DNA of 64,000 nucleotides from NCBI RefSeq assembly GCF_002573715.1, contig NZ_PDHM01000012.1:1368-65367 (forward strand), read 5' to 3'. The notes beneath the pieces are model-generated. The model had not been told where the DNA came from, did no database searches, and saw nothing but the letters and a program-made list of their open reading frames with translations. Source of the DNA: Paenibacillus sp. EZ-K15. Lineage in GTDB: Bacteria > Bacillota > Bacilli > Paenibacillales > Paenibacillaceae. This document shows positions 1 through 64,000 of this stretch, one piece after another. The position numbers were made by a program, and so were the translations under genes. How positions within the stretch are numbered: the first letter of the stretch is position 1; every line of letters begins with the position of its first letter.

Positions 1-77
1 GCGCCCTTAGCTCAGCTGGATAGAGCGTTTGACTACGAATCAAAAGGTCGGGAGTTCGAATCTCTCAGGGCGTGCCA
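1..77 (+). tRNA. tRNA-Arg (anticodon ACG)
   Basis: The acceptor arm at 1-7 pairs with 67-73, and 75-77 is an encoded CCA. The anticodon loop at 33-39 carries ACG at 35-37, and the T arm has the usual TTCGAAT. ACG is normally edited to ICG and reads CGU, CGC and CGA. The gene begins at the first base of the window and heads a cluster of three tRNA genes. Confidence 0.95.
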
Positions 78-119
78 TTTTTTAAACTAAATTACTTACT
101 CTATATGAAATTTCATTGT

Positions 120-199
120 GCCGGTGTGGCGGAATTGGCAGACGCGCGCGACTCAAAATCGTGAGGGAAACCGTGGGGGTTCGAGTCCCTTCACCGGCA
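120..199 (+). tRNA. tRNA-Leu (anticodon CAA)
   Basis: The acceptor stem at 120-126 pairs with 192-198, and the discriminator is A199. The anticodon CAA is at 154-156 in the loop 152-158. A long variable arm follows the anticodon stem, as expected for a class II tRNA. No CCA is encoded after the discriminator. It reads UUG. Confidence 0.94.
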
Positions 200-207
200 T
201 TAATTAA

Positions 208-281
208 CGGGATGTAGCTCAGCTTGGTAGAGCACCTGGTTTGGGACCAGGGGGTCGCATGTTCAAATCGTGTCATCCCGA
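208..281 (+). tRNA. tRNA-Pro (anticodon TGG)
   Basis: The acceptor arm at 208-214 pairs with 274-280, and the discriminator is A281. The anticodon stem 235-239 pairs with 247-251 around a loop with TGG at 242-244. CCA is not encoded. The gene lies 8 nt after tRNA-Leu and before a strong terminator, so the three tRNAs are probably co-transcribed. Confidence 0.95.
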
Positions 282-289
282 TTCGAATC

Positions 290-332
290 GAAAGACTGCT
301 TTCAGTGTAACTGAAGGCGGTCTTTCTTTGTT
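290..332 (+). terminator. Terminator of the tRNA cluster
   Basis: A long stem (about 15 bp, including an AAAGAC/GTCTTT base) closes over a short loop and runs into a T-rich tail. It lies directly downstream of tRNA-Pro. Confidence 0.85.
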
Positions 333-428
333 ATGGATTGAAAATGATGCTAATGGCAAAAGCGGAACTGAATAATTTGGCAGCTTCCCGGTCACAATAT
401 GAAAAACATTGAATAGAAGGGGATAACC

Positions 429-1142
429 TTGAGTGTTTTTCATTTCTTTAAGAAGCTGTTCAGAAAACGCTGGAGACGCTGGAGACGCGCGATTTGGTCC
501 TGTGCGATCCTATTGATCGCAGGTATCATGATATGGTCCGGCCAGAATATAAAGGATCAGATGAATAAGCTGCTCACTGCTGCATCCGACGAAACGCCCC
601 TGGCCGTAGAAACGATGCATTACTTGCAGATCGCGGATGATAAGTTGGAAGAACGCCGGCAGGATCAGAGGGAATTCATGCAGAAGCTGAATACCTCGAA
701 GGGAAAGAAGCATGTCCATGTTCGCATCACTTATGTATGTGGCATCGAAGAGCAGGATATGGGTAAGCTTACGGCGGACGGCATTTATGAACTGATGAAT
801 AAAAATCCTTTATGGCAGGGACGCTTGGATAACAAAGGAGTAGTTTGGCTGGAGCACACCGTATCCGACCTCTCACCCACCTGTAAGAGGCAAGCTTATA
901 TGAGTATCGATTCCCAAGGAAACTTAACGTTGTTTGATGGCCCACCGGAAGAAGAGAAAGTGATGCGGACCTTCTTTCAGCTGGATGTCGGTTCGATGGA
1001 GTCTTCTTTGCCTAAAGATGTGATCAAGCAGCTTGAAGAAGGTATTCGAATCCAAGATATGGAAGAGTATAACAGTGTTCTGTCAACCTTTAGCGACTAT
1101 GCACGGGATATGGCTGAGAATGTCATGAACCCAACCCCTTAA
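429..1142 (+). CDS. bofC: BofC-type intercompartmental sporulation checkpoint protein
   Basis: In B. subtilis BofC is a forespore protein that restrains SpoIVB signalling across the intermembrane space and so times pro-sigma-K processing in the mother cell. The 237-residue product has a very basic N-terminus (residues 8-20) and one membrane segment at about 21-38, followed by an external domain. The YVCG motif at 102-105 is typical of the BofC domain. The start is TTG behind AGAAGGGG. The gene precedes ruvC-ruvA-ruvB, close to the bofC-ruvAB order of Bacillus. It is somewhat longer than B. subtilis BofC because of the cytoplasmic basic tail. The identification rests on the motif, topology and position together. 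Confidence 0.82.
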   Translation: MSVFHFFKKLFRKRWRRWRRAIWSCAILLIAGIMIWSGQNIKDQMNKLLTAASDETPLAVETMHYLQIADDKLEERRQDQREFMQKLNTSKGKKHVHVRITYVCGIEEQDMGKLTADGIYELMNKNPLWQGRLDNKGVVWLEHTVSDLSPTCKRQAYMSIDSQGNLTLFDGPPEEEKVMRTFFQLDVGSMESSLPKDVIKQLEEGIRIQDMEEYNSVLSTFSDYARDMAENVMNPTP

Positions 1143-1181
1143 AATTGTTCCAGCTTTGTCGCTTGGTGACCGAAAATGCTG

Positions 1182-1210
1182 CTGCCCGGAAATTTTCCGG
1201 GCAGTTTTTT
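1182..1210 (+). terminator. Terminator after bofC
   Basis: A perfect GC-rich hairpin (CTGCCCGGAAA against its complement) is followed by six T residues. It separates bofC from the ruv genes. Confidence 0.88.
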
Positions 1211-1283
1211 GCGTTGGAGTGGGATGTCCGCGGTCTCAATATAGTGGATACGTAACGGCTGCTTAAAGGATCAAAGTTTTTCC

Positions 1284-1311
1284 TCAACAGAGGTCGATCT
1301 TTTGTTATAAT
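1284..1311 (+). promoter_or_regulatory. Probable sigma-A promoter of ruvC
   Basis: A consensus -10 TATAAT lies at 1306-1311. The best -35 is TCAACA at 1284-1289 with a 16-nt spacer, matching 4 of 6 consensus bases. It is about 45 nt upstream of the ruvC start and downstream of the bofC terminator. Confidence 0.55.
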
Positions 1312-1355
1312 GAGAGAACGATACATATGTTCGCTTCATCAGAGGAGAGATTGGT

Positions 1356-1859
1356 TTGCGCATTTTAGGGATCGACCCCGGGATTGCGATTGTAGGTTTC
1401 GGGTTTGTAGATAAGGTTGGAAGTAAAGTCACGCCGGTACAGTATGGCTGTATCCAAACGGAAGCCCATACACCGGATGAAGAGAGGCTGCAACACGTGT
1501 ACGAAGGCATGCAGCAGCTTATTGATAAATATGAGCCTGAGGCCGTTGCTTTCGAGAAATTGTTTTTTAACCGCAACGTAACCACGGCGATGTCCGTATC
1601 CCAGGCCAGAGGGGTTCTTATCCTGGCTGCGGTCCAGCGCGGGCTCCCGATTGCAGAATATACGCCGATGCAGGTGAAGCAGGCGATTGTCGGTTATGGC
1701 AAGGCCGAGAAGAAACAGGTACAGGAGATGGTCAGGATGTTCCTGAAGTTGCAGAGCATTCCCAAACCTGACGATGTGGCGGATGCATTGGCCGTTGCGA
1801 TCTGTCACGCCCATTCCTATACACTGAATTCCAAGTTAAATGAGGTATTGCGAAAATGA
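1356..1859 (+). CDS. ruvC: Crossover junction endodeoxyribonuclease RuvC
   Basis: RuvC is the dimeric nuclease that cuts Holliday junctions symmetrically after RuvAB branch migration. At 167 residues it is of normal length. The acidic catalytic residues are visible: the Asp of GIDPG near the N-terminus, the Glu of AFEKLFF near residue 67, and the Asp pair in DVADALAVA near the C-terminus. It starts at TTG behind AGAGGAGAG, and its stop overlaps the ruvA ATG by 4 nt, so translation is probably coupled. B. subtilis uses RecU instead and lacks ruvC, so a ruvC here marks a difference from that genome. Confidence 0.97.
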   Translation: MRILGIDPGIAIVGFGFVDKVGSKVTPVQYGCIQTEAHTPDEERLQHVYEGMQQLIDKYEPEAVAFEKLFFNRNVTTAMSVSQARGVLILAAVQRGLPIAEYTPMQVKQAIVGYGKAEKKQVQEMVRMFLKLQSIPKPDDVADALAVAICHAHSYTLNSKLNEVLRK

Positions 1860-2473
1860 TCGATTTTTTACGGGGACAGGTAGTCCACTTAGAGAGTGAA
1901 TATATTGTACTGGATGTTCATGGGGTAGGATATCGGGTGTTCTGTCCCAATCCGTATGCCTTTGCCAAAACTGAAGGAACCATCACGGTGTTTACACATC
2001 ATCATGTCCGTGAAGATGCCATCCTGCTGTTTGGATTTCCGACACGGGAGGAACAGAAGCTGTTCCGTAAACTGATCGAAGTCTCGGGTATCGGTCCGCG
2101 TGTGGCGCTCGGCATATTGGGCGGGGGATCACCGGATCATGTGGTTTCCGCCATCTACCAGGAGAATGTATCCTTCTTAATCAAGCTTCCGGGAATCGGT
2201 AAGAAAACAGCGCAGCGCATGATTCTGGACCTTAAGGACAAGCTTGAGGGATTCGGAAATGCGAGCATGATGACCGGTCTTTTTGCCATTCAGGAGCCTG
2301 AGCCGGAAGCTGACGGCTCGGCGTGGTCTGAGGCACGTGAGGGACTGAAGGCTCTTGGTTATACGGATAGCGAGCTGGACAAGGTTTGGCTCAAGATTAA
2401 GGATTCTGCCGCAAGCGGTGAATCCGTCGATGTGCTGATGAAACGGGCACTGCAGCAGCTGTACGCCGGTTAG
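1856..2473 (+). CDS. ruvA: Holliday junction branch migration complex subunit RuvA
   Basis: RuvA binds the four-way junction as a tetramer and loads the RuvB motors. The 205-residue protein has the N-terminal OB domain (MIDFLRGQVVHL onward), two helix-hairpin-helix motifs (SGIGPRVALGILG and PGIGKKTAQRMILDLKDKL, about residues 75-125) and a C-terminal RuvB-binding domain after an acidic linker. It overlaps ruvC by 4 nt and is 29 nt from ruvB. Confidence 0.98.
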   Translation: MIDFLRGQVVHLESEYIVLDVHGVGYRVFCPNPYAFAKTEGTITVFTHHHVREDAILLFGFPTREEQKLFRKLIEVSGIGPRVALGILGGGSPDHVVSAIYQENVSFLIKLPGIGKKTAQRMILDLKDKLEGFGNASMMTGLFAIQEPEPEADGSAWSEAREGLKALGYTDSELDKVWLKIKDSAASGESVDVLMKRALQQLYAG

Positions 2474-2502
2474 AGGATCGCTGCAGGAGAGGAGTTTATT
2501 AG

Positions 2503-3510
2503 ATGGACGATCGAATTATTTCCGCCAATCTAATGATGGACGAACAGGCTGTCGAGCTTAGTCTGCGTCCACGCTATTTGGCTGAATATATAGGACAGAA
2601 TCAAGTTAAGGAAAATCTCAAGGTATATATCGAAGCGGCAAAAATGCGTAACGAAGCGCTTGACCACGTGTTGTTGTACGGTCCTCCGGGTCTCGGTAAA
2701 ACGACGCTGGCCAATATTATCGCCAATGAGCTTGGCGTTAATCTCCGTACGACTTCCGGTCCGGCAATCGAGCGACCGGGGGATCTGGCTGCACTTCTCA
2801 CTAATCTGCAGGAAGGAGATGTCCTGTTTATTGATGAGATCCATCGGCTGCACCGGACGGTAGAGGAAGTGATGTATCCGGCGATGGAGGATTTTGCGCT
2901 GGATATTATGATCGGGAAAGGGCCAAGCGCACGCTCGGTACGTCTGGACCTGCCGCCGTTTACCTTAATTGGCGCCACTACACGGGCTGGATTGCTCTCT
3001 GCGCCGCTTAGGGACCGTTTTGGCGTGGTAAGCCGTCTGGAATTCTATACGGTGGACGAGCTGAGTTATATTGTGTCACGTAATGCTGATCTTTTGGAAA
3101 TCGAGATATTAGGAGAGGCAGCAGAAGAGATTGCCCTCAGATCGCGCGGGACGCCCCGCATTGCCAACCGTCTCTTGAAACGAGTACGTGATTATGCCCA
3201 GGTTCGAGGAGATGGCATGATAACGCCAAGCATCGCTCAGGAAGCGCTGAAGATGCTGCAGATCGATCCGATGGGATTGGATTTTATTGATCATAAAATG
3301 CTGAACGCCATGATCAAAAGCTTCCGTGGTGGGCCTGTAGGTCTGGATACCATTGCGGCAACCATTGGAGAAGAAAGCCAAACCATTGAAGATGTTTATG
3401 AACCGTATCTCCTGCAGATCGGTTTCTTGCAGCGAACACCCCGGGGACGAGTTGTAACGCCCACAGCTTATCAACATTTAGGTATTCCCTTTCCAGAGGA
3501 TCGTCGTTAG
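2503..3510 (+). CDS. ruvB: Holliday junction branch migration ATPase RuvB
   Basis: RuvB is the AAA+ motor that drives branch migration with RuvA. The 335-residue sequence shows Walker [10 protein letters not shown] (about residues 60-68), Walker [10 protein letters not shown], sensor 1 GATTRAG, the arginine-finger region APLRDRFG, and the C-terminal winged helix ending in [25 protein letters not shown] lies upstream. Together with ruvC and ruvA it makes up the full resolvasome. Confidence 0.98.
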
Positions 3511-3567
3511 ATTATAGAATCATTACATTCATACCAAATCCTAATAGCTACAGGAGGAAAGACTTAA

Positions 3568-5658
3568 ATGGATAGGAACTGGACGAAATCATTATTCGGT
3601 TGGACCACCAAGGGACTCTTGTCACTGGCTGTTGCCGGAACCTTATGGAGCGCGCCTGCAGTACATGCGGCCGCTCCTTCAATAGATACGATTCGTGTTG
3701 CGATGTTTTTGGATCTGGGAAGTCAGTATAAATCAACAACTAATGCCGTTACACTGAAATCCGCTGAGGCTTTGACGGCATCGCTGCTTGTATCCGGTGC
3801 TCAGCAGACTTTGATGAACATTCCAGCAAACCAGCAGGTCCGAATGAGTGTGGATACATACCGCGTCAAGGTGCTTGAGACCACGGATTGGAAAACGGCT
3901 TCGGAAGCGGCGAAAAAAATGGAGGCGACGAATGACAAACCGATGCTGTTTGCAGACGGCAATGTATACAAACTATATGCCGGTATGTATGGGACAGAGA
4001 AAGCTGCCGTGGACGCGGCAACGCGAACTGCGAAGACGGTGGCTGCTTATCTGAATGGTCAAACGCCTTCTGTTAAAGGCGGACTGCATTTGTCTGCGGG
4101 ATCGTACGGATCGGAGGCTGAGGCGGAGTCTGTACGTAAGACGTATGCAAATGCCGGCATGGATGCCTTCAATGTTGTGGTACCTAACGGAGGTGCATCC
4201 GCTTATGAGGTTTGGGTAGGCGAGGCAGCCAACACAGCCGATCTGGCTGCAGTCAGACAGGAAGCTTCTCCAATATCCGGCGCCCTCGTTGAAATGAATG
4301 CCGCTACCTCGGGTCTGATGATGAGACGAGATGTAAGCCTGAACCTGGCGACTCCTCAAGAGACACAGCATTATATGTTGTCGGGTGGTCAGTCGGTTCT
4401 GCGGGTAGAAGGAAGCTCAGGTGCCGGAACGAATGTGAAGGAGCGATCGGATCGCTCCTATCGAGGCGCTTTGGAGATCGGACAAAAGAACGGTCAATTG
4501 TATCTCGTCAATGAACTGCCGTTTCAGCAGTACCTGTATTCCGTCGTTGGAGCCGAGGTGCCATCTACTTGGGGTGTTGAAGCTCTGAAAGCACAGGCTG
4601 TAGCGGCACGCAGCTATGCGCTCTTCCAAGGAAATAAGTTCGAAGTAGCCCATGTCGTGGACACAACGCTAAGCCAGGCCTATTATGGGACAGCCTATGA
4701 GTATCCAAGCATTATTCAGGCAGTGGATGCAACTGACGGCGAAGTAGTCATGAAAGACGGCAAAATAGTGGAAACCGTGTTTTCTTCCAATAGTGGAGGA
4801 ATGACGGCGGACTCTACCGAAGTGTGGGGTAACCGTAACGATCTGTTTGCCGCGGTGGAAAGCCCTGGAGATTCCTCATCCCAGGCAGCGCTTAAATCCT
4901 GGTATCATGTACTTCTTCCGAGTGGCGCTACAGGTTATGTACGTGAGGACAATGTGAAGGAAACCGGCAACAAAACATCGGCAGGACTCCTGTATATGAC
5001 CGTTACCGCCAAGGATACGAATGTACGCCCATTGCCATTGATCCAATCGAACGTTGAGCCTGTAGGCAAGATGAATCCAGGAGAAACGGCTGTCGTCCTT
5101 GAGAAAGTGGCGGAATCCAACAGCTATGACTGGGTTCGCGGTCCGTATACTTCGGATCAACTACTGTCCTCTCTAAAAGGAAAAACCTCTAACAGCCTGC
5201 CTGCTTCTATTACTTCGCTGGATGTAACGGAGCGAGGCCCGTCTGGACGTGCCCTTACGGTTAAAGCCAACGATCAAGTGCTGGACGTAAAATATCCGGA
5301 TATGTTCCGCTCGGCTTTTAACGGTCTGCCAAGCACATTGTTTGATATTGAATCGACCGGAAGTTATACTGTATTGAGCGCGAATGGTGCGGTATCAACG
5401 GTTTCAAGCGGCCAAACGATATCCGTTATCTCAGGGAGCGGAAACGGAAATGTCAAAGGTTCCGGTACCGTTGTGATGAATGGAACGGGGAAAGCACGTG
5501 TGATTGAAAGCTCGTCCGGCTTTAAATTTACCGGTAAAGGCTTAGGTCACGGAATGGGCATGTCCCAATGGGGTGCCAAAGGAATGGCAGATGAAGGGTA
5601 TGATTACAAGCAGATACTCCAACACTATTACCGCAACACGACTATTACGAAGGACTGA
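3568..5658 (+). CDS. Exported SpoIID/LytB-domain protein with SPOR-like region
   Basis: SpoIID proteins are lytic transglycosylases that remodel peptidoglycan during engulfment; LytB-type relatives modulate autolysins. The 696-residue protein has a signal peptide (residues 1-34, ending AVHA), a central region with SPOR-like repeats (about 85-210, [13 protein letters not shown] and [13 protein letters not shown]), and a SpoIID domain from about 275 with [21 protein letters not shown]. The closing signature [13 protein letters not shown] is near 659-671. A stretch of roughly 100 residues between these two halves looks like an SH3-type insert (GYVREDNVK, then TNVRPLPL). The gene sits between ruvB and queA, which are adjacent in B. 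subtilis, and ends 5 nt before queA. It is probably an extracytoplasmic wall enzyme; that it is sporulation-specific is not shown. Confidence 0.85.
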
Positions 5659-5663
5659 CCGAC

Positions 5664-7855
<2,192 letters not shown>

Positions 7856-7902
7856 AGCAAGTTCATGGCCATCATGATAAGTTTGTGAAAGGGGGGAAAG
7901 AT

Positions 7903-8205
7903 ATGTTTGATTTAGCAGCTGGTGCAGGTCAAGGCGGAGGCGGTATTTTAGGGTTGGTTTTGCCTTTCGTTCTGATGTTTGTCATCTTTTATTTTCTGCT
8001 TATTCGTCCACAGCAGAAGAAACAGAAGACCAGAAACGCAATGCTTAGCGCCTTGTCAAAGGGCGATAAAGTGGTGACCATTGGAGGCCTGCACGGTACA
8101 ATTGTGGAGATTACCGACGATATTGTGGTCTTGAAAGTGAACGATGTAACGAAGTTGACGTTCGATCGTAACTCTATCAGCCATAGTGTGAATGCGGATG
8201 CATAA
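7903..8205 (+). CDS. yajC: Preprotein translocase subunit YajC
   Basis: YajC associates with SecD and SecF, which are also in this window. The protein has about 100 residues: a glycine-rich N-terminus, one membrane helix (GLVLPFVLMFVIFYFLL), then the family signature LIRPQQKKQK and a small cytoplasmic domain (KGDKVVTIGGLHGTIVEI). The ATG at 7903 has AGGGGGGAAAG at proper distance; the GTG at 7885 lies upstream of that site. It closes the ruv-que operon before a terminator. Confidence 0.95.
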   Translation: MFDLAAGAGQGGGGILGLVLPFVLMFVIFYFLLIRPQQKKQKTRNAMLSALSKGDKVVTIGGLHGTIVEITDDIVVLKVNDVTKLTFDRNSISHSVNADA

Positions 8206-8242
8206 TTACGTTTCACCTACATATGGAATGTAATCGTCATAA

Positions 8243-8281
8243 CAAAGGCCGATTCCTTTTAGGAGTCGGCCTTTGTTTTTT
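8243..8281. terminator. Bidirectional terminator after yajC
   Basis: AAAGGCCGATTCC pairs with its near complement over a four-base loop, with a T-rich tail on the plus strand and a shorter one on the minus strand. It serves yajC and possibly the convergent gene ending at 8325. Confidence 0.87.
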
Positions 8282-8324
8282 AGCATGGTAGTGAGATGCT
8301 CGCCAGGAGCGTTAGCGTGAAACT

Positions 8325-8714
8325 TTATTTTTTTAAGTTGACCCCGAACATTCCCCCGATGGCGCCAGCAGCAAATACCGTGGCAATCAGCGTCAAATCT
8401 CCGAGAGATAAGGAACTATCCAAAGCAAGAAAGCCAATGACGAGCAGCGTAATGCCATATATCAGCCCTGTCAGGCAGCCGTAATACCAACCTTTGTTTC
8501 CTGCGCGCTTGCCGCTCACACAACCTCCGATAAAGGCTGCGATGGCATGTACGAGAAACGTGTAGAACGATAAATCATCTTCGGCTAGTCCGCTGCCCCA
8601 TAGAAGCAGGGATAACGCAAACGCGCCAAGAAACATCCAGAAAAAAGAATACAAAAGTCCTGAAAGAATCGGATTGGAGATCCTGAAAGTGAAAACTCGC
8701 CGGATCGGTTCCAT
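8325..8714 (-). CDS. TIGR04086 (YrzE-like) membrane protein
   Basis: A 129-residue integral membrane protein with four hydrophobic helices: ILSGLLYSFFWMFLGAF, the segment around FLVHAIAAFIGGCVSG, WYYGCLTGLIYGITLLVIGF, and ATVFAAGAIGGMFGV. Its size, its GKRAGNKGWYYG loop and its position beside yajC and spoVB match the YrzE/TIGR04086 family, which has no known function. GGGGGAT is upstream of the ATG. It is transcribed against yajC. Confidence 0.8.
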   Translation of the reverse strand: MEPIRRVFTFRISNPILSGLLYSFFWMFLGAFALSLLLWGSGLAEDDLSFYTFLVHAIAAFIGGCVSGKRAGNKGWYYGCLTGLIYGITLLVIGFLALDSSLSLGDLTLIATVFAAGAIGGMFGVNLKK

Positions 8715-8906
8715 GAATCATCCCCCTTAACTAATCTTGATCATTAAATTGTATGGCCAAGCCTGTACATATAGTACAAACTGAGCATTTTGCATCCGGT
8801 TTTGCATGATTTCCATTAATTAATCCGTTGTAATCGAATGGGAAAAGCTATAGCAGGCCAGAATAGCTGTACATGAGAATGTTCGACAAGCTAGGAGGGA
8901 TTGTTT

Positions 8907-9689
8907 ATGTCTCATATGACTATTCTGATTCTGCGGACCATTCTGATGTATGTGGTCATCTTTGTCACCATGAGAATCATGGGCAAACGGGAAATCGGAA
9001 AGCTGTCTATCTTCGATTTGGTCATATCCGTTATGATTGCAGAGATTGCCGTTTTTGTTCTGGAAGATGTCCAAAAGCCGATTTGGGAGGGGCTTGCTCC
9101 TATCGCCGTTTTGGTTGCCATTCAGGTAGGTCTTGCATACATCGGACTGAAAAATCGAAATATACGGCTGTTTGCCGACGGAAAGCCAAGCGTATTGGTG
9201 TCCCGGGGCAGGCTGCACCGTAAGGAGATGGCAAAGCTTCGCTATAATCTGGATGATCTGATGCAGCAGCTAAGGGGCAAAGATATTGACAGTCTGGCGG
9301 ATGTTGAATTTGCGATACTTGAAACATCCGGTCAGCTCACCGTGATTCCAAAGGATACGGGGAGCAGCTCCAACAGCAGTTCGAATAACTCTTCAAGTTC
9401 ATCCAACACCTTAGGGGCCACCAATTTTTCATCCACTTCATCCCAATCCGAAAAAGAAAACCCTACAGTCGTAGATATTCCTTACGATAAAATTACGTAT
9501 GAAGGCCTGCCTATTCCGCTTATATTGGATGGAAAGGTGCAGGACGAGAACCTTGAATTAATCCATAAAACGCGGTTCTGGCTTAAGAACGAGATACAGA
9601 ATTTCGGTGCTAAGGATTTTAAGGATATTTTTCTATGCTCTATTGACCATAAAGGCCGGATTTACATTGACCGTAAAGACAGGATCTAA
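8907..9689 (+). CDS. DUF421 (YetF/YrbG-like) membrane protein with Ser/Asn-rich insert
   Basis: DUF421 proteins are small membrane proteins of unknown role, some tied to spores and germination. This 260-residue protein has three N-terminal membrane segments, the signature MRIMGKREIGKLSIFDLVISVMI cut across residues 23-45, and the conserved FADGKPSVLVSRGRL and LRGKDIDSLADVEFAILETSGQLTV blocks. An unusual low-complexity stretch of Ser and Asn (about residues 150-182) interrupts the C-terminal domain, which resumes with ending blocks such as GLPIPLILDGKV. The ATG at 8907 has AGGAGGGA 7 nt upstream. Its stop overlaps the spoVB stop on the other strand by 4 nt. Confidence 0.88.
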   Translation: MSHMTILILRTILMYVVIFVTMRIMGKREIGKLSIFDLVISVMIAEIAVFVLEDVQKPIWEGLAPIAVLVAIQVGLAYIGLKNRNIRLFADGKPSVLVSRGRLHRKEMAKLRYNLDDLMQQLRGKDIDSLADVEFAILETSGQLTVIPKDTGSSSNSSSNNSSSSSNTLGATNFSSTSSQSEKENPTVVDIPYDKITYEGLPIPLILDGKVQDENLELIHKTRFWLKNEIQNFGAKDFKDIFLCSIDHKGRIYIDRKDRI

Positions 9690-11293
9690 CGACGGCTGAA
9701 TTTATTGAACCAGGTGCCGACGACAGGCACACGATCCAAATCTCGCGGTGTTACCAGCTTGGTCATAAAAATCATGATGAAATAGACCAGAATGCCAACT
9801 GCGATGGAAGCCCAAAATTGCAGCCATGGCGCGGTCGAAAACGGAAGATGTTTGTACCCATAGAGGACACAGGCACCCATAATGATCATAACCGCCCCGA
9901 TTTTGACATAATCCAGCAGACGGAATCGAAAGCCGATCAGTCTCGATAGGCTGAAACCGTGGAGTAATGTAACTGCAATGCTGTTTACGATAATGGCAAT
10001 GACGGCCCCTATTATGCCGAAGGCGGGATTGGATGCCAAAAACACGATGAGGCTCATTTTGATGATCGCCCCGAATAACGTGTTGAGTAATGCCCGGCCC
10101 GGACGGTCCAGAGCTTGCAAGGCAGCTTGAAGCGGGGACTGCACGTACAGGAACAAGGCAAACGGCGCCATGATTTTGAGCATATCGCTAATCTCCGCGT
10201 TGTCGTATAGGAGCAGGCATAATGGCTCAGCCAGGACAAACATAATGATGGCAAACGGAGCTCCGGAGACAAGGGCTAGCCGAAGGGATTGGTTCATTCG
10301 TTTGTGGATGGTCGTCCGGTCATTGCGGGCGGCTGCTTCCGAGAGTGAAGGCACCAGAGAGATGGCCAGAGAAACCGTCAGAGCACCGGGCAATAACAGG
10401 AGCGGGATGATCATCCCTTGCAGTGCTCCATACTGAGCGGTTGCTACGGATGTCGCTATACCTGCCATGGCCAGGCTGCGATTGGTCAGAATCGTCTCCA
10501 GGAGGTAGGAGAATGAACCTACCATCTTGCCCCCCGTCACAGGCAATGCAATACCAAATAAACGTTTCAGGATACCTTTATTCGAGGAAGCGTCTTCTTT
10601 TGCAGTTTTTTCGGATATTACTTCTTGTGGTTGCGGTTTAGGTAAAAGTTTATTCTTAGGTCGTCCCTCCCCGGGATATTGCAGCAGCAGGGCTATCATC
10701 CCAATCAGTTCCCCCGCGGCTGTTCCGAGCATGGCACCCGCAGCCCCGTAAGCGATGCCTTTGGGCATCAAGAGATGCGCAAACCACAACATGCAAATAA
10801 TTCGGACAATCGTCTCGATCACGGAGGAGCTTGCGGAGGGAATCATGTTCTGTTTGCCCTGGAAATATCCACGGTAGACCGACGAAACGGCAATGATGAT
10901 CAACATGGGTGTCATGCTGATAAAGGTTTGGTATACACGCTCGTCCGGCAAAAGCACGCCGGTTACCCAAGGGGCAAGGAGCAGACTAAGTCCCGTAAAG
11001 AGGGCGCCTGCTATAAGCGTCAGCATCAGGCTGACATGCAGGATTTGCTTGGAAGCATCACGCTTTCCTGCACCTTCCGCTTCGGCAACCATTTTGGCAA
11101 TGGCCAGCGGAATTCCGCCCGTAATAATCGTCACGAGCACGATAAAGAAGGGATAGCCCAGTTGGTAAATTCCGACACCCTCGGGTCCAATGATCCGGGG
11201 GAGGGCGATCCGGGGGATAAAACCGAGTAGGCGGTTTAATATGCCGGCTGCAAGTAAAATCAGCGTTCCTTTAATAAATGATTGCTTGTTCAC
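9686..11293 (-). CDS. spoVB: Stage V sporulation protein B (MurJ/Wzx-like polysaccharide flippase)
   Basis: SpoVB belongs to the MOP superfamily and is needed for spore cortex synthesis, probably as a lipid II flippase. The protein has about 535 residues and many hydrophobic helices. Its start, MNKQSFIKGTLILLAAG, LNRLLGF and IGPEGVGIYQLGYP, is typical of SpoVB. I prefer the GTG at 11293, with GGGAG about 10 nt upstream; the in-frame GTG at 11305 overlaps that site. A hydrophilic loop (about residues 222-245) carries a Lys/Glu-rich insert. It converges on the DUF421 gene and diverges from comN. Confidence 0.93.
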   Translation of the reverse strand: MNKQSFIKGTLILLAAGILNRLLGFIPRIALPRIIGPEGVGIYQLGYPFFIVLVTIITGGIPLAIAKMVAEAEGAGKRDASKQILHVSLMLTLIAGALFTGLSLLLAPWVTGVLLPDERVYQTFISMTPMLIIIAVSSVYRGYFQGKQNMIPSASSSVIETIVRIICMLWFAHLLMPKGIAYGAAGAMLGTAAGELIGMIALLLQYPGEGRPKNKLLPKPQPQEVISEKTAKEDASSNKGILKRLFGIALPVTGGKMVGSFSYLLETILTNRSLAMAGIATSVATAQYGALQGMIIPLLLLPGALTVSLAISLVPSLSEAAARNDRTTIHKRMNQSLRLALVSGAPFAIIMFVLAEPLCLLLYDNAEISDMLKIMAPFALFLYVQSPLQAALQALDRPGRALLNTLFGAIIKMSLIVFLASNPAFGIIGAVIAIIVNSIAVTLLHGFSLSRLIGFRFRLLDYVKIGAVMIIMGACVLYGYKHLPFSTAPWLQFWASIAVGILVYFIMIFMTKLVTPRDLDRVPVVGTWFNKFSRR

Positions 11294-11481
11294 TGTCCAT
11301 CCCACTCCCTGGTTAAGACTGAATACGGTGACACGACATGGCTATTCTTATGGATATGCCCTACCTGTCCCATCTGATGACTTTACTTTTTTTTCAGGAC
11401 ATGGTAGGAATAGAAGGAAAGCAATGTATCATGTCGAATGTAACTTAGGGACAACAGGGAGTCAGTGAGGAGGCCATATGC

Positions 11482-11739
11482 ATGGAACTCGAGCAAATGA
11501 GCGAGGAAGATTTGATGAGCACCATTGAGATGGTATGCTTGAGCAAGGTTGAGGAAATGCATTTGATTGGGTACGAATATGTGACAAGCGACGATATTTG
11601 GAACTGTGTCAGCAGCAAATATGAAAAGGAAGGCATCCCCTCCCTCCACAAACTGGTCAATGACATTCTGTCCTTGAAGGCGACAGCATTAATGAACTAT
11701 ATGACAATATCAGCATATAAGGGATCTTCTTTCGATTAA
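11482..11739 (+). CDS. comN: Post-transcriptional regulator ComN
   Basis: In B. subtilis ComN (YrzD) acts on comE mRNA with DivIVA. This 85-residue acidic protein contains the family core CLSKVEEMHLIGYEYVTSDD and VNDILSLKATALMNYMT. GAGGAGG lies 8 nt before the ATG at 11482. The stop codon sits inside the stem of the terminator. Its place between spoVB and secD matches yrzD in Bacillus. Confidence 0.88.
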   Translation: MELEQMSEEDLMSTIEMVCLSKVEEMHLIGYEYVTSDDIWNCVSSKYEKEGIPSLHKLVNDILSLKATALMNYMTISAYKGSSFD

Positions 11740-11757
11740 TCGAAGAGGTCCCTTTTG
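11721..11757 (+). terminator. Terminator overlapping the end of comN
   Basis: GGGATCTTCTTTCGA pairs with TCGAAGAGGTCCC over TTAA and runs into TTTT. The comN stop codon is in the loop region. Confidence 0.82.
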
Positions 11758-11805
11758 CCTTGCGGATATAAGGGTTCATTCATAAACCCGACAAATTTTG
11801 AGAAA

Positions 11806-11834
11806 TTGACTGGGTTTTATGACATCGCTATAAT
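11806..11834 (+). promoter_or_regulatory. Sigma-A promoter of secD-secF
   Basis: TTGACT at 11806-11811 and TATAAT at 11829-11834 are separated by 17 nt. It is the first consensus promoter after the comN terminator, 36 nt before the secD ATG. Confidence 0.85.
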
Positions 11835-11870
11835 AGGAATATTGAGTAAAAAGGGGGAACAAAGGACGGC

Positions 11871-13121
11871 ATGAAGAGAATAATCAGTTTCGTCGGAACC
11901 GTACTCGTGATCACTGTTTTAATGGCCGTTACAACTCCAGGCTTGCTGAAAGACGTCCGTCTAGGTCTGGATCTTAAGGGTGGATTCGAAATCCTTTATG
12001 AAGCAGAGCCTTTGATGGAAGGGCAGCAAGTCACAAAAGAAGCACTGCAGGAAACCGCAAAGAGCTTGCAAAAGCGTGCGGATGCAATGGGAACCTCTGA
12101 GCCTGAGGTTACGCCGGAAGGGGCGAACCGGATTCGCTTGAAGGTGGCAGGCGTAACGGATGAGGCTGAAGTTCGAAAAACGATGAAAGAACCTGCGAAC
12201 CTCACATTCCGAAGCAATGACGGCTGTAAAGAAGGCGAGGAGTTCTGTAAGATTGAGCTCCGCGGCGACGATTTCGTCGAGAACGGCGCATCGGTTGCCT
12301 ATGACCAGCTTAATCAGCCTATGATAGATATTAAAGTGAAGGACAAAGGGAAGTTTGCTGAAATTACAGGACGTCTTCTCGGTCAAGAACTGGCTATCTT
12401 CATGGACGACCAATTGCTATCAGCTCCGACGGTACGTGCCGCATTAACGGATGGTACCGCACAAATTACGGGGAGCTATTCGCTGGATGAAGCGAAGCAG
12501 ATCCGGGATACGATTAATCTCGGCGCCCTGCCGCTGAAGCTGGTTGAGAAGTACTCTCAGAGCGTAGGAGCTACGCTCGGTATGCAATCTCTTACGAAAA
12601 CGGTAGAAGCAGGTCTTATCGCGTCCGTTGCGATTCTGCTGTTCATGATTATCAGGTATCGCGTACCGGGTTTGCTGGCAAGCTTTGCACTTATTTTGCA
12701 TACATGGCTTCTGATTCTTATTTTTGTATGGGCTGACTTTACGCTGACGCTTCCAGGTATTGCAGCATTTATATTAGGTATAGGTATGGCGGTTGATGCC
12801 AATATCATCACCTATGAACGCATTCGGGAAGAGATCAGAACGGGCAAGAGTGTTCCATCAGCGGTGAAAGCAGGCGGTAAGTCATCCCTGCGAGCCATCA
12901 TGGACTCCAACTTGACGACGATACTCGTTGCCGCTGTCATGTTCGGATTTGGTACCGGCGCGGTTAAAGGTTTTGCGCTTGTATTGATTCTGGAGATCAT
13001 CTTGAGTATTGCCACGAACGTTTATTTCTCCCGTTTCTTGCTCAATCTACTTGTGAATATTGGTTGGGCCCGCAAACCGAGCCATTATGGCGTAAAGGAG
13101 CGTGACATTCGTGAGCTTTAA
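11871..13121 (+). CDS. secD: Protein translocase subunit SecD
   Basis: SecD is an RND-family membrane protein that uses the proton gradient to help release exported proteins from SecYEG. The 416-residue sequence has one N-terminal helix, the D1 motif LGLDLKGGFEILYEA, an external P1 domain (shorter than in E. coli), and a block of five helices with GMAVDANIITYERIREE. AAGGGGGAACAAAGG precedes the ATG. secD and secF are separate here, unlike the fused secDF of B. subtilis. Confidence 0.97.
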   Translation: MKRIISFVGTVLVITVLMAVTTPGLLKDVRLGLDLKGGFEILYEAEPLMEGQQVTKEALQETAKSLQKRADAMGTSEPEVTPEGANRIRLKVAGVTDEAEVRKTMKEPANLTFRSNDGCKEGEEFCKIELRGDDFVENGASVAYDQLNQPMIDIKVKDKGKFAEITGRLLGQELAIFMDDQLLSAPTVRAALTDGTAQITGSYSLDEAKQIRDTINLGALPLKLVEKYSQSVGATLGMQSLTKTVEAGLIASVAILLFMIIRYRVPGLLASFALILHTWLLILIFVWADFTLTLPGIAAFILGIGMAVDANIITYERIREEIRTGKSVPSAVKAGGKSSLRAIMDSNLTTILVAAVMFGFGTGAVKGFALVLILEIILSIATNVYFSRFLLNLLVNIGWARKPSHYGVKERDIREL

Positions 13122-14028
13122 GAACTTTGATTTCGTAGGCAAAAGCAGATTTTTCTATATTCTATCCATTGCCATTACGATTCTGGGCTTGGTATTTCTC
13201 TTGACTCGTGGTCTTAACTATGGAGTTGATTTCCAATCCGGCTCGAACGTAGACATCTCTCTCTCCAAGCCGCTGACTACGGAGCAGATTAATACCGTAT
13301 TAAAAGAGGCTGGAATCGGTGAAGATGCGAGCATTACTCCTGGTAATGACCGCGTGAATATTCGATTCAGCGAGGTGCTGACCGAGGACCAGGATCTGAA
13401 GATGCGTTCCGGCATTGAGAAGCTGGATAAAACGGCCACCTTCGAGATCAACACGGTGGACCCAGAGATGGCAAAAGAGCTGGGCCGAAACGCAATTTAT
13501 GCGGTATTGATTTCCTGTATCGGGATTATCATCTATGTCAGCATCCGTTTTGAATGGCGGTTTGCGATTGCAGCGATCGTAGCGTTACTTCATGATGCAT
13601 TTGTTGTCATTAGTATTTTCTCCATACTCGGTCTCGAGGTGGATCTGACATTCATTATTGCCGTTCTGACGATTATCGGTTATTCGATTAACGATACGAT
13701 CGTCATCTTCGACCGGATCAGGGAGAACCTGAGGTTTGCCAAGATTAAAAGATTCTCGGATCTTAAAGATCTGGTAAACAAAAGTTTGACCCAGACGATC
13801 GGACGTTCGATCTATACAGCATTGTCTGTTTTCATCGCTGCACTCTTCATGCTCCTGCTTGGCGGTGAGTCGATTCAGATGTTCTCTCTGGCAATTTGTA
13901 TCGGTTTGGCATTCGGCGCGTACTCTTCGATCTTTATCGCAAGTCCGTTGTGGCTCGTCCTTAAGGGGCGTAATGTCAGCAATAAACCAAATTCGCCTAA
14001 GCCAAGCAAAGATAAGATTGAAATCTAA
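13111..14028 (+). CDS. secF: Protein translocase subunit SecF
   Basis: SecF pairs with SecD. From the GTG at 13111 the protein has about 305 residues: N-terminal FDFVGKSRFFYILS, then GLNYGVDFQSGSNVDI, a small external domain, and a C-terminal block of helices with TIIGYSINDTIVIFDRIREN. AAAGGAG at 13094-13100 is 10 nt from this GTG; the in-frame GTG at 13102 is only 1 nt from it. The gene overlaps the end of secD by 11 nt. Confidence 0.96.
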   Translation: MSFKNFDFVGKSRFFYILSIAITILGLVFLLTRGLNYGVDFQSGSNVDISLSKPLTTEQINTVLKEAGIGEDASITPGNDRVNIRFSEVLTEDQDLKMRSGIEKLDKTATFEINTVDPEMAKELGRNAIYAVLISCIGIIIYVSIRFEWRFAIAAIVALLHDAFVVISIFSILGLEVDLTFIIAVLTIIGYSINDTIVIFDRIRENLRFAKIKRFSDLKDLVNKSLTQTIGRSIYTALSVFIAALFMLLLGGESIQMFSLAICIGLAFGAYSSIFIASPLWLVLKGRNVSNKPNSPKPSKDKIEI

Positions 14029-14079
14029 TTCAGTCGCTGTTGGCGTAGCAGTCTAGATAGCAGAGGGTCCTATACAAGT

Positions 14080-14111
14080 AGAAAGCCGCGTCGCAGGCGA
14101 CGCGGCTTTCT
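14080..14111 (+). terminator. Hairpin terminator after secF
   Basis: A perfect 15-bp GC-rich stem (AGAAAGCCGCGTCGC and its complement) with a three-base loop. The T tract is inside the 3' arm (CTTTCT), so termination may be only partly efficient. Confidence 0.65.
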
Positions 14112-14167
14112 AAAGTTAACAGCGATAATAAATATAGGATCGATAGTGACATTGAGGGGGGCCTCAA

Positions 14168-15133
14168 GTGAGCAATGAACGTTTGAATCATACGGAGACT
14201 GTCCTTTGGACAGGCATTGTAACGGATTTTGCATTAGCCTTGTGTAAAGGGATCGCCGGATATTTATCCGGCAGTAAGGCTCTAATCGGAGATGCTCTGC
14301 ATTCTGCGGCAAATGCCGTAACTTTATTGGTGGATCGTTTACCAAGCCTGGGTATATTCGGCAATAAAAGCTCCATTCGGGACAAACGGAAGGTTTCGGA
14401 CACGACGGAGCCCGTGATCTCGATTCTATTTGCCGTTTTATTGATCATGGGCGGTATTCAAATTGCGGTATCCGCGATTCAGACCATGGCATCAGGCGAC
14501 CTGGAGCCGCCAACCAAATCGGCACTGCTTGCAGTCTTCATATCACTCGCGGTGAATGAAGCCGTGTTTCAGTACCAATGTCGGCAGATAAAAAGAAACA
14601 AGGATTCCCGGTATGAGGTGCTGTCCGCTGATCATCGATTTGCCTTGTACTCTTCGCTAACGGTATTAATCGGCGTGTCACTAGCTATGGGGGGCTCTTA
14701 TTTTGAATGGACACCCCTGCTCTATATGGATTCGGTTGCGGCTCTGATTGTGGCATGTCTCGTGGTCCGCAAAGGGTATATACTAATCGTTCATTCCGTT
14801 TATGGAACGCTCGTGGAAGAGAAGCGGCATGAGCACGAAGCCGATTTCATGGATACGATTCAGCGAGTGCATGGCGTGATCACGATCGAGGAACTGAAGG
14901 TTCAGGAATACGGGCAGATCCGTCATGTGAACATTGAAGTGAAAATTACCGTGAATCCGCGGACATCCGTATTGGAGGCTCAAGAGATTGCCGAGCGAAT
15001 CCGGAAGCTGTTAACCCATCGCTTTATTCAGGTTACGGATGCCAAGGTTCACGTGGTACCCTATGAACCGGGTTATCCATATAAATCGAACTATGACTTA
15101 ATGGACAACGATATGCCGACACTGCCGCAGTAG
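14168..15133 (+). CDS. CDF-family membrane protein lacking usual metal-site residues
   Basis: The 321-residue protein has the fold order of a cation diffusion facilitator: about six helices, then a cytoplasmic ferredoxin-like domain (HGVITIEELKVQEYGQIRHVNIEVKI cut across about residues 236-260). GDALHSAAN at residues 41-49 is the helix-2 site, but Asn49 stands where many relatives have Asp. The usual HPxGHGxxE loop after helix 2 is absent. In helix 5 ADHRFAL (154-160) has Leu at the position of the Asp of the HxxxD motif. The GTG start follows GAGGGG. The gene lies between secF and recJ. It is either a divergent transporter or a non-transporting relative; the metal is unknown. Confidence 0.75.
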   Translation: MSNERLNHTETVLWTGIVTDFALALCKGIAGYLSGSKALIGDALHSAANAVTLLVDRLPSLGIFGNKSSIRDKRKVSDTTEPVISILFAVLLIMGGIQIAVSAIQTMASGDLEPPTKSALLAVFISLAVNEAVFQYQCRQIKRNKDSRYEVLSADHRFALYSSLTVLIGVSLAMGGSYFEWTPLLYMDSVAALIVACLVVRKGYILIVHSVYGTLVEEKRHEHEADFMDTIQRVHGVITIEELKVQEYGQIRHVNIEVKITVNPRTSVLEAQEIAERIRKLLTHRFIQVTDAKVHVVPYEPGYPYKSNYDLMDNDMPTLPQ

Positions 15134-15194
15134 CGTCTGGAGCTAACAGGTGTAAGTCAACAGGAAAAAGGCAGGAAAAGGAAGGTGAGTCCCT

Positions 15195-17594
15195 GTGCTG
15201 TATTCCAAATATGAATGGAGAATACGCTCGGCAGAGTCATCGATCACCGATAGGCTGGCCCAGGATTTGTCGCTGCCACCCATGGTGGCTTCACTCATGG
15301 CGTCACGGGGGATACAATCAGCCGAGGATGGACGGAGATTTCTATATGGAACGTTTGAGCTGACGCACGACCCTTATCTCATGCAGGGGATGCAGGAGGC
15401 TGTCACGCGTATTCGTAAAGCGCTGGAGGATCGGGAACATATTCTGATCTATGGCGATTATGATGCAGACGGTGTTTCCAGCACGTCATTGATGATTCAT
15501 CTGATGCGCTACTTGGGTGCATCTTATGATATTTATATACCTCACCGATCCAATGAAGGTTATGGCTTACATAATCACGCGCTGGATTGGGCCCATCAGC
15601 AAGGGGTCAGTCTAGTCATTACCGTAGATACTGGAATTAGTGCAATCGAGCAAATTGCGTATGCCAACAGCCTTGGCATCGACGTAATTGTCACGGACCA
15701 TCATGAGCCGCCTGAAGTGCTGCCAGAAGCTTATGCACTGATCAACCCGAAAATCCCTACATGCCCGTATCCCTTTAAGGGGTTGGCAGGCGTAGGCGTA
15801 GCGTACAAGCTGGCACAGGCTCTCGTTGGAGAACCACCGGAGGAATGGCTTCAGATTGTTTCCATCGGGACCATTGCGGACTTGATGCCGCTTACGGGGG
15901 AGAATCGGGTGCTTGTGAAGCACGGAATCGAATCGATGCGGAATACGAGGTATGAAGGCATCCGATGCTTGCTGGAGGTATCGGGGATCCATGTGGAGCA
16001 GGTGACTGCCGTAAATGTGGCATTCTCCATGGCACCACGGATTAACGCCAGTGGCCGTCTGGATCATGCAGGCCGTGCCGTTACGCTTCTTACAACAGAA
16101 CACCGTGAAGAAGCGGAACGGCTTGCCTGGGAACTGGATGGGCTGAACAAGGATCGGCAGCAAGTGGTCGAAAACATCGTCCAGGAAGCGCTTGGCATGG
16201 TTCAAAACCGCTGGAGAGGACAGGAGGTTCCTCCTGTCATCGTATTGGCGGGTGAAGGCTGGAATGTTGGCGTGGTTGGTATCGTGGCATCCAAAATATT
16301 GGAGCGATTCTACAGGCCTGTCGTTATCCTCGGGATTGATCCCGAGACGGGAAACTGTAAAGGCTCCGCCCGTTCAATTCCGGGATTTGATATTTATGCG
16401 GCTCTGCACTCCTGCAAGGACGTCATGGACCATTTTGGCGGCCATCCTTCTGCAGCGGGCATGAGCCTCCATCGGGATCGCTTGGAGGAATTTGAACAGG
16501 GACTACATCGATATGCTGAGGAAGCACTCGAAGAAGAGCATCTGATCGCAATTTGTGAGGCGGACCTGGAGGCCAGTTTGTCGGAGGTATCGGTGCCCGT
16601 TATTGAACAGATTGAACAGTTAAGTCCGTTTGGCATGGCGAATGCCGTGCCGAAGATCGTTTTCCGGGATGTTGTCATAAAGGAAGTCCGTAAAATCGGC
16701 AAAGAAGGAAAACATCTGAAGCTTCGCTTGCAGCAGAAGCGGGAGGTTATGGATGCGATCTCATTCGGATGGGGGCATCTTGCCGATATATTGCCGGTAG
16801 GCACGGCTGTGGATGTGCTTGGTGAGCTTTCCGTGAATGAATGGAACGGGAGTCGTAAAGTACAGCTCATGATTCAGGATATCTGCGCTCCTTATCAACA
16901 GGTGTTTGACTACCGCGGGATCAAAGAGCCGTTACAGGAAATTCAGAGGTGGAGAGCGGAGCTGGAGCCGCATCTGCGTTGCCCTGCAGGTCGGTCGGCA
17001 GTGGTGTACGCAAAAGATTCACATCCGGAAATAAAAAGTCAATTGTATGATATGTGCCTTTGGGTATATGATAGGAATGCTGGCATCATGCCGGATAATG
17101 ATATTGCTGAGAACAGTCAAGAAGATATTTCCGTTTTGTTCGTACTGGATGTACCGGAGACGGCTGAACAACTGGATGCATTTATGTCAGCCTTCCATTC
17201 CGTTCCCAATATATTCATGCTGCATCCGACCCGGAACCTGCGCGAACGACTGCAAATTCCGGACCGCGAACAGTTTAAGAAGCTGTACGTTTCACTCGCC
17301 GGGATGACGTCCGCTCCCATGTCGGAGAATGAGGTTGTAGCACGTCTGCAGAAGCAGACTTCCTTATCTACACGCATGCTGCTCAAAGTACTGGATGTGT
17401 TTGAGGAACTGGCGTTCATCCAGCGTGTCCAGGGACAGATTACTTTTATACCGAAGCCGGAGAAAAAACCGCTGGACGCTTCCCGTCACTTCCGTGAGCT
17501 AAGCGATTTGGCGGATATGGAGCAGCATTTGCTGCATGCCGGTACCGAACAGTTAACCCAATGGATGATGTCCCGCACAAAAGGCGTATCTTAA
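15195..17594 (+). CDS. recJ: Single-stranded-DNA-specific exonuclease RecJ
   Basis: RecJ degrades single-stranded DNA 5' to 3' in recombination and mismatch repair. At 799 residues it is the long Firmicute form with an extra C-terminal region. The DHH motifs are IYGDYDADGVSSTS (about residues 86-99), VITVDTGIS and VIVTDHHEPP, and the DHHA1 part has SARSIPGFDIYAAL and HFGGHPSAAGMSL. The GTG start follows AAAAGGAAGGTGAG. apt follows 26 nt after the stop, as in the recJ-apt pair of Bacillus. Confidence 0.97.
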   Translation: MLYSKYEWRIRSAESSITDRLAQDLSLPPMVASLMASRGIQSAEDGRRFLYGTFELTHDPYLMQGMQEAVTRIRKALEDREHILIYGDYDADGVSSTSLMIHLMRYLGASYDIYIPHRSNEGYGLHNHALDWAHQQGVSLVITVDTGISAIEQIAYANSLGIDVIVTDHHEPPEVLPEAYALINPKIPTCPYPFKGLAGVGVAYKLAQALVGEPPEEWLQIVSIGTIADLMPLTGENRVLVKHGIESMRNTRYEGIRCLLEVSGIHVEQVTAVNVAFSMAPRINASGRLDHAGRAVTLLTTEHREEAERLAWELDGLNKDRQQVVENIVQEALGMVQNRWRGQEVPPVIVLAGEGWNVGVVGIVASKILERFYRPVVILGIDPETGNCKGSARSIPGFDIYAALHSCKDVMDHFGGHPSAAGMSLHRDRLEEFEQGLHRYAEEALEEEHLIAICEADLEASLSEVSVPVIEQIEQLSPFGMANAVPKIVFRDVVIKEVRKIGKEGKHLKLRLQQKREVMDAISFGWGHLADILPVGTAVDVLGELSVNEWNGSRKVQLMIQDICAPYQQVFDYRGIKEPLQEIQRWRAELEPHLRCPAGRSAVVYAKDSHPEIKSQLYDMCLWVYDRNAGIMPDNDIAENSQEDISVLFVLDVPETAEQLDAFMSAFHSVPNIFMLHPTRNLRERLQIPDREQFKKLYVSLAGMTSAPMSENEVVARLQKQTSLSTRMLLKVLDVFEELAFIQRVQGQITFIPKPEKKPLDASRHFRELSDLADMEQHLLHAGTEQLTQWMMSRTKGVS

Positions 17595-17620
17595 CCGCAA
17601 CTATACAGGAGGAGATTATT

Positions 17621-18136
17621 TTGGATTTTAAAGATTATATTCGTGTCGTTCCCGATTTTCCGCAGGCGGGGATCAGCTTCAAAGATATTACTACACTGCT
17701 GAAGAATGGTGAGGTGTATCGCAAAGCCATCGAAGAATTGAAGATCTTGGTATCCGATCTTAAAATTGATGTGATAGCTGGTCCCGAAGCACGTGGATTT
17801 GTCGTGGGTGCTCCGCTGGCTTATGCTCTTGGAGTAGGATTCGCGCCCATTCGTAAAAGCGGAAAGCTTCCCTATGAAACGATTGAAGTGGGATACGACC
17901 TCGAATATGGAAAAGATCGCTTGGCGATGCATACCGATGCGATCGAGAAGGGTCAAAATGTATTGATTGCGGATGATCTTCTTGCAACAGGCGGTACGAT
18001 TGCGACTTCGGTCAACCTCATTCGTCAATTGGGCGGAAACGTCGTTGGAGCTGCATTCATGATCGAACTGGCTGATCTCAATGGCCGTTCGAAGCTGGAT
18101 GGAATCGAAGTATTTACATTGATGCAATACGAGTAA
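17621..18136 (+). CDS. apt: Adenine phosphoribosyltransferase
   Basis: Apt makes AMP from adenine and PRPP. The TTG at 17621, with AGGAGGAG 6 nt upstream, gives 171 residues beginning LDFKDYIRVVPDFPQAGISFKDITTLL, here split as LDFKDYIRVVPDF and the FKDITTLL block. The PRPP loop is NVLIADDLLATGGT, and AGPEARGFVVGAPLAY is the adenine-binding region. A longer reading from 17561 would overlap recJ and has no ribosome site. The gene ends before a strong terminator. Confidence 0.97.
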   Translation: MDFKDYIRVVPDFPQAGISFKDITTLLKNGEVYRKAIEELKILVSDLKIDVIAGPEARGFVVGAPLAYALGVGFAPIRKSGKLPYETIEVGYDLEYGKDRLAMHTDAIEKGQNVLIADDLLATGGTIATSVNLIRQLGGNVVGAAFMIELADLNGRSKLDGIEVFTLMQYE

Positions 18137-18173
18137 TCGACAACAATCTTCCTGATTTTCCCGGGAAATAATA

Positions 18174-18206
18174 AACGCCCTGAGCAACCAGCTCAGGGCG
18201 TTTTTC
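18174..18206. terminator. Bidirectional terminator between apt and uraA
   Basis: AAACGCCCTGAGC pairs with its complement over five bases, and five T follow on the plus strand. The minus strand also reads hairpin then T-rich sequence, so it can end the convergent uraA transcript. Confidence 0.88.
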
Positions 18207-18229
18207 GATTAGCGATAAGGCCGTTAGTT

Positions 18230-19534
18230 TCAATCCGGTGTTTTTTCCACGAGCGGCTCATCATTTTTTTCATTGGAGAGGCCGGTAATCTCGAAGACTT
18301 TGAAGAGGAGAGCCATGAGGACACCTACGATGGTAGCCAAGGCCATACCCTTCAGCTCGATGTTAGTGTTAGGGATCTTCAATGTTACGCCGCTAATCCC
18401 TGTTACCAGGACCAGCGTAGCCAGGATCATGTTGCTTGCTTTGGAGAAATCAACCCTTTGCTCAACAAAGATCCGAAGACCGGAAGCTGCAATAACCCCG
18501 AACAGCAACAGAGATACTCCGCCCATTACAGGCGTAGGAATGTTCGCTACAACGGCGGAGAACGTTCCTGAGAAGGAGAGCAGAATCGCGATAATGGCCG
18601 CTCCGGCAATTACGAATATCGAGTATACCTTTGTGAGTGCCATGACCCCGATATTTTCACCATAGGTGGTATTGGGTGTGGAACCTACGAATCCTGACAA
18701 AATGGTGGATATACCGTTACCGAGAAGGGAACGATGCAGGCCAGGGTCTTTGGAAAGGTCTCTGCCCACGATATTACTTGTTACCAGCAAATGCCCAATG
18801 TGCTCCACGATAACAACGAGCGCAACCGGAATGATGGACCAGATCGCGCCGTTATCAAATACCGGGGTTGTCAGCTCCGGAGCCGACAGGAATTTCGCGT
18901 TTGCGATTTTCTCGGTGTCTACCACGCCTAGAGCGAAGGAGAGAGCATAACCGACAACAATTCCGATTAGAATGTGAATGATTTTGGAGAAGCCGCGGAA
19001 CAGGATGGCCCCGAATACGGTGACACCAAGAGTCGCGAGCGAAATCGTAATGATTTTAGGATCTATGGACTGTCCCTCTTCTGGTAAAAAACCAGCCATA
19101 CCTGCTGCAACCGGTATAAGCTCAAGCCCGATCATGGCAATAATGGCACCCATGACCGCTGGAGGGAATACAAAGTCGATCCATTTGGTGCCTGCATATT
19201 TAACGATGAGAGCTACCAGACAGAAGATTATCCCTGTTACGATAAAGGCTCCCAAAGCCTTGCTATAGTTGGCTTCCGGATCGTCAGCCAGCACGACCAG
19301 AACCGGCGAGATAAAGGCAAAGCTTGAGCCGAGGTATGCCGGGATTTTTCCTTTACAAAAGAAAATATAGAGCAGTGTACCAATACCGTTCATCAGCAGA
19401 ATCATGCCGGGATCCACGCCGAATAGGTTCGGTACAAGCACCGTACTTCCGAACATGGCGAACAAATGCTGCAGGCTCAGAAGGAAACCTGGACCAAACG
19501 GAAGTTTCTCATCAACTTGAATTTCTCGTTGCAA
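18230..19534 (-). CDS. uraA: Uracil permease (NCS2 family)
   Basis: An inner-membrane uracil-proton symporter of 434 residues with about 14 hydrophobic segments. The N-terminal part has QHLFAMFGSTVLVP, KIPAYLGSSFAFISPV and FPPAVMGAIIAMIGLEL. The two glutamates that coordinate uracil in UraA are present in VIVEHIGHL and NTTYGENIGV. The sequence follows E. coli UraA closely by recall, closer than I would expect for a Bacillus-type PyrP. The start is TTG with AGGAG about 9 nt upstream. It sits between apt and relA, opposite in direction. Confidence 0.9.
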   Translation of the reverse strand: MQREIQVDEKLPFGPGFLLSLQHLFAMFGSTVLVPNLFGVDPGMILLMNGIGTLLYIFFCKGKIPAYLGSSFAFISPVLVVLADDPEANYSKALGAFIVTGIIFCLVALIVKYAGTKWIDFVFPPAVMGAIIAMIGLELIPVAAGMAGFLPEEGQSIDPKIITISLATLGVTVFGAILFRGFSKIIHILIGIVVGYALSFALGVVDTEKIANAKFLSAPELTTPVFDNGAIWSIIPVALVVIVEHIGHLLVTSNIVGRDLSKDPGLHRSLLGNGISTILSGFVGSTPNTTYGENIGVMALTKVYSIFVIAGAAIIAILLSFSGTFSAVVANIPTPVMGGVSLLLFGVIAASGLRIFVEQRVDFSKASNMILATLVLVTGISGVTLKIPNTNIELKGMALATIVGVLMALLFKVFEITGLSNEKNDEPLVEKTPD

Positions 19535-19720
19535 ACCATTTCACTCCTCTTAGGACTTTAAATATAGGACCGTTCGCGTACGATCTTTAATAGATTAAAT
19601 ACAATCGTTCGTTTTTTCAACAATAATTTTTACAGTTCGTCAAAATATCCAATTGATGACAAGTTTTGATGTCTCCGCGCCGGAAACGGGCATACTATAA
19701 GTGTCTGAACGCTCGACATG

Positions 19721-19749
19721 TTGACGTATAACGTCACAAGCGTCATAAT
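19721..19749 (+). promoter_or_regulatory. Probable sigma-A promoter of relA
   Basis: TTGACG at 19721-19726 and CATAAT at 19744-19749 are 17 nt apart, 86 nt upstream of the relA ATG. Just after the inferred start site, GGAACCTGC (19770-19778) can pair with GCGGGTTCC (19793-19801), followed by ATTTTATAT. Confidence 0.6.
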
Positions 19750-19835
19750 GATAGGAAAACAATCACGAGGGAACCTGCACGTTTTGACAAGGGCGGGTTC
19801 CATTTTATATAGAAAGGGAAGAGAAGGACTCCAAA

Positions 19836-22013
19836 ATGGGCATAGAGCGATTACTCGAAAAGGCCAGCGCCTATATAAAAGAACCCGATCTTCTCCGCAT
19901 CCAGGAAGCTTATGAATTTGCGGAGCAAGCCCACCACGGACAAGTGCGGAAATCGGGAGAACCTTATATTCTTCATCCGCTTGCGGTTGCAGACATCGTG
20001 GTAAATATGCAGATGGACACGTTGTCTATTATTGCTGCGTTGCTTCATGATGTCGTTGAGGATACAACTGTATCGCTTGAGCAGATCCGTGAGCGCTTCG
20101 GGGATACCTGCGCACTGCTGGTGGATGGTTTAACGAAACTAGAACGTATCCAATTTCGATCCAAAGAAGAGCAGCAGAACGAAAATTATCGTAAAATGTT
20201 CATCGCGATGGCCCGGGACATCCGGGTGATCGTGATTAAGCTGGCGGACCGGCTTCATAATATGCGCACTCTTAAGTATCAGTCCGAGGAAAGCCAGCGC
20301 CGTATTTCCTATGAAACGCTAGAGATCTTTTGCCCGATCGCCCATCGTCTAGGTATTTCCGCGATCAAGTGGGAGATGGAGGACATTGCGCTTCGTTACT
20401 TGAATCCGCAGCAGTATTACCGCATTGCGAATTTGATGCACAAGAAGCGGGCCGAACGTGAGCAGTATATCGACAATGTCATAGTCTGTATTCGTGAGAA
20501 GCTCGACGAGATGGGTATACAAGCCGACTTATCCGGCAGACCCAAGCATATCTACAGCGTGTTTAAGAAAATGACGGTGAAGAACAAGCAATTCAACGAA
20601 ATTTATGATCTGCTTGCGATCCGCATTATTGTCGACAATATTAAGGATTGTTATGCTACGCTTGGCATCATCCACACCCTGTGGAAGCCGATGCCTGGGC
20701 GTTTCAAAGATTATATCGCCATGCCAAAAACGAATATGTATCAATCCCTTCACACGACGGTGGTTGGACCCAACGGGGAGCCGACGGAGGTTCAGATCCG
20801 GACCTGGGAAATGCATCGTACGGCGGAGTACGGTATCGCGGCACACTGGGCCTATAAAGAAGGTTCCGGAGGCAACGGAGGCAGCTTCGATAATAAAATG
20901 ACGTTCTTCCGTGAAATATTGGAGCTGCAGCATGAGACGAAGGATGCCTCGGAGTTTGTAGAATCTCTGAAAATGGACTTTTTCTCCGATTTGGTTTTTG
21001 TGTTTACGCCAAAAGGCGAAGTGATCGAGCTGCCTTCCGGCTCCGTCCCTCTCGATTTTGCCTACCGAATTCATACTGAAGTAGGAAACCGCACCATTGG
21101 TGCCAAGGTCAACGGCAGAATTGTTCCGCTGGATCATCAGCTTAAGACCGGCGATATTGTGGAAATTTTAACATCGAAACATTCGTACGGGCCTAGCCAG
21201 GACTGGTTGAAGATTGCCCAATCTTCGCATGCCCGCAGCAAAATCAAGCAGTGGTTCAAGAAAGAGAAGCGGGAAGAGAACGTGGAGAAGGGGCGCGAGA
21301 TGCTGGAGCGCGAGATCAAGCGCCTCGGTCTTGATGTGTCCGAGTGGACGACCGATGATAAATTAATGGAGGCGGCCAAGAAATTCGCCTTTAATGATAT
21401 TGAGGATATGTTATCCGCGGTTGGCTTCGGCGGGATCACTGCCGCCCAAATCTGTACCAAAGTGACCGAGAAGCTCCGTAAGGAGCAGGAGGAAGCGAAT
21501 CAGCTTGAATTGACCTCCGAGATGAAGGAAATCAAGCCGGCGGAGAAACGAAGCCGTCCGACGAACGGCGTACGCGTTAAGGGGATCGATAACCTGCTTG
21601 TGCGTTTCGCGAGATGCTGTAATCCCGTGCCCGGCGACGATATTGTCGGTTACGTTACCCGCGGTCGCGGCGTATCGGTCCACCGTTCGGATTGTGCCAA
21701 TCTGCCGACCATGGATGAAGGCGAGGAGGCCGCACGCGTAATCGAGGTGGAATGGGAAACGGCCGTTGAGGCTAATTACAGCGTCGATATCGAAGTGACA
21801 GGCCATGATCGTAACGGGCTGTTAAACGAAGTTCTTCAGGCGGTATCAGAGAGCAAGACGAATATTTCCGCAGTGACCGGCCGATCTGACAAGAACAAAA
21901 TGGCGATGATTCACATGACGATTTTGATCCGCAATACGGATCACCTCCATTCCGTTGTGGAACGAATCAAGCGGGTGAAGGATGTATATACCGTTCATCG
22001 AATCATGCAGTGA
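19836..22013 (+). CDS. relA: Bifunctional (p)ppGpp synthetase/hydrolase (RelA/SpoT)
   Basis: The long Rel enzyme of Firmicutes makes and removes (p)ppGpp. In its 725 residues the order is: HD hydrolase domain with AALLHDVVEDT (about residues 66-76), synthetase domain (YDLLAIRIIVDN, FKDYIAMPKTNMYQSLHT), TGS domain (VFTPKGEVIELPSGSVPLDFAY split about residues 388-410), a zinc-finger/helical region with ARCCNPVPGDDIVGYVTRGRG, and a C-terminal ACT domain. All hydrolase and synthetase motifs look intact. The ATG is preceded by GGGAAGAGAAGG. dtd follows downstream, as in Bacillus. Confidence 0.97.
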   Translation: MGIERLLEKASAYIKEPDLLRIQEAYEFAEQAHHGQVRKSGEPYILHPLAVADIVVNMQMDTLSIIAALLHDVVEDTTVSLEQIRERFGDTCALLVDGLTKLERIQFRSKEEQQNENYRKMFIAMARDIRVIVIKLADRLHNMRTLKYQSEESQRRISYETLEIFCPIAHRLGISAIKWEMEDIALRYLNPQQYYRIANLMHKKRAEREQYIDNVIVCIREKLDEMGIQADLSGRPKHIYSVFKKMTVKNKQFNEIYDLLAIRIIVDNIKDCYATLGIIHTLWKPMPGRFKDYIAMPKTNMYQSLHTTVVGPNGEPTEVQIRTWEMHRTAEYGIAAHWAYKEGSGGNGGSFDNKMTFFREILELQHETKDASEFVESLKMDFFSDLVFVFTPKGEVIELPSGSVPLDFAYRIHTEVGNRTIGAKVNGRIVPLDHQLKTGDIVEILTSKHSYGPSQDWLKIAQSSHARSKIKQWFKKEKREENVEKGREMLEREIKRLGLDVSEWTTDDKLMEAAKKFAFNDIEDMLSAVGFGGITAAQICTKVTEKLRKEQEEANQLELTSEMKEIKPAEKRSRPTNGVRVKGIDNLLVRFARCCNPVPGDDIVGYVTRGRGVSVHRSDCANLPTMDEGEEAARVIEVEWETAVEANYSVDIEVTGHDRNGLLNEVLQAVSESKTNISAVTGRSDKNKMAMIHMTILIRNTDHLHSVVERIKRVKDVYTVHRIMQ

Positions 22014-22084
22014 TGGCACGGTTGCGTGGTTAACGGACTCTGGGGCTTCATGGACATGGACAGTCTCGGATGATTATACGAATG

Positions 22085-22122
22085 CGGTCTGTTATCCTGC
22101 GGGAGACAGGCCGTTTTATTTT
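22085..22122 (+). terminator. Terminator after relA
   Basis: CGGTCTGT pairs with ACAGGCCG (one G-T pair) and is followed by TTTTATTTT. It suggests that dtd can be transcribed separately or only by read-through from relA. Confidence 0.7.
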
Positions 22123-22205
22123 AAGATATCAGAGTATAACGCGGTCTGTCTTCATAGAGAGTACATCGATAGACATTTTTCTTATGGAGAGAAGGAGCTA
22201 AACCT

Positions 22206-22649
22206 ATGAGAGTGGTTATTCAAAGATGTAAGCATGCGCAAGTTACGGTTGACAATGAAATCGTAGGCAAGATTGAAGCGGGATTGATGGTGCTGGTAGG
22301 GGTGACGCATGAAGATGAAGAGAAGGATGCCAAATACCTTGCCGAGAAGGTTGCGGGGCTGCGAATTTTTGAGGATGAGGATGGAAAAATGAATTTTAGC
22401 GTCCAGGACGTGGGCGGAGCCATTCTGTCGGTTTCCCAGTTTACGCTCTATGGCGACACCCGCAAGGGAAAACGTCCGAACTTCATGGCCGCCGCCAAAC
22501 CGGATGAAGCGAATGCACTCTACGAATCGTTTAACCGCGAGCTCATAGCGAAGGGGTTGCAGGTTGAGACCGGGGTATTCGGAGCTATGATGGACGTGTC
22601 GCTAACCAATTGGGGACCGGTAACCCTGATCATTGACAGCAGATCCTAA
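22206..22649 (+). CDS. dtd: D-aminoacyl-tRNA deacylase
   Basis: Dtd hydrolyses D-amino acids from mischarged tRNA. The 147-residue protein carries both family signatures: SQFTLYGD (about residues 78-85) and NWGPVT near the C-terminus (about 137-142). AGAAGGAG lies upstream of the ATG. It follows relA, the usual order in Firmicutes. Confidence 0.97.
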
Positions 22650-22753
22650 ACGGTGAAAAGGGACGGGCAATATGCATCATATTGGAGAGATGGGGCATCC
22701 TGAGTGGATAATCGCTTGTTAGGTATTCACACAACAAAAGGAGCTGTGTTCTT

Positions 22754-22921
22754 ATGCGTCAACCTCCCAAATTTTCCATATGGAGCAGTTTGCCTACGAT
22801 GGTCGGGTCCGGAGACATAAGGGAAGCAGTGAGCACAGAACGCATGATTACGGCTTCGGAAGATCCTGTACAGCTAATCAGCATAAAGGGAAATATGCGA
22901 AAGCAGCTGCCGAGATCGTAG
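22754..22921 (+). CDS. Small hypothetical ORF (55 residues)
   Basis: An ATG at 22754 with AAAGGAG 10 nt upstream opens a 55-codon frame ending at TAG 22921. The product begins MRQPPKFSIWSSL and is basic with no clear membrane segment. I do not recognise it. Support comes only from the ribosome site and the terminator 48 nt downstream; codon use could not be tested. It fills part of the 500-nt gap between dtd and the PfpI-type gene. Confidence 0.35.
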   Translation: MRQPPKFSIWSSLPTMVGSGDIREAVSTERMITASEDPVQLISIKGNMRKQLPRS

Positions 22922-22968
22922 AACTGAATAGGATAGCGTATTGAGTCACTTCTGGTGACTACATAGCA

Positions 22969-22997
22969 GAGCCTGAGAACATTTCAGGCTCTTTTTT
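22969..22997 (+). terminator. Terminator in the dtd to pfpI-like gap
   Basis: GAGCCTGA pairs with TTCAGGCTC over a short loop, followed by TTTTTT. Confidence 0.82.
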
Positions 22998-23149
22998 AAT
23001 TCACTCATAAGTTGGGAGTCCTAACAATCCCTGTTATGACATGTAACTGAATGGTGTAGATCATGGGGCTTCCGTTCATTCCGCTGTTATAAAAAAGGCA
23101 TTTTAGGGTAATAACAAATCGAGGACAATCATGAAAGGAGATATGCCAG

Positions 23150-23656
23150 ATGAGTAAAGTTGCATTTCTACTAGCTGACCAATTCGAAGATTCCGAGATG
23201 AAAACTCCTTATGATGCCGTGAAGGAAGCGGGGCATCAAGCTGATATTATTGGATTGAAACAAGGACAAGAGGTAAAGGGTAAACAGGGCAAGGCATCGT
23301 ATACAACGGATAAAGCCATTGCCGACGTCAATATAAACGAATATGATGCGGTGGTTATTCCAGGCGGCTCTTCTCCGGAAAATTTGCGTCTGGATTCCCA
23401 TATATTGCAGTTTGTTACATCAGCGGATAAGGCAGGCAAACCGATTGCCTCAATATGCCACGGGCCGCAAATTCTAGCAAGTGCCGACCTGCTGAAGGGA
23501 CGTACGATCACTTCCTATCCTCCGCTTCAGGATGACATGGTAAATGCCGGCGCAAACTTTAAGGATGAGGAAGTCGTTGTGGATCGCAATTTTATTACTT
23601 CCCGGACGCCGAAAGACGAGCCAGCCTTCGTGCGCGAGTTGTTAAAGGCACTGTAA
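23150..23656 (+). CDS. DJ-1/PfpI family protein (YfkM-like general stress protein)
   Basis: A class I glutamine amidotransferase-fold protein of 168 residues. The nucleophile elbow SICHGPQ (Cys near residue 104) follows AVVIPGGSSPENLR, and Glu in FEDSEMKTP near the N-terminus fits the DJ-1/PfpI arrangement. B. subtilis YfkM (general stress protein 18) and related deglycase candidates share this layout, but the activity of this branch is debated. AAAGGAG lies before the ATG. It stands alone, followed by an unknown stress-like gene. Confidence 0.88.
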   Translation: MSKVAFLLADQFEDSEMKTPYDAVKEAGHQADIIGLKQGQEVKGKQGKASYTTDKAIADVNINEYDAVVIPGGSSPENLRLDSHILQFVTSADKAGKPIASICHGPQILASADLLKGRTITSYPPLQDDMVNAGANFKDEEVVVDRNFITSRTPKDEPAFVRELLKAL

Positions 23657-23738
23657 GAAGAGAGTAGCTGTATGCTGTATGGTTGTCCATGTTATACCGG
23701 TTTTTCAAACAAGAGGGTTGAAAAAAGGAGGAATGGAC

Positions 23739-24194
23739 ATGTCTAGACAAATTCAAGCTTATTTCAGAACGGAAGACGACGCTGAAGGCGCAAGGACGAG
23801 GCTGTTAACGTACAACACAGAGCAGCTCGAGGTGGGACAGCTTCAGGATCCTGTTCGAGGTGGAGGCAATATCCTTGTGCCGCTGGTGCCATGGGGTAAT
23901 TCCGGCACGGGTGGAGCGACTGCAGGGGCTACAACGATGGGAGCTCCAGGCGGAGTCGTCGGGGCTCCAGGAGTCATCGTGGGCTCCCGGGATGCCAATG
24001 ACAGCCGCGATATTGCACAAGATCGGCCGCACGGCGATGACACGCCGGGCGACGCATGGCGCGAAGCGGACGTGACGGATCGGGACTATGATGATCTGAG
24101 ATATACGCTGTCCGTTAAGGTAAGGGACGAGGATTACGATCAGATCGTACATGATTTGCGGGCAAATAACGCTTATGTGGAGCGATTTGATTAA
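23739..24194 (+). CDS. Hypothetical protein with Gly/Pro-rich centre
   Basis: A 151-residue soluble, acidic protein. Residues 1-37 (SRQIQAYFRTEDDAEGARTR) and the last 35 (YTLSVKVRDEDYDQIVHDLR) look like two similar alpha-beta halves, joined by a Gly-, Ala- and Pro-rich linker (about 43-85) and an Asp/Arg-rich stretch. AAAAGGAGG lies 7 nt before the ATG at 23739; the ATG at 23733 is too close to it. I do not recognise the family. It follows the PfpI-type gene by 82 nt, so a shared stress role is possible but only a guess. Confidence 0.7.
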   Translation: MSRQIQAYFRTEDDAEGARTRLLTYNTEQLEVGQLQDPVRGGGNILVPLVPWGNSGTGGATAGATTMGAPGGVVGAPGVIVGSRDANDSRDIAQDRPHGDDTPGDAWREADVTDRDYDDLRYTLSVKVRDEDYDQIVHDLRANNAYVERFD

Positions 24195-24280
24195 TTAGCG
24201 AAAAATGCCTGATTGGCGTTTGGATTCCCTAAGATGTTGGAGATTATCATTCGTATAGGGCATATTCATTAGTACACAAA

Positions 24281-24312
24281 AAGGGCTGTTCCGCTAATGG
24301 AGCAGCCTCTTT
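24281..24312 (+). terminator. Terminator after the 23739-24194 gene
   Basis: GGCTGTTCC pairs with GGAGCAGCC over six bases, and the 3' side runs into CTCTTT. Confidence 0.7.
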
Positions 24313-24436
24313 CGGTCCTTTTATTAAAAGCGCTTTCTCGCTTGTAACATAACTGTAATGTTTGTTCAATGTTCCTTTAATATTCCCTGTTTATAATAAC
24401 AGCATGACCCCCTTTTTTATATAATATATGTTTTGG

Positions 24437-24467
24437 ACCTACAACGTGGTTTGTAGGTTTTTTTCTT
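24437..24467 (+). terminator. Second hairpin terminator upstream of the hisS promoter
   Basis: ACCTACAA pairs with TTTGTAGGT over five bases, followed by a long T-rich tract. It has no gene directly before it, because the preceding gene already has a terminator at 24281-24312. It may end a short untranslated transcript or read-through. Confidence 0.75.
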
Positions 24468-24493
24468 TTTTCGGGCAATTTCTACAAAGTTTC

Positions 24494-24522
24494 TTGACTT
24501 TAGTGTGGTAGTTCATTAGAAT
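24494..24522 (+). promoter_or_regulatory. Sigma-A promoter of the hisS-aspS operon
   Basis: TTGACT at 24494-24499 and TAGAAT at 24517-24522 are exactly 17 nt apart, just upstream of the T-box leader. Confidence 0.8.
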
Positions 24523-24570
24523 CTAAAAATATAATGTTTTGGGTATACTATATTTATGAATATTGGATTT

Positions 24571-24866
24571 CATGACGGGAACAAGTACTCCATCCCCACA
24601 AGACCAGAGAAGAATCCCTTGGCTGTAAGGATTCGCTTGATGAGTGGACGAATGACCTCCCCGAGAACAGACGGCGAAGCAAGCACCGGTTGACCGGTGG
24701 GATAGACAGTAGCCGAACTGCGCGGCCGGGCGTTAAACGGATGAAGCGGATGTTTGAACGCACTGATATATGGTGTGTCAACGCCGGAATGTGGGTGGTA
24801 CCACGGGTGATTATATGAATATCTCTCGTCCCTGTTGTCTTAAGACAGCGGGGCGGGAGATTTTTT
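24571..24866 (+). promoter_or_regulatory. T-box riboswitch of hisS-aspS
   Basis: A tRNA-sensing leader that lets transcription continue when its tRNA is uncharged. The AGTA box is near 24585, the apical stem GAATCC/GGATTC lies at 24612-24633, and the T-box sequence with GGGTGGTACCACG is at 24793-24805. The terminator stem with T6 is at 24821-24866. The likely specifier is GAC (Asp) at 24647-24649, followed by GAATG; the alaS leader in this window has the same GAATG after its Ala codon. The antiterminator bulge reads TGGT, which can pair A73 or wobble with G73 but not with the C73 of tRNA-His. So the sensor probably reads tRNA-Asp although hisS is the first gene. Confidence 0.88.
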
Positions 24867-24914
24867 AGTTTTCACGACTTTTTGCGAAATGACTCCTTAG
24901 GAAGAGGGATGAAG

Positions 24915-26168
24915 ATGGCAAACGAGAAATTCGAGAAACCGACAGGCACGCAGGACATCCTGCCAGGTGCCGTCGAGAAATGGCAGTTTATCGAGGAGAA
25001 GGCACGCGATTTGTGCCGGAGATACAACTACCGCGAAATTCGCACACCGATCTTTGAACAGACCGAGTTGTTCAAACGCGGTGTGGGCGAAACCACCGAC
25101 ATCGTAGAGAAGGAAATGTATACGTTCAGGGATAAAGGCGATCGCAGTATGACCCTCCGTCCAGAAGGAACGGCAGGCGTCGTCCGGGCTTACGTGCAAA
25201 ACAAGCTGTATGGAGAGCCTGACGTCACGAAGCTGTACTACATGGGCCCCATGTTCCGCTACGAGCGTCCACAGGCGGGACGCTACCGCCAGTTCCACCA
25301 GTTCGGCGTAGAGGTGTTCGGGACTGCAGATCCGGCTATTGATGCTGAGGTGATTGCACTGGGTTACAGCTTCTACAAGGAGCTTGGGCTGAACGGGGTA
25401 AAAGCGGAGATTAACTCCGTAGGGACGCCAGAGGTACGGGCGGCTTACCGTAGTACATTACTTGCTTTCCTGGAACCGATGAAAGAGAGCCTATGCTCGG
25501 ATTGCCAGTCACGCATGGAACGCAACCCGCTGCGCGTGCTGGATTGCAAGAAGGACCAAGGGAAGTTCGGTGATGCGCCTTCGATTCTGGACAGCCTGGA
25601 TGAGGAATGCAGCATGCACTTTGAGAAAGTAAAAGGGTACCTGGACGCCATGGGCATCGAGTATGTGATCAATCCAAGACTTGTTCGGGGATTGGACTAT
25701 TATACGCATACCGCATTTGAATTCAAGGCCCAGGGCATCGGCGCAATTGATACGGTAGGCGGCGGCGGACGATTCAACGGACTGGTCGATCAGATCGGCG
25801 GACCGGATCAGCCGGGCATCGGGTTCGGGATTGGTCTTGAGCGAATCCTATTGATCCTGGAGCATCAAGGTGTTAATCTGTCCGCGGCCAAGCCGCTGGA
25901 TGTCTACCTGGTGGCGCTGGGTGAAGCCGCCGAGCAGGAAGTTGCAAAATTGATCTACGAACTGCGGAGCAATGGCGTAGCAGCCGAACGTGATTACCTC
26001 GGCCGGAAAATGAAAGCTCAGATGAAATCCGCCGACCGTCTGCAAGCTCGTTATACCGCCATTTTGGGTGAAGACGAACTGGCGCGCGGAGAAATTGCCC
26101 TGAAGTCGATGGAAACCGGCGAACAGCGTACAGTTAAATTGGATCGTCTGGTACAAGAATTGGTTTAA
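24915..26168 (+). CDS. hisS: Histidine-tRNA ligase
   Basis: A class II synthetase that charges tRNA-His. From the ATG at 24915 the product has 417 residues and begins with a run containing [11 protein letters not shown]. Motif 2 is in [20 protein letters not shown], the histidine-specific signature is [15 protein letters not shown], and the C-terminal anticodon-binding domain follows [20 protein letters not shown] lies 6 nt before this ATG; the in-frame ATG at 24909 is too close. It is the first gene of the T-box operon and is followed 46 nt later by aspS. Confidence 0.97.
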
Positions 26169-26214
26169 TCGTCGCATGAAGCGACTTAATAATATTAAAG
26201 GGGAATGATAAACG

Positions 26215-27990
26215 ATGAAAAGGACGCATCAATGCGGTCACCTGACAACCGCGAACATTGGAGAAACTGTAACACTGAACGGCTGGGTACAAACCCGCCG
26301 CGACTTGGGCGGCGTGCTGTTCATCGATCTTCGTGATCGCAGCGGCATCATGCAAATCGTATTTAACCCGGATTTCTCCGGCGAAGCTTTGGCTGTTGCC
26401 GATAAGGTCCGCAGCGAATTCGTCGTGGCCGTATCCGGTAAAGTCGTAAAGCGTGATCCTGAAACGTTCAACGCGAACCTGCCTACTGGCGAAATCGAAG
26501 TCCAAGTGACAAGCATTGAAGTGCTGAATGCAGCCAAAACACCTCCGTTCTTTATCGAAGACGGCGTGGAAGTGGATGAGCAGCTTCGCTTGAAATATCG
26601 ATATCTGGACCTGCGTCGTCCAGAGATGCAAAAAACGCTGATGCTGCGCTCCAAAGCGTCTAAAGTATTCCGCGACTTCCTCGACGACGAGGGCTTTGTG
26701 GATGTGGAAACGCCGATTCTGACCAAGAGCTCGCCGGAAGGCGCACGCGACTATCTCGTACCGAGCCGTGTGCACGCAGGTGAATTCTTTGCACTTCCAC
26801 AATCTCCGCAAATTTACAAGCAGCTCCTCATGGTGAGCGGGCTTGAGCGCTACTACCAAATTGCACGCTGTTTCCGTGATGAAGATTTGCGGGCTGACCG
26901 TCAGCCTGAGTTTACCCAGGTCGACATCGAGACGTCCTTCATGGAACGCGACGACCTGTTGAACATGATGGAGCAGCTAATGGTGAAGTTGTTCAAGGAA
27001 ACTATCGGCGTTGAACTTGCAACGCCATTCCAGCGTATCAGTTATGCCGATGCGATGGGCAAATACGGCTCCGATAAACCGGATCTTCGCTTCGGTTTGG
27101 AATTGATCGAAATGAACGATATCGTTGCAAACAGCGGCGTCAAAGTATTCTCTTCCGTTATTGAAAAAGGCGGCGAAGTGAAGTGCTTGAACGCTAAAGG
27201 CTGCGGAACTTGGACACGTAAGGAAATCGACGATCTGGGGCCATATGCAGCCCGTTACGGAGCGAAGGGGCTTGCTTGGATTCAAGTGAAAGAAGGCGAG
27301 TTCAAAGGACCTATCGTGAAATTCTTCAGCGAGCAGGAAATTGAAGCGGTAAGAGAACGTACGGGAGCCGAAGATGGCGACTTGCTGCTGTTCTCCGCAG
27401 ACAATAAAAAAGTGGTTGCCGATGTCCTGGGCGCACTCCGCTTGAAAATCGGACGTCAGCTTGGCCTGATCAACGACAACGAGTACAAGTTTGCTTGGGT
27501 GCTGGACTTCCCGCTGTTCAGTTATGATGAAGAGGCGAAGCGCTATGTGGCCGAGCATCATCCGTTCACCCGTCCAAAAGACGAAGATCTGGAATTGATG
27601 GATACGGATCCGCTTGCCGTGCGTGCGGAAGCTTACGACATCGTTCTGAATGGATACGAAGTAGGCGGCGGTTCCATGCGGATTTTCAAACGCGAGATCC
27701 AAGAGAAAATGTTTGCGGCTCTTGGTATGTCGCCGGAAGTGGCGCACGACAAATTCGGTTATCTTATGGGCGCGTTTGAGTACGGCACTCCTCCACATGG
27801 CGGAATCGCCTTTGGGTTGGACCGTTTGGTGATGCTGCTTGCCGGACGCACGAACCTGCGTGAAACGATTGCGTTCCCGAAAACGGCAAGCGCAACAGAT
27901 CTGTTGATGGACGCTCCTTCCCAGGTGGACGGAGGACAGCTGGAGCAGCTGCATATCAAACTCGCCAAGAAGCCGGGCGACGAGAAATAA
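26215..27990 (+). CDS. aspS: Aspartate-tRNA ligase
   Basis: A bacterial-type class II synthetase of 591 residues: N-terminal OB anticodon-binding domain ([19 protein letters not shown]), catalytic core with [25 protein letters not shown] and [19 protein letters not shown], the GAD insert in the middle (about residues 290-410), and motif 3 in [26 protein letters not shown] precedes the ATG. It belongs to the hisS T-box operon. Whether it is the discriminating or the Asn-misacylating type cannot be told here. Confidence 0.98.
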
Positions 27991-28025
27991 GTCCGTTGTT
28001 CTTGATAAAGGAGGTTGCTTGAATT

Positions 28026-28781
28026 ATGCTGCACCAATTTTCCCGTACGGAATTAGCCATTGGTCCTGAAGGCCTTGAAGTGATGAAGAACAGCACGGTA
28101 GCCGTGCTGGGTATCGGCGGCGTGGGAGGCATTGCGGTGGAAGCCCTCGCCCGTTCCGGGGTAGGCCGTATCATTCTGATCGACAAAGACGTTGTGGATA
28201 TCACCAACATCAATCGGCAGATCCATGCCTTAACGACCACGGTAGGTCAGAAGAAAGCAGACCTGATGGTTGAACGTGTCAAACTGATCAATCCGGAATG
28301 TGAAGCGATCGCCCTGAACATGTTCTACACCGAAGAGACGTATGAAGAGTTGTTTAAATTCGATCTGGATTATGTGATTGATGCGTCGGATACGATCATT
28401 TATAAAGTACATCTGATCAAGGAATGCCTGCGGCGCGGGATTCCGATCATCTCCAGCATGGGGGCAGCCAACAAAATGGACCCCACGAAGTTCCAGGTAG
28501 CCGACATCTCCAAAACGTCCATGGATCCGATTGCCCGTATTGTACGTACCAAGCTGCGCAAAGACGGCATCAAGAAAGGGGTTAAGGTCGTATTCTCTCT
28601 AGAGGAGCCGATGAAACCCCGCCAAGATGTTACGGAGAAGATCGTACCCGAGAATGCCCCTGAAATCCGGAAAGCGAAGCAGCCTCCGGCAAGCAATGCA
28701 TTCGTTCCGCCTGTGGCCGGACTGATTATGGTTAGCGTAACGGTGAGAGAACTGCTCGAAAAAGGCGGGGTCTCGTTGTAA
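28026..28781 (+). CDS. tcdA: tRNA threonylcarbamoyladenosine dehydratase TcdA
   Basis: TcdA cyclises t6A37 to ct6A using ATP; it belongs to the ThiF/E1 family. The 251-residue protein starts HQFSRTELAIGPEGLEVM, then has the nucleotide-binding GIGGVGGIAVEALARSG and IDKDVVDITNINRQ. The family tail PASNAFVPPVAGLIM is also present. AAAGGAGG lies about 10 nt before the ATG. It follows aspS by 35 nt, like yrvM in B. subtilis, and likely shares the T-box transcript. Confidence 0.93.
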   Translation: MLHQFSRTELAIGPEGLEVMKNSTVAVLGIGGVGGIAVEALARSGVGRIILIDKDVVDITNINRQIHALTTTVGQKKADLMVERVKLINPECEAIALNMFYTEETYEELFKFDLDYVIDASDTIIYKVHLIKECLRRGIPIISSMGAANKMDPTKFQVADISKTSMDPIARIVRTKLRKDGIKKGVKVVFSLEEPMKPRQDVTEKIVPENAPEIRKAKQPPASNAFVPPVAGLIMVSVTVRELLEKGGVSL

Positions 28782-28871
28782 CGATCCAGTAAACCTCGGA
28801 TTGAGAAAACCATAGACAAACGGAAGGCAGGACGAAACGCGCCTTCGATCAAAACATAGAGTGGTTAATAA

Positions 28872-28909
28872 AATGCAGTGTCCAAAGCAATGGACGCTGC
28901 GTTTTTTTA
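28872..28909 (+). terminator. Terminator after tcdA
   Basis: ATGCAGTGTCCA pairs with TGGACGCTGCGT over five bases and is followed by seven T. The 300-nt gap between tcdA and helD holds this terminator and the helD promoter, and nothing else I can support. Confidence 0.9.
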
Positions 28910-28995
28910 TGGTCATCGACGAAGCGGTTATAAATGGAAAACCGGCACCATGGATTTCCTGTGACAGAGCTTTGCTAGTATATCCGGGCCAGTTG

Positions 28996-29004
28996 TGCTA
29001 CAAT
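28996..29004 (+). promoter_or_regulatory. Extended -10 promoter element of helD
   Basis: TGC directly before TACAAT (28999-29004) makes an extended -10. No good -35 lies at standard spacing. It is 80 nt upstream of the helD GTG and downstream of the tcdA terminator. Confidence 0.5.
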
Positions 29005-29083
29005 GAAACTCCTTTTTGTGTCACGGCCCTTAAAGCCAGACTTTCGATGCGAAAAAAATATGTTTCTTAGGAGGTAACTGAAA

Positions 29084-31261
29084 GTGTCAGAATCTTTTCA
29101 AAGTGCCTATCAAGAAGAAGAGTCAAGGCTAAACGAGGTAATCGTTGAAATTGACCGTCAGCTTGAACGTTTGCGCGGCATTCCGGTATACACGGGCCAT
29201 GATTTTACGGAGCAGGTGCTCGAAGCAGGTCGAGAAGAGAAACGGCAGGCTCTCGCCAAAAGTTTGCCGGAGCCTTATTTCGGAAGGCTGGATTTTCAAG
29301 AGAGCGGAACCGGAGCGAAGAAACCGCTCTACATTGGGAAGATCGGCTTCGATAAGGAAGATGCCGGGGATCATCCGATGGTGATCGATTGGCGAGCTCC
29401 GGTCGCGAGTCTTTTTTATTCGTTTACGGGCGGTACCGATCCGGCATCGTTCGAAGCACCCGAAGGAATCATCGAGGGGCTGGTATATTTAAAACGCAAC
29501 GTTGTGATCCGAAAGCAAATTTTGGAACGGGTATCGGATACGTACAATCGGGAAAGCGGCGGACCTGCCGTATCCGATGAGTTTCTGGTCTACCGTCTCG
29601 GAGAGAACAAGGATAACCGGCTGCGCGATATCGTATCCACGATCCAAGCGGAGCAGGACAAAATCATCCGGGCTGCCAAAAATACCGCACTCATCATCCA
29701 AGGGGTGGCGGGAAGTGGAAAAACGACGGTGGCGCTGCATCGGCTGGCTTATTTGCTCTATCAGTACAAGGAGCAGGTCACCGCGGAGAAAATGATCATA
29801 TTCGCACCCAACCTGATGTTTCTGGATTACATATCCGACGTGCTGCCTGAGCTCGGAGTTGGCGATATACAGCAGCGTACCTTTGGCGATTGGGCAGCAG
29901 AGCTGCTCGATATTCAACTCGCTTCGGATGATCATGCACAAACGCTTCATCAATGGTTCGAGACAGAGCCGGGTCAGGGGACACCGGATATTGACGATAA
30001 TGTCAGTGGGCGCTATAAAGGCTCATTGAGACTGATGGAGATCATTAGGCGCTGCGTGGATGCTATCGAAACCAAGGCTCTGCCGGACGGGGATTTCTCT
30101 CCATGGGATGGGGCCGTATTGAAACAGGAGACGATCGCGGAATGGTTCTACCAGGAATATAAACCATACCCACTGGCAAAACGGAAGGAACGACTGCTTG
30201 CCAGATTGCATCGCTGGGTCGAGATGGAGCTGAAGAAATCGCCATCAGCGGCTGTAATGAAAGAACGGAAGAAAAAAGCGACTCAACGAGAAAAAGCTTA
30301 TGCCAACCGATGGCCGAAATTTGAGCCGGTCTCATTATATAAACAATTGTTTGGGGCGGCAAAGGCGACCGGAACGATGTTTGAAGAGCTAACCGCTCTG
30401 ATTCCGTCCGACGTGCTCACGGCAACACGTAAAGATCTGAAGAAAAACGTGGTCCGCGAAGAGGATTTGCCTGCCCTGCTGTATTTCCACTGTTTGCTGA
30501 ATGATATTACCGGTGAGCAGCGCTTTGACCATATCGTCATTGATGAGGCTCAGGATTTCTCGCCATTTCAGGTAGCTGTGCTGGACCTGTTCGTAAGAGG
30601 ACATTCCTTCACCATATTAGGTGATTTGTCGCAGGGCATTCATGCCTATCGTGGCGTTCATGCGTGGGAAGAGATGAGCTCCCTGTTCAAGGAAGAGGAA
30701 ACTGCCTATTTTGCGCTGACACGCAGTTACCGCTCGACGATGGAGATCATCGAATTTGCGAACGGCATTTTGGAGAAGGGTGTCAGCAGCGATCTGCTCG
30801 CCGTACCCGTATTCCGAAGCGGCGATGCCGTTCGCCTCATTCCTTATAATTCGGAGAAATCCAGAACGAGAGATTTGGAACGGGCGATGGAGGCACTCAT
30901 CGCTAAGGAATATCGGACGGTAGCCATTCTCACCCGAACCTTGCGGGAAGCGCAAGAGCTGCATGAACAATTAATTGCTGCATGGCCGATGCTGAATCTG
31001 ATCGATGGCAGCAAAGGAACGTATCAGGGGGGTTACTCCGTGCTTCCTGTTTATTTGTCTAAAGGGCTTGAGTTCGATGCGGTTGTGGTGGCAGATGCAG
31101 ATCGGAGTCATTACGCGGAAAAAGCTTGGGATGCCAAGCTGATGTACGTTGGCTGCACCCGGGCACTGCATGAACTGTGGCTGCTGCATGGTGAAGCGCG
31201 TCCTTCTTATGTGACGGCAGACGCTTCAGATATTACAGCCATCGGCTGGCCCGGGGAGTAA
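29084..31261 (+). CDS. helD: HelD, RNA polymerase-recycling ATPase
   Basis: HelD is a UvrD-like superfamily 1 ATPase that removes RNA polymerase from DNA or stalled complexes. The 725-residue protein has an N-terminal coiled-coil arm (residues 1-60, EEESRLNEVIVEIDRQLERL cut short), the conserved YIGKIGF and VIDWRAPVASLFY blocks, Walker A QGVAGSGKTTVALHR (about residue 205), Walker B HIVIDEAQDFSPFQ, and C-terminal motifs YLSKGLEFDAVVV and YVGCTRALHELWL. The GTG start follows TAGGAGGT. It is a single-gene unit with its own terminator. Confidence 0.93.
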   Translation: MSESFQSAYQEEESRLNEVIVEIDRQLERLRGIPVYTGHDFTEQVLEAGREEKRQALAKSLPEPYFGRLDFQESGTGAKKPLYIGKIGFDKEDAGDHPMVIDWRAPVASLFYSFTGGTDPASFEAPEGIIEGLVYLKRNVVIRKQILERVSDTYNRESGGPAVSDEFLVYRLGENKDNRLRDIVSTIQAEQDKIIRAAKNTALIIQGVAGSGKTTVALHRLAYLLYQYKEQVTAEKMIIFAPNLMFLDYISDVLPELGVGDIQQRTFGDWAAELLDIQLASDDHAQTLHQWFETEPGQGTPDIDDNVSGRYKGSLRLMEIIRRCVDAIETKALPDGDFSPWDGAVLKQETIAEWFYQEYKPYPLAKRKERLLARLHRWVEMELKKSPSAAVMKERKKKATQREKAYANRWPKFEPVSLYKQLFGAAKATGTMFEELTALIPSDVLTATRKDLKKNVVREEDLPALLYFHCLLNDITGEQRFDHIVIDEAQDFSPFQVAVLDLFVRGHSFTILGDLSQGIHAYRGVHAWEEMSSLFKEEETAYFALTRSYRSTMEIIEFANGILEKGVSSDLLAVPVFRSGDAVRLIPYNSEKSRTRDLERAMEALIAKEYRTVAILTRTLREAQELHEQLIAAWPMLNLIDGSKGTYQGGYSVLPVYLSKGLEFDAVVVADADRSHYAEKAWDAKLMYVGCTRALHELWLLHGEARPSYVTADASDITAIGWPGE

Positions 31262-31305
31262 GATAGGATTGTGTTACTAAGCGTGAAGAGGAAAGAACGG
31301 AAAAT

Positions 31306-31357
31306 GTCCCGTGGGGTGGTACATGTCTGCATGTGCTTGTCTCTGCGGGTCTTTTTG
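31306..31357 (+). terminator. Terminator after helD
   Basis: A long imperfect hairpin (GTCCCGTGGGG against CTGCGGGTC with wobble pairs, and an inner ACATG/CATGT stem) ends in TTTTT. Confidence 0.65.
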
Positions 31358-31368
31358 TTGTGCTTGGC

Positions 31369-31497
31369 CTAACCAAGCATTTGGTAGGAGGAGCCCAGAT
31401 TTTCGATAAACCGGATCAAAGTCCATACAGCGAGGATGGAACATGCAGTTGCCAGGATGATGAAGAGTGTCATTTTTCGCATAGGCTTTAGTTTCAA
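31369..31497 (-). CDS. Small single-pass membrane protein
   Basis: A 42-residue protein read from a TTG at 31497, which has AAGGGAGG 8 nt upstream. A basic N-terminus (KLKPMRK) is followed by one hydrophobic helix (about residues 10-31, MTLFIILATACSILAVWTLI) and a short polar tail. The longer reading from 31620 would overlap the next gene and lacks a ribosome site. I do not recognise it. It lies 34 nt downstream of another small membrane protein gene, so they are probably one transcript. Confidence 0.55.
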   Translation of the reverse strand: MKLKPMRKMTLFIILATACSILAVWTLIRFIENLGSSYQMLG

Positions 31498-31531
31498 TTC
31501 AATAGCCTCCCTTCGTGCGTGGTTGATACGT

Positions 31532-31819
31532 TTATAACAAGACCTCGTCCTCTTCCTCTTCCTCATTTCGGATGCCTTGCTTATACTCATAGAGAATAAT
31601 GGAGGAACGGAAGAAGGCATACAGGCCGATCAGGAACTGCAAGATGAGGATGGTATACAATAGGTTTATCGCCAGCGCCTCATCGTCGAGGTATTCTGGC
31701 CCATAGATCTCCTTTAATAGATTGTTTTGATTAACATAGGTATAGAGTCCAAGTAAACTAATCCCCATATTCATAGCCCCTTTAGATAAATTGCGTTTGG
31801 ACTTCTTGCGAGTCGTCAT
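31532..31819 (-). CDS. Hypothetical two-helix membrane protein with acidic tail
   Basis: A 95-residue protein starting at the ATG at 31819 (AGGAG 7 nt upstream). The N-terminus is very basic (TTRKKSKRNLSKG), then a weak hydrophobic segment (about 16-30), a polar loop (NQNNLLKEIYGPEYLDDEA) and a strong helix (about 50-70). The tail is EEEEEDE near the C-terminus. No known family comes to mind. It is the first gene of a small reverse pair between helD and rarA. Confidence 0.6.
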   Translation of the reverse strand: MTTRKKSKRNLSKGAMNMGISLLGLYTYVNQNNLLKEIYGPEYLDDEALAINLLYTILILQFLIGLYAFFRSSIILYEYKQGIRNEEEEEDEVLL

Positions 31820-32057
31820 AGCCACTCTCCTTAGATAAGACTTCTCTATAATTTCCTATAATAAGTAACGCTCCGGAAAGATAAAAGTTGGTTATCATGT
31901 TAAACGAGCAGCGAATATCGATGGGTATCCGAACCACTAGCGTGGATGTCCAAAGGCTTGCTACAGGCATGACAAATTTGAATATGGTATGATAGAGTGT
32001 GACGGATTTTTGAAACCGGCTTATCTTTGCATTGATATCAGACAAGGAAGTGTAGTT

Positions 32058-33365
32058 ATGGATTTATTCAGTATCGGGCGTGAAGGGGACCGGGATTCCA
32101 GGCTGCTGGCCGATCGGATGCGCCCTTCGTCGCTGGATGAATATATAGGACAAGAACATATTATCGGACCGGGGAAACTGCTCAGACGAGCCATAGAAGC
32201 AGACCAGGTCTCTTCCATTTTATTGTACGGCCCGCCGGGGTGCGGCAAAACAACGCTGGCGCATATTATCTCCCAGCAAACGAAGGGGTACTTCGTTCGG
32301 CTAAATGCGGTGGAAGCCTCGGTTAAGGACGTCAGGGAAGTCATTGAGCAAGCCCAGAGCAACCGCAGCCTGTACGGCACCAAAACGATCCTGTTTCTGG
32401 ATGAGGTGCACCGCTTTAACAGTTCAAGACAGGACGCGCTGCTGCCTGCCGTGGAGAACGGCACGATTATATTTATAGGCGCTACGACAGAGAACCCATT
32501 TCATTACGTAAATGGGGCCTTGATGAGCCGTTCAACCTTGTTCCAGCTTGAGCCGCTGACTAAGAACCATTCCATGATCGCCATGCAGCGCGCGTTATCC
32601 GATCCGGATAAAGGACTTGGATTCATGGATCTCCAGGCAGACGAGGAAGCATTGGAGCATATTGCAACCATGGCGAACGGCGACATCCGCCGTGCTCTGA
32701 ACGCCCTCGAATTAGCGGCCATGACCACGCCCCCGGATGAAAGCGGCAGGGTTCATATTACGCTCGAAGTGGCCGAGGAATCGATACGCAAGCCGCTCGT
32801 CAAGGCGGACGAGTCTACGCAGTATGACGTGCTGTCTGCCTTCCATAAAAGCATTCGAGGTTCCAGTGATGCGGCCTTGTTCTGGTTCCTGTATGCGGTC
32901 GAAAAGCTAGGGATGGACCCCATGGTGTTCATCCGCCGCTTGATTGCTGCCAGCAGCGAGGATATCGGGCTGGCTAATCCGCAAGCGATGGTGCAGGCGG
33001 TAAGCGCACTGGATGCCTACCGGAATAACGGCTGGCCGGAAGCCAAGCTGAACATTGCCCAGGCGATTCTGTTTGCGGTGGAGAGCCCCAAATCGGATGG
33101 CGTTGTGACCGCCATATCCCGGGCGATGTCCGCCATGGATGAAGTGAAATCGGCTGAGGTTCCGCTTCATCTCCGTGATGCGCATTACTCGGGGGCGGTG
33201 AAGCTGGGACATGTCGGCTACAAGTACCCGCACGATTATCCGGGCCATTACGTGAAGCAGGAATATTTGCCGAAGGAGCTCTCCCGCCGGGTGTTCTATC
33301 AGGCGACGGAGCAGGGGAATGAAGCCAAGATCGCACACAATCAGCGATTACGACGCGAAGAATAG
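32058..33365 (+). CDS. rarA: Replication-associated recombination protein RarA (MgsA)
   Basis: RarA is an AAA+ ATPase of the clamp-loader clade that acts at stalled forks. From the ATG at 32058 it has 435 residues: RPSSLDEYIGQEHI, Walker A YGPPGCGKTTLA, Walker B ILFLDEVHRFN, sensor GATTENPFHYVN, and the tetramerisation C-terminus with YPHDYPGHYVKQEYLP. The longer frame to 31989 would start within an extended -10 (TGGTATGAT, 31985-31993), which argues for 32058. yrvN holds the same place after yrvM in B. subtilis. Confidence 0.95.
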   Translation: MDLFSIGREGDRDSRLLADRMRPSSLDEYIGQEHIIGPGKLLRRAIEADQVSSILLYGPPGCGKTTLAHIISQQTKGYFVRLNAVEASVKDVREVIEQAQSNRSLYGTKTILFLDEVHRFNSSRQDALLPAVENGTIIFIGATTENPFHYVNGALMSRSTLFQLEPLTKNHSMIAMQRALSDPDKGLGFMDLQADEEALEHIATMANGDIRRALNALELAAMTTPPDESGRVHITLEVAEESIRKPLVKADESTQYDVLSAFHKSIRGSSDAALFWFLYAVEKLGMDPMVFIRRLIAASSEDIGLANPQAMVQAVSALDAYRNNGWPEAKLNIAQAILFAVESPKSDGVVTAISRAMSAMDEVKSAEVPLHLRDAHYSGAVKLGHVGYKYPHDYPGHYVKQEYLPKELSRRVFYQATEQGNEAKIAHNQRLRREE

Positions 33366-33422
33366 GGTCTTACAGTAATAACGGAACCAATGGCCGCTAG
33401 TTTAGCTAAATGGAGGAAACGA

Positions 33423-33962
33423 ATGATGAAAACAGGGAAACAACGGTTTGTCATCCTGCTGCTGTCCGCTGGTCTTATGCTGAGCGGCTGTTCGGGGAAA
33501 AACGCCCAGGAGCAGGTCGAAAGTGGACAGGCAACCGAGGCAGCGCATGAGCACGGACATCAGACGCAGCTGGCCAACGGGGATATTCAGGAGGCGACGG
33601 CTTCGATTGATGAGCTGCCTATCTTTTTGAAGAGCCAGACCAGCGAGCTGCAAACGATCTATGCCTTGTCCGCGCAGGTCAGTGATGTCCTGAAATACAT
33701 CCCTTGTTATTGCGGCTGTGGGGACAGTGCCGGTCATGAGAGCAACCTGAATTGTTTTATTGATGAGATCCAGGAGGACGGCACCGTCGTGTGGGACGAT
33801 CATGGCACCCGCTGCGGGGTGTGTTTGGACATTGCCGTGGAATCTGCCAAAATGAGCAGCGAGGGCAAGAGCCTGACGGATATTCGGACCGCAATCGACG
33901 AGAAATACAGCACAGGCTATGCGAAGCCGACACCAACTCCAATGCCGCCCGCCGAAAGTTAA
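33423..33962 (+). CDS. PCYCGC-motif lipoprotein
   Basis: A 179-residue exported lipoprotein: MKTGKQRFVILLLSAG is the signal and LMLSGC the lipobox, cleaved before Cys. The mature part is His-rich at first (EAAHEHGHQTQ), then has IPCYCGCGD and two further cysteines in TRCGVCLD plus LNCF. This matches the PCYCGC family of Bacilli, whose function is unknown; the Cys/His content suggests metal or redox chemistry outside the membrane. GGAGG lies 6 nt before the first of two ATGs. The C-terminus is a Pro-Thr-rich tail. It follows rarA by 57 nt. Confidence 0.85.
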   Translation: MMKTGKQRFVILLLSAGLMLSGCSGKNAQEQVESGQATEAAHEHGHQTQLANGDIQEATASIDELPIFLKSQTSELQTIYALSAQVSDVLKYIPCYCGCGDSAGHESNLNCFIDEIQEDGTVVWDDHGTRCGVCLDIAVESAKMSSEGKSLTDIRTAIDEKYSTGYAKPTPTPMPPAES

Positions 33963-33984
33963 TTCTACTGTAGATAAACAAGAA

Positions 33985-34026
33985 GGTACCCGATGTGATC
34001 GATGGATCACTCGAGTGCCTTTTTTC
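33985..34026 (+). terminator. Terminator after the PCYCGC gene
   Basis: A 15-bp stem (GGTACCCGATGTGATC against its near complement) with GATG loop and seven T. Confidence 0.85.
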
Positions 34027-34112
34027 TGTTGGGTATAAGGCCTCCAAGGCTGTTTTCAGGAATCGCCTGATCCGTTTCTCAGACTGACCGCCGTGATCTA
34101 TCTCACAGCATT

Positions 34113-34159
34113 AAACTATATATGGATGTAAATTTATAAAACGAAACTATATATAGTGT
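34113..34159 (+). promoter_or_regulatory. Two NrdR-like boxes upstream of nrdD
   Basis: AAACTATATATGGATG (34113-34128) and AAACTATATATAGTGT (34144-34159) both fit the NrdR consensus ACACTATATATAGTGT, the second nearly perfectly. Their starts are 31 bp apart, about three helix turns, as in other NrdR operators. They lie just upstream of nrdD, so NrdR repression of the anaerobic reductase is likely. Confidence 0.85.
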
Positions 34160-34182
34160 GTTGATGATCTAAGGAGAAGGAG

Positions 34183-36429
34183 TTGATCGATTTCATGAAA
34201 GTCATGAAGAGAGACGGGTGCCTGGTGAATTTTGAGATAAACCGGATTGTGAATGCAGTGGATAAAGCGTTTATAGCCGTTGAGGGTGTGTCCCGCATGG
34301 AGGCTTCCCTGCAGATTGGCGATGCGGTTGTTCGTGCCACCGCGGAGATGGAGCAGGTGAGTGTGGAGGATATTCAGGATATCGTTGTCGAGCATTTGCA
34401 AAGTACAGGTTATGCAGAGGCTGCGGCAGCTTATCAACATTACAGGGAAACCCGTGACCTGGAGCGGATGCGGCGGGGAGAGCTCTACAAGATCAGCACG
34501 GATGTGATTGGGGTAACGAATCTGGATCTGCTGCGGGAGAATGCGAATCTGAACGGGGAATCCTTCAGTGGAAAAATGAGTCGGATCGGCTCCGAGTACG
34601 CCAAATGGATGGCAAGCAAATTCATCCTCCCTGGAGATCTCATGAGAGCGGTGAGGGATGGTTATGTGTATGTGCACGACCTGGACCAGTATGCACTCGG
34701 AACAACGAACTGCATTTTCATTCCGTTTGACCGACTATTGGCCAAGGGATTCAATACCGGTAACGGATCGGTTAGGCCGCCGCAGAGCATCATGACCGCG
34801 ATGGCACTGGTGGCCATCATTTTTCAATCCCAGCAGAACAGTCAATTCGGCGGCGTGTCCGGAAATAAAATCGATTGGGATCTGGCCCCGTATGTCGGTA
34901 AATCGTTTCGTCGGCATTTTCGCAAAGGGCTGGCCTACTTCGGAGAGGTAGAGCAGGGAGATAATAGACCCGGTGAACGAGTTCTTCTGGATAACGAATT
35001 ATACATAGACAATGAGCAGTTGAAAGAAACTTATCCGCGAATATATCACTATGCATATAACGAAACGGTGAATGAAGTAAAACAGGCCGCGGAATCCCTG
35101 ATCCACAATCTGAACACAATGAGCAGCCGGGCCGGCGGACAGATCCCCTTTACATCGCTGAACTATGGCATGTGCACGTCAACCGAAGGAAGGCTGGTGT
35201 CACACGCTCTGCTGGATGCCACGATGAGAGGGCTCGGCGGGGGAGAGACGCCGATATTTCCGCAGCATATTTTCCAGTGCAAGCAGGGGGTTAACCAGGC
35301 GGAAGGGGAGCCCAACTACGATCTGTTCCTGAAAGCCGTTGAGTGTTCCAGCCGCAGGCTCTACCCGAATTTTGTCAACGTGGATGCATCGTTTAATCTG
35401 GTCTACTATAACCCGGACGAGCCAGACACGATTATTGCCACCATGGGCTGCAGGACCCGGACGATTTCAGACCGGTTCGGGCGAAACCGTCTAAGCGGCA
35501 AAGGCAATTTATCCTTTAATACGATCAATCTGGTTCGTCTCGGCATTGAGCATGGCATTATCGAAGGCAAACGGGATATGCCGGATCTGAACCTCTTCTA
35601 CGAGCAGCTGGATCAGTATTTGACGATTGCGGTAGAGGGTTTGATTCATCGTTACGAGCTGCAGGCCGACCAACCGGCCAAAGCGTCAGATTTTATGATG
35701 CGGGAAGGCGTGTGGGAAGGCGGCGAGGCACTGGCACCGGAGGATAAGGTGCGCGAGCTCATCAAGCACGGAACCCTTGCGCTTGGATTTATCGGGCTGG
35801 CTGAATGCCTGAAGGCGTTAACCGGGCTGCATCACGGAGAAGATGAGACCAGCCGCGGTCTGGGAATCGAGATCATCCGGCATATGCGTCAGTTTTGCGA
35901 TGCAGCCAGTGAAAGATATAACCTGAACATTACGTTGTTTGCCACGCCGGCAGAAGGGTTATCGGGGAAATTCACGAAGCTGGACCGGCAAACCTTTGGT
36001 GTGATCGAGGGTGTCACAGATCGCGAGTATTATACGAACTCGTTTCATATTCCGGTGTATTATCCGATGGCCGCGTACCGCAAAATCCGTTCCGAGGCTC
36101 CTTTCCATGAGCTGTGTAATGCAGGAGCGATTTCGTATGTGGAGCTGGACGGCAATGCCCGGCAGAATACGGCTGCTTTTCGGGACATCGTTCAGTTTGC
36201 CCTTCAGCAGAATATCGGATATTTCTCCGTAAACCATCCCGTCGATCGTTGCCCGGCATGCAATTACGAAGGAATCATCGGAAGCTCTTGCCCTGGATGC
36301 GGAGCCTCGGAGGCGGATGGGAACTTCCAGCGGCTGCGCAGGGTGACGGGATACTTAACAGGCAATTATACAGAGCGCTTCAATTCGGCTAAGCAGGCTG
36401 AGGTTAGGGATCGGGTGAAGCATCTGTGA
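34183..36429 (+). CDS. nrdD: Anaerobic ribonucleoside-triphosphate reductase (class III)
   Basis: NrdD reduces NTPs to dNTPs without oxygen using a glycyl radical. The 748-residue protein has an N-terminal ATP-cone (VMKRDGCLVNFEINRIV), the central barrel with GTTNCIFIPFDRLL and ATMGCRTRTISDRFG, a C-terminal four-Cys zinc site (CPAC and CPGC) and the radical loop RVTGYLTG, with the glycine near residue 723. The TTG at 34183 has AAGGAG 6 nt upstream; an ATG at 34195 is an alternative. It overlaps nrdG by 4 nt and has NrdR-like boxes upstream. Confidence 0.97.
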   Translation: MIDFMKVMKRDGCLVNFEINRIVNAVDKAFIAVEGVSRMEASLQIGDAVVRATAEMEQVSVEDIQDIVVEHLQSTGYAEAAAAYQHYRETRDLERMRRGELYKISTDVIGVTNLDLLRENANLNGESFSGKMSRIGSEYAKWMASKFILPGDLMRAVRDGYVYVHDLDQYALGTTNCIFIPFDRLLAKGFNTGNGSVRPPQSIMTAMALVAIIFQSQQNSQFGGVSGNKIDWDLAPYVGKSFRRHFRKGLAYFGEVEQGDNRPGERVLLDNELYIDNEQLKETYPRIYHYAYNETVNEVKQAAESLIHNLNTMSSRAGGQIPFTSLNYGMCTSTEGRLVSHALLDATMRGLGGGETPIFPQHIFQCKQGVNQAEGEPNYDLFLKAVECSSRRLYPNFVNVDASFNLVYYNPDEPDTIIATMGCRTRTISDRFGRNRLSGKGNLSFNTINLVRLGIEHGIIEGKRDMPDLNLFYEQLDQYLTIAVEGLIHRYELQADQPAKASDFMMREGVWEGGEALAPEDKVRELIKHGTLALGFIGLAECLKALTGLHHGEDETSRGLGIEIIRHMRQFCDAASERYNLNITLFATPAEGLSGKFTKLDRQTFGVIEGVTDREYYTNSFHIPVYYPMAAYRKIRSEAPFHELCNAGAISYVELDGNARQNTAAFRDIVQFALQQNIGYFSVNHPVDRCPACNYEGIIGSSCPGCGASEADGNFQRLRRVTGYLTGNYTERFNSAKQAEVRDRVKHL

Positions 36430-36929
36430 ATGTGTGCGGATATATCCCCGAGAGCATTAATGAAGGCCCAGGAGTTCGGGCAGTTCTATTCGTGAGCGGC
36501 TGCCGTCATGCTTGCGCCGGATGTTTTAATACGGATTCCTGGGACTTTGAAGCGGGGGAGCCGTTTACAGAAGAATTGTCCGCGTCCATACTGCAGGATA
36601 TCAGCGACAACCCTTTGCTGGATGGCGTGACCTTATGCGGTGGGGACCCGTTCTTCTCGCCGGAGGAATGCACGGCATTTGTACACAAGCTCAGGACCAT
36701 GTGTCCTGGGAAAAGTGTATGGGCCTACACGGGCTTCACCTTTGAGGCGCTGATGAGGCAGCAGAAGCTGCGCGAATTGGCGAAACAGTGTGATGTTATC
36801 GTGGATGGCAAATTCCAGTTGGAGCTAAGGGATGTCTCGCTTCCCTTTCGAGGCAGCTCGAATCAGCGATTAGTTGACGTAGCCGTCAGCCTAGAATGCG
36901 GAGAAACAGTAGAATATGTTCTTCGCTAA
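36426..36929 (+). CDS. nrdG: Anaerobic ribonucleotide reductase activating protein
   Basis: A radical SAM enzyme that installs the glycyl radical on NrdD. The 167-residue protein has the cluster motif CRHACAGCFN (CxxxCxxC, about residues 26-33), then TLCGGDPFFSPEE as the SAM-binding region and VDGKFQLELRD near the end. The GTG start overlaps the nrdD stop (GTGA), which suggests coupled translation. Confidence 0.96.
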   Translation: MNVCGYIPESINEGPGVRAVLFVSGCRHACAGCFNTDSWDFEAGEPFTEELSASILQDISDNPLLDGVTLCGGDPFFSPEECTAFVHKLRTMCPGKSVWAYTGFTFEALMRQQKLRELAKQCDVIVDGKFQLELRDVSLPFRGSSNQRLVDVAVSLECGETVEYVLR

Positions 36930-36934
36930 CATGT

Positions 36935-36986
36935 AAAAAAAGCACACACTATACGGAATCTTCCGTGTTAAGTGTGTGCTCTTTTC
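36935..36986. terminator. Bidirectional terminator between nrdG and mnmA
   Basis: AGCACACACT with an inner ACGGAA/TTCCGT stem pairs with AGTGTGTGCT. A run of A lies on one side and CTTTT on the other, so it can serve both converging transcripts. Confidence 0.85.
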
Positions 36987-37001
36987 GTTTAGGCCGGCGG
37001 A

Positions 37002-38174
<1,173 letters not shown>

Positions 38175-38411
38175 TCACACGTTTCATTTTGTCCACTCAG
38201 CGTGAACATTTTTCGGGTTTCCGGCTGGAATATTACCCATTGAGGTCCAGGATATGTTACCATAAGCTGAGGGTAATGATCGGAATACGGAGAAAAATAC
38301 AGGATAAGCTGATTCACGCGTAGATTACGCCGTATTTGTCGCTAAACCCGCCACCTACAATTCATGTACAGGATGGACATAATATACAAATTACCGAAAG
38401 AGGTGTCACCT

Positions 38412-38831
38412 TTGAAGATTTCAACAAAAGGAAGATACGGATTAACGATTATGATGGAGCTGGCCGCCAGGTTTGGTGAAGGGCCGACTTCGCTGAAGAG
38501 CATTGCCGAGAAGAACCAGCTGTCGGAACATTATCTTGAGCAGCTGATCGCACCGCTGCGGAATGCGGGACTGGTCAAAAGCATCCGTGGCGCATACGGA
38601 GGATATATCCTTTCCCGTGATCCGGCATCCATAACGGCAGGAGATGTAATCCGCGTGCTGGAAGGACCGATATCCCCTGTGGACTTCACGGAAGAGGACG
38701 ATCCGGCGAAGCGGGATCTATGGCTTCGTATCCGCGACAGCATTGCTGAAGTGCTCGATTCCACGACGCTGGACTATCTGATCAACTATCATGAACAGTC
38801 TGCTGCAGACAACTATATGTTCTATATATAA
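38412..38831 (+). CDS. cymR: Rrf2-family regulator CymR
   Basis: CymR is the master repressor of cysteine metabolism in Firmicutes and works with CysK. The 139-residue protein starts at the TTG at 38412 (AGAGGTG 8 nt upstream) with LKISTKGRYGLTIMMELA, then the winged helix SLKSIAEKNQLSEHYLEQL and GGYILSRDP. It contains no cysteine, so it cannot hold an Fe-S cluster like IscR or NsrR; this supports CymR. It is followed by the cysteine desulfurase gene, as in B. subtilis cymR-yrvO. Confidence 0.92.
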   Translation: MKISTKGRYGLTIMMELAARFGEGPTSLKSIAEKNQLSEHYLEQLIAPLRNAGLVKSIRGAYGGYILSRDPASITAGDVIRVLEGPISPVDFTEEDDPAKRDLWLRIRDSIAEVLDSTTLDYLINYHEQSAADNYMFYI

Positions 38832-38844
38832 GGGTGAGACGGAT

Positions 38845-39990
38845 ATGAGATCAGTATATTTGGATCATGCCGCATCAACCCCGGTCCATCCGGAGGTTGC
38901 TGAGCGGATGATGAATGTGATGACAAGCCAGTACGGCAATGCTTCAAGCGTTCATGCTTTTGGACGGGAAGCGAAGAAGATCGTCAACGGGGCGCGTGAT
39001 CGAATTGCGTCCCTTTTGGGATGCCAATCGGACGAGCTGGTGTTCACCGGAGGCGGCACCGAAAGCGATAATTTGGCTATACTGGGATTGCTGGAGTCGC
39101 TTGGCGTGAAGGGAAAGCATGTGATTACGTCGGCCGTTGAACACCATGCGGTGCTTCATACATGCCATGAGCTAGAACGGCGGGGCTGTGAAGTTACCTA
39201 TGTCCCCGTCGATTCTACTGGGCGTGTCTCTGTGGAGGACATTGCGGGGGCGATTCAGGACAACACGGTGCTGGTCACCATCATGTATGGCAACAATGAA
39301 GTAGGCACCGTTCAGCCGATCATCGAAATCGGCGAGCTCTGCCGCAGCCGGGGCATCGTGTTTCATACCGATGCTGTTCAGGCATTGGGATCGGAGGCGA
39401 TCAACTGCCGCGAGCTGCCGGTGGATATGTGGAGTTTTTCCGCCCACAAAATCAACGGACCCCAAGGCGTCGGAGCATTGGTTGTCCGCAGAGGACTCAG
39501 CGTATCTCCACGTCTGTTCGGAGGGCTGCAGGAGAAGAAACGCCGTGCCGGAACAGAGAATATGGCTGGCATCGCCGGTTTTGCGGCAGCAGTGGAATGG
39601 ACCGTTAAGAATATGGAGACGCGTATCCAGAATTATCGCGAGCTGAGATCGACGCTGCTTGAAGGGCTTCGTCAGGAGATTGGCGAGAATGCTTTTGTGA
39701 TCAACGGAAATTCGGAACATTACCTACCTCACATCCTAAATATCAGCTTTCCCGGTGCCAATACGGAGACGATGCTGATGAACCTCGATATGGAAGGAAT
39801 TGCGGCGGCAAGCGGCTCGGCTTGTACGTCGGGATCTCTGGAAATATCCCATGTACTCCAAGCAATGAAACTTTCTGATCCTGTTTTGCGCTCCGCGATT
39901 CGTTTTAGTTTCGGTTTGGGTAATACTACTCAAGAAATGGAGCACACTGCCCAAAAAATTGGAACCATCCTTAATCGGTTACGTAAATAG
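38845..39990 (+). CDS. yrvO: Cysteine desulfurase (YrvO-type)
   Basis: A class V PLP enzyme of 381 residues that takes sulfur from cysteine, probably for MnmA. YLDHAASTPVHPEV is at the N-terminus, the PLP lysine is Lys202 in FSAHKINGP, and the catalytic Cys is Cys327 in SGSACTSGSLEISHVL. The ATG at 38845 has AGGGTGAG 6 nt upstream; a longer frame would run into cymR. It is 13 nt from cymR, so it is probably under CymR-linked control. Confidence 0.94.
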   Translation: MRSVYLDHAASTPVHPEVAERMMNVMTSQYGNASSVHAFGREAKKIVNGARDRIASLLGCQSDELVFTGGGTESDNLAILGLLESLGVKGKHVITSAVEHHAVLHTCHELERRGCEVTYVPVDSTGRVSVEDIAGAIQDNTVLVTIMYGNNEVGTVQPIIEIGELCRSRGIVFHTDAVQALGSEAINCRELPVDMWSFSAHKINGPQGVGALVVRRGLSVSPRLFGGLQEKKRRAGTENMAGIAGFAAAVEWTVKNMETRIQNYRELRSTLLEGLRQEIGENAFVINGNSEHYLPHILNISFPGANTETMLMNLDMEGIAAASGSACTSGSLEISHVLQAMKLSDPVLRSAIRFSFGLGNTTQEMEHTAQKIGTILNRLRK

Positions 39991-40131
39991 ATGTTAAGGG
40001 ATTTCTCCTTCTAGAGAATAGGGGGTATGCGTTCGTCCATTTCATCCTTGGAAATTGCCCGTTTAGGCTAACGAAATGTTGACCGGCGGCTGATTTCAAA
40101 CCATGAAGGATGAGGAGGTGTCCACTGCAGT

Positions 40132-40653
40132 ATGAAACTTCAAGAAATGATTGGACTGGCTGTATTCGACGTGGAGAACGGTAAGGAAATCGGCAAAATC
40201 CACGATTTTATACTAGATGAGAACTGGTTGATTACCGGGTTGGAGCTGGAAGGCAAGGCTTTGTTTTCCTCGCATGTGAAAAGCGTCTCATGGGAAGATA
40301 TCGTAGCATACGGGGAAGATGCCGTCATGATCCGGAGCCAAGAGGCTGTCCGCAAGGTGGGCGCCAATGATATACCGCTTACGTACCTTTTGGGCAAGCG
40401 CAAACTGAAAGAGATGCAGGTCTTGACAGAGGACGGTATCCTGCTCGGACGTATATCGGATGTTTATTTTGAGCAGGAACAGGGCAATACAATACTAGGG
40501 TTGGAAATATCCGATGGATTTGTCTCGGATTTGATCGAAGGTCGCAAATGGCTGCCTTGCACAGCGGAGATGGCTATCGGCGAAAGTGCCGTTATGGTAC
40601 CCCCGATGAGCGAACAGCGTCTGGAAAAAGCCATTAATTCTGTGAACGGATAG
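40132..40653 (+). CDS. PRC-barrel domain protein (YrrD-like)
   Basis: A 173-residue soluble protein of two PRC-barrel repeats: IGLAVFDVENGKEIGKIHDF (residues 7-26) and VLTEDGILLGRISDVYFEQ (about 97-115). Such domains bind RNA or other proteins; B. subtilis YrrD is a paralogue of unknown function that also lies near this region. GATGAGGAGG lies before the ATG. It is 12 nt ahead of the zinc-ribbon protein gene. Confidence 0.85.
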   Translation: MKLQEMIGLAVFDVENGKEIGKIHDFILDENWLITGLELEGKALFSSHVKSVSWEDIVAYGEDAVMIRSQEAVRKVGANDIPLTYLLGKRKLKEMQVLTEDGILLGRISDVYFEQEQGNTILGLEISDGFVSDLIEGRKWLPCTAEMAIGESAVMVPPMSEQRLEKAINSVNG

Positions 40654-40664
40654 GGTGAGGTAGG

Positions 40665-40874
40665 ATGAAATGTCCAAACTGTAGTTCCAAAGATATCGGG
40701 AAAATCGGCTCCCACCAGTTTTATTGCTGGGGTTGCTTTATCGAATTGACAGTCAACGGAGAGAAAATGTCCGTATACCAGGTAGAAGAGGATGGTACGC
40801 TCAGCTCGCTGGATGATTTGTTCTTCGGTGATGAAATGCAGCCGGATTTCCCTCCTATGCACGCGTCTTCCTAA
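40665..40874 (+). CDS. Small zinc-ribbon protein
   Basis: A 69-residue protein with two Cys pairs, KCPNCSSKD at the start and FYCWGCFIEL at about 20-28, which would bind one zinc ion. The rest is acidic. AGGTAGG lies before the ATG. It follows the PRC-barrel gene by 11 nt and ends before a terminator, so the two are co-transcribed. Function unknown. Confidence 0.75.
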   Translation: MKCPNCSSKDIGKIGSHQFYCWGCFIELTVNGEKMSVYQVEEDGTLSSLDDLFFGDEMQPDFPPMHASS

Positions 40875-40899
40875 GAACGCGTACATATAGTTAGATAAC

Positions 40900-40947
40900 G
40901 ACTCCTTGCTGAAGGCCTATATGGCTGAGCAGCAGGGAGTCTTTTTC
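40900..40947 (+). terminator. Terminator after the zinc-ribbon gene
   Basis: GACTCCTTGCTG pairs with CAGCAGGGAGTC around an 18-nt loop and is followed by TTTTT. Confidence 0.85.
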
Positions 40948-41031
40948 ATGTTGGCCTGCGGAAATGTTAGTTTATTTCTGGAAGCTTGTACATATACTAC
41001 AGGGTAGCTTTCGAAAAAGGAGGGTGCCTGT

Positions 41032-42099
41032 GTGGAACAGCTGACCGAGAACAAATGGTTTCGATTGTTGGTATGGTTAATGCTTGGACTCATCTCTCTT
41101 TACTTTGTCTGGCTGCTGCGTCCGCTGTTTCTGGATGTCTATCGATTTCTCAAGGCTGTACTGGCTCCATTTCTGGTTGCCATGATCATATCTTATGTGC
41201 TCAATCCGGTAGTATGCATGCTCTCCGACCGTAAAGTTCCGCGGAGCATGGCGGTGCTGCTCATCTATGCCGTCTTTCTGACGTCACTTACCGTCATTCT
41301 GATCAATATGATTCCGATCCTGATCCGGCAGCTGGAGGAGCTCAACGAGCATTTGCCAGAATTATCGATGAACGCCCAGAGCCTGATGACCAATCTGGAC
41401 AGCAGGCTGCTGCCCCCAGGAGTAAGGACAGGCGTCAACAGCTGGTTCTTGCAGATGGAATCAAGGCTGGCCGGGGGAATTTCGGATTTCATGGACAATA
41501 TCGGCAACACCATCAACATCCTGTTTAATGTGTTAATTGTTCCGTTCCTGATCTTCTACATATTAAAAGATTTTGAGGTGTTCCAGCGAACCGCCGTATC
41601 CTATCTGCCGCGGAGCCGCCGCAAGTCGATTGTCACGCTGCTGAAAGAGATCGACACGGCCCTAGGGAATTACGTCCGCGGACAATTCCTGGTATGCTTA
41701 ATTATCGGCGTACTGGCTTATGTGGGGTACATGATCGTGGGTATGCCCTACGCGCTGCTATTGGCAAGCATCGTGGCGGTGTTTAACATCATTCCCTATT
41801 TGGGCCCCTTTCTCGGCGCGGCTCCAGCGCTTGTGATGGCATCTACGATTTCCTGGAAGATGGTGCTGCTGGTGGCGGTGGTTAATATGGTCTGCCAAAC
41901 GCTGGAGAGCAATGTCATTTCGCCGCAAGTGGTAGGAAAAAAGCTGCATATGCATCCGCTCCTGATCATATTTGCACTCCTTGTCGGTGGGCAGGTGGCA
42001 GGAACCGTGGGCTTAATTTTGGCTGTTCCGGTCTTTGCCGTCATCAAAGTGCTGCTGCAGCATTTTTTCGCCTATTATGTCAGAAGGAAATCCGGCTGA
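41032..42099 (+). CDS. AI-2E family transporter (YrrI-like)
   Basis: A 355-residue permease with about eight hydrophobic segments. Typical family blocks are LAPFLVAMIISYVLNPVV near the start, LIVPFLIFYILKDFEVF in the middle, and FNIIPYLGPFLGAAPALVMA with QTLESNVISPQVVGKKLHMHP near the end. The GTG start has AAAGGAGGG 7 nt upstream. yrrI precedes alaS in B. subtilis as well. The substrate is unknown; the family name does not prove AI-2 export. Confidence 0.9.
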   Translation: MEQLTENKWFRLLVWLMLGLISLYFVWLLRPLFLDVYRFLKAVLAPFLVAMIISYVLNPVVCMLSDRKVPRSMAVLLIYAVFLTSLTVILINMIPILIRQLEELNEHLPELSMNAQSLMTNLDSRLLPPGVRTGVNSWFLQMESRLAGGISDFMDNIGNTINILFNVLIVPFLIFYILKDFEVFQRTAVSYLPRSRRKSIVTLLKEIDTALGNYVRGQFLVCLIIGVLAYVGYMIVGMPYALLLASIVAVFNIIPYLGPFLGAAPALVMASTISWKMVLLVAVVNMVCQTLESNVISPQVVGKKLHMHPLLIIFALLVGGQVAGTVGLILAVPVFAVIKVLLQHFFAYYVRRKSG

Positions 42100-42131
42100 A
42101 GGCTCCAGTCTACAGCCGCAATGCTCATGCA

Positions 42132-42160
42132 TTGACAGATAGTTTCACTCTATATATACT
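42132..42160 (+). promoter_or_regulatory. Sigma-A promoter of alaS
   Basis: TTGACA at 42132-42137 and TATACT at 42155-42160 are 17 nt apart, at the head of the alaS T-box leader. Confidence 0.88.
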
Positions 42161-42166
42161 TGAAAT

Positions 42167-42470
42167 GATAAACCTATAACCGTACAAATCGATGAGAAAA
42201 TCCAGTAGGCTTTGTGTACCTTGCCCAGAGAACAGGTTCCTGCCCGGACAATTTCCGGCTGGCTGCGAGAACCTGGAAGCGAACCTAAGCCGAATGCTAA
42301 TTTTTGAGTGTGATTCAAATTCACCGGGTGGCTCCCGTTATCCAGCTGTTACGAGGCGATCGTTACATATGTTTTTCCAGGAGATTTCTGCTGGAGGATG
42401 AATGGACGATAACCAGGGTGGTACCGCGAGAACATCGTCCCTGAATTCAATTCAGGGGCGTTTTTTGTGT
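42167..42470 (+). promoter_or_regulatory. T-box riboswitch of alaS
   Basis: The AGTA box is near 42204, the apical helix CAGGTTC/GAACCTG is at 42233-42275, and the T-box AGGGTGGTACCGCG lies at 42415-42428. The terminator hairpin with six T is at 42435-42467. The specifier is probably GCC (Ala) at 42289-42291, at the base of the GGCTT/AAGCC helix and followed by GAATG, exactly as in the hisS leader. The TGGT bulge fits A73 of tRNA-Ala. Confidence 0.9.
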
Positions 42471-42519
42471 TCGAATATAAGTGATTCGGACCTATATTAT
42501 GACTGGAGGAAGTGTAGAG

Positions 42520-45147
42520 ATGAAAGCTAGTGAAATCCGTTCCAAATGGCTAGAGTTTTTTGCAGAGAAAGGCCACAATATTGAGCCAAGTGCATCGCTT
42601 GTTCCGCACAATGACCCGTCCCTGCTTTGGATTAATGCAGGCATGGCTCCGCTCAAGCCTTATTTTGACGGGCGTGTGAAGCCGGAAAATCCGAGAATTG
42701 CGAACTCGCAGAAATGTATTAGGACCAATGATATTGAAAATGTCGGCAAAACCCGTCGTCACCATACGTTCTTCGAAATGTTGGGCAACTTCTCCATCGG
42801 GGACTACTTTAAAGAAGAAGTTATCACCTGGGCCTGGGAATTCCTGACGGACAAGAAATGGATCGGCTTCGATCCAGAGAAGCTGTCTGTTACCGTGTAT
42901 CCGGAAGACGAGGAAGCCTACAAGCTGTGGAACGAAAAAATCGGTCTCCCGAAGGAGCGCATCATTAAGCTGCAGGAAAACTTTTGGGATATCGGCGAAG
43001 GACCTTGCGGACCTTGTACCGAGATTTTCTATGATCGTGGTGAAGGATACGATACGGATGCTCCGGAATCCGAAATGTTCCCAGGCGGTGAGAATGAACG
43101 CTGGCTCGAGGTATGGAACCTCGTATTCTCTCAGTTTAACCACAACAAGGACGGCAGCTATACACCGCTTCCGAACAAGAACATTGATACGGGTGCGGGA
43201 CTCGAGCGCTTTGCTTCCATTCTGCAAGATGTGGCGTCCAACTTCGATACCGACCTGTTCCAGCCGATCATCCAGAAGACGGCAGAGCTTGCCGGCGTTA
43301 AATACAATGAAAAGACGGAATACGATATCGCGCTGAAAGTCATTGCCGACCATATCCGGACAGTTGCTTTCGCAGTAGGCGATGGCGTGTTGCCGTCCAA
43401 CGAAGGCCGCGGTTATGTCATCCGTCGTTTGCTCCGCCGTGCGGTTCGTTATGGAAAGGTGCTCGGGCTGGACAAACCATTCATGTATACTTTGACCGGA
43501 ACCGTAGGCGATATTATGGGAGTATACTACCCAGAGGTCGTTGAGAAGCGCGCCTTTATCGAGAAGGTCATTGCAACGGAAGAAGAACAGTTCCACAAAA
43601 CGCTCTCTGACGGCTTGAACATCTTGGCAGACGTGAGCGCAGAAGCGAAGAAGCAGGGCAAATCGGTAATCAGCGGCAGCGACGCGTTCAAATTGTACGA
43701 TACGTATGGCTTCCCGTTTGATTTAACGGAGGATTATGCGTCCGAGCACGGATTGACCGTGGACCGTGAAGGCTTTGATGCCGCGATGAAGGAACAGCGT
43801 GACCGTGCGCGTGCGGCCCGTCATGAAACGGAAAGCATGAAGGTCCAAGGTGGCGTTCTTTCCGATTATACGGTTAAAAGTGAATTTGTTGGATATAATG
43901 ACACCGTCAGCGAGGCTAAAGTGCTCGCCATTGTTTCCGGTGACAGCTTTGCAGACAGCGCCAGTGAAGGCGAGACCTGTCAGGTCATTCTGGACGTTAC
44001 CCCGTTCTATGCCGAAAGCGGCGGCCAGGTTAGCGATCAGGGGATTTTGGAAGGCGGATCTGTACGTGCCCGAGTGGAAGGTCTCTTCAAGGCTCCGCAT
44101 GGACAGCACGTGCATTTCGTAACCGTGGAGCTCGGCGAGCTTAAGGTGGGCGATACGGTCAAGGCGCAGGTGGACTCCGCTATGCGCAATGATATCGTTA
44201 AGAACCATACAGCCACACACCTTTTGCATAAAGCATTGAAGGAAGTTCTGGGCGACCATGTCAATCAGGCAGGTTCGCTTGTTGAACCGCAGCGTCTGCG
44301 CTTCGACTTCTCCCATTTCGGCAGCATTACGCAGGAGGAGCTGGCCGATATTGAGCGCCGCGTGAACGAACAGGTGTGGAAGAGCATTCCGGTCGTTATC
44401 GAGCGCAAGGCCATTGATGAAGCGAAGGCGATGGGTGCCATGGCATTGTTCGGAGAGAAATATGGAGATATCGTCCGTGTCGTCCAGGTCGGAGAATACA
44501 GCATCGAGCTGTGCGGCGGATGCCATGTAGGCAACACCTCCCAGATCGGAATCTTCAAGCTGCTTGGCGAGAGCGGTATTGGCTCAGGCGTTCGCCGCAT
44601 TGAAGCCGTAACGGGCCGCTACGCTTATGAGCATCTGGAGGGGCAAATGGACCTGCTCAAGCAAGCCGCCGGCTTGTTGAAGAGCAATCTTGCGGACGTT
44701 CCGAAGCGGATCGAGGGCCTGAACCAACAGGTGAAGGATCTTGCCCGGGAGAACGTGTCCCTGCAAGGCAAGCTCGGAGCCATTGAGGCCAGCCAGTTGA
44801 CCGATAAAGTGAAGCAGGTAGGGAACACGTCGCTGCTTGCAGCTGAAGTACAGGCTGGCAGTATGGATGGACTCCGTGGCATTGCAGACGAATTGAAGGG
44901 CAAGCTTCCGGAGACGATCCTCGTGCTCGGCTCCAAAGCGGGCGACAAGGTGAATTTCGTCGTAGCCGTTCCGCAGGATCTGGTGAAGCAAGGCTATCAT
45001 GCCGGCAAGCTCGTTAAAGAAGTGGCTTCGATCTGCGGCGGAGGCGGCGGGGGCCGTCCGGATATGGCACAAGCGGGGGGCAAGGATGCTTCCAAGCTCG
45101 CCCAGGCGCTGCAGCACGCTGAGGATCTCATAGCCCGGGGCGTGTAA
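42520..45147 (+). CDS. alaS: Alanine-tRNA ligase
   Basis: A class II synthetase of 875 residues from the ATG at 42520 (GGAGGA 9 nt upstream). It has [19 protein letters not shown], motif 1-2 residues in [12 protein letters not shown] and [20 protein letters not shown], the editing domain [19 protein letters not shown] with [16 protein letters not shown], and the C-terminal domain ending [17 protein letters not shown]. Zinc and editing residues look intact. It is controlled by the T-box upstream. Confidence 0.98.
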
Positions 45148-45159
45148 CAGATTTGTCCA

Positions 45160-45225
45160 GATTGTGTACAGCAAGCAATAGTAAGCGGGATCCAACATTT
45201 TGCTGTACACAATCCTGAATTTTTT
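45160..45225 (+). terminator. Long-loop inverted repeat after alaS
   Basis: GATTGTGTACAGCAA at 45160-45174 and its perfect complement at 45200-45214 form a 15-bp stem around a 25-nt loop. CTGAATTTTTT follows. It probably ends the alaS transcript, though the loop is unusually long and four bases separate stem and T tract. Confidence 0.6.
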
Positions 45226-45276
45226 GGAACACTCTCTAAATATTTCGCTTTCGATTTCCGTAGAGACTTAGGATTA

Positions 45277-45285
45277 TGTTATGAT
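45277..45285 (+). promoter_or_regulatory. Extended -10 element upstream of ireB
   Basis: TGT directly before TATGAT (45280-45285) makes an extended -10, 80 nt before the ireB ATG. No clear -35 is present. Confidence 0.4.
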
Positions 45286-45364
45286 ATAACTAGATCAAGC
45301 TGGTAAATATTTATTCGACGAAGCATGGTAAACATGTTCTTTGAAGAAGCGAGGTGTGTCACAC

Positions 45365-45625
45365 ATGGACTCCATGGATAAGACAGTCAAGTTCAATGTA
45401 AAAGGTGATGAAAAGGAGGCTTCCGCCCAGGACATTCTACTTTCGGTATACGATTCGCTGGTAGAGAAGGAGTACAATCCGATTAACCAAATCGTAGGGT
45501 ATCTTTTGTCCGGGGATCCAGCTTATATACCTCGGCACAATAATGCCAGAAGTTTGATCCGGAAAAAAGAGCGAGATGAATTGATTGAAGAACTGGTCCG
45601 GTTCTACTTAGCCAGTCACCGTTAG
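45365..45625 (+). CDS. ireB: IreB family regulatory phosphoprotein (YrzL)
   Basis: An 86-residue DUF965 protein. In enterococci IreB is a substrate of the Ser/Thr kinase IreK and affects cephalosporin resistance. The sequence has [20 protein letters not shown], then [20 protein letters not shown] and [15 protein letters not shown], the conserved family core. The start is ATG 45365 with GAGGTG 10 nt upstream; ATG 45374 is possible. It heads the set ireB-ruvX-DUF1292 as in Bacillus yrzL-yrrK-yrzB. Confidence 0.93.
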
Positions 45626-45637
45626 GAGCACACAGGG

Positions 45638-46051
45638 ATGAAGAAGATCATGGGATTAGATTACGGGGACCGCAGAATCGGTGTTGCCATAAGCGACGTG
45701 TTCGGATGGACGGCCCAAGGGGTTGAAGTTATCGAGCGCCGCCGTGATGAAGGCGAACTGGACAGAATTGCCGCACTCGTCAAAGACAACGAGGTCGGTG
45801 AAATCGTGGTCGGCTTGCCTAAAAATATGAACGGCACGATTGGTCCGCGGGGCGAAATCTGCATGGAATTCGCAAGTGCATTGCGAGAGTCCCTATCCTT
45901 ACCCGTTCACCTTTGGGATGAACGGCTATCAACAGTATCCGCTGAAAGGACATTGCTTGAAGCCGATGTCAGCCGAAAGAAGCGAAAACAGGTTGTAGAT
46001 AAAATGGCGGCAAGCTTGATTTTGCAAAACTACTTGGATTCTAAAAGGTAA
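45638..46051 (+). CDS. ruvX: Pre-16S rRNA nuclease / Holliday junction resolvase-like RuvX (YqgF)
   Basis: A 137-residue RNase H-fold protein. The first catalytic Asp is in IMGLDYGDRRIGVAISD, then EIVVGLPKNMNGTIGP, LWDERLSTVSAER with the middle acid, and DKMAASLILQNYL with the last Asp. YqgF is implicated in 16S rRNA 5'-end maturation and is also called a resolvase homologue. It starts 12 nt after ireB. Confidence 0.95.
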   Translation: MKKIMGLDYGDRRIGVAISDVFGWTAQGVEVIERRRDEGELDRIAALVKDNEVGEIVVGLPKNMNGTIGPRGEICMEFASALRESLSLPVHLWDERLSTVSAERTLLEADVSRKKRKQVVDKMAASLILQNYLDSKR

Positions 46052-46068
46052 AGGTGAGGGTGATTACA

Positions 46069-46371
46069 ATGGCTAATGAGCATATTGGTATGGAAGAAGA
46101 ACCGGAAATTATTTATATTCCCGACGATGAAGGCAACGAGGAAGAATTCGAAGTCATCATGAAATTCGAAGTGGATGGCTCGGATGCTAAATATATGATG
46201 GTCGTACCAAGGGAGTCTGCCGACGAAGAGACAGACGAGGTCTACGCCTTCCGTTATGAGGAAGACGGAGAAGACTTGAAATTGTTTATGATTGAAGACG
46301 ATGAAGAATGGGCCATTGTTGAAGAAACCTTCAATACGCTCGTGGAAGAGCTGGACGGGAGAGACGAATGA
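46069..46371 (+). CDS. DUF1292 protein (YrzB-like), first copy
   Basis: A 100-residue, strongly acidic protein. Family blocks are IIYIPDDEGNEEEFEVIMKF, YMMVVPRES, VYAFRYEEDGEDLKLFMIED and EWAIVEETFNTL. The ATG at 46069 has GGTGAT about 5 nt upstream; the GTG at 46054 is less likely. Function unknown; the gene is kept beside ruvX in Bacillales. Its stop overlaps the next DUF1292 gene by 4 nt. Confidence 0.88.
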   Translation: MANEHIGMEEEPEIIYIPDDEGNEEEFEVIMKFEVDGSDAKYMMVVPRESADEETDEVYAFRYEEDGEDLKLFMIEDDEEWAIVEETFNTLVEELDGRDE

Positions 46372-46682
46372 TGTCTGATTTTTCGGTTGAGAATATCGTA
46401 TGGACCCAAGTACTTAAGGAAGCATTCGGTGAGAGTGTAGAGCTTGAGGACGAAAAAGGCCATATCGAGGTTTATGATATTGCCGCCGAATTTGAAGTGG
46501 ATGGTCAAGGGTATGCCATTCTGGTTCAGCCGGATCGAACCGATGAGGAGTACGAGGTGCTCCGTATCGTTAAGGGTGAGGACGGCGGATTGCAGCTGGC
46601 AACCATTGATGACGACGAGGAATGGGAGAATGTGTCGGAGCTCTATGATGAGCTGACGTTTCCCGAAGGCGACGAGGATTAA
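46368..46682 (+). CDS. DUF1292 protein, second copy
   Basis: A 104-residue acidic paralogue of the preceding gene: EVYDIAAEFEVDGQGYAILV, DEEYEVLRIVKGEDGGLQLA, DDEEWENVSELYDEL. The ATG overlaps the upstream TGA (ATGA). The two proteins share the layout but differ at most surface positions, so the duplication is old. No catalytic motif is visible. Confidence 0.85.
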   Translation: MMSDFSVENIVWTQVLKEAFGESVELEDEKGHIEVYDIAAEFEVDGQGYAILVQPDRTDEEYEVLRIVKGEDGGLQLATIDDDEEWENVSELYDELTFPEGDED

Positions 46683-46730
46683 GTTCCCTCCTACAGGAGC
46701 ACATGCTTAATTTTCAAATGAAAGTTCAGG

Positions 46731-46756
46731 AAGGGGCGGAGCTGTCCGCCCCTTTT
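46731..46756 (+). terminator. Terminator between DUF1292 and mltG
   Basis: AGGGGCGGA pairs with TCCGCCCCT over GCTG and is followed by TTTT. It is 12 nt before mltG, so it may only reduce read-through. Confidence 0.75.
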
Positions 46757-46767
46757 GGTGTGAAGGG

Positions 46768-47820
46768 ATGAGTAGATTGAAGAAACTGGCAATAGCAGTA
46801 TTGGTCCTGATCCTGGTTGCGGGCGGGGCCATATTCTACGTATGGAATGGTTTACAGCCCGTTCACAGCTCGGAAACTCCTGTCGAATTCACCGTGGAGT
46901 CCGGCATGAGCACGTCCTCTATCGCCGATCTGCTTGAGGAAAAGGGATTGATCAAGAATGCCCTTATACTTAAAGGTTATTTAAAGCTTAGCGGGGAAGG
47001 AAGCCGTCTGATGGCAGGAACCTATGAGGCAACCCCAGGCACTCCGTTCAAGGAACTATTATCGAAGATGAACAAAGGCGAAGTGAAGCCCGAGGAGATG
47101 GTTCGTTTTACGATCCCTGAGGGATATACGATCCTTCAGATGGCGGAGACGATCGCTCACGAGAGCGGAATCGATGAGCAGGAATTTCTGAAAGTTGTGG
47201 ATCAGCCTACCGGCTGGGATGTTCCGATTGCGGGAGAAATTCCCCAAGAAGCAGACCTCAGGCATCACCTCGAGGGATACTTGTTCCCTGCGACCTATGA
47301 GTTACCGAAGAAGGATATCACGGCAACAGGCATTGTAGAAACCATGCTGAAAGAAACGGAGAAACGTTTAGCCGAAATTCCGGGTTGGGAGAATCAGTTA
47401 AAGGCTCGCGGCGTGACATTCCATGAACTTATGACCATCGCTTCACTGGTTGAGCGGGAAGTGGTTGCAGATCAGGAGCGTGCCCTGGTGGCTGGCGTTA
47501 TTTATAATCGATTGGAAGAGGATATGAGGTTGGAAATCGATGCAACCGTTCAATATCTATTAGATAAACCGAAGGAACGATTGCTTTATGCCGATCTGGA
47601 GGTTGAGAGTCCGTATAACACTTATCGTCAAAAGGGTTTGCCGCCTGGGCCCATCTCAAGCCCGAGCCTGGAATCTATTCAGGCTGCCCTGAATCCGGAG
47701 AAATCCGAATATTTGTTCTATGTGACAAAGAAAGATGGTACACAAGAGCATTTGTTTGCCAAAACGTATAAAGAGCATTTGAAGAATATCGAGACCAGTA
47801 AGAAGATGGCACAACAATAA
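46768..47820 (+). CDS. mltG: Endolytic murein transglycosylase MltG
   Basis: MltG cuts nascent glycan strands near the membrane. The 350-residue protein has one N-terminal helix (LAIAVLVLILVAGGAIFYVW), a LysM-like part (FTVESGMSTSSIADLLEEKG), and the YceG domain with EGYLFPATYELP, catalytic Glu in SLVEREVV, and the ending SPYNTYRQKGLPPGPISSP. The ATG at 46768 abuts AAGGG; a TTG at 46777, which begins with a typical signal-anchor, has that site 9 nt upstream and may be the true start. B. subtilis yrrL holds the same position. Confidence 0.94.
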   Translation: MSRLKKLAIAVLVLILVAGGAIFYVWNGLQPVHSSETPVEFTVESGMSTSSIADLLEEKGLIKNALILKGYLKLSGEGSRLMAGTYEATPGTPFKELLSKMNKGEVKPEEMVRFTIPEGYTILQMAETIAHESGIDEQEFLKVVDQPTGWDVPIAGEIPQEADLRHHLEGYLFPATYELPKKDITATGIVETMLKETEKRLAEIPGWENQLKARGVTFHELMTIASLVEREVVADQERALVAGVIYNRLEEDMRLEIDATVQYLLDKPKERLLYADLEVESPYNTYRQKGLPPGPISSPSLESIQAALNPEKSEYLFYVTKKDGTQEHLFAKTYKEHLKNIETSKKMAQQ

Positions 47821-47930
47821 TAATATTACGTGTTTACAATTCCTTTGATACGCTGCTGACAAGGAACAGTTCCCAGCTCGTACTCAGAAGAGTCTTGTTG
47901 AACACCCTCTAAGTAGGGAGGAATTTTTAA

Positions 47931-48863
47931 ATGAGTATCAAATCTGAATTATTGGCGGCAGCCGGGTCCGTGGCTGATGCCGCTGCTTACCTGGAAGCGG
48001 GAGCCGATGCACTGCTTGTCGGCGAAGATCGATTCGGCATGAGATTGCCCGGCAGTCTGACATTGGACGAAATAACTCAAGTCGTACATCTTGCTCATGA
48101 GCAAGGAAGTAAAGTGTACGTCAGCTTGAACAACCTGATGACGAATGATTTGCTGCCTGAGCTTCCTGCCTATATTAAGGCGCTCGGAGAGATCGGAGTA
48201 GACGCGGTGGAATTTAACGATCCATCGGTGCTCACTACCGTAAAAGAGTTGGCTCCACAGGTAAAACTTCATTGGAATGCAGAAATGACCGCCACCAACT
48301 ACTCAACGGCCAATTATTGGGGAAGCAAAGGCGCATCCCGGGTTATTCTTGCGCGTGAATTAAATATGGATGAGCTAACCGACATGAAGCCTCAGCTTCA
48401 GCTGGAAGCACAGGTTCAGGTTCATGGCATGACGAACATCTATCATTCCAAGCGACGCCTGGTCAACAGCTATATGCAGCAGCAGGGCAGACCCGTGAAT
48501 GAGGGGAGCCTTGGCAAGGAGCGCGGTTTGTTTCTCATTGAAGCTGAGCGTCAAGAAGAGAAGTATCCGATCTATGAGGATATCAACGGAACCCATATTA
48601 TGAGTTCGGAGGATATTTGCATTCTGGAGGATCTGCATCTCTTAATGGGAGCAGGCATTGACAGCTTTAAGGTAGAGACGCTGCTGAAGCCGCGGCACTA
48701 CAATGAGCTGGTGATTCGAACCTATCGCCAAGCGATTGATCGATATGCTGCAGATGCTTCAACTTATGCATTTCAGGAAGAGTGGATGGACGGAATCCGC
48801 GCTATTCAGGATCCGGAACGTGAATTGTCGTTTGGATTTTTCTATAAGGAACAAGTTTATTAA
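47931..48863 (+). CDS. trhP1: U32 peptidase-like tRNA hydroxylation protein TrhP1 (YrrN)
   Basis: In B. subtilis YrrN and YrrO (TrhP1, TrhP2) hydroxylate U34 of several tRNAs using prephenate. The 310-residue protein starts IKSELLAAAGSVADAAAYL and has LVGEDRFGMRLPG, YVSLNNLMTNDLLPEL and the U32 tail block GIDSFKVETLLKPRHYN. It lacks the Cys cluster of the U32 family, with only one Cys (EDICILED). GGGAGGAA lies before the ATG. trhP2 follows 12 nt later. Confidence 0.88.
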   Translation: MSIKSELLAAAGSVADAAAYLEAGADALLVGEDRFGMRLPGSLTLDEITQVVHLAHEQGSKVYVSLNNLMTNDLLPELPAYIKALGEIGVDAVEFNDPSVLTTVKELAPQVKLHWNAEMTATNYSTANYWGSKGASRVILARELNMDELTDMKPQLQLEAQVQVHGMTNIYHSKRRLVNSYMQQQGRPVNEGSLGKERGLFLIEAERQEEKYPIYEDINGTHIMSSEDICILEDLHLLMGAGIDSFKVETLLKPRHYNELVIRTYRQAIDRYAADASTYAFQEEWMDGIRAIQDPERELSFGFFYKEQVY

Positions 48864-48875
48864 GGAGTGGACAGC

Positions 48876-50222
48876 ATGGAAGCAATGGCACAGCCAAAGT
48901 ATAAGGGCAAACGCTATCGCCTGGACAAGCCGGAATTGCTCGCCCCGGCTGGTAATTTGGAAAAATTGAAATTTGCGGTGCATTATGGCGCCGATGCGGT
49001 ATATATTGGGGGTCAGAAATACGGCCTTCGTTCCAATGCGGACAACTTCAGCTTTGAAGAAATGAAAGAGGGCGTGGAGTTCGCCAAGAAATACGGCGCT
49101 AAAGTATTTGTAGCAACCAACATATATGCGCATAATGAGGACATTGAGGGAATTGAATCCTACCTGAGAAGTTTGGAGGAAGCCGGCATTGCGGCCATCA
49201 TCGCTGCAGATCCAGCTATTATTGAGGTGGCCAAACGTGCTGCACCCAAGCTCGAAGTTCATCTGAGCACACAGCAATCCACATTGAATTGGCAGGCCGT
49301 GAAGTTCTGGAAGGACGAAGGATTGCCGCGGGTTGTACTGGGACGCGAGGCGAGCCTGGAGGAGATCGCAGCGATTAAAGAGCATGTCGACATTGAGATC
49401 GAGGCCTTTATCCATGGCGCGATGTGCTCCTCGTTCTCTGGTCGCTGCGTGTTGTCCAATCATTTTACAGATCGTGATTCCAATCGGGGCGGATGCTGCC
49501 AATCCTGCCGTTGGAAATACGATTTGTTTGTGGATGGAAGAGAAGAGCAAGGCCAGTGGGTATCGGAAGAGCAGCAGTTAATAGAACAGCCGGCCCCAGC
49601 TCCGTCCCCATTCAAACCGGGTGTTACGCAGATTCCGCTGTTCCAGCCGGATGACAACCAGTTTACGATGGGGTCGAAGGATCTCTGCATGCTCGAGCAT
49701 ATTCCGGATCTGATTGAGGTGGGAATCGACAGCTTCAAGATTGAAGGACGGATGAAATCGATCCATTACGTAGCGACTGTGGTCAATGTATATAGACAGG
49801 CGATTGATTCCTATATGGCTGACCCTGAGCATTATGTATTGAAGCCGGAATGGATCGAGGAAATTAATAAAGCGGCCAATCGACCGCTGAATACCGGATT
49901 CTTCTATGATACACCGGATCATGAGGATCATATCTATGAACCGGAAGAGAAGGCGGTTCCTTATGACTTCGCCGGCTTGGTGATGGAGTATGATGAGAAA
50001 TCGGGAACGGCCGTCATTCAGCAGCGAAACCACTTTAAGCCTGGGGATGAAATCGAGTTTTTTGGACCGGAAGGAACCTTCTTTAAGCAGTCAGTTGGTT
50101 CTATCGCCGATGAGAATGGCAATGAACTTGATGCAGCTCGCCACCCTTTGCAGCTCATTCGCATGAAGGTGGACCAGCCGGTGCGTCATTTTGATATGAT
50201 GAGAAAACGCAAAGGAAAATAA
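48876..50222 (+). CDS. trhP2: U32 peptidase-like tRNA hydroxylation protein TrhP2 (YrrO)
   Basis: The 448-residue catalytic-type partner of TrhP1. ELLAPAGNLEKLKFAVHYGAD and YIGGQKYGLRSNADNF open the U32 domain. The cluster-forming cysteines are in AMCSSFSGRCVLSNHF and GGCCQSCRW. GIDSFKIEGRMKS is the family signature, and a C-terminal domain follows (about residues 370-448). The ATG at 48876 has AAGGAG 8 nt upstream; the GTG at 48867 overlaps that site. Confidence 0.92.
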   Translation: MEAMAQPKYKGKRYRLDKPELLAPAGNLEKLKFAVHYGADAVYIGGQKYGLRSNADNFSFEEMKEGVEFAKKYGAKVFVATNIYAHNEDIEGIESYLRSLEEAGIAAIIAADPAIIEVAKRAAPKLEVHLSTQQSTLNWQAVKFWKDEGLPRVVLGREASLEEIAAIKEHVDIEIEAFIHGAMCSSFSGRCVLSNHFTDRDSNRGGCCQSCRWKYDLFVDGREEQGQWVSEEQQLIEQPAPAPSPFKPGVTQIPLFQPDDNQFTMGSKDLCMLEHIPDLIEVGIDSFKIEGRMKSIHYVATVVNVYRQAIDSYMADPEHYVLKPEWIEEINKAANRPLNTGFFYDTPDHEDHIYEPEEKAVPYDFAGLVMEYDEKSGTAVIQQRNHFKPGDEIEFFGPEGTFFKQSVGSIADENGNELDAARHPLQLIRMKVDQPVRHFDMMRKRKGK

Positions 50223-50251
50223 AAATATAGTTACTTAGAACTACACAATTG

Positions 50252-50288
50252 AGAATCCGGGTCTGTAGATGGACCTTGGATTCTTTTT
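50252..50288 (+). terminator. Terminator after trhP2
   Basis: AGAATCCGGGTC pairs with GACCTTGGATTC over eight bases and ends in TTTTT. Confidence 0.8.
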
Positions 50289-50435
50289 GTTTGTAAAAAA
50301 ATTAGGGATTAAGAATTATTTTTTTGCGAAAACCCAAAGGAAAACACCTCCAATTGTCGAAATAAAGAGTAACGAATACGTTTCAAGGGATTGGACCGAC
50401 GTATTAATAATATGATTGTGGTAGGTGAACAGCTA

Positions 50436-52610
50436 ATGTCAGAAGTTGAGCAGCATGATAAGAAGCCGAAAAAGGACAAGAAGCCCGGAGGAATTAAAGT
50501 GAAAAAGGAAAAACCTTCGGCATCAACAGGGATACATACTGCCAAGTCGTTCTTTTCAAACGTGGGAACGGCTATAAGCCGGATGCCAATGAACCCGGCG
50601 AAATCGGTCGGAATTCGGTTGTTCCTGATCTTTTTGTCAGCTATTGTATTTTTTGTTATCGTCTTGGGGTATCTGTCGTACGATAAGGCGAAGAGCACGA
50701 TTGAGAAGAATGCTGCGAACGGCAATCAGCAGACGATCATTCAAACCTCTGAGAAAATCGACATCATTCTGGAGAAGTATGAGAATGCCGGTAGATCAAT
50801 CTTCTATGACATTGAATTGCAGAAGTTATTGTCTGAATACACGGATAAAAAGTTAAGCGATTACGATTCATTTACGGTGGAGCGCAGCATTCGCGATAAA
50901 CTATCCAATCAGATTACATCGGATTCGTCGATCAGAGCCATTTATTTGATCCCTTCCAAGGGAGAGAAGATCATATCGGCAGGACAAACCTCAGAATCCT
51001 CCAAAACTGTCCTTGAGCAAAGCTGGTATGCCGAACTGAAGGAAGGCGACAAGAAGATAATATGGCTGCCAACGATGCAGAACAGCGGAGCTCCATATTT
51101 CACGATTGCCCGTTCTTTGGGGTCTATGAATGATCTGAATTCAACGTATGTGGTTATGTTTGAACTTAACGCTTCGGTACTGGATACGCATCTGAAGGGG
51201 ATCAACCTGGGCGAGAATGGCCAACTGCAATTGATCAGTCCGGAAGGCATCGTTGTCTCCTCCAGCGAGTCCTCCATTGTGGGTAACGAAACCGCCTGGA
51301 CGTTTGCGAAGGAGTTTCCGGAGGACTCCAGAACGGATAATGTAAGAACCAAGGATGAGAACGGAAGACAGGTTCTGGCCGTGTACAATACGCTCAGCGC
51401 TAACGATTGGAAACTCGTAGGTTCTGTCCAAACCAGCGAGCTCACGAAGGATGCGTCAAGCATCCTGGTCATCACGCTTATCGTGGCCGCCGTCGACGTT
51501 ATTTTTGCCATTCTGATCGGGATTTGGATGGTAAGAATGATTGCCCGTCCATTAGGCAAGCTTAACCTGCTGATGAAGGAAGGCGCCAAAGGCAATTTGA
51601 ATGTTCGTACAGACCATAAGAGCCAAGACGAAATCGGTCAGCTCTCCGCAAGCTTTAACGATATGATGGAGCAGATCACCGGACTCGTTCAGCAAACGAG
51701 CAATACCGCTCAGGAAGTACTTAGAACGGCTACCGAGTTAAGTGATGCCTCCAAGAAGACGGCTATTTCCGCCAAAGAAATTGCCGTAGCTACCGAGGAA
51801 ATTGCCAACGGTGCCAGCAGTCTGGCGGTTGAAGCCGAACGCGGCAGCGATCTGACCAACAACATCTCGAAGCAGATGCAAATGGTCGTTTCAGCCAACG
51901 AAGAGATGGGCAAATCGGCTCGTCACGTGGAAAGCGCAAGTGAGCTTGGAACGAAGCATTTGAGCGACTTGCTGGATAAGACCCATCAGACCGAGGATAT
52001 GACCCGCTCGATGATGCACAAGGTCGATGGCTTGAAGGAGACGACCTCATCGGTTGTCAAAGTGCTTGACGTCCTTCAGAACATTACGAAGCAAACGAAC
52101 ATCCTATCATTGAATGCAACAATCGAAGCGGCCCGTGCCGGGGCGGCTGGTAAAGGCTTTATGGTCGTGGCCGATGAAATTCGTCAGTTGGCAGACCAAT
52201 CCAGACAATCCATCGATATGGTCAGTCAGATTACAGACCGCATCATGACCGAGATGAATGAAACCGTGCAGGTATTGCTGGATGCGAACCCACTCTTCAA
52301 AGGTCAGATGGATGCTGTTAAGGAAACGAACGATATCTTCGTATCTGTTCAGCAGCAGATGGTCGACTTTATCGAGTCCTTGGATTCGGTGACTCATTCG
52401 ATTGATGAACTGAATGAATCACAGAATGTACTTTCGGAAGCGATGAGTAATGTGAGTGCGGTAGCCGAAGAATCCTCTGCAACTTCAGAAGAGGTGGCTT
52501 CTCTCTCCACAGAGCAGCAAAGCGTCAGCAGTCAGCTGGTAAATCTATCATCGCAGCTGGAGAATGTATCGAATGAGCTGAAAGAGACTTTGTCTCGTTT
52601 TAGACTGTAA
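50436..52610 (+). CDS. Methyl-accepting chemotaxis protein
   Basis: A transmembrane chemoreceptor of 724 residues. It has a Lys-rich cytoplasmic N-terminal tail of about 65 residues, TM1 ([20 protein letters not shown]), an external sensing domain (about 90-355, likely double Cache), TM2 ([18 protein letters not shown]), HAMP ([19 protein letters not shown]) and a signalling domain with the hairpin [26 protein letters not shown] lies 7 nt before the ATG at 50436. The ligand is unknown. It stands alone with its own terminator. Confidence 0.93.
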
Positions 52611-52627
52611 GATTGAATTTATAACTC

Positions 52628-52673
52628 AAAAGGCTGTTCCATCAGTTTTAAGCTGATGGGGCAGCCTTTTTTC
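52628..52673 (+). terminator. Terminator after the chemoreceptor
   Basis: AAAGGCTGTTCCATCAG pairs with CTGATGGGGCAGCCTTT, followed by T residues. Confidence 0.9.
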
Positions 52674-52771
52674 TATGAAGGACAAGGGAAATAGGAGAAA
52701 AATGAACATGATTGAGTCAGGCTCCATATGGAAATAATGATGAGACATAGACCGTATTGGAGGAGCAAGAC

Positions 52772-54562
52772 ATGAGGCTTATCCGCAATAAGCGAATTGC
52801 ATACGGATGGCTGATACTGACGCTATTGATCGCCGTTTTGACGCTGCGTCTTGCATGGGTACAGCTTGTGATGAAGCATCAGCGGGTTCCCGGCAGCCGA
52901 CATACGATGGTAGAGGCATCGCTCATACAGAGGGAGCGAGGCATTGTGCTGGATTCCGGTCGCGGACATTTTACGGACCGGAACGGAAAACCGCTCACGG
53001 GCAAGCTCATCTGGGCAGCCGTGTTGTTTCCTGCAGGCGAGAAGGAACTGAAGAGCTCCCATAATCAGTTAGTGAAGCTGGCCCGTATACTGGGAACAAA
53101 TAAGGATCATTTGATACAGACCTGGGGCAAGCTAAAGGAGCCTGAATTGTGGCATGGAGATAATTCGCTCATTCCTCGATCCTTAACCAAAGATCAGATT
53201 GTGCAGATTCAAGAGCTTGATCTTCCCAAACTCAAGGTTCTTCCTTATGAGCAGCGGTACGGCAATCGCCAATCGGGAATGCAGTGGCTTGGTTTTGTGT
53301 CAGGTCAGCGTAAGGAAAGCCTGTTCTTTGACGATGATCCGGAGGTTAACGGAACCAGTGGATTGGAGAAAACGATGGATTCGTTGATACGTGGGGAAGG
53401 GCCGACCATCGTCTATTTTCCGGTTAACAGCACCAATGAGGTCATTCAGGACATTAAGCCGATGGTGAAGGCGCCTGATAATCGGTACTATCCGTTAAGG
53501 GTATCCACCACGATTGATATTGATATTCAACAAGGGATTGAGGCCATAACGGAAAAAGCGGGCATGAAAGAAGGAGCGGTTGTTGTGCTGGACGCTCGAA
53601 ACGCGGATATCGTGGCTATGGTCTCCAGACCATTCTATAATCCGGAGCAGATTCACCCGAAGGATGGCCAGTGGGAGAATCGCGGATTGAAAGCAGCCAC
53701 GCCAGGTTCCATCTTCAAGCTAGTCACGGCCGCGGCCATACTTGAGAATGGTTTAAGCTCTGAAAGCGAACATTTCCATTGTGATGGCGAATACGGTAAG
53801 TTCGGAATGTCCTGCTGGAAAAAGGGAGGGCATGGAACGATTGATCTTCGCGAAGGCTTCGCGGAGTCATGCAACGTCGTATTTGCTACTCTAGCGGAGA
53901 GACTGTCAGCTCATCAAATGGCGGAGGCGGCCTCCGCGCTCGGCTTCGGGCAAACGGTAGGCTGGAAATCCCGGCAGTTTTTAGGGCTTCGTCCCTTTGC
54001 GCCATTGGATCATGAAGAGAAGGGCACGGTTTTTTCCAACTCTGTGGACACCTCTGACGCAGGTGTTAGGGTCCAGACAGGCATAGGCCAAAGGGACGCT
54101 GCCGTATCCCCACTGCAAGCAGCCAATGCGATGGTCACGCTGCTTCATGGCGGGGTGAAGACCAAGCCCCGTATCTTACAGCAGATCCGGTATGCTAACG
54201 GCCAGCTGCTCCAGGATACGGATCCACTAAAGGAGCGGATAGCTGGAAGGGGTATTTCCCGGGAAACCTCTTCCATCCTGCTCGAGTGGATGGAGGATGT
54301 CGTCGAAGAGGGAACAGGCAGCTCATTAAAAAATCGCAAATGGACTCTTGCCGGTAAATCCGGAACGGCGCAGGTAACCATAAAAGGCCGTGCCCGAAAC
54401 AACCAGTGGTTTGTCGGGTACGGCCCAGTGGAGAAGCCACGTTATGCCGTGGCTGTATTGGTTGAGAACCGGAGCCCGATCAGCAGCAATCAGGCAACCG
54501 ACATATTTGGTCAGGTTTCCGATTTCTTGGCTTCGGTTGAATCGGCCTCCGGCTCTGCGTAA
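52772..54562 (+). CDS. pbpI: Penicillin-binding protein (PbpI/YrrR-like transpeptidase)
   Basis: A class B PBP of 596 residues: N-terminal membrane anchor (YGWLILTLLIAVLTLRLAW), dimerisation domain (RGIVLDSGRGHFTDRNGKPL), and transpeptidase domain with active Ser in TPGSIFKLVTA, the SxN motif in AESCNVVFA, and KSGTAQ in place of the usual KTG. The ATG at 52772 has GGAGGAG 6 nt upstream; the TTG at 52757 overlaps it. B. subtilis yrrR lies in the same region and is expressed in sporulation. The last 52 nt overlap the convergent ytvI. Confidence 0.88.
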   Translation: MRLIRNKRIAYGWLILTLLIAVLTLRLAWVQLVMKHQRVPGSRHTMVEASLIQRERGIVLDSGRGHFTDRNGKPLTGKLIWAAVLFPAGEKELKSSHNQLVKLARILGTNKDHLIQTWGKLKEPELWHGDNSLIPRSLTKDQIVQIQELDLPKLKVLPYEQRYGNRQSGMQWLGFVSGQRKESLFFDDDPEVNGTSGLEKTMDSLIRGEGPTIVYFPVNSTNEVIQDIKPMVKAPDNRYYPLRVSTTIDIDIQQGIEAITEKAGMKEGAVVVLDARNADIVAMVSRPFYNPEQIHPKDGQWENRGLKAATPGSIFKLVTAAAILENGLSSESEHFHCDGEYGKFGMSCWKKGGHGTIDLREGFAESCNVVFATLAERLSAHQMAEAASALGFGQTVGWKSRQFLGLRPFAPLDHEEKGTVFSNSVDTSDAGVRVQTGIGQRDAAVSPLQAANAMVTLLHGGVKTKPRILQQIRYANGQLLQDTDPLKERIAGRGISRETSSILLEWMEDVVEEGTGSSLKNRKWTLAGKSGTAQVTIKGRARNNQWFVGYGPVEKPRYAVAVLVENRSPISSNQATDIFGQVSDFLASVESASGSA

Positions 54563-55674
54563 GAGCGGGACATGTCCCAAGGGGAAACCTCGAATTCTTC
54601 GCTTGGCAGCCGGATCCACTGCTTCAGATATCCCTGGGTAAGCAGTTCCTTGATGAGAATCAGAAGGATAGGAGCCAGAATCAAACCGGCAACTCCAAAA
54701 ATGGACAGCGAGATCATCATAAAGGACAACATCAGAAATGCTGAGGATACGCCGATCGAGTTTCCTGTAATTTTTGGTTCAAGCAGCTGTCTGGAAATGA
54801 CAACTACGGCAAGCAGTACGATCAAGCCAATGGCAAGCCCAGTGTTGCCGACGATGAACAAATAGGTAATCCACGGAATAAGAATAACGGGAACACCGAG
54901 CAGCGGCAGTACATCGAACACAGCGCAGATGAGCGCAACGGACAGGGAATTTCCCGTACCTAAGATCAGAAGTCCTATGTATACAATGACAAAGGTAATG
55001 CTGACCAGCTTCATCTGAGCTTTTAAATACGAGCCAATCGCCTTGAATACATTTTCTTTGAGGAAAAGAAAAGCCGTCTTGAGGGTCTTCGGCGTCTTGT
55101 CTTTGGCGATTCTCCGCCAGCTGCCGATCTCAATGCTCAGGAAGAAAGCAAGGATGATCGCAACCCCGAAATTCGCGATGAACGAGGAGAACGACCCCAT
55201 AAACCCAATGACATAATGGAAGAACGATTCGGCAGCACCCTGGGCAAAAGTGGTGATGTCCTGGAAATAACCGTTCAGACGGTCTGTCAGATCGGGTGGC
55301 AGCGCGTCGAGCTTGGTTTGGAGGAAATTCAGGCTCTCTGAAAAATGTCTCTGGATCGTTTTGGTGTAACCTGGCAAATTATCCTGCAAGTTCATGAACT
55401 GCGATACGATGAGCGCTCCGGCTCCGAACAGGATGCCTAGGATGACCAGCAGGAAGAGCAGAACGGATATCGCGGCGGCAAATGGTTTTGGCAGCCCCCT
55501 GCGGTGCAAGAATTTGGAGAAAGGCTCGATAATCAGGAAAACGAGGAAAGATAAAAACACCGGAGCCGCAATTTGGTACAGCTTGCTGAATATGAACATG
55601 ATCAGGTAAACCGTAAGCACGATTAAACCTATATCGAAGGCGGTTCTCCAATATTTTTTATACAAGGGAAGCAT
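54511..55674 (-). CDS. ytvI: Sporulation membrane protein YtvI (AI-2E family)
   Basis: A 387-residue AI-2E-type permease with about eight helices: IAAPVFLSFLVFLIIEPFS, GFMGSFSSFIANFGVAIILAFFLS in part, FDVLPLLGVPVILIPW, then RQLLEPKITGNSIGVSSAFLM, split across about residues 288-308. This arrangement is that of YtvI, named from sporulation phenotype screens. AAAGGAG is 13 nt from the ATG, rather far. Its acidic C-terminal tail overlaps pbpI by 52 nt on the other strand. Confidence 0.82.
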   Translation of the reverse strand: MLPLYKKYWRTAFDIGLIVLTVYLIMFIFSKLYQIAAPVFLSFLVFLIIEPFSKFLHRRGLPKPFAAAISVLLFLLVILGILFGAGALIVSQFMNLQDNLPGYTKTIQRHFSESLNFLQTKLDALPPDLTDRLNGYFQDITTFAQGAAESFFHYVIGFMGSFSSFIANFGVAIILAFFLSIEIGSWRRIAKDKTPKTLKTAFLFLKENVFKAIGSYLKAQMKLVSITFVIVYIGLLILGTGNSLSVALICAVFDVLPLLGVPVILIPWITYLFIVGNTGLAIGLIVLLAVVVISRQLLEPKITGNSIGVSSAFLMLSFMMISLSIFGVAGLILAPILLILIKELLTQGYLKQWIRLPSEEFEVSPWDMSRSYAEPEADSTEAKKSET

Positions 55675-55816
55675 AGTGGGATATCGGCTCCTTTATACTA
55701 TATTAATTGATATCATTGTACACGATTTGTGAAAAAAAAGCCTATTTCTTTAAGTGCTATGCTAAAATAATAATAGTGGGTTCTTTAGAAAAAGAAATAA
55801 AAAGCGGGGAGTTAGC

Positions 55817-57199
55817 ATGCAAACATTACTGCTATGGTTGTTTTACCTTTCATCTTTTTATGCATTTATTCCCGGCATCTTGACCCGGATATTTGGATTC
55901 CGAGTATTTCGCAGGGGAGCAGGCTCGAACGACTTCGCCTTAACCTTTGATGATGGTCCTGATCCCGTCTATACACCAAGACTGCTGGATCTCTTGAAGC
56001 AGCATAATATGAAGGCGACGTTTTTCCTGGTGGGTTCTCATGCCGAGAAGCATCCAGAAGTTGTAAAACGCATTCATAGTGAAGGTCATCTGATCGGGAT
56101 TCATAACTATGTTCACAAGAGCAATTGGTTCATGCGGCCGGTCACCGTCCGTAATCAGGTCAAGCGCACGGATGATATTATTTATTCCATCACCGGTGAG
56201 CGCTCGAGTTATTACAGACCGCCGTGGGGAATCGTGAATTTATTCGATTTTGCCAAGAATACCGGCTGCCGCATTATCCTATGGTCGTCGATGTTTAATG
56301 ATTGGCGGAGCAAGATTGGCGCTGACAAGCTGACTCAGCGAATGCTTGCCAAGCTTAACGGTGGCGAGGTTATGCTCCTTCATGACTGCGGCACGACTGT
56401 GGGGGCGAACCCCGATGCACCGGAGCAAATGCTGATCGCATTGGAACGTGTTCTGAAAGTCGCAGAGCAGAAGGGAATGAGAAGCGTCCGAATCGACGAC
56501 ATGATAGCGAAGGAAAGCAAAGTGAAAGCGAAGAAGCTGTCTCCTCTCAAGCGTATGATCGTCTCGTTGTGGCTTCTCTGGGAAAAAGGATTTCATGCGG
56601 TGTTTGCGCTCGAAACGGTTACTCCGGAGGATCCGATGCTGCATTTCCGGAAGCGTGCTTTTACCGGTAAAACGGTCGTGATGGAAGATGGCAGCCGACT
56701 TGAAAAGGGAGACCAGGTGCTAGAACTTCATTTTGATAACAAAAAATTGTTTGAGATTGGCAGCCGCTCCCGTTCGGAAGTACAGCTCGCCATCAAAATG
56801 ATTCGTGCCGTGCAAAAAGACCTGCCTTCTCTGGCTAATATGGTGCTGGAACGGCCTGAGTACAAGGATATCAAGGGTTTGTATGCTGTTACCATGATTT
56901 CACGGGGACCGGAGCAATTCGGATTTCATGTCATGGATTTACCGCGGGGACTGTTTGCAAGCTCGTCCAGACTGTATCTGAAACTGCTGCTTAGCGTCAT
57001 TCATCCGAAAGGGCAGGCCCGTCTTAAAGAGGGCAGTCAGATCATGGAGCCGAGAATGCTCATGATGCCGGTGGATGTACTGATTGGCCGTTATGCTGAG
57101 AAGAAGAATCAGGCCCAGCCTCCATCCGAGGAGCAGCAGGAAATACAACAAGAACATGTGGGTGACATGGCCGTTGCCAGTGCATCGCAGGGTATGTAA
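55817..57199 (+). CDS. Polysaccharide deacetylase fused to a YkoP-like domain
   Basis: A 460-residue protein. After an N-terminal hydrophobic segment (residues 4-28), the NodB domain shows FALTFDDGPDPVYTP (motif 1), GIHNYVHKS (the metal HxxxxH), YRPPWG (motif 3) and EVMLLHDCG. Residues about 245-430 form a second domain (ALETVTPEDPMLHFRKRAF, ending DVLIGRYAEKK) that resembles YkoP of B. subtilis. A Gln-rich tail follows. It starts ATG with AAAGCGGGGAG. Probably a membrane-bound sugar deacetylase; the polymer is unknown. Confidence 0.85.
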   Translation: MQTLLLWLFYLSSFYAFIPGILTRIFGFRVFRRGAGSNDFALTFDDGPDPVYTPRLLDLLKQHNMKATFFLVGSHAEKHPEVVKRIHSEGHLIGIHNYVHKSNWFMRPVTVRNQVKRTDDIIYSITGERSSYYRPPWGIVNLFDFAKNTGCRIILWSSMFNDWRSKIGADKLTQRMLAKLNGGEVMLLHDCGTTVGANPDAPEQMLIALERVLKVAEQKGMRSVRIDDMIAKESKVKAKKLSPLKRMIVSLWLLWEKGFHAVFALETVTPEDPMLHFRKRAFTGKTVVMEDGSRLEKGDQVLELHFDNKKLFEIGSRSRSEVQLAIKMIRAVQKDLPSLANMVLERPEYKDIKGLYAVTMISRGPEQFGFHVMDLPRGLFASSSRLYLKLLLSVIHPKGQARLKEGSQIMEPRMLMMPVDVLIGRYAEKKNQAQPPSEEQQEIQQEHVGDMAVASASQGM

Positions 57200-57262
57200 T
57201 TCATCGAACCGATTGTTTACTGTCATTATGTATGGATCATCTCTCAGATGGAATTTGGATAT

Positions 57263-57318
57263 AAAAAAGGGGTTATCCCTGCAGGCTTACCAATGCCTGC
57301 GAGGGATAACCCCTTTGC
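57263..57318. terminator. Bidirectional terminator between the deacetylase gene and ilvD
   Basis: AAAGGGGTTATCCCT, with an inner GCAGGC/GCCTGC stem, pairs with AGGGATAACCCCTTT. A run of A on one side and T-rich sequence on the other let it end both convergent transcripts. Confidence 0.9.
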
Positions 57319-57328
57319 TTTGTTTGAA

Positions 57329-59017
57329 TTAGATTTTCAATACGCCGCCTGAGCTGGCGTTCGTAACAAGCTTCGAGTAACGAGCGAGATAACCAGTCTT
57401 CACTTTCGGTTCGAAGTCAACCCATTTGCTGCGGCGTACAGCCATTTCCTCATCGGAAACGCCCAGCAATTGAATCGTCCGGTTATTCAGGTCAAGCTCG
57501 ATGATATCTCCGTCTTCAACGAAAGCGATAGGTCCGCCTTCTGCCGCTTCCGGCGAGATATGTCCGATACTGATACCGCGGGATGCGCCGGAGAAGCGTC
57601 CGTCTGTGATCAGACCGACTTTGGCCCCAAGCCCCATACCTGCGATCTGTGAAGTCGGCGCCAGCATTTCTGGCATACCAGGTCCGCCCTTCGGCCCTTC
57701 ATAACGAATGACAACCACATGGCCTTCTTTAACCTTGCCGTTGGCAATGCCGCTAAGCGCTTCATCTTGCGAGTTAAAGCAGATGGCAGGTCCTTTATGG
57801 TATCCTCCAACCGATGGATCAACGGCACCGACTTTGATGATCGAACCTTCAGGAGCCAGATTACCATACAGTACGGCGAGACCACCGCGCTCGGAATATG
57901 GGGAATCGATCGGATGGATAACGTTCTGATCCTGAATTTCGCAGCCCTCTACGTTCTCGGCTAGCGTCTTGCCTGTTACGGTGATGCGATCCCCGTGCAA
58001 TGCGCCAGGCTTCTTAAGAAGCTCGTGCAGAACCGCGCTTACGCCGCCTGCCAAATGCACATCCTCGATAAAGTAATCCGAAGCTGGAGCCAGCTTGGAG
58101 ATGTGAGGAACGCGGTCAGCAACTTCGTTGATTCGCTCCAGCGGGTAATCGAGACCGGCTTCTTGAGCGAGAGCCAATGTATGAAGCACCGTGTTGGTGG
58201 AGCCGCCCATGGCCATATCGAGCGCAAACGCGTTGTCGATGGCTTCTACGGTTACGATATCACGCGGCTTGAGGTCCATTTTTACGAGCTCCATCAATTG
58301 TTTGGCTGATTGTTTAACGAATTCTTTACGCTCTTCGGCAATGGCAAGAATGGTGCCGTTGCCTGGCAGAGCCAGACCCAGCGCTTCGGCGAGACAGTTC
58401 ATGGAATTGGCGGTGAACATGCCGGAACAGGATCCGCAGGTTGGACAACCGAATTGTTCCAATTCGAGGAGCTCATCATCATTGATTTTGCCAACCTGGT
58501 GAGCGCCGACGCCTTCAAATACGGAGGTCAGTGACAATTTACGGCCTTTGCTGTCGACGCCGGCTTTCATCGGTCCGCCGCTGACAAACACCGTTGGGAT
58601 GTTGACGCGCAGGGCACCCATCAGCATGCCTGGCGTGATTTTGTCACAGTTCGGAATACATACCATACCATCGAACCAGTGAGCGGATACGACAGTTTCC
58701 AGGGAGTCGGCTATGATCTCGCGGCTTGGCAGCGAGTAGCGCATGCCGATATGTCCCATGGCAATTCCGTCATCCACGCCGATGGTGTTAAATTCGAACG
58801 GAACGCCGCCGGCTTCACGGATCGCTTCCTTCACGATTTTACCGAATTCCTGAAGATGCACATGACCCGGAACGATGTCGATGTAAGAGTTACATACGGC
58901 GATGAACGGTTTGCCGAAATCTTCTTCCTTAACGCCTGCTGCACGCAGAAGGCTGCGGTGCGGCGCGCGGTCGAAGCCTTTTTTGATCATGTCTGAACGC
59001 ATTTTTTTGGTTGTCAT
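57329..59017 (-). CDS. ilvD: Dihydroxy-acid dehydratase
   Basis: IlvD makes the 2-keto acids of valine, isoleucine and leucine from dihydroxy acids, using an Fe-S cluster. The 562-residue protein has [21 protein letters not shown], the cluster cysteines in [12 protein letters not shown] and [18 protein letters not shown], and [20 protein letters not shown] near the C-terminus. GGGGGG lies about 11 nt before the ATG. It is a single-gene unit; other branched-chain genes are not in the window. TATAAT on the minus strand upstream is its likely -10. Confidence 0.97.
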
Positions 59018-59196
59018 GATGTCGATTTCCCCCCAGATCTATTATAAAATTGTTACGCTTTAGCGCGGTCTTCCGGCAAAGCAGCCGGGTACCTGTAAAC
59101 AGCGAATAGGTTTTAAATGAGTCTATCACAAAAAGGTAGGTTTTTCTACATGATATTAATAGGAAGCGATGGAAAGAGGCCTGTTGTGATGGCATG

Positions 59197-59232
59197 CAAA
59201 GAGCCTGTTCCCATAGGGGGGGCACAGGCTCC
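59197..59232 (-). terminator. Terminator after the KGG-repeat gene
   Basis: On the minus strand GGAGCCTGT pairs with ACAGGCTC around a G/C-rich loop and reads into CTCTTT. The T tract is short. Confidence 0.6.
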
Positions 59233-59248
59233 TATTTGAGTGATGGTG

Positions 59249-59494
59249 CTATTTCTTGCCGCCTTTGCGGCCAATTTCCTGATAGAATTCACGATTATGA
59301 TTCCGCGAGGTGGCTTCGCCGCCCTTTTGACCGATTTCCTGGTAAAACTCGCGGCTATGGTTCTTGGACGTCGCTTTGCCGCCTTTTTTGCCGATTTCCT
59401 GGTAGAATTCGCGGCTATGCTTTTTAGCGGTCGCTTCGCCGCCAAGACGTCCTGCTTCTTCGCGGGTCATCTTTCGATTGCTGCTTGTTGCCAT
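59249..59494 (-). CDS. KGG-repeat stress protein (GsiB-like)
   Basis: An 81-residue hydrophilic protein built of a 20-residue repeat, HSREFYQEIGKKGGKATSKN, present about three times with a shorter first copy (MTREEAGRLGGEATAKK). Each copy carries the KGG or LGG motif of the GsiB/Con-10 stress family, which is linked to desiccation and general stress. AAAGGAGTGAT precedes the ATG at 59494. At the DNA level the repeats are about 60 bp and similar. It lies upstream of ilvD on the same strand. Confidence 0.9.
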   Translation of the reverse strand: MATSSNRKMTREEAGRLGGEATAKKHSREFYQEIGKKGGKATSKNHSREFYQEIGQKGGEATSRNHNREFYQEIGRKGGKK

Positions 59495-59703
59495 CACAAA
59501 TCACTCCTTTACCGTCGTATTTGCTATGCGTATATGTTACTTACCACGGCTCATTTGTCATGAATCAAAACATTCGACTAAAGATTGGAAAATTCCCATT
59601 TCGGATCGATTTCTGAGTCCCAGCGTTAATTCCGTTTAAATCAGAGTTTATTTCATGGTTTAATAAGAGTATGATCAAGAATAGGATAGGGAGGTTTTTT
59701 ACA

Positions 59704-60471
59704 TTGCCGTTTGTTCAAGTGAAGGGACGAACCGTTCCCTGCAAAGGGATTTTGTTTGATAAAGACGGAACGCTGCTCCATTTCATGGCGCTATGGGGAG
59801 GGTGGACCGATTATGTGCTCAAGTTCATGGAGGAACGGCTGGAATTAATTGGAGCCGGCTTCACGCTGCCGAAAGAGCAGGTGCTGGGCACAAAGCATGA
59901 TGCAAGCGGGCGCGTGTCGGGTTACGATCTTCAGGGTCCGCTCGCCATGGGCACCGCGGAGGAGACAAACGGGCTATTGGCTTGGCAGCTGTACGCTGCA
60001 GGAATGCCCTGGAACGAAGCGATTATGCAGGTCCATCAAATTACGAAAAACGCCATGTATGAAGTTCGTCAGCAGAAGCCGGCATTCCCCATGACGGGGC
60101 TGGAGAATTTTCTGAAGAAGTGCAGCTTGGCTTCCGTGAAGATGGCCGTGGTTACTTCGGATGAAACCTCAAATGCCAAGGAACAGCTGGAGTGGATGGG
60201 ACTTCACTCTTCCTTTACGGCCATTTTGGGAAGAGATCAGGTTCGAAACGGCAAGCCGCACCCTGAAATGACGGAGACCGCATGCCGCCTGCTTGGGATT
60301 ATGCCCGAGGAGGCGGTGGTGATCGGTGACAGCAATGCGGATATGCAAATGGCGAAGCAAGCAGGCGCCGCTCTGGCTGTGGGTTTATTGACAGATGAGG
60401 GGGAACCTGCACATCTGACAGATGCCGATGTTATCATATCCGATTATAATGAATTAGACGTGCACAGGTAG
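59704..60471 (+). CDS. HAD-superfamily hydrolase
   Basis: A 255-residue phosphatase-like protein. Motif I is GILFDKDGTLLHF with the nucleophile Asp, motif II is VVTSDETSN, motif III GKPHPEM and motif IV VVIGDSNADMQMAKQAGA. A helical cap domain lies between I and II. This resembles phosphoglycolate phosphatase-type HADs, but the substrate is unknown. I start it at the TTG at 59704, which has AGGGAGG 9 nt upstream; ATG 59671 lies upstream of that site. A sirtuin gene follows 37 nt later. Confidence 0.87.
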   Translation: MPFVQVKGRTVPCKGILFDKDGTLLHFMALWGGWTDYVLKFMEERLELIGAGFTLPKEQVLGTKHDASGRVSGYDLQGPLAMGTAEETNGLLAWQLYAAGMPWNEAIMQVHQITKNAMYEVRQQKPAFPMTGLENFLKKCSLASVKMAVVTSDETSNAKEQLEWMGLHSSFTAILGRDQVRNGKPHPEMTETACRLLGIMPEEAVVIGDSNADMQMAKQAGAALAVGLLTDEGEPAHLTDADVIISDYNELDVHR

Positions 60472-60508
60472 ACGTGTTATTTTAAGGGCTGTACGGAGGT
60501 GTAAAAGA

Positions 60509-61261
60509 GTGGAGAACAGGGAAAAGATCGAGCAGTTGGCAACATGGATCGAAGCGAGCGACTACATTGTTTTTTTCGGGGGAGCCGGTACCTCCACGGA
60601 GAGCGGGATTCCTGACTTCCGTTCGGCAGCCGGACTATACCAGAGCGAGCACCAATCTCCGTATCCGCCGGAGGTCATGCTCAGCCACACTTTTTTTATG
60701 AAGCATCCGGAAGTGTTTTACGACTTTTACCGGAGCAAGATGCTTCACCCGCATGCGCAGCCGAACGGCTGTCACCGGCTATTGTCGAGACTGGAACATG
60801 ACGGTAAGCTGAAGGCGGTGGTCACGCAAAATATCGACGGTTTGCATCAGACAGCTGGATGTTCTGAGGTGTTGGAGCTTCATGGCTCCGTGCACCGCAA
60901 TTATTGCATGGATTGCTCCCGGTTCTACAGCCTGCAGGAAATTCTGGACATCAAGGAAACCGTCCCGCGTTGCAAGGATTGCGGAGGGCTGGTGCGGCCG
61001 GATGTCGTACTGTATGAAGAGGAATTGGACCAGAACATCATCATGCGCTCGATCCAGGAAATATCGACGGCGGATTTGTTGATTATAGGCGGGACTTCCC
61101 TGACAGTACATCCCGCTGCGAGTTTGATATCCTATTTTCATGGGAGCAAGGTAGCTTTGCTGAATGCAGATCCAACCCCTTACGATCACCGGGCAGGCCT
61201 CTTGATTGCGGATCGGATCGGTCAGGTCATGACGCAGGTGGATAAGCTGATCAGCACGTAA
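60509..61261 (+). CDS. NAD-dependent protein deacylase (Sir2 family)
   Basis: A 250-residue sirtuin. NAD-binding GGAGTSTESGIPDFRSAAGLY is spread over residues about 24-44, then TQNIDGLHQTAG, the catalytic His in LELHGSVHRNYC, four zinc Cys in CMDC and CKDC, and GGTSLTVHPAASLI. It probably deacetylates or deacylates lysines of proteins such as acetyl-CoA synthetase. The GTG start follows GGAGGTGTAAAAGA. It is 37 nt after the HAD gene. Confidence 0.94.
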   Translation: MENREKIEQLATWIEASDYIVFFGGAGTSTESGIPDFRSAAGLYQSEHQSPYPPEVMLSHTFFMKHPEVFYDFYRSKMLHPHAQPNGCHRLLSRLEHDGKLKAVVTQNIDGLHQTAGCSEVLELHGSVHRNYCMDCSRFYSLQEILDIKETVPRCKDCGGLVRPDVVLYEEELDQNIIMRSIQEISTADLLIIGGTSLTVHPAASLISYFHGSKVALLNADPTPYDHRAGLLIADRIGQVMTQVDKLIST

Positions 61262-61384
61262 CGGCGACAGCGGCGGCGTGCTGCTGCACCTATAACTGTA
61301 ATCGTTTTCTTGTCAAAGGACGACCAAACACGATAAGATGGAATTTAGCAATGGACCTATCACTTAGAGAGGCAGGGATTGTAA

Positions 61385-62401
61385 GTGACCTATGTGGCTA
61401 GCGAAGACCGCTATGAAGGAATGAAGTATAACCGCGTGGGGCGATCCGGATTGAAACTTCCGGCGATCTCCCTTGGATTATGGCATAATTTCGGTGGTGT
61501 CGACACGTATGAAAACGGGCGTAATATGATTACGCGCTCCTTCGATCTGGGCATAACCCACTTCGATCTGGCGAACAATTACGGACCGCCTGCAGGCTCT
61601 GCCGAAGAGACGTTCGGTAAAGTTCTCTCAAGAGATCTTAAGGCTTACCGTGATGAAATCGTCATTTCGTCCAAAGCGGGCTACTATATGTGGCCCGGAC
61701 CTTATGGTGACTTTGGATCGCGTAAATATCTGGTAGCAAGTCTCGATCAGAGCTTGAAACGAATGGGCCAGGACTATGTCGATATTTTCTATCATCATCG
61801 GATGGATCCGGAAACGCCGCTTGAGGAAACCATGGTGGCGCTAGATCATCTTGTTCGTTCAGGCAAGGCACTTTATGTTGGAGTCTCCAATTATTCGCCA
61901 GAGAAGACGCGGGAAGCGATATCGATTCTGAAAAGCCTGGGAACTCCGCTGCTCATCCATCAGCCAAGCTACTCCATGCTGGACCGTTGGGTGGAGAATG
62001 GACTGCTCGATGTCCTGGAAGAGAACGGGGTCGGAAGCATCGCCTTCACTCCGCTTGCTCAAGGACTATTGACCAACAAATATTTGAACGGCGTGCCTGG
62101 CGATTCACGCGCCGCAAGCGCATCCGTATTCTTGAACGAGAGCAATATCACGCCTGAAGCGCTGCGCAAGATCAGAGCCTTGAACCAAATCGCTCAAGCG
62201 CGGAACCAGAGTCTCGCCCAATTTGCTCTCGCATGGGTCCTCCGCGGCGGCCGGGTGACATCTGCCCTGATCGGGGCAAGCAAGGTGAGCCAGATCGAAG
62301 ACAATGTAGCTGCCTTGAACAACCTGGAGTTCTCGAAGGAAGAGCTGGATCGCATTGAAGCGATTCTGAAAACGGAGAACACCTCTTCTGCAGAGGGATG
62401 A
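61385..62401 (+). CDS. Aldo/keto reductase (YghZ/GPR-like)
   Basis: An NADPH-dependent TIM-barrel reductase of 338 residues. The tetrad residues are in FDLANNYGPPAGSAEETFG (Asp, Tyr), SSKAGYYMWPGPYG (Lys) and FYHHRMDPETPLEET (His). This WPGPYG form is that of E. coli YghZ, an L-glyceraldehyde 3-phosphate reductase, and of related Kv-beta type enzymes. The GTG start follows AGAGGCAGG. It is transcribed alone ahead of a terminator. Confidence 0.9.
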   Translation: MTYVASEDRYEGMKYNRVGRSGLKLPAISLGLWHNFGGVDTYENGRNMITRSFDLGITHFDLANNYGPPAGSAEETFGKVLSRDLKAYRDEIVISSKAGYYMWPGPYGDFGSRKYLVASLDQSLKRMGQDYVDIFYHHRMDPETPLEETMVALDHLVRSGKALYVGVSNYSPEKTREAISILKSLGTPLLIHQPSYSMLDRWVENGLLDVLEENGVGSIAFTPLAQGLLTNKYLNGVPGDSRAASASVFLNESNITPEALRKIRALNQIAQARNQSLAQFALAWVLRGGRVTSALIGASKVSQIEDNVAALNNLEFSKEELDRIEAILKTENTSSAEG

Positions 62402-62458
62402 TCATTTGCCACTCATGATTGCATGCTGAACATAACATAGATTCCAACATACATGAAT

Positions 62459-62504
62459 GGAGCGCCTCAGGATGGTTACGGACCTGACAGGCGCTCCTTT
62501 TTTC
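62459..62504. terminator. Terminator between the reductase and AraC genes
   Basis: GGAGCGCCT with an inner AGG/CCT pair closes on AGGCGCTCC and is followed by T6. It ends the reductase transcript and may also act on the convergent AraC gene. Confidence 0.85.
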
Positions 62505-62538
62505 ATTGAGATATATCGGACTGACGATATCATTAAAG

Positions 62539-63402
62539 TTAAGTTAATGCGGATGATGAGAGGATATCCTTGCGGTACCGTGTCGGGGATCGGCCGACAA
62601 GACGCTTGAACTGACGCGAGAAATAGAGTGGATCGGTGAGTCCAACGGATGCGGAAACCTGCTCGATGGACAAATCGGGACGTTCGCGCAGCAGCCGCTT
62701 GGATTGGTCGATTCTTAATTTAAGCAGATACGTAATCGGAGTCATGCCCGTTTCCTGCTTGAAGATGCGCGACAGGTACGCGCGGTTGTAGCCTAGGCTA
62801 GCGCACATTTGTTCAATCGAGACGGGATGAGCGTACTGAGAAGCCATGTAATTGATCATTTGCTTCACCGTGCGCTGAACCTGCGGTTCTGCCAGCGTTA
62901 AACGGGACGGCCGGTCACTCCGATTCATGATCTCAGCCCAGATTAAATGCAGATAACCGATGGAGGCGATATGGGAGCTTTCTTCCCTGGATTGAAAATG
63001 GCTTTGAATAAGGGACACATAGCCGGGAATCGGGTTGTTCTCCATGAGATGGAGGACAGGCTTTTCGGGTGTGAGTCCCGAACGGGATACGCCTTCGCCG
63101 GCTTGCTCTCCATCAAAGGCAACCCACCGGTAACGCCAGGGCTGGCTCGCATCGGATACATAACTGACAATCTGACCGGGATGGATCAGGAAACAGTCGC
63201 CGGGGCCGAGCTGATACCTGTCGGTTTCGGTTCGAAATACACCATGTCCCGACTCGATGATATGCAATAAGTAATGATCGTATATTTTCGGCCCCAATGC
63301 ATGCTCCGGCCGGGTCTGGCTCTCACCGGCGAATCGGACGTGGAGCGAACCGCTGCCTTGCTGTGCAGGATTGGAAGCAACAGAATAGGTTGGTTTCATC
63401 AT
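62539..63402 (-). CDS. AraC-family transcriptional regulator
   Basis: A 287-residue one-component regulator. The N-terminal cupin (YDHYLLHIIESGHGVF, GPGDCFLIHPGQIVSYV) would bind a sugar or other effector. The C-terminal two helix-turn-helix motifs are YAHPVSIEQMCASLGYNRAYLS and PDLSIEQVSASVGLTDPLYFS, split in the protein by about 20 residues. This is the MsmR/RafR-type layout. It diverges from galK, so it may control galactose genes; the DNA site is not shown. Confidence 0.92.
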   Translation of the reverse strand: MMKPTYSVASNPAQQGSGSLHVRFAGESQTRPEHALGPKIYDHYLLHIIESGHGVFRTETDRYQLGPGDCFLIHPGQIVSYVSDASQPWRYRWVAFDGEQAGEGVSRSGLTPEKPVLHLMENNPIPGYVSLIQSHFQSREESSHIASIGYLHLIWAEIMNRSDRPSRLTLAEPQVQRTVKQMINYMASQYAHPVSIEQMCASLGYNRAYLSRIFKQETGMTPITYLLKLRIDQSKRLLRERPDLSIEQVSASVGLTDPLYFSRQFKRLVGRSPTRYRKDILSSSALT

Positions 63403-63591
63403 TCATTTTCCTTTACAATAAGTTTTGGAAAAAGAGGAACTCCGGGGACATCGTTGATTTTATGAATTCATTGTACCTCCAGAAGTCACATAAATCCATA
63501 TGTAACGCACAAGATTTCATTATCGGTTAACGAGATTTCCATTATACTGAAGACAGTAAAACTACCATATGTACAGGATGGAGTGATGGCA

Positions 63592-64000
63592 GTGACGACG
63601 CAACAGCTTATGGAAAGATTTATGGACAAGCACGGTGAGAACCAGCATAAGGTTCGCATATTTAACGCACCCGGTCGCGTGAACCTGATCGGGGAGCATT
63701 TGGATTATAACGGAGGTTACGTGCTTCCGGCCGCCTTGGAGTTTGGTACCACCTTGATTATAAGGCCGCGCGACGATAACAAGGTGAGCTTTTCATCCAC
63801 GAATATCCCCTATGAACTAACGATCAGCCTGGATGATGATTATGGCCACAAAAGCGATCAATGGACGGATTATCCGGTCGGCGTCATAACGGAACTAAAT
63901 AAAATCGGCTGCAACCTTAGCAGCGGTTATGACCTGCTCTACCATGGAGATATCCCGAACGGCGCAGGCCTCTCGTCCTCGGCGTCCATCGAAGTGGTCA
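63592..64000 (+). CDS. galK: Galactokinase, 5' part
   Basis: GalK phosphorylates galactose in the Leloir pathway. The 136 codons present begin at the GTG at 63592, with GGAG 8 nt upstream; the ATG at 63586 overlaps that site. The GHMP signature FNAPGRVNLIGEHLDYNGGYV is spread over about residues 19-39, and the phosphate loop PNGAGLSSSASIEV lies at the edge. The gene runs past base 64000. TATACT at 63543-63548 is a possible -10. Confidence 0.92.
   Translation, partial: MTTQQLMERFMDKHGENQHKVRIFNAPGRVNLIGEHLDYNGGYVLPAALEFGTTLIIRPRDDNKVSFSSTNIPYELTISLDDDYGHKSDQWTDYPVGVITELNKIGCNLSSGYDLLYHGDIPNGAGLSSSASIEVV

Follow-up and report, generated by a model that had tools for sequence, protein, structure and literature searches.

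T-box leaders in front of hisS-aspS operons are known from bacilli and lactobacilli, where the available part of PMC5313534 describes them as carrying the sequence GACAC. The same excerpt credits Gutierrez-Preciado et al. (2009) with the suggestion that GACAC interacts mainly with aspartyl-tRNA, and the part of PMC4342826 at hand refers to that study for the idea that these leaders sense tRNA-His as well as tRNA-Asp. In PMC7927825, as far as its excerpt goes, the hisS-aspS T-box of S. aureus is termed a histidine T-box. More generally, a figure class in the available portion of Wels et al. (2008; PMC2494555) comprises operons in which the ligase gene comes second and the T-box has a different specificity. 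For hisS-aspS T-boxes an Asp reading has been published before, and the leader analyzed here, in a window of 64,000 nucleotides from Paenibacillus sp. EZ-K15, is a further case, without an overlapping His codon. It shares the operon and the Asp codon with the GACAC type, but its GAC is followed by C, and in each of the 30 best hisS loci of the genus by C or T, so that the overlapping His codon is missing. Two lactobacillar loci in our sample, from Levilactobacillus (L287) and Secundilactobacillus (L300), read GAA-GAC-A-C as in the GACAC type.

The leader aligns to the Rfam T-box model RF00230 with 77.2 bits (E 5e-17), the match running over model positions 1-219 of 219 and from stem I to the antiterminator at 24563-24836 on the forward strand. 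This score lies below the 93-bit gathering cut-off, and a scan at gathering scores therefore missed it. Upstream, a possible sigma-A promoter (TTGACT-17-TAGAAT, 24494-24522) came out of a consensus scan, which is weak evidence given six promoter-like sites around the leader against a shuffle mean of 2.8. According to the Rfam alignment, the helix below the specifier loop pairs GGGA (24577-24580) with UCCC (24658-24661), and ACAAGUA (24581-24587) follows directly 3' of the GGGA strand. The leader contains the conserved bulge UGGN and a competing antiterminator and terminator. The T-box sequence GGTGGTACCACG (24794-24805) holds UGGU at 24796-24799, with N being the U at 24799. The antiterminator (24793-24832) is aligned with GGG 24793-24795 pairing to CCC 24830-24832 and ACGGG 24803-24807 to CUCGU 24825-24829; it is not the minimum-energy fold of 24788-24835 when that segment is folded alone. 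Its 3' arm, CUCGUCCC, is shared with the 5' arm of an intrinsic terminator at 24821-24867 (end approximate), which folds at -28.9 kcal/mol (z -7.3) and is matched in stability by 0 of 200 shuffles.

Downstream lie hisS (24915-26168, forward strand; TIGR00442, 514.5 bits; start ATG at 24915 or 24909, picked by eye) and, 46 bases past it, aspS (26215-27990, forward strand; TIGR00459, 816.9 bits). The neighbourhood reads relA/spoT-type gene, D-aminoacyl-tRNA deacylase gene, hisS, aspS and a TcdA-like gene, the last matching below the cut-off of its model. Across all hisS loci examined, aspS follows hisS in 163 of 167. The terminator and the two synthetase genes, together with the covariance-model match below its cut-off, bear out the T-box that the initial annotation had placed upstream of hisS-aspS.

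The specifier was located by the register that the other T-boxes of the same genome share. Searching the 7.26-Mb genome with an E limit of 10 produced 33 T-box matches, 32 of them credible (the last one scores 13 bits); 30 loci were fetched, and the gene downstream was identified for most of these. In all 18 synthetase T-boxes that entered the comparison, a set without serS (L030, unreadable), hisS itself and the T-boxes of non-synthetase genes, the cognate codon starts 3-6 bases after the G of the loop-E GAA, i.e. 0-3 nucleotides past this triplet; permutations reach a mean of 3.9 and a maximum of 11 in 5000. The loop-E GAA was set blind to the codon by the Rfam alignment in seven of the 18 (argS, glnS, ileS, valS, metG, glyQ, alaS) and placed by eye in the other 11, including one thrS T-box (L026) where it reads GAU. 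Placing the codon immediately 5' of the loop-E GAA fits two of the 18 only (permutation mean 0.9), and the register of the initial annotation, with the codon in front of GAATG, was rejected on this count. In the hisS leader, positions 24650-24652 on the 3' strand of the specifier loop form the loop-E GAA and line up with the GAA in the Rfam consensus, and the specifier region reads GAA-U-GAC-C, which puts the Asp codon GAC at 24654-24656. The GAC chosen earlier, at 24647-24649, is in the wrong register and lies 7 nucleotides upstream of the true one; as both places read GAC by chance, the identity of the codon held and its position did not. For the alaS leader (window positions 42180-42440) the earlier reading GCC gives way to GCU, following GAAU, in a specifier region GAA-U-GCU-A.

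Reading the specifier from the covariance-model alignment, the check put forward together with the original claim, thus returned GAC and no CAY in the specifier loop. Neither CAC nor CAU occurs in the stretch GAAUGACCUCCCCGAG of this loop, and the GACAC motif is absent from it as well, GACCUC standing there instead. The base directly 3' of the specifier is C, at a position where a purine is frequent in T-boxes, and we counted this against the Asp reading; the tyrS T-box and the two thrS T-boxes found here likewise have C at this place.

Several genes of this genome occur in pairs, each copy with its own T-box: alaS-like (L003/L029), tyrS (L004/L010), trpS (L005/L009), thrS (L026/L028) and metG (L013/L018). 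A leuA-like gene is preceded by two tandem T-boxes (L015, L022), both readable as CUC (Leu), and glnS, encoding glutaminyl-tRNA synthetase (L008), has its own T-box with specifier CAA.

The box base was compared with the discriminator bases of the tRNAs. The tRNA-Asp of this genome has G73 and its tRNA-His C73, so that the U of the hisS box can pair with the former by wobble and is mismatched with the latter. In the 28 other T-boxes of the genome counted (without L020, whose gene was not identified, L092, L093 and hisS itself), N is in every case able to pair with the discriminator base of the tRNA that the specifier names, 26 times as a Watson-Crick and twice as a G-U pair, against a permutation mean of 18.6 and a maximum of 24 in 10000; the discriminators of tRNA-Ala and tRNA-Ile entered this count at the values we take them to have. 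However, two T-boxes of histidine biosynthesis genes (L332, hisZ; L339, hisC-hisZ), read as CAC (GAA-CAC-A or GCGA-CAC-A), carry UGGC and UGGA, which also fail to pair with C73 and make the argument from the box base a weak one. We rejected it as decisive proof against His because of these two, and because the CAC-readable loci of family f9 carry UGGC as well. The bases on which the proposed bulge pairing rests were confirmed, but the argument discriminates poorly.

Conservation was followed in the genus and the family. The named relatives nearest to this hisS belong to Paenibacillus, with protein identities of up to 78%. A hisS gene is present in 61 of 61 genus genomes searched, and among the best 30 hisS loci, own genome included, all have GAC at the specifier, with C (17) or T (13) as the next base, a box base U (23) or C (7), and a terminator (hairpin below -15 kcal/mol followed by T5). 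In the family sample of 78 Paenibacillaceae genomes, a few of them shared with the genus sample, a hisS locus exceeded the cut-off in 77, all of which were read: 72 as GAC and 5 as AAC (Asn), 73 by pattern and 4 by eye. The window itself has an Asp codon at the specifier and hisS followed by aspS, the features of an Asp-specific hisS-aspS T-box.

We consider it very probable that this leader is a canonical transcriptional T-box that senses tRNA-Asp through GAC. Uncharged tRNA-Asp (anticodon GUC) would pair with the specifier, and its free 3' GCCA end would pair with UGGU by means of a G73-U wobble. The antiterminator could then form and RNA polymerase would continue into hisS-aspS, while with charged tRNA-Asp the terminator would form. 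Expression of hisS would accordingly be induced when Asp-tRNA-Asp, rather than His-tRNA-His, runs short, and the leader would be expected not to respond to tRNA-His. The conclusion of the initial annotation, tRNA-Asp rather than tRNA-His, finds support in the sequence from the corrected register, from GAC at all 30 genus and 72 of 77 family loci, and from the box base.

A leader that answers to tRNA-Asp through GAC and also to tRNA-His, through an overlapping CAC or CAU codon or an alternative fold, has been suggested in print for hisS-aspS (PMC4342826, in the part available), and 17 of the 72 GAC-type Paenibacillaceae, like many other loci of Bacilli, have GACA[CT], in which a CAY begins two bases further on. 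Yet this overlap is absent here, in all 30 genus loci and in 55 of the 72 GAC-type family genomes, and where it does occur it is also expected from a specifier followed by A and a helix starting with a pyrimidine, a layout that ileS (AUC-A-U) and valS (GUC-A-C) of this genome share; we regard such dual sensing as improbable at this locus. That the leader senses tRNA-His, as its first gene suggests, would agree with the statement in the available part of PMC2494555 that the codon in T-boxes preceding tRNA ligase genes matched the ligase encoded, and two hisS leaders of family f9, which resemble a named Staphylococcus locus, are readable as GAA-CAC-A. A specifier loop free of CAC and CAU, the invariant GAC of the genus and, weakly given L332 and L339, the mismatch of the box U with C73 speak against it and leave this reading scarcely credible.

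Decay to a T-box with little regulatory effect, finally, could be read from the score below the gathering cut-off and from a stem I that, folded alone, is unremarkable in stability (z +1.9). But 14 of the 30 fetched T-box loci of this genome, hisS included, score below the cut-off, so 13 others share this property, and all 30 genus loci preserve the specifier, the box and the terminator, which makes decay highly improbable. We therefore retain sensing of tRNA-Asp as the preferred reading.

Histidine may be followed elsewhere in this genome. No His codon is present among the specifiers read, a set that does not include L020, serS, L092 and L093. A second hisS of the PRK12420 type (NF009085, 601 bits) is found without a T-box match upstream; its leader (L091, 3823-4093, reverse strand) contains a short ORF, MINIKFNQLHHHKQR, ending in LHHHKQR, followed by a terminator whose -23.0 kcal/mol hairpin leads into a T-run. 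Among 20 genus relatives, 13 have a His run in a leader ORF upstream of the second hisS, compared to about 1.4% of shuffled sequences, and all 20 have a hairpin below -12 kcal/mol ahead of a T-run. A looser look at the other seven gave LHYYHKQR in four, LHHYYKQR in one, LYYHHKQR in one and none in L406; the run of these six relatives mixes Tyr codons with His. By the search that gave MINIKFNQLHHHKQR, no ORF having at least three His turned up in front of hisZ in this genome. His leader peptides of hisS* and hisZ in bacilli were described by Naville and Gautheret (2010; PMC2965389, in the part available); the ORF and terminator of the second hisS resemble them, at a different locus from hisS-aspS.

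The AAC variants of the family point to what may set the specificity of this T-box. The five AAC-type leaders (L109, L120, L354, L365, L396) belong to genomes G062, G075, G076, G080 and G092, which all fall within the 15 family genomes that have hisS but no detected AsnRS, although absence is unsure in G092 (75% complete) and G075 (89%). AAC is thus found in 5 of 15 Paenibacillaceae lacking AsnRS versus 0 of 62 having it (Fisher 0.00015 with kinship ignored, 0.0035 without the four genomes below 90% completeness); the other 10 of the 15 keep GAC. Four of the five have C after AAC, which leaves no readable His codon in them. On the hisS tree AAC needs four changes, at least three of them on well-supported branches, and AsnRS presence needs five; lineages without AsnRS make up 25% of the tree length, and the naive chance that all four switches fall there is 0.004. 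A T-box of C. acetobutylicum was reportedly tied to Asn-tRNA synthesis in papers of 2012 and 2013, with tRNA-Asn being sensed; it parallels these AAC variants, although it is not known to belong to a hisS-aspS operon, and the window has Asp. Titles and abstracts from a part of the literature gave no report of Asn-type hisS-aspS T-boxes.

In bacteria without AsnRS, Asn-tRNA is made through AspRS and GatCAB (PMC4206432, in the part available), and the AAC variants therefore suggest that in these relatives T-box specificity may follow the tRNA substrates of AspRS. A wider form of this idea is that the hisS-aspS T-box is set by AspRS substrates throughout: Asp where AsnRS is present, repeated one-base changes from GAC to AAC in Paenibacillaceae that lost AsnRS and need a non-discriminating AspRS with GatCAB, with His sensing falling to a second HisRS that a leader peptide with His codons controls. 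We put this forward tentatively, as a possibility somewhat short of even chances.

Across Bacilli, 90 loci were fetched, 79 had a recognized box and 70 of these were read, giving 48 GAC and 22 AAC; reading in both the genus and the class sought GAC or AAC alone, so CAC types are possible among unread loci. For the named loci, 54 of 80 entered the reading and 49 were read, 31 as GAC and 18 as AAC, with L226 and L289 ambiguous. An automatic helix search for the specifier misread several loci, and the counts were taken from other readings. Across the class AAC does not hold up as a sign of AsnRS loss: 15 of 19 AAC-type genomes have AsnRS (38 sampled). In Planococcaceae, some Bacillaceae and family f9 loci with AACAC occur, in which AAC and CAC are indistinguishable by sequence alone. 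AACAC is accompanied by the box UGGA in hisS T-boxes of family f3 (L132, L136, L146), Lysinibacillus (L255) and Sporosarcina (L261); the UGGA of the Planococcaceae-like f3 pairs neither with G73 of tRNA-Asn and tRNA-Asp nor with C73 of tRNA-His among the f3 tRNAs seen.

If the preferred reading is true, sensing of tRNA-Asp would make this leader a natural T-box that reports on the second gene of its operon and not on the first. It would also make the dual-sensing proposal cleanly testable, since there is no overlapping His codon here of the kind that makes the GACAC type ambiguous. The split between GAC and AAC among the relatives would in turn offer a test of whether T-box specificity tracks a changed route to Asn-tRNA.
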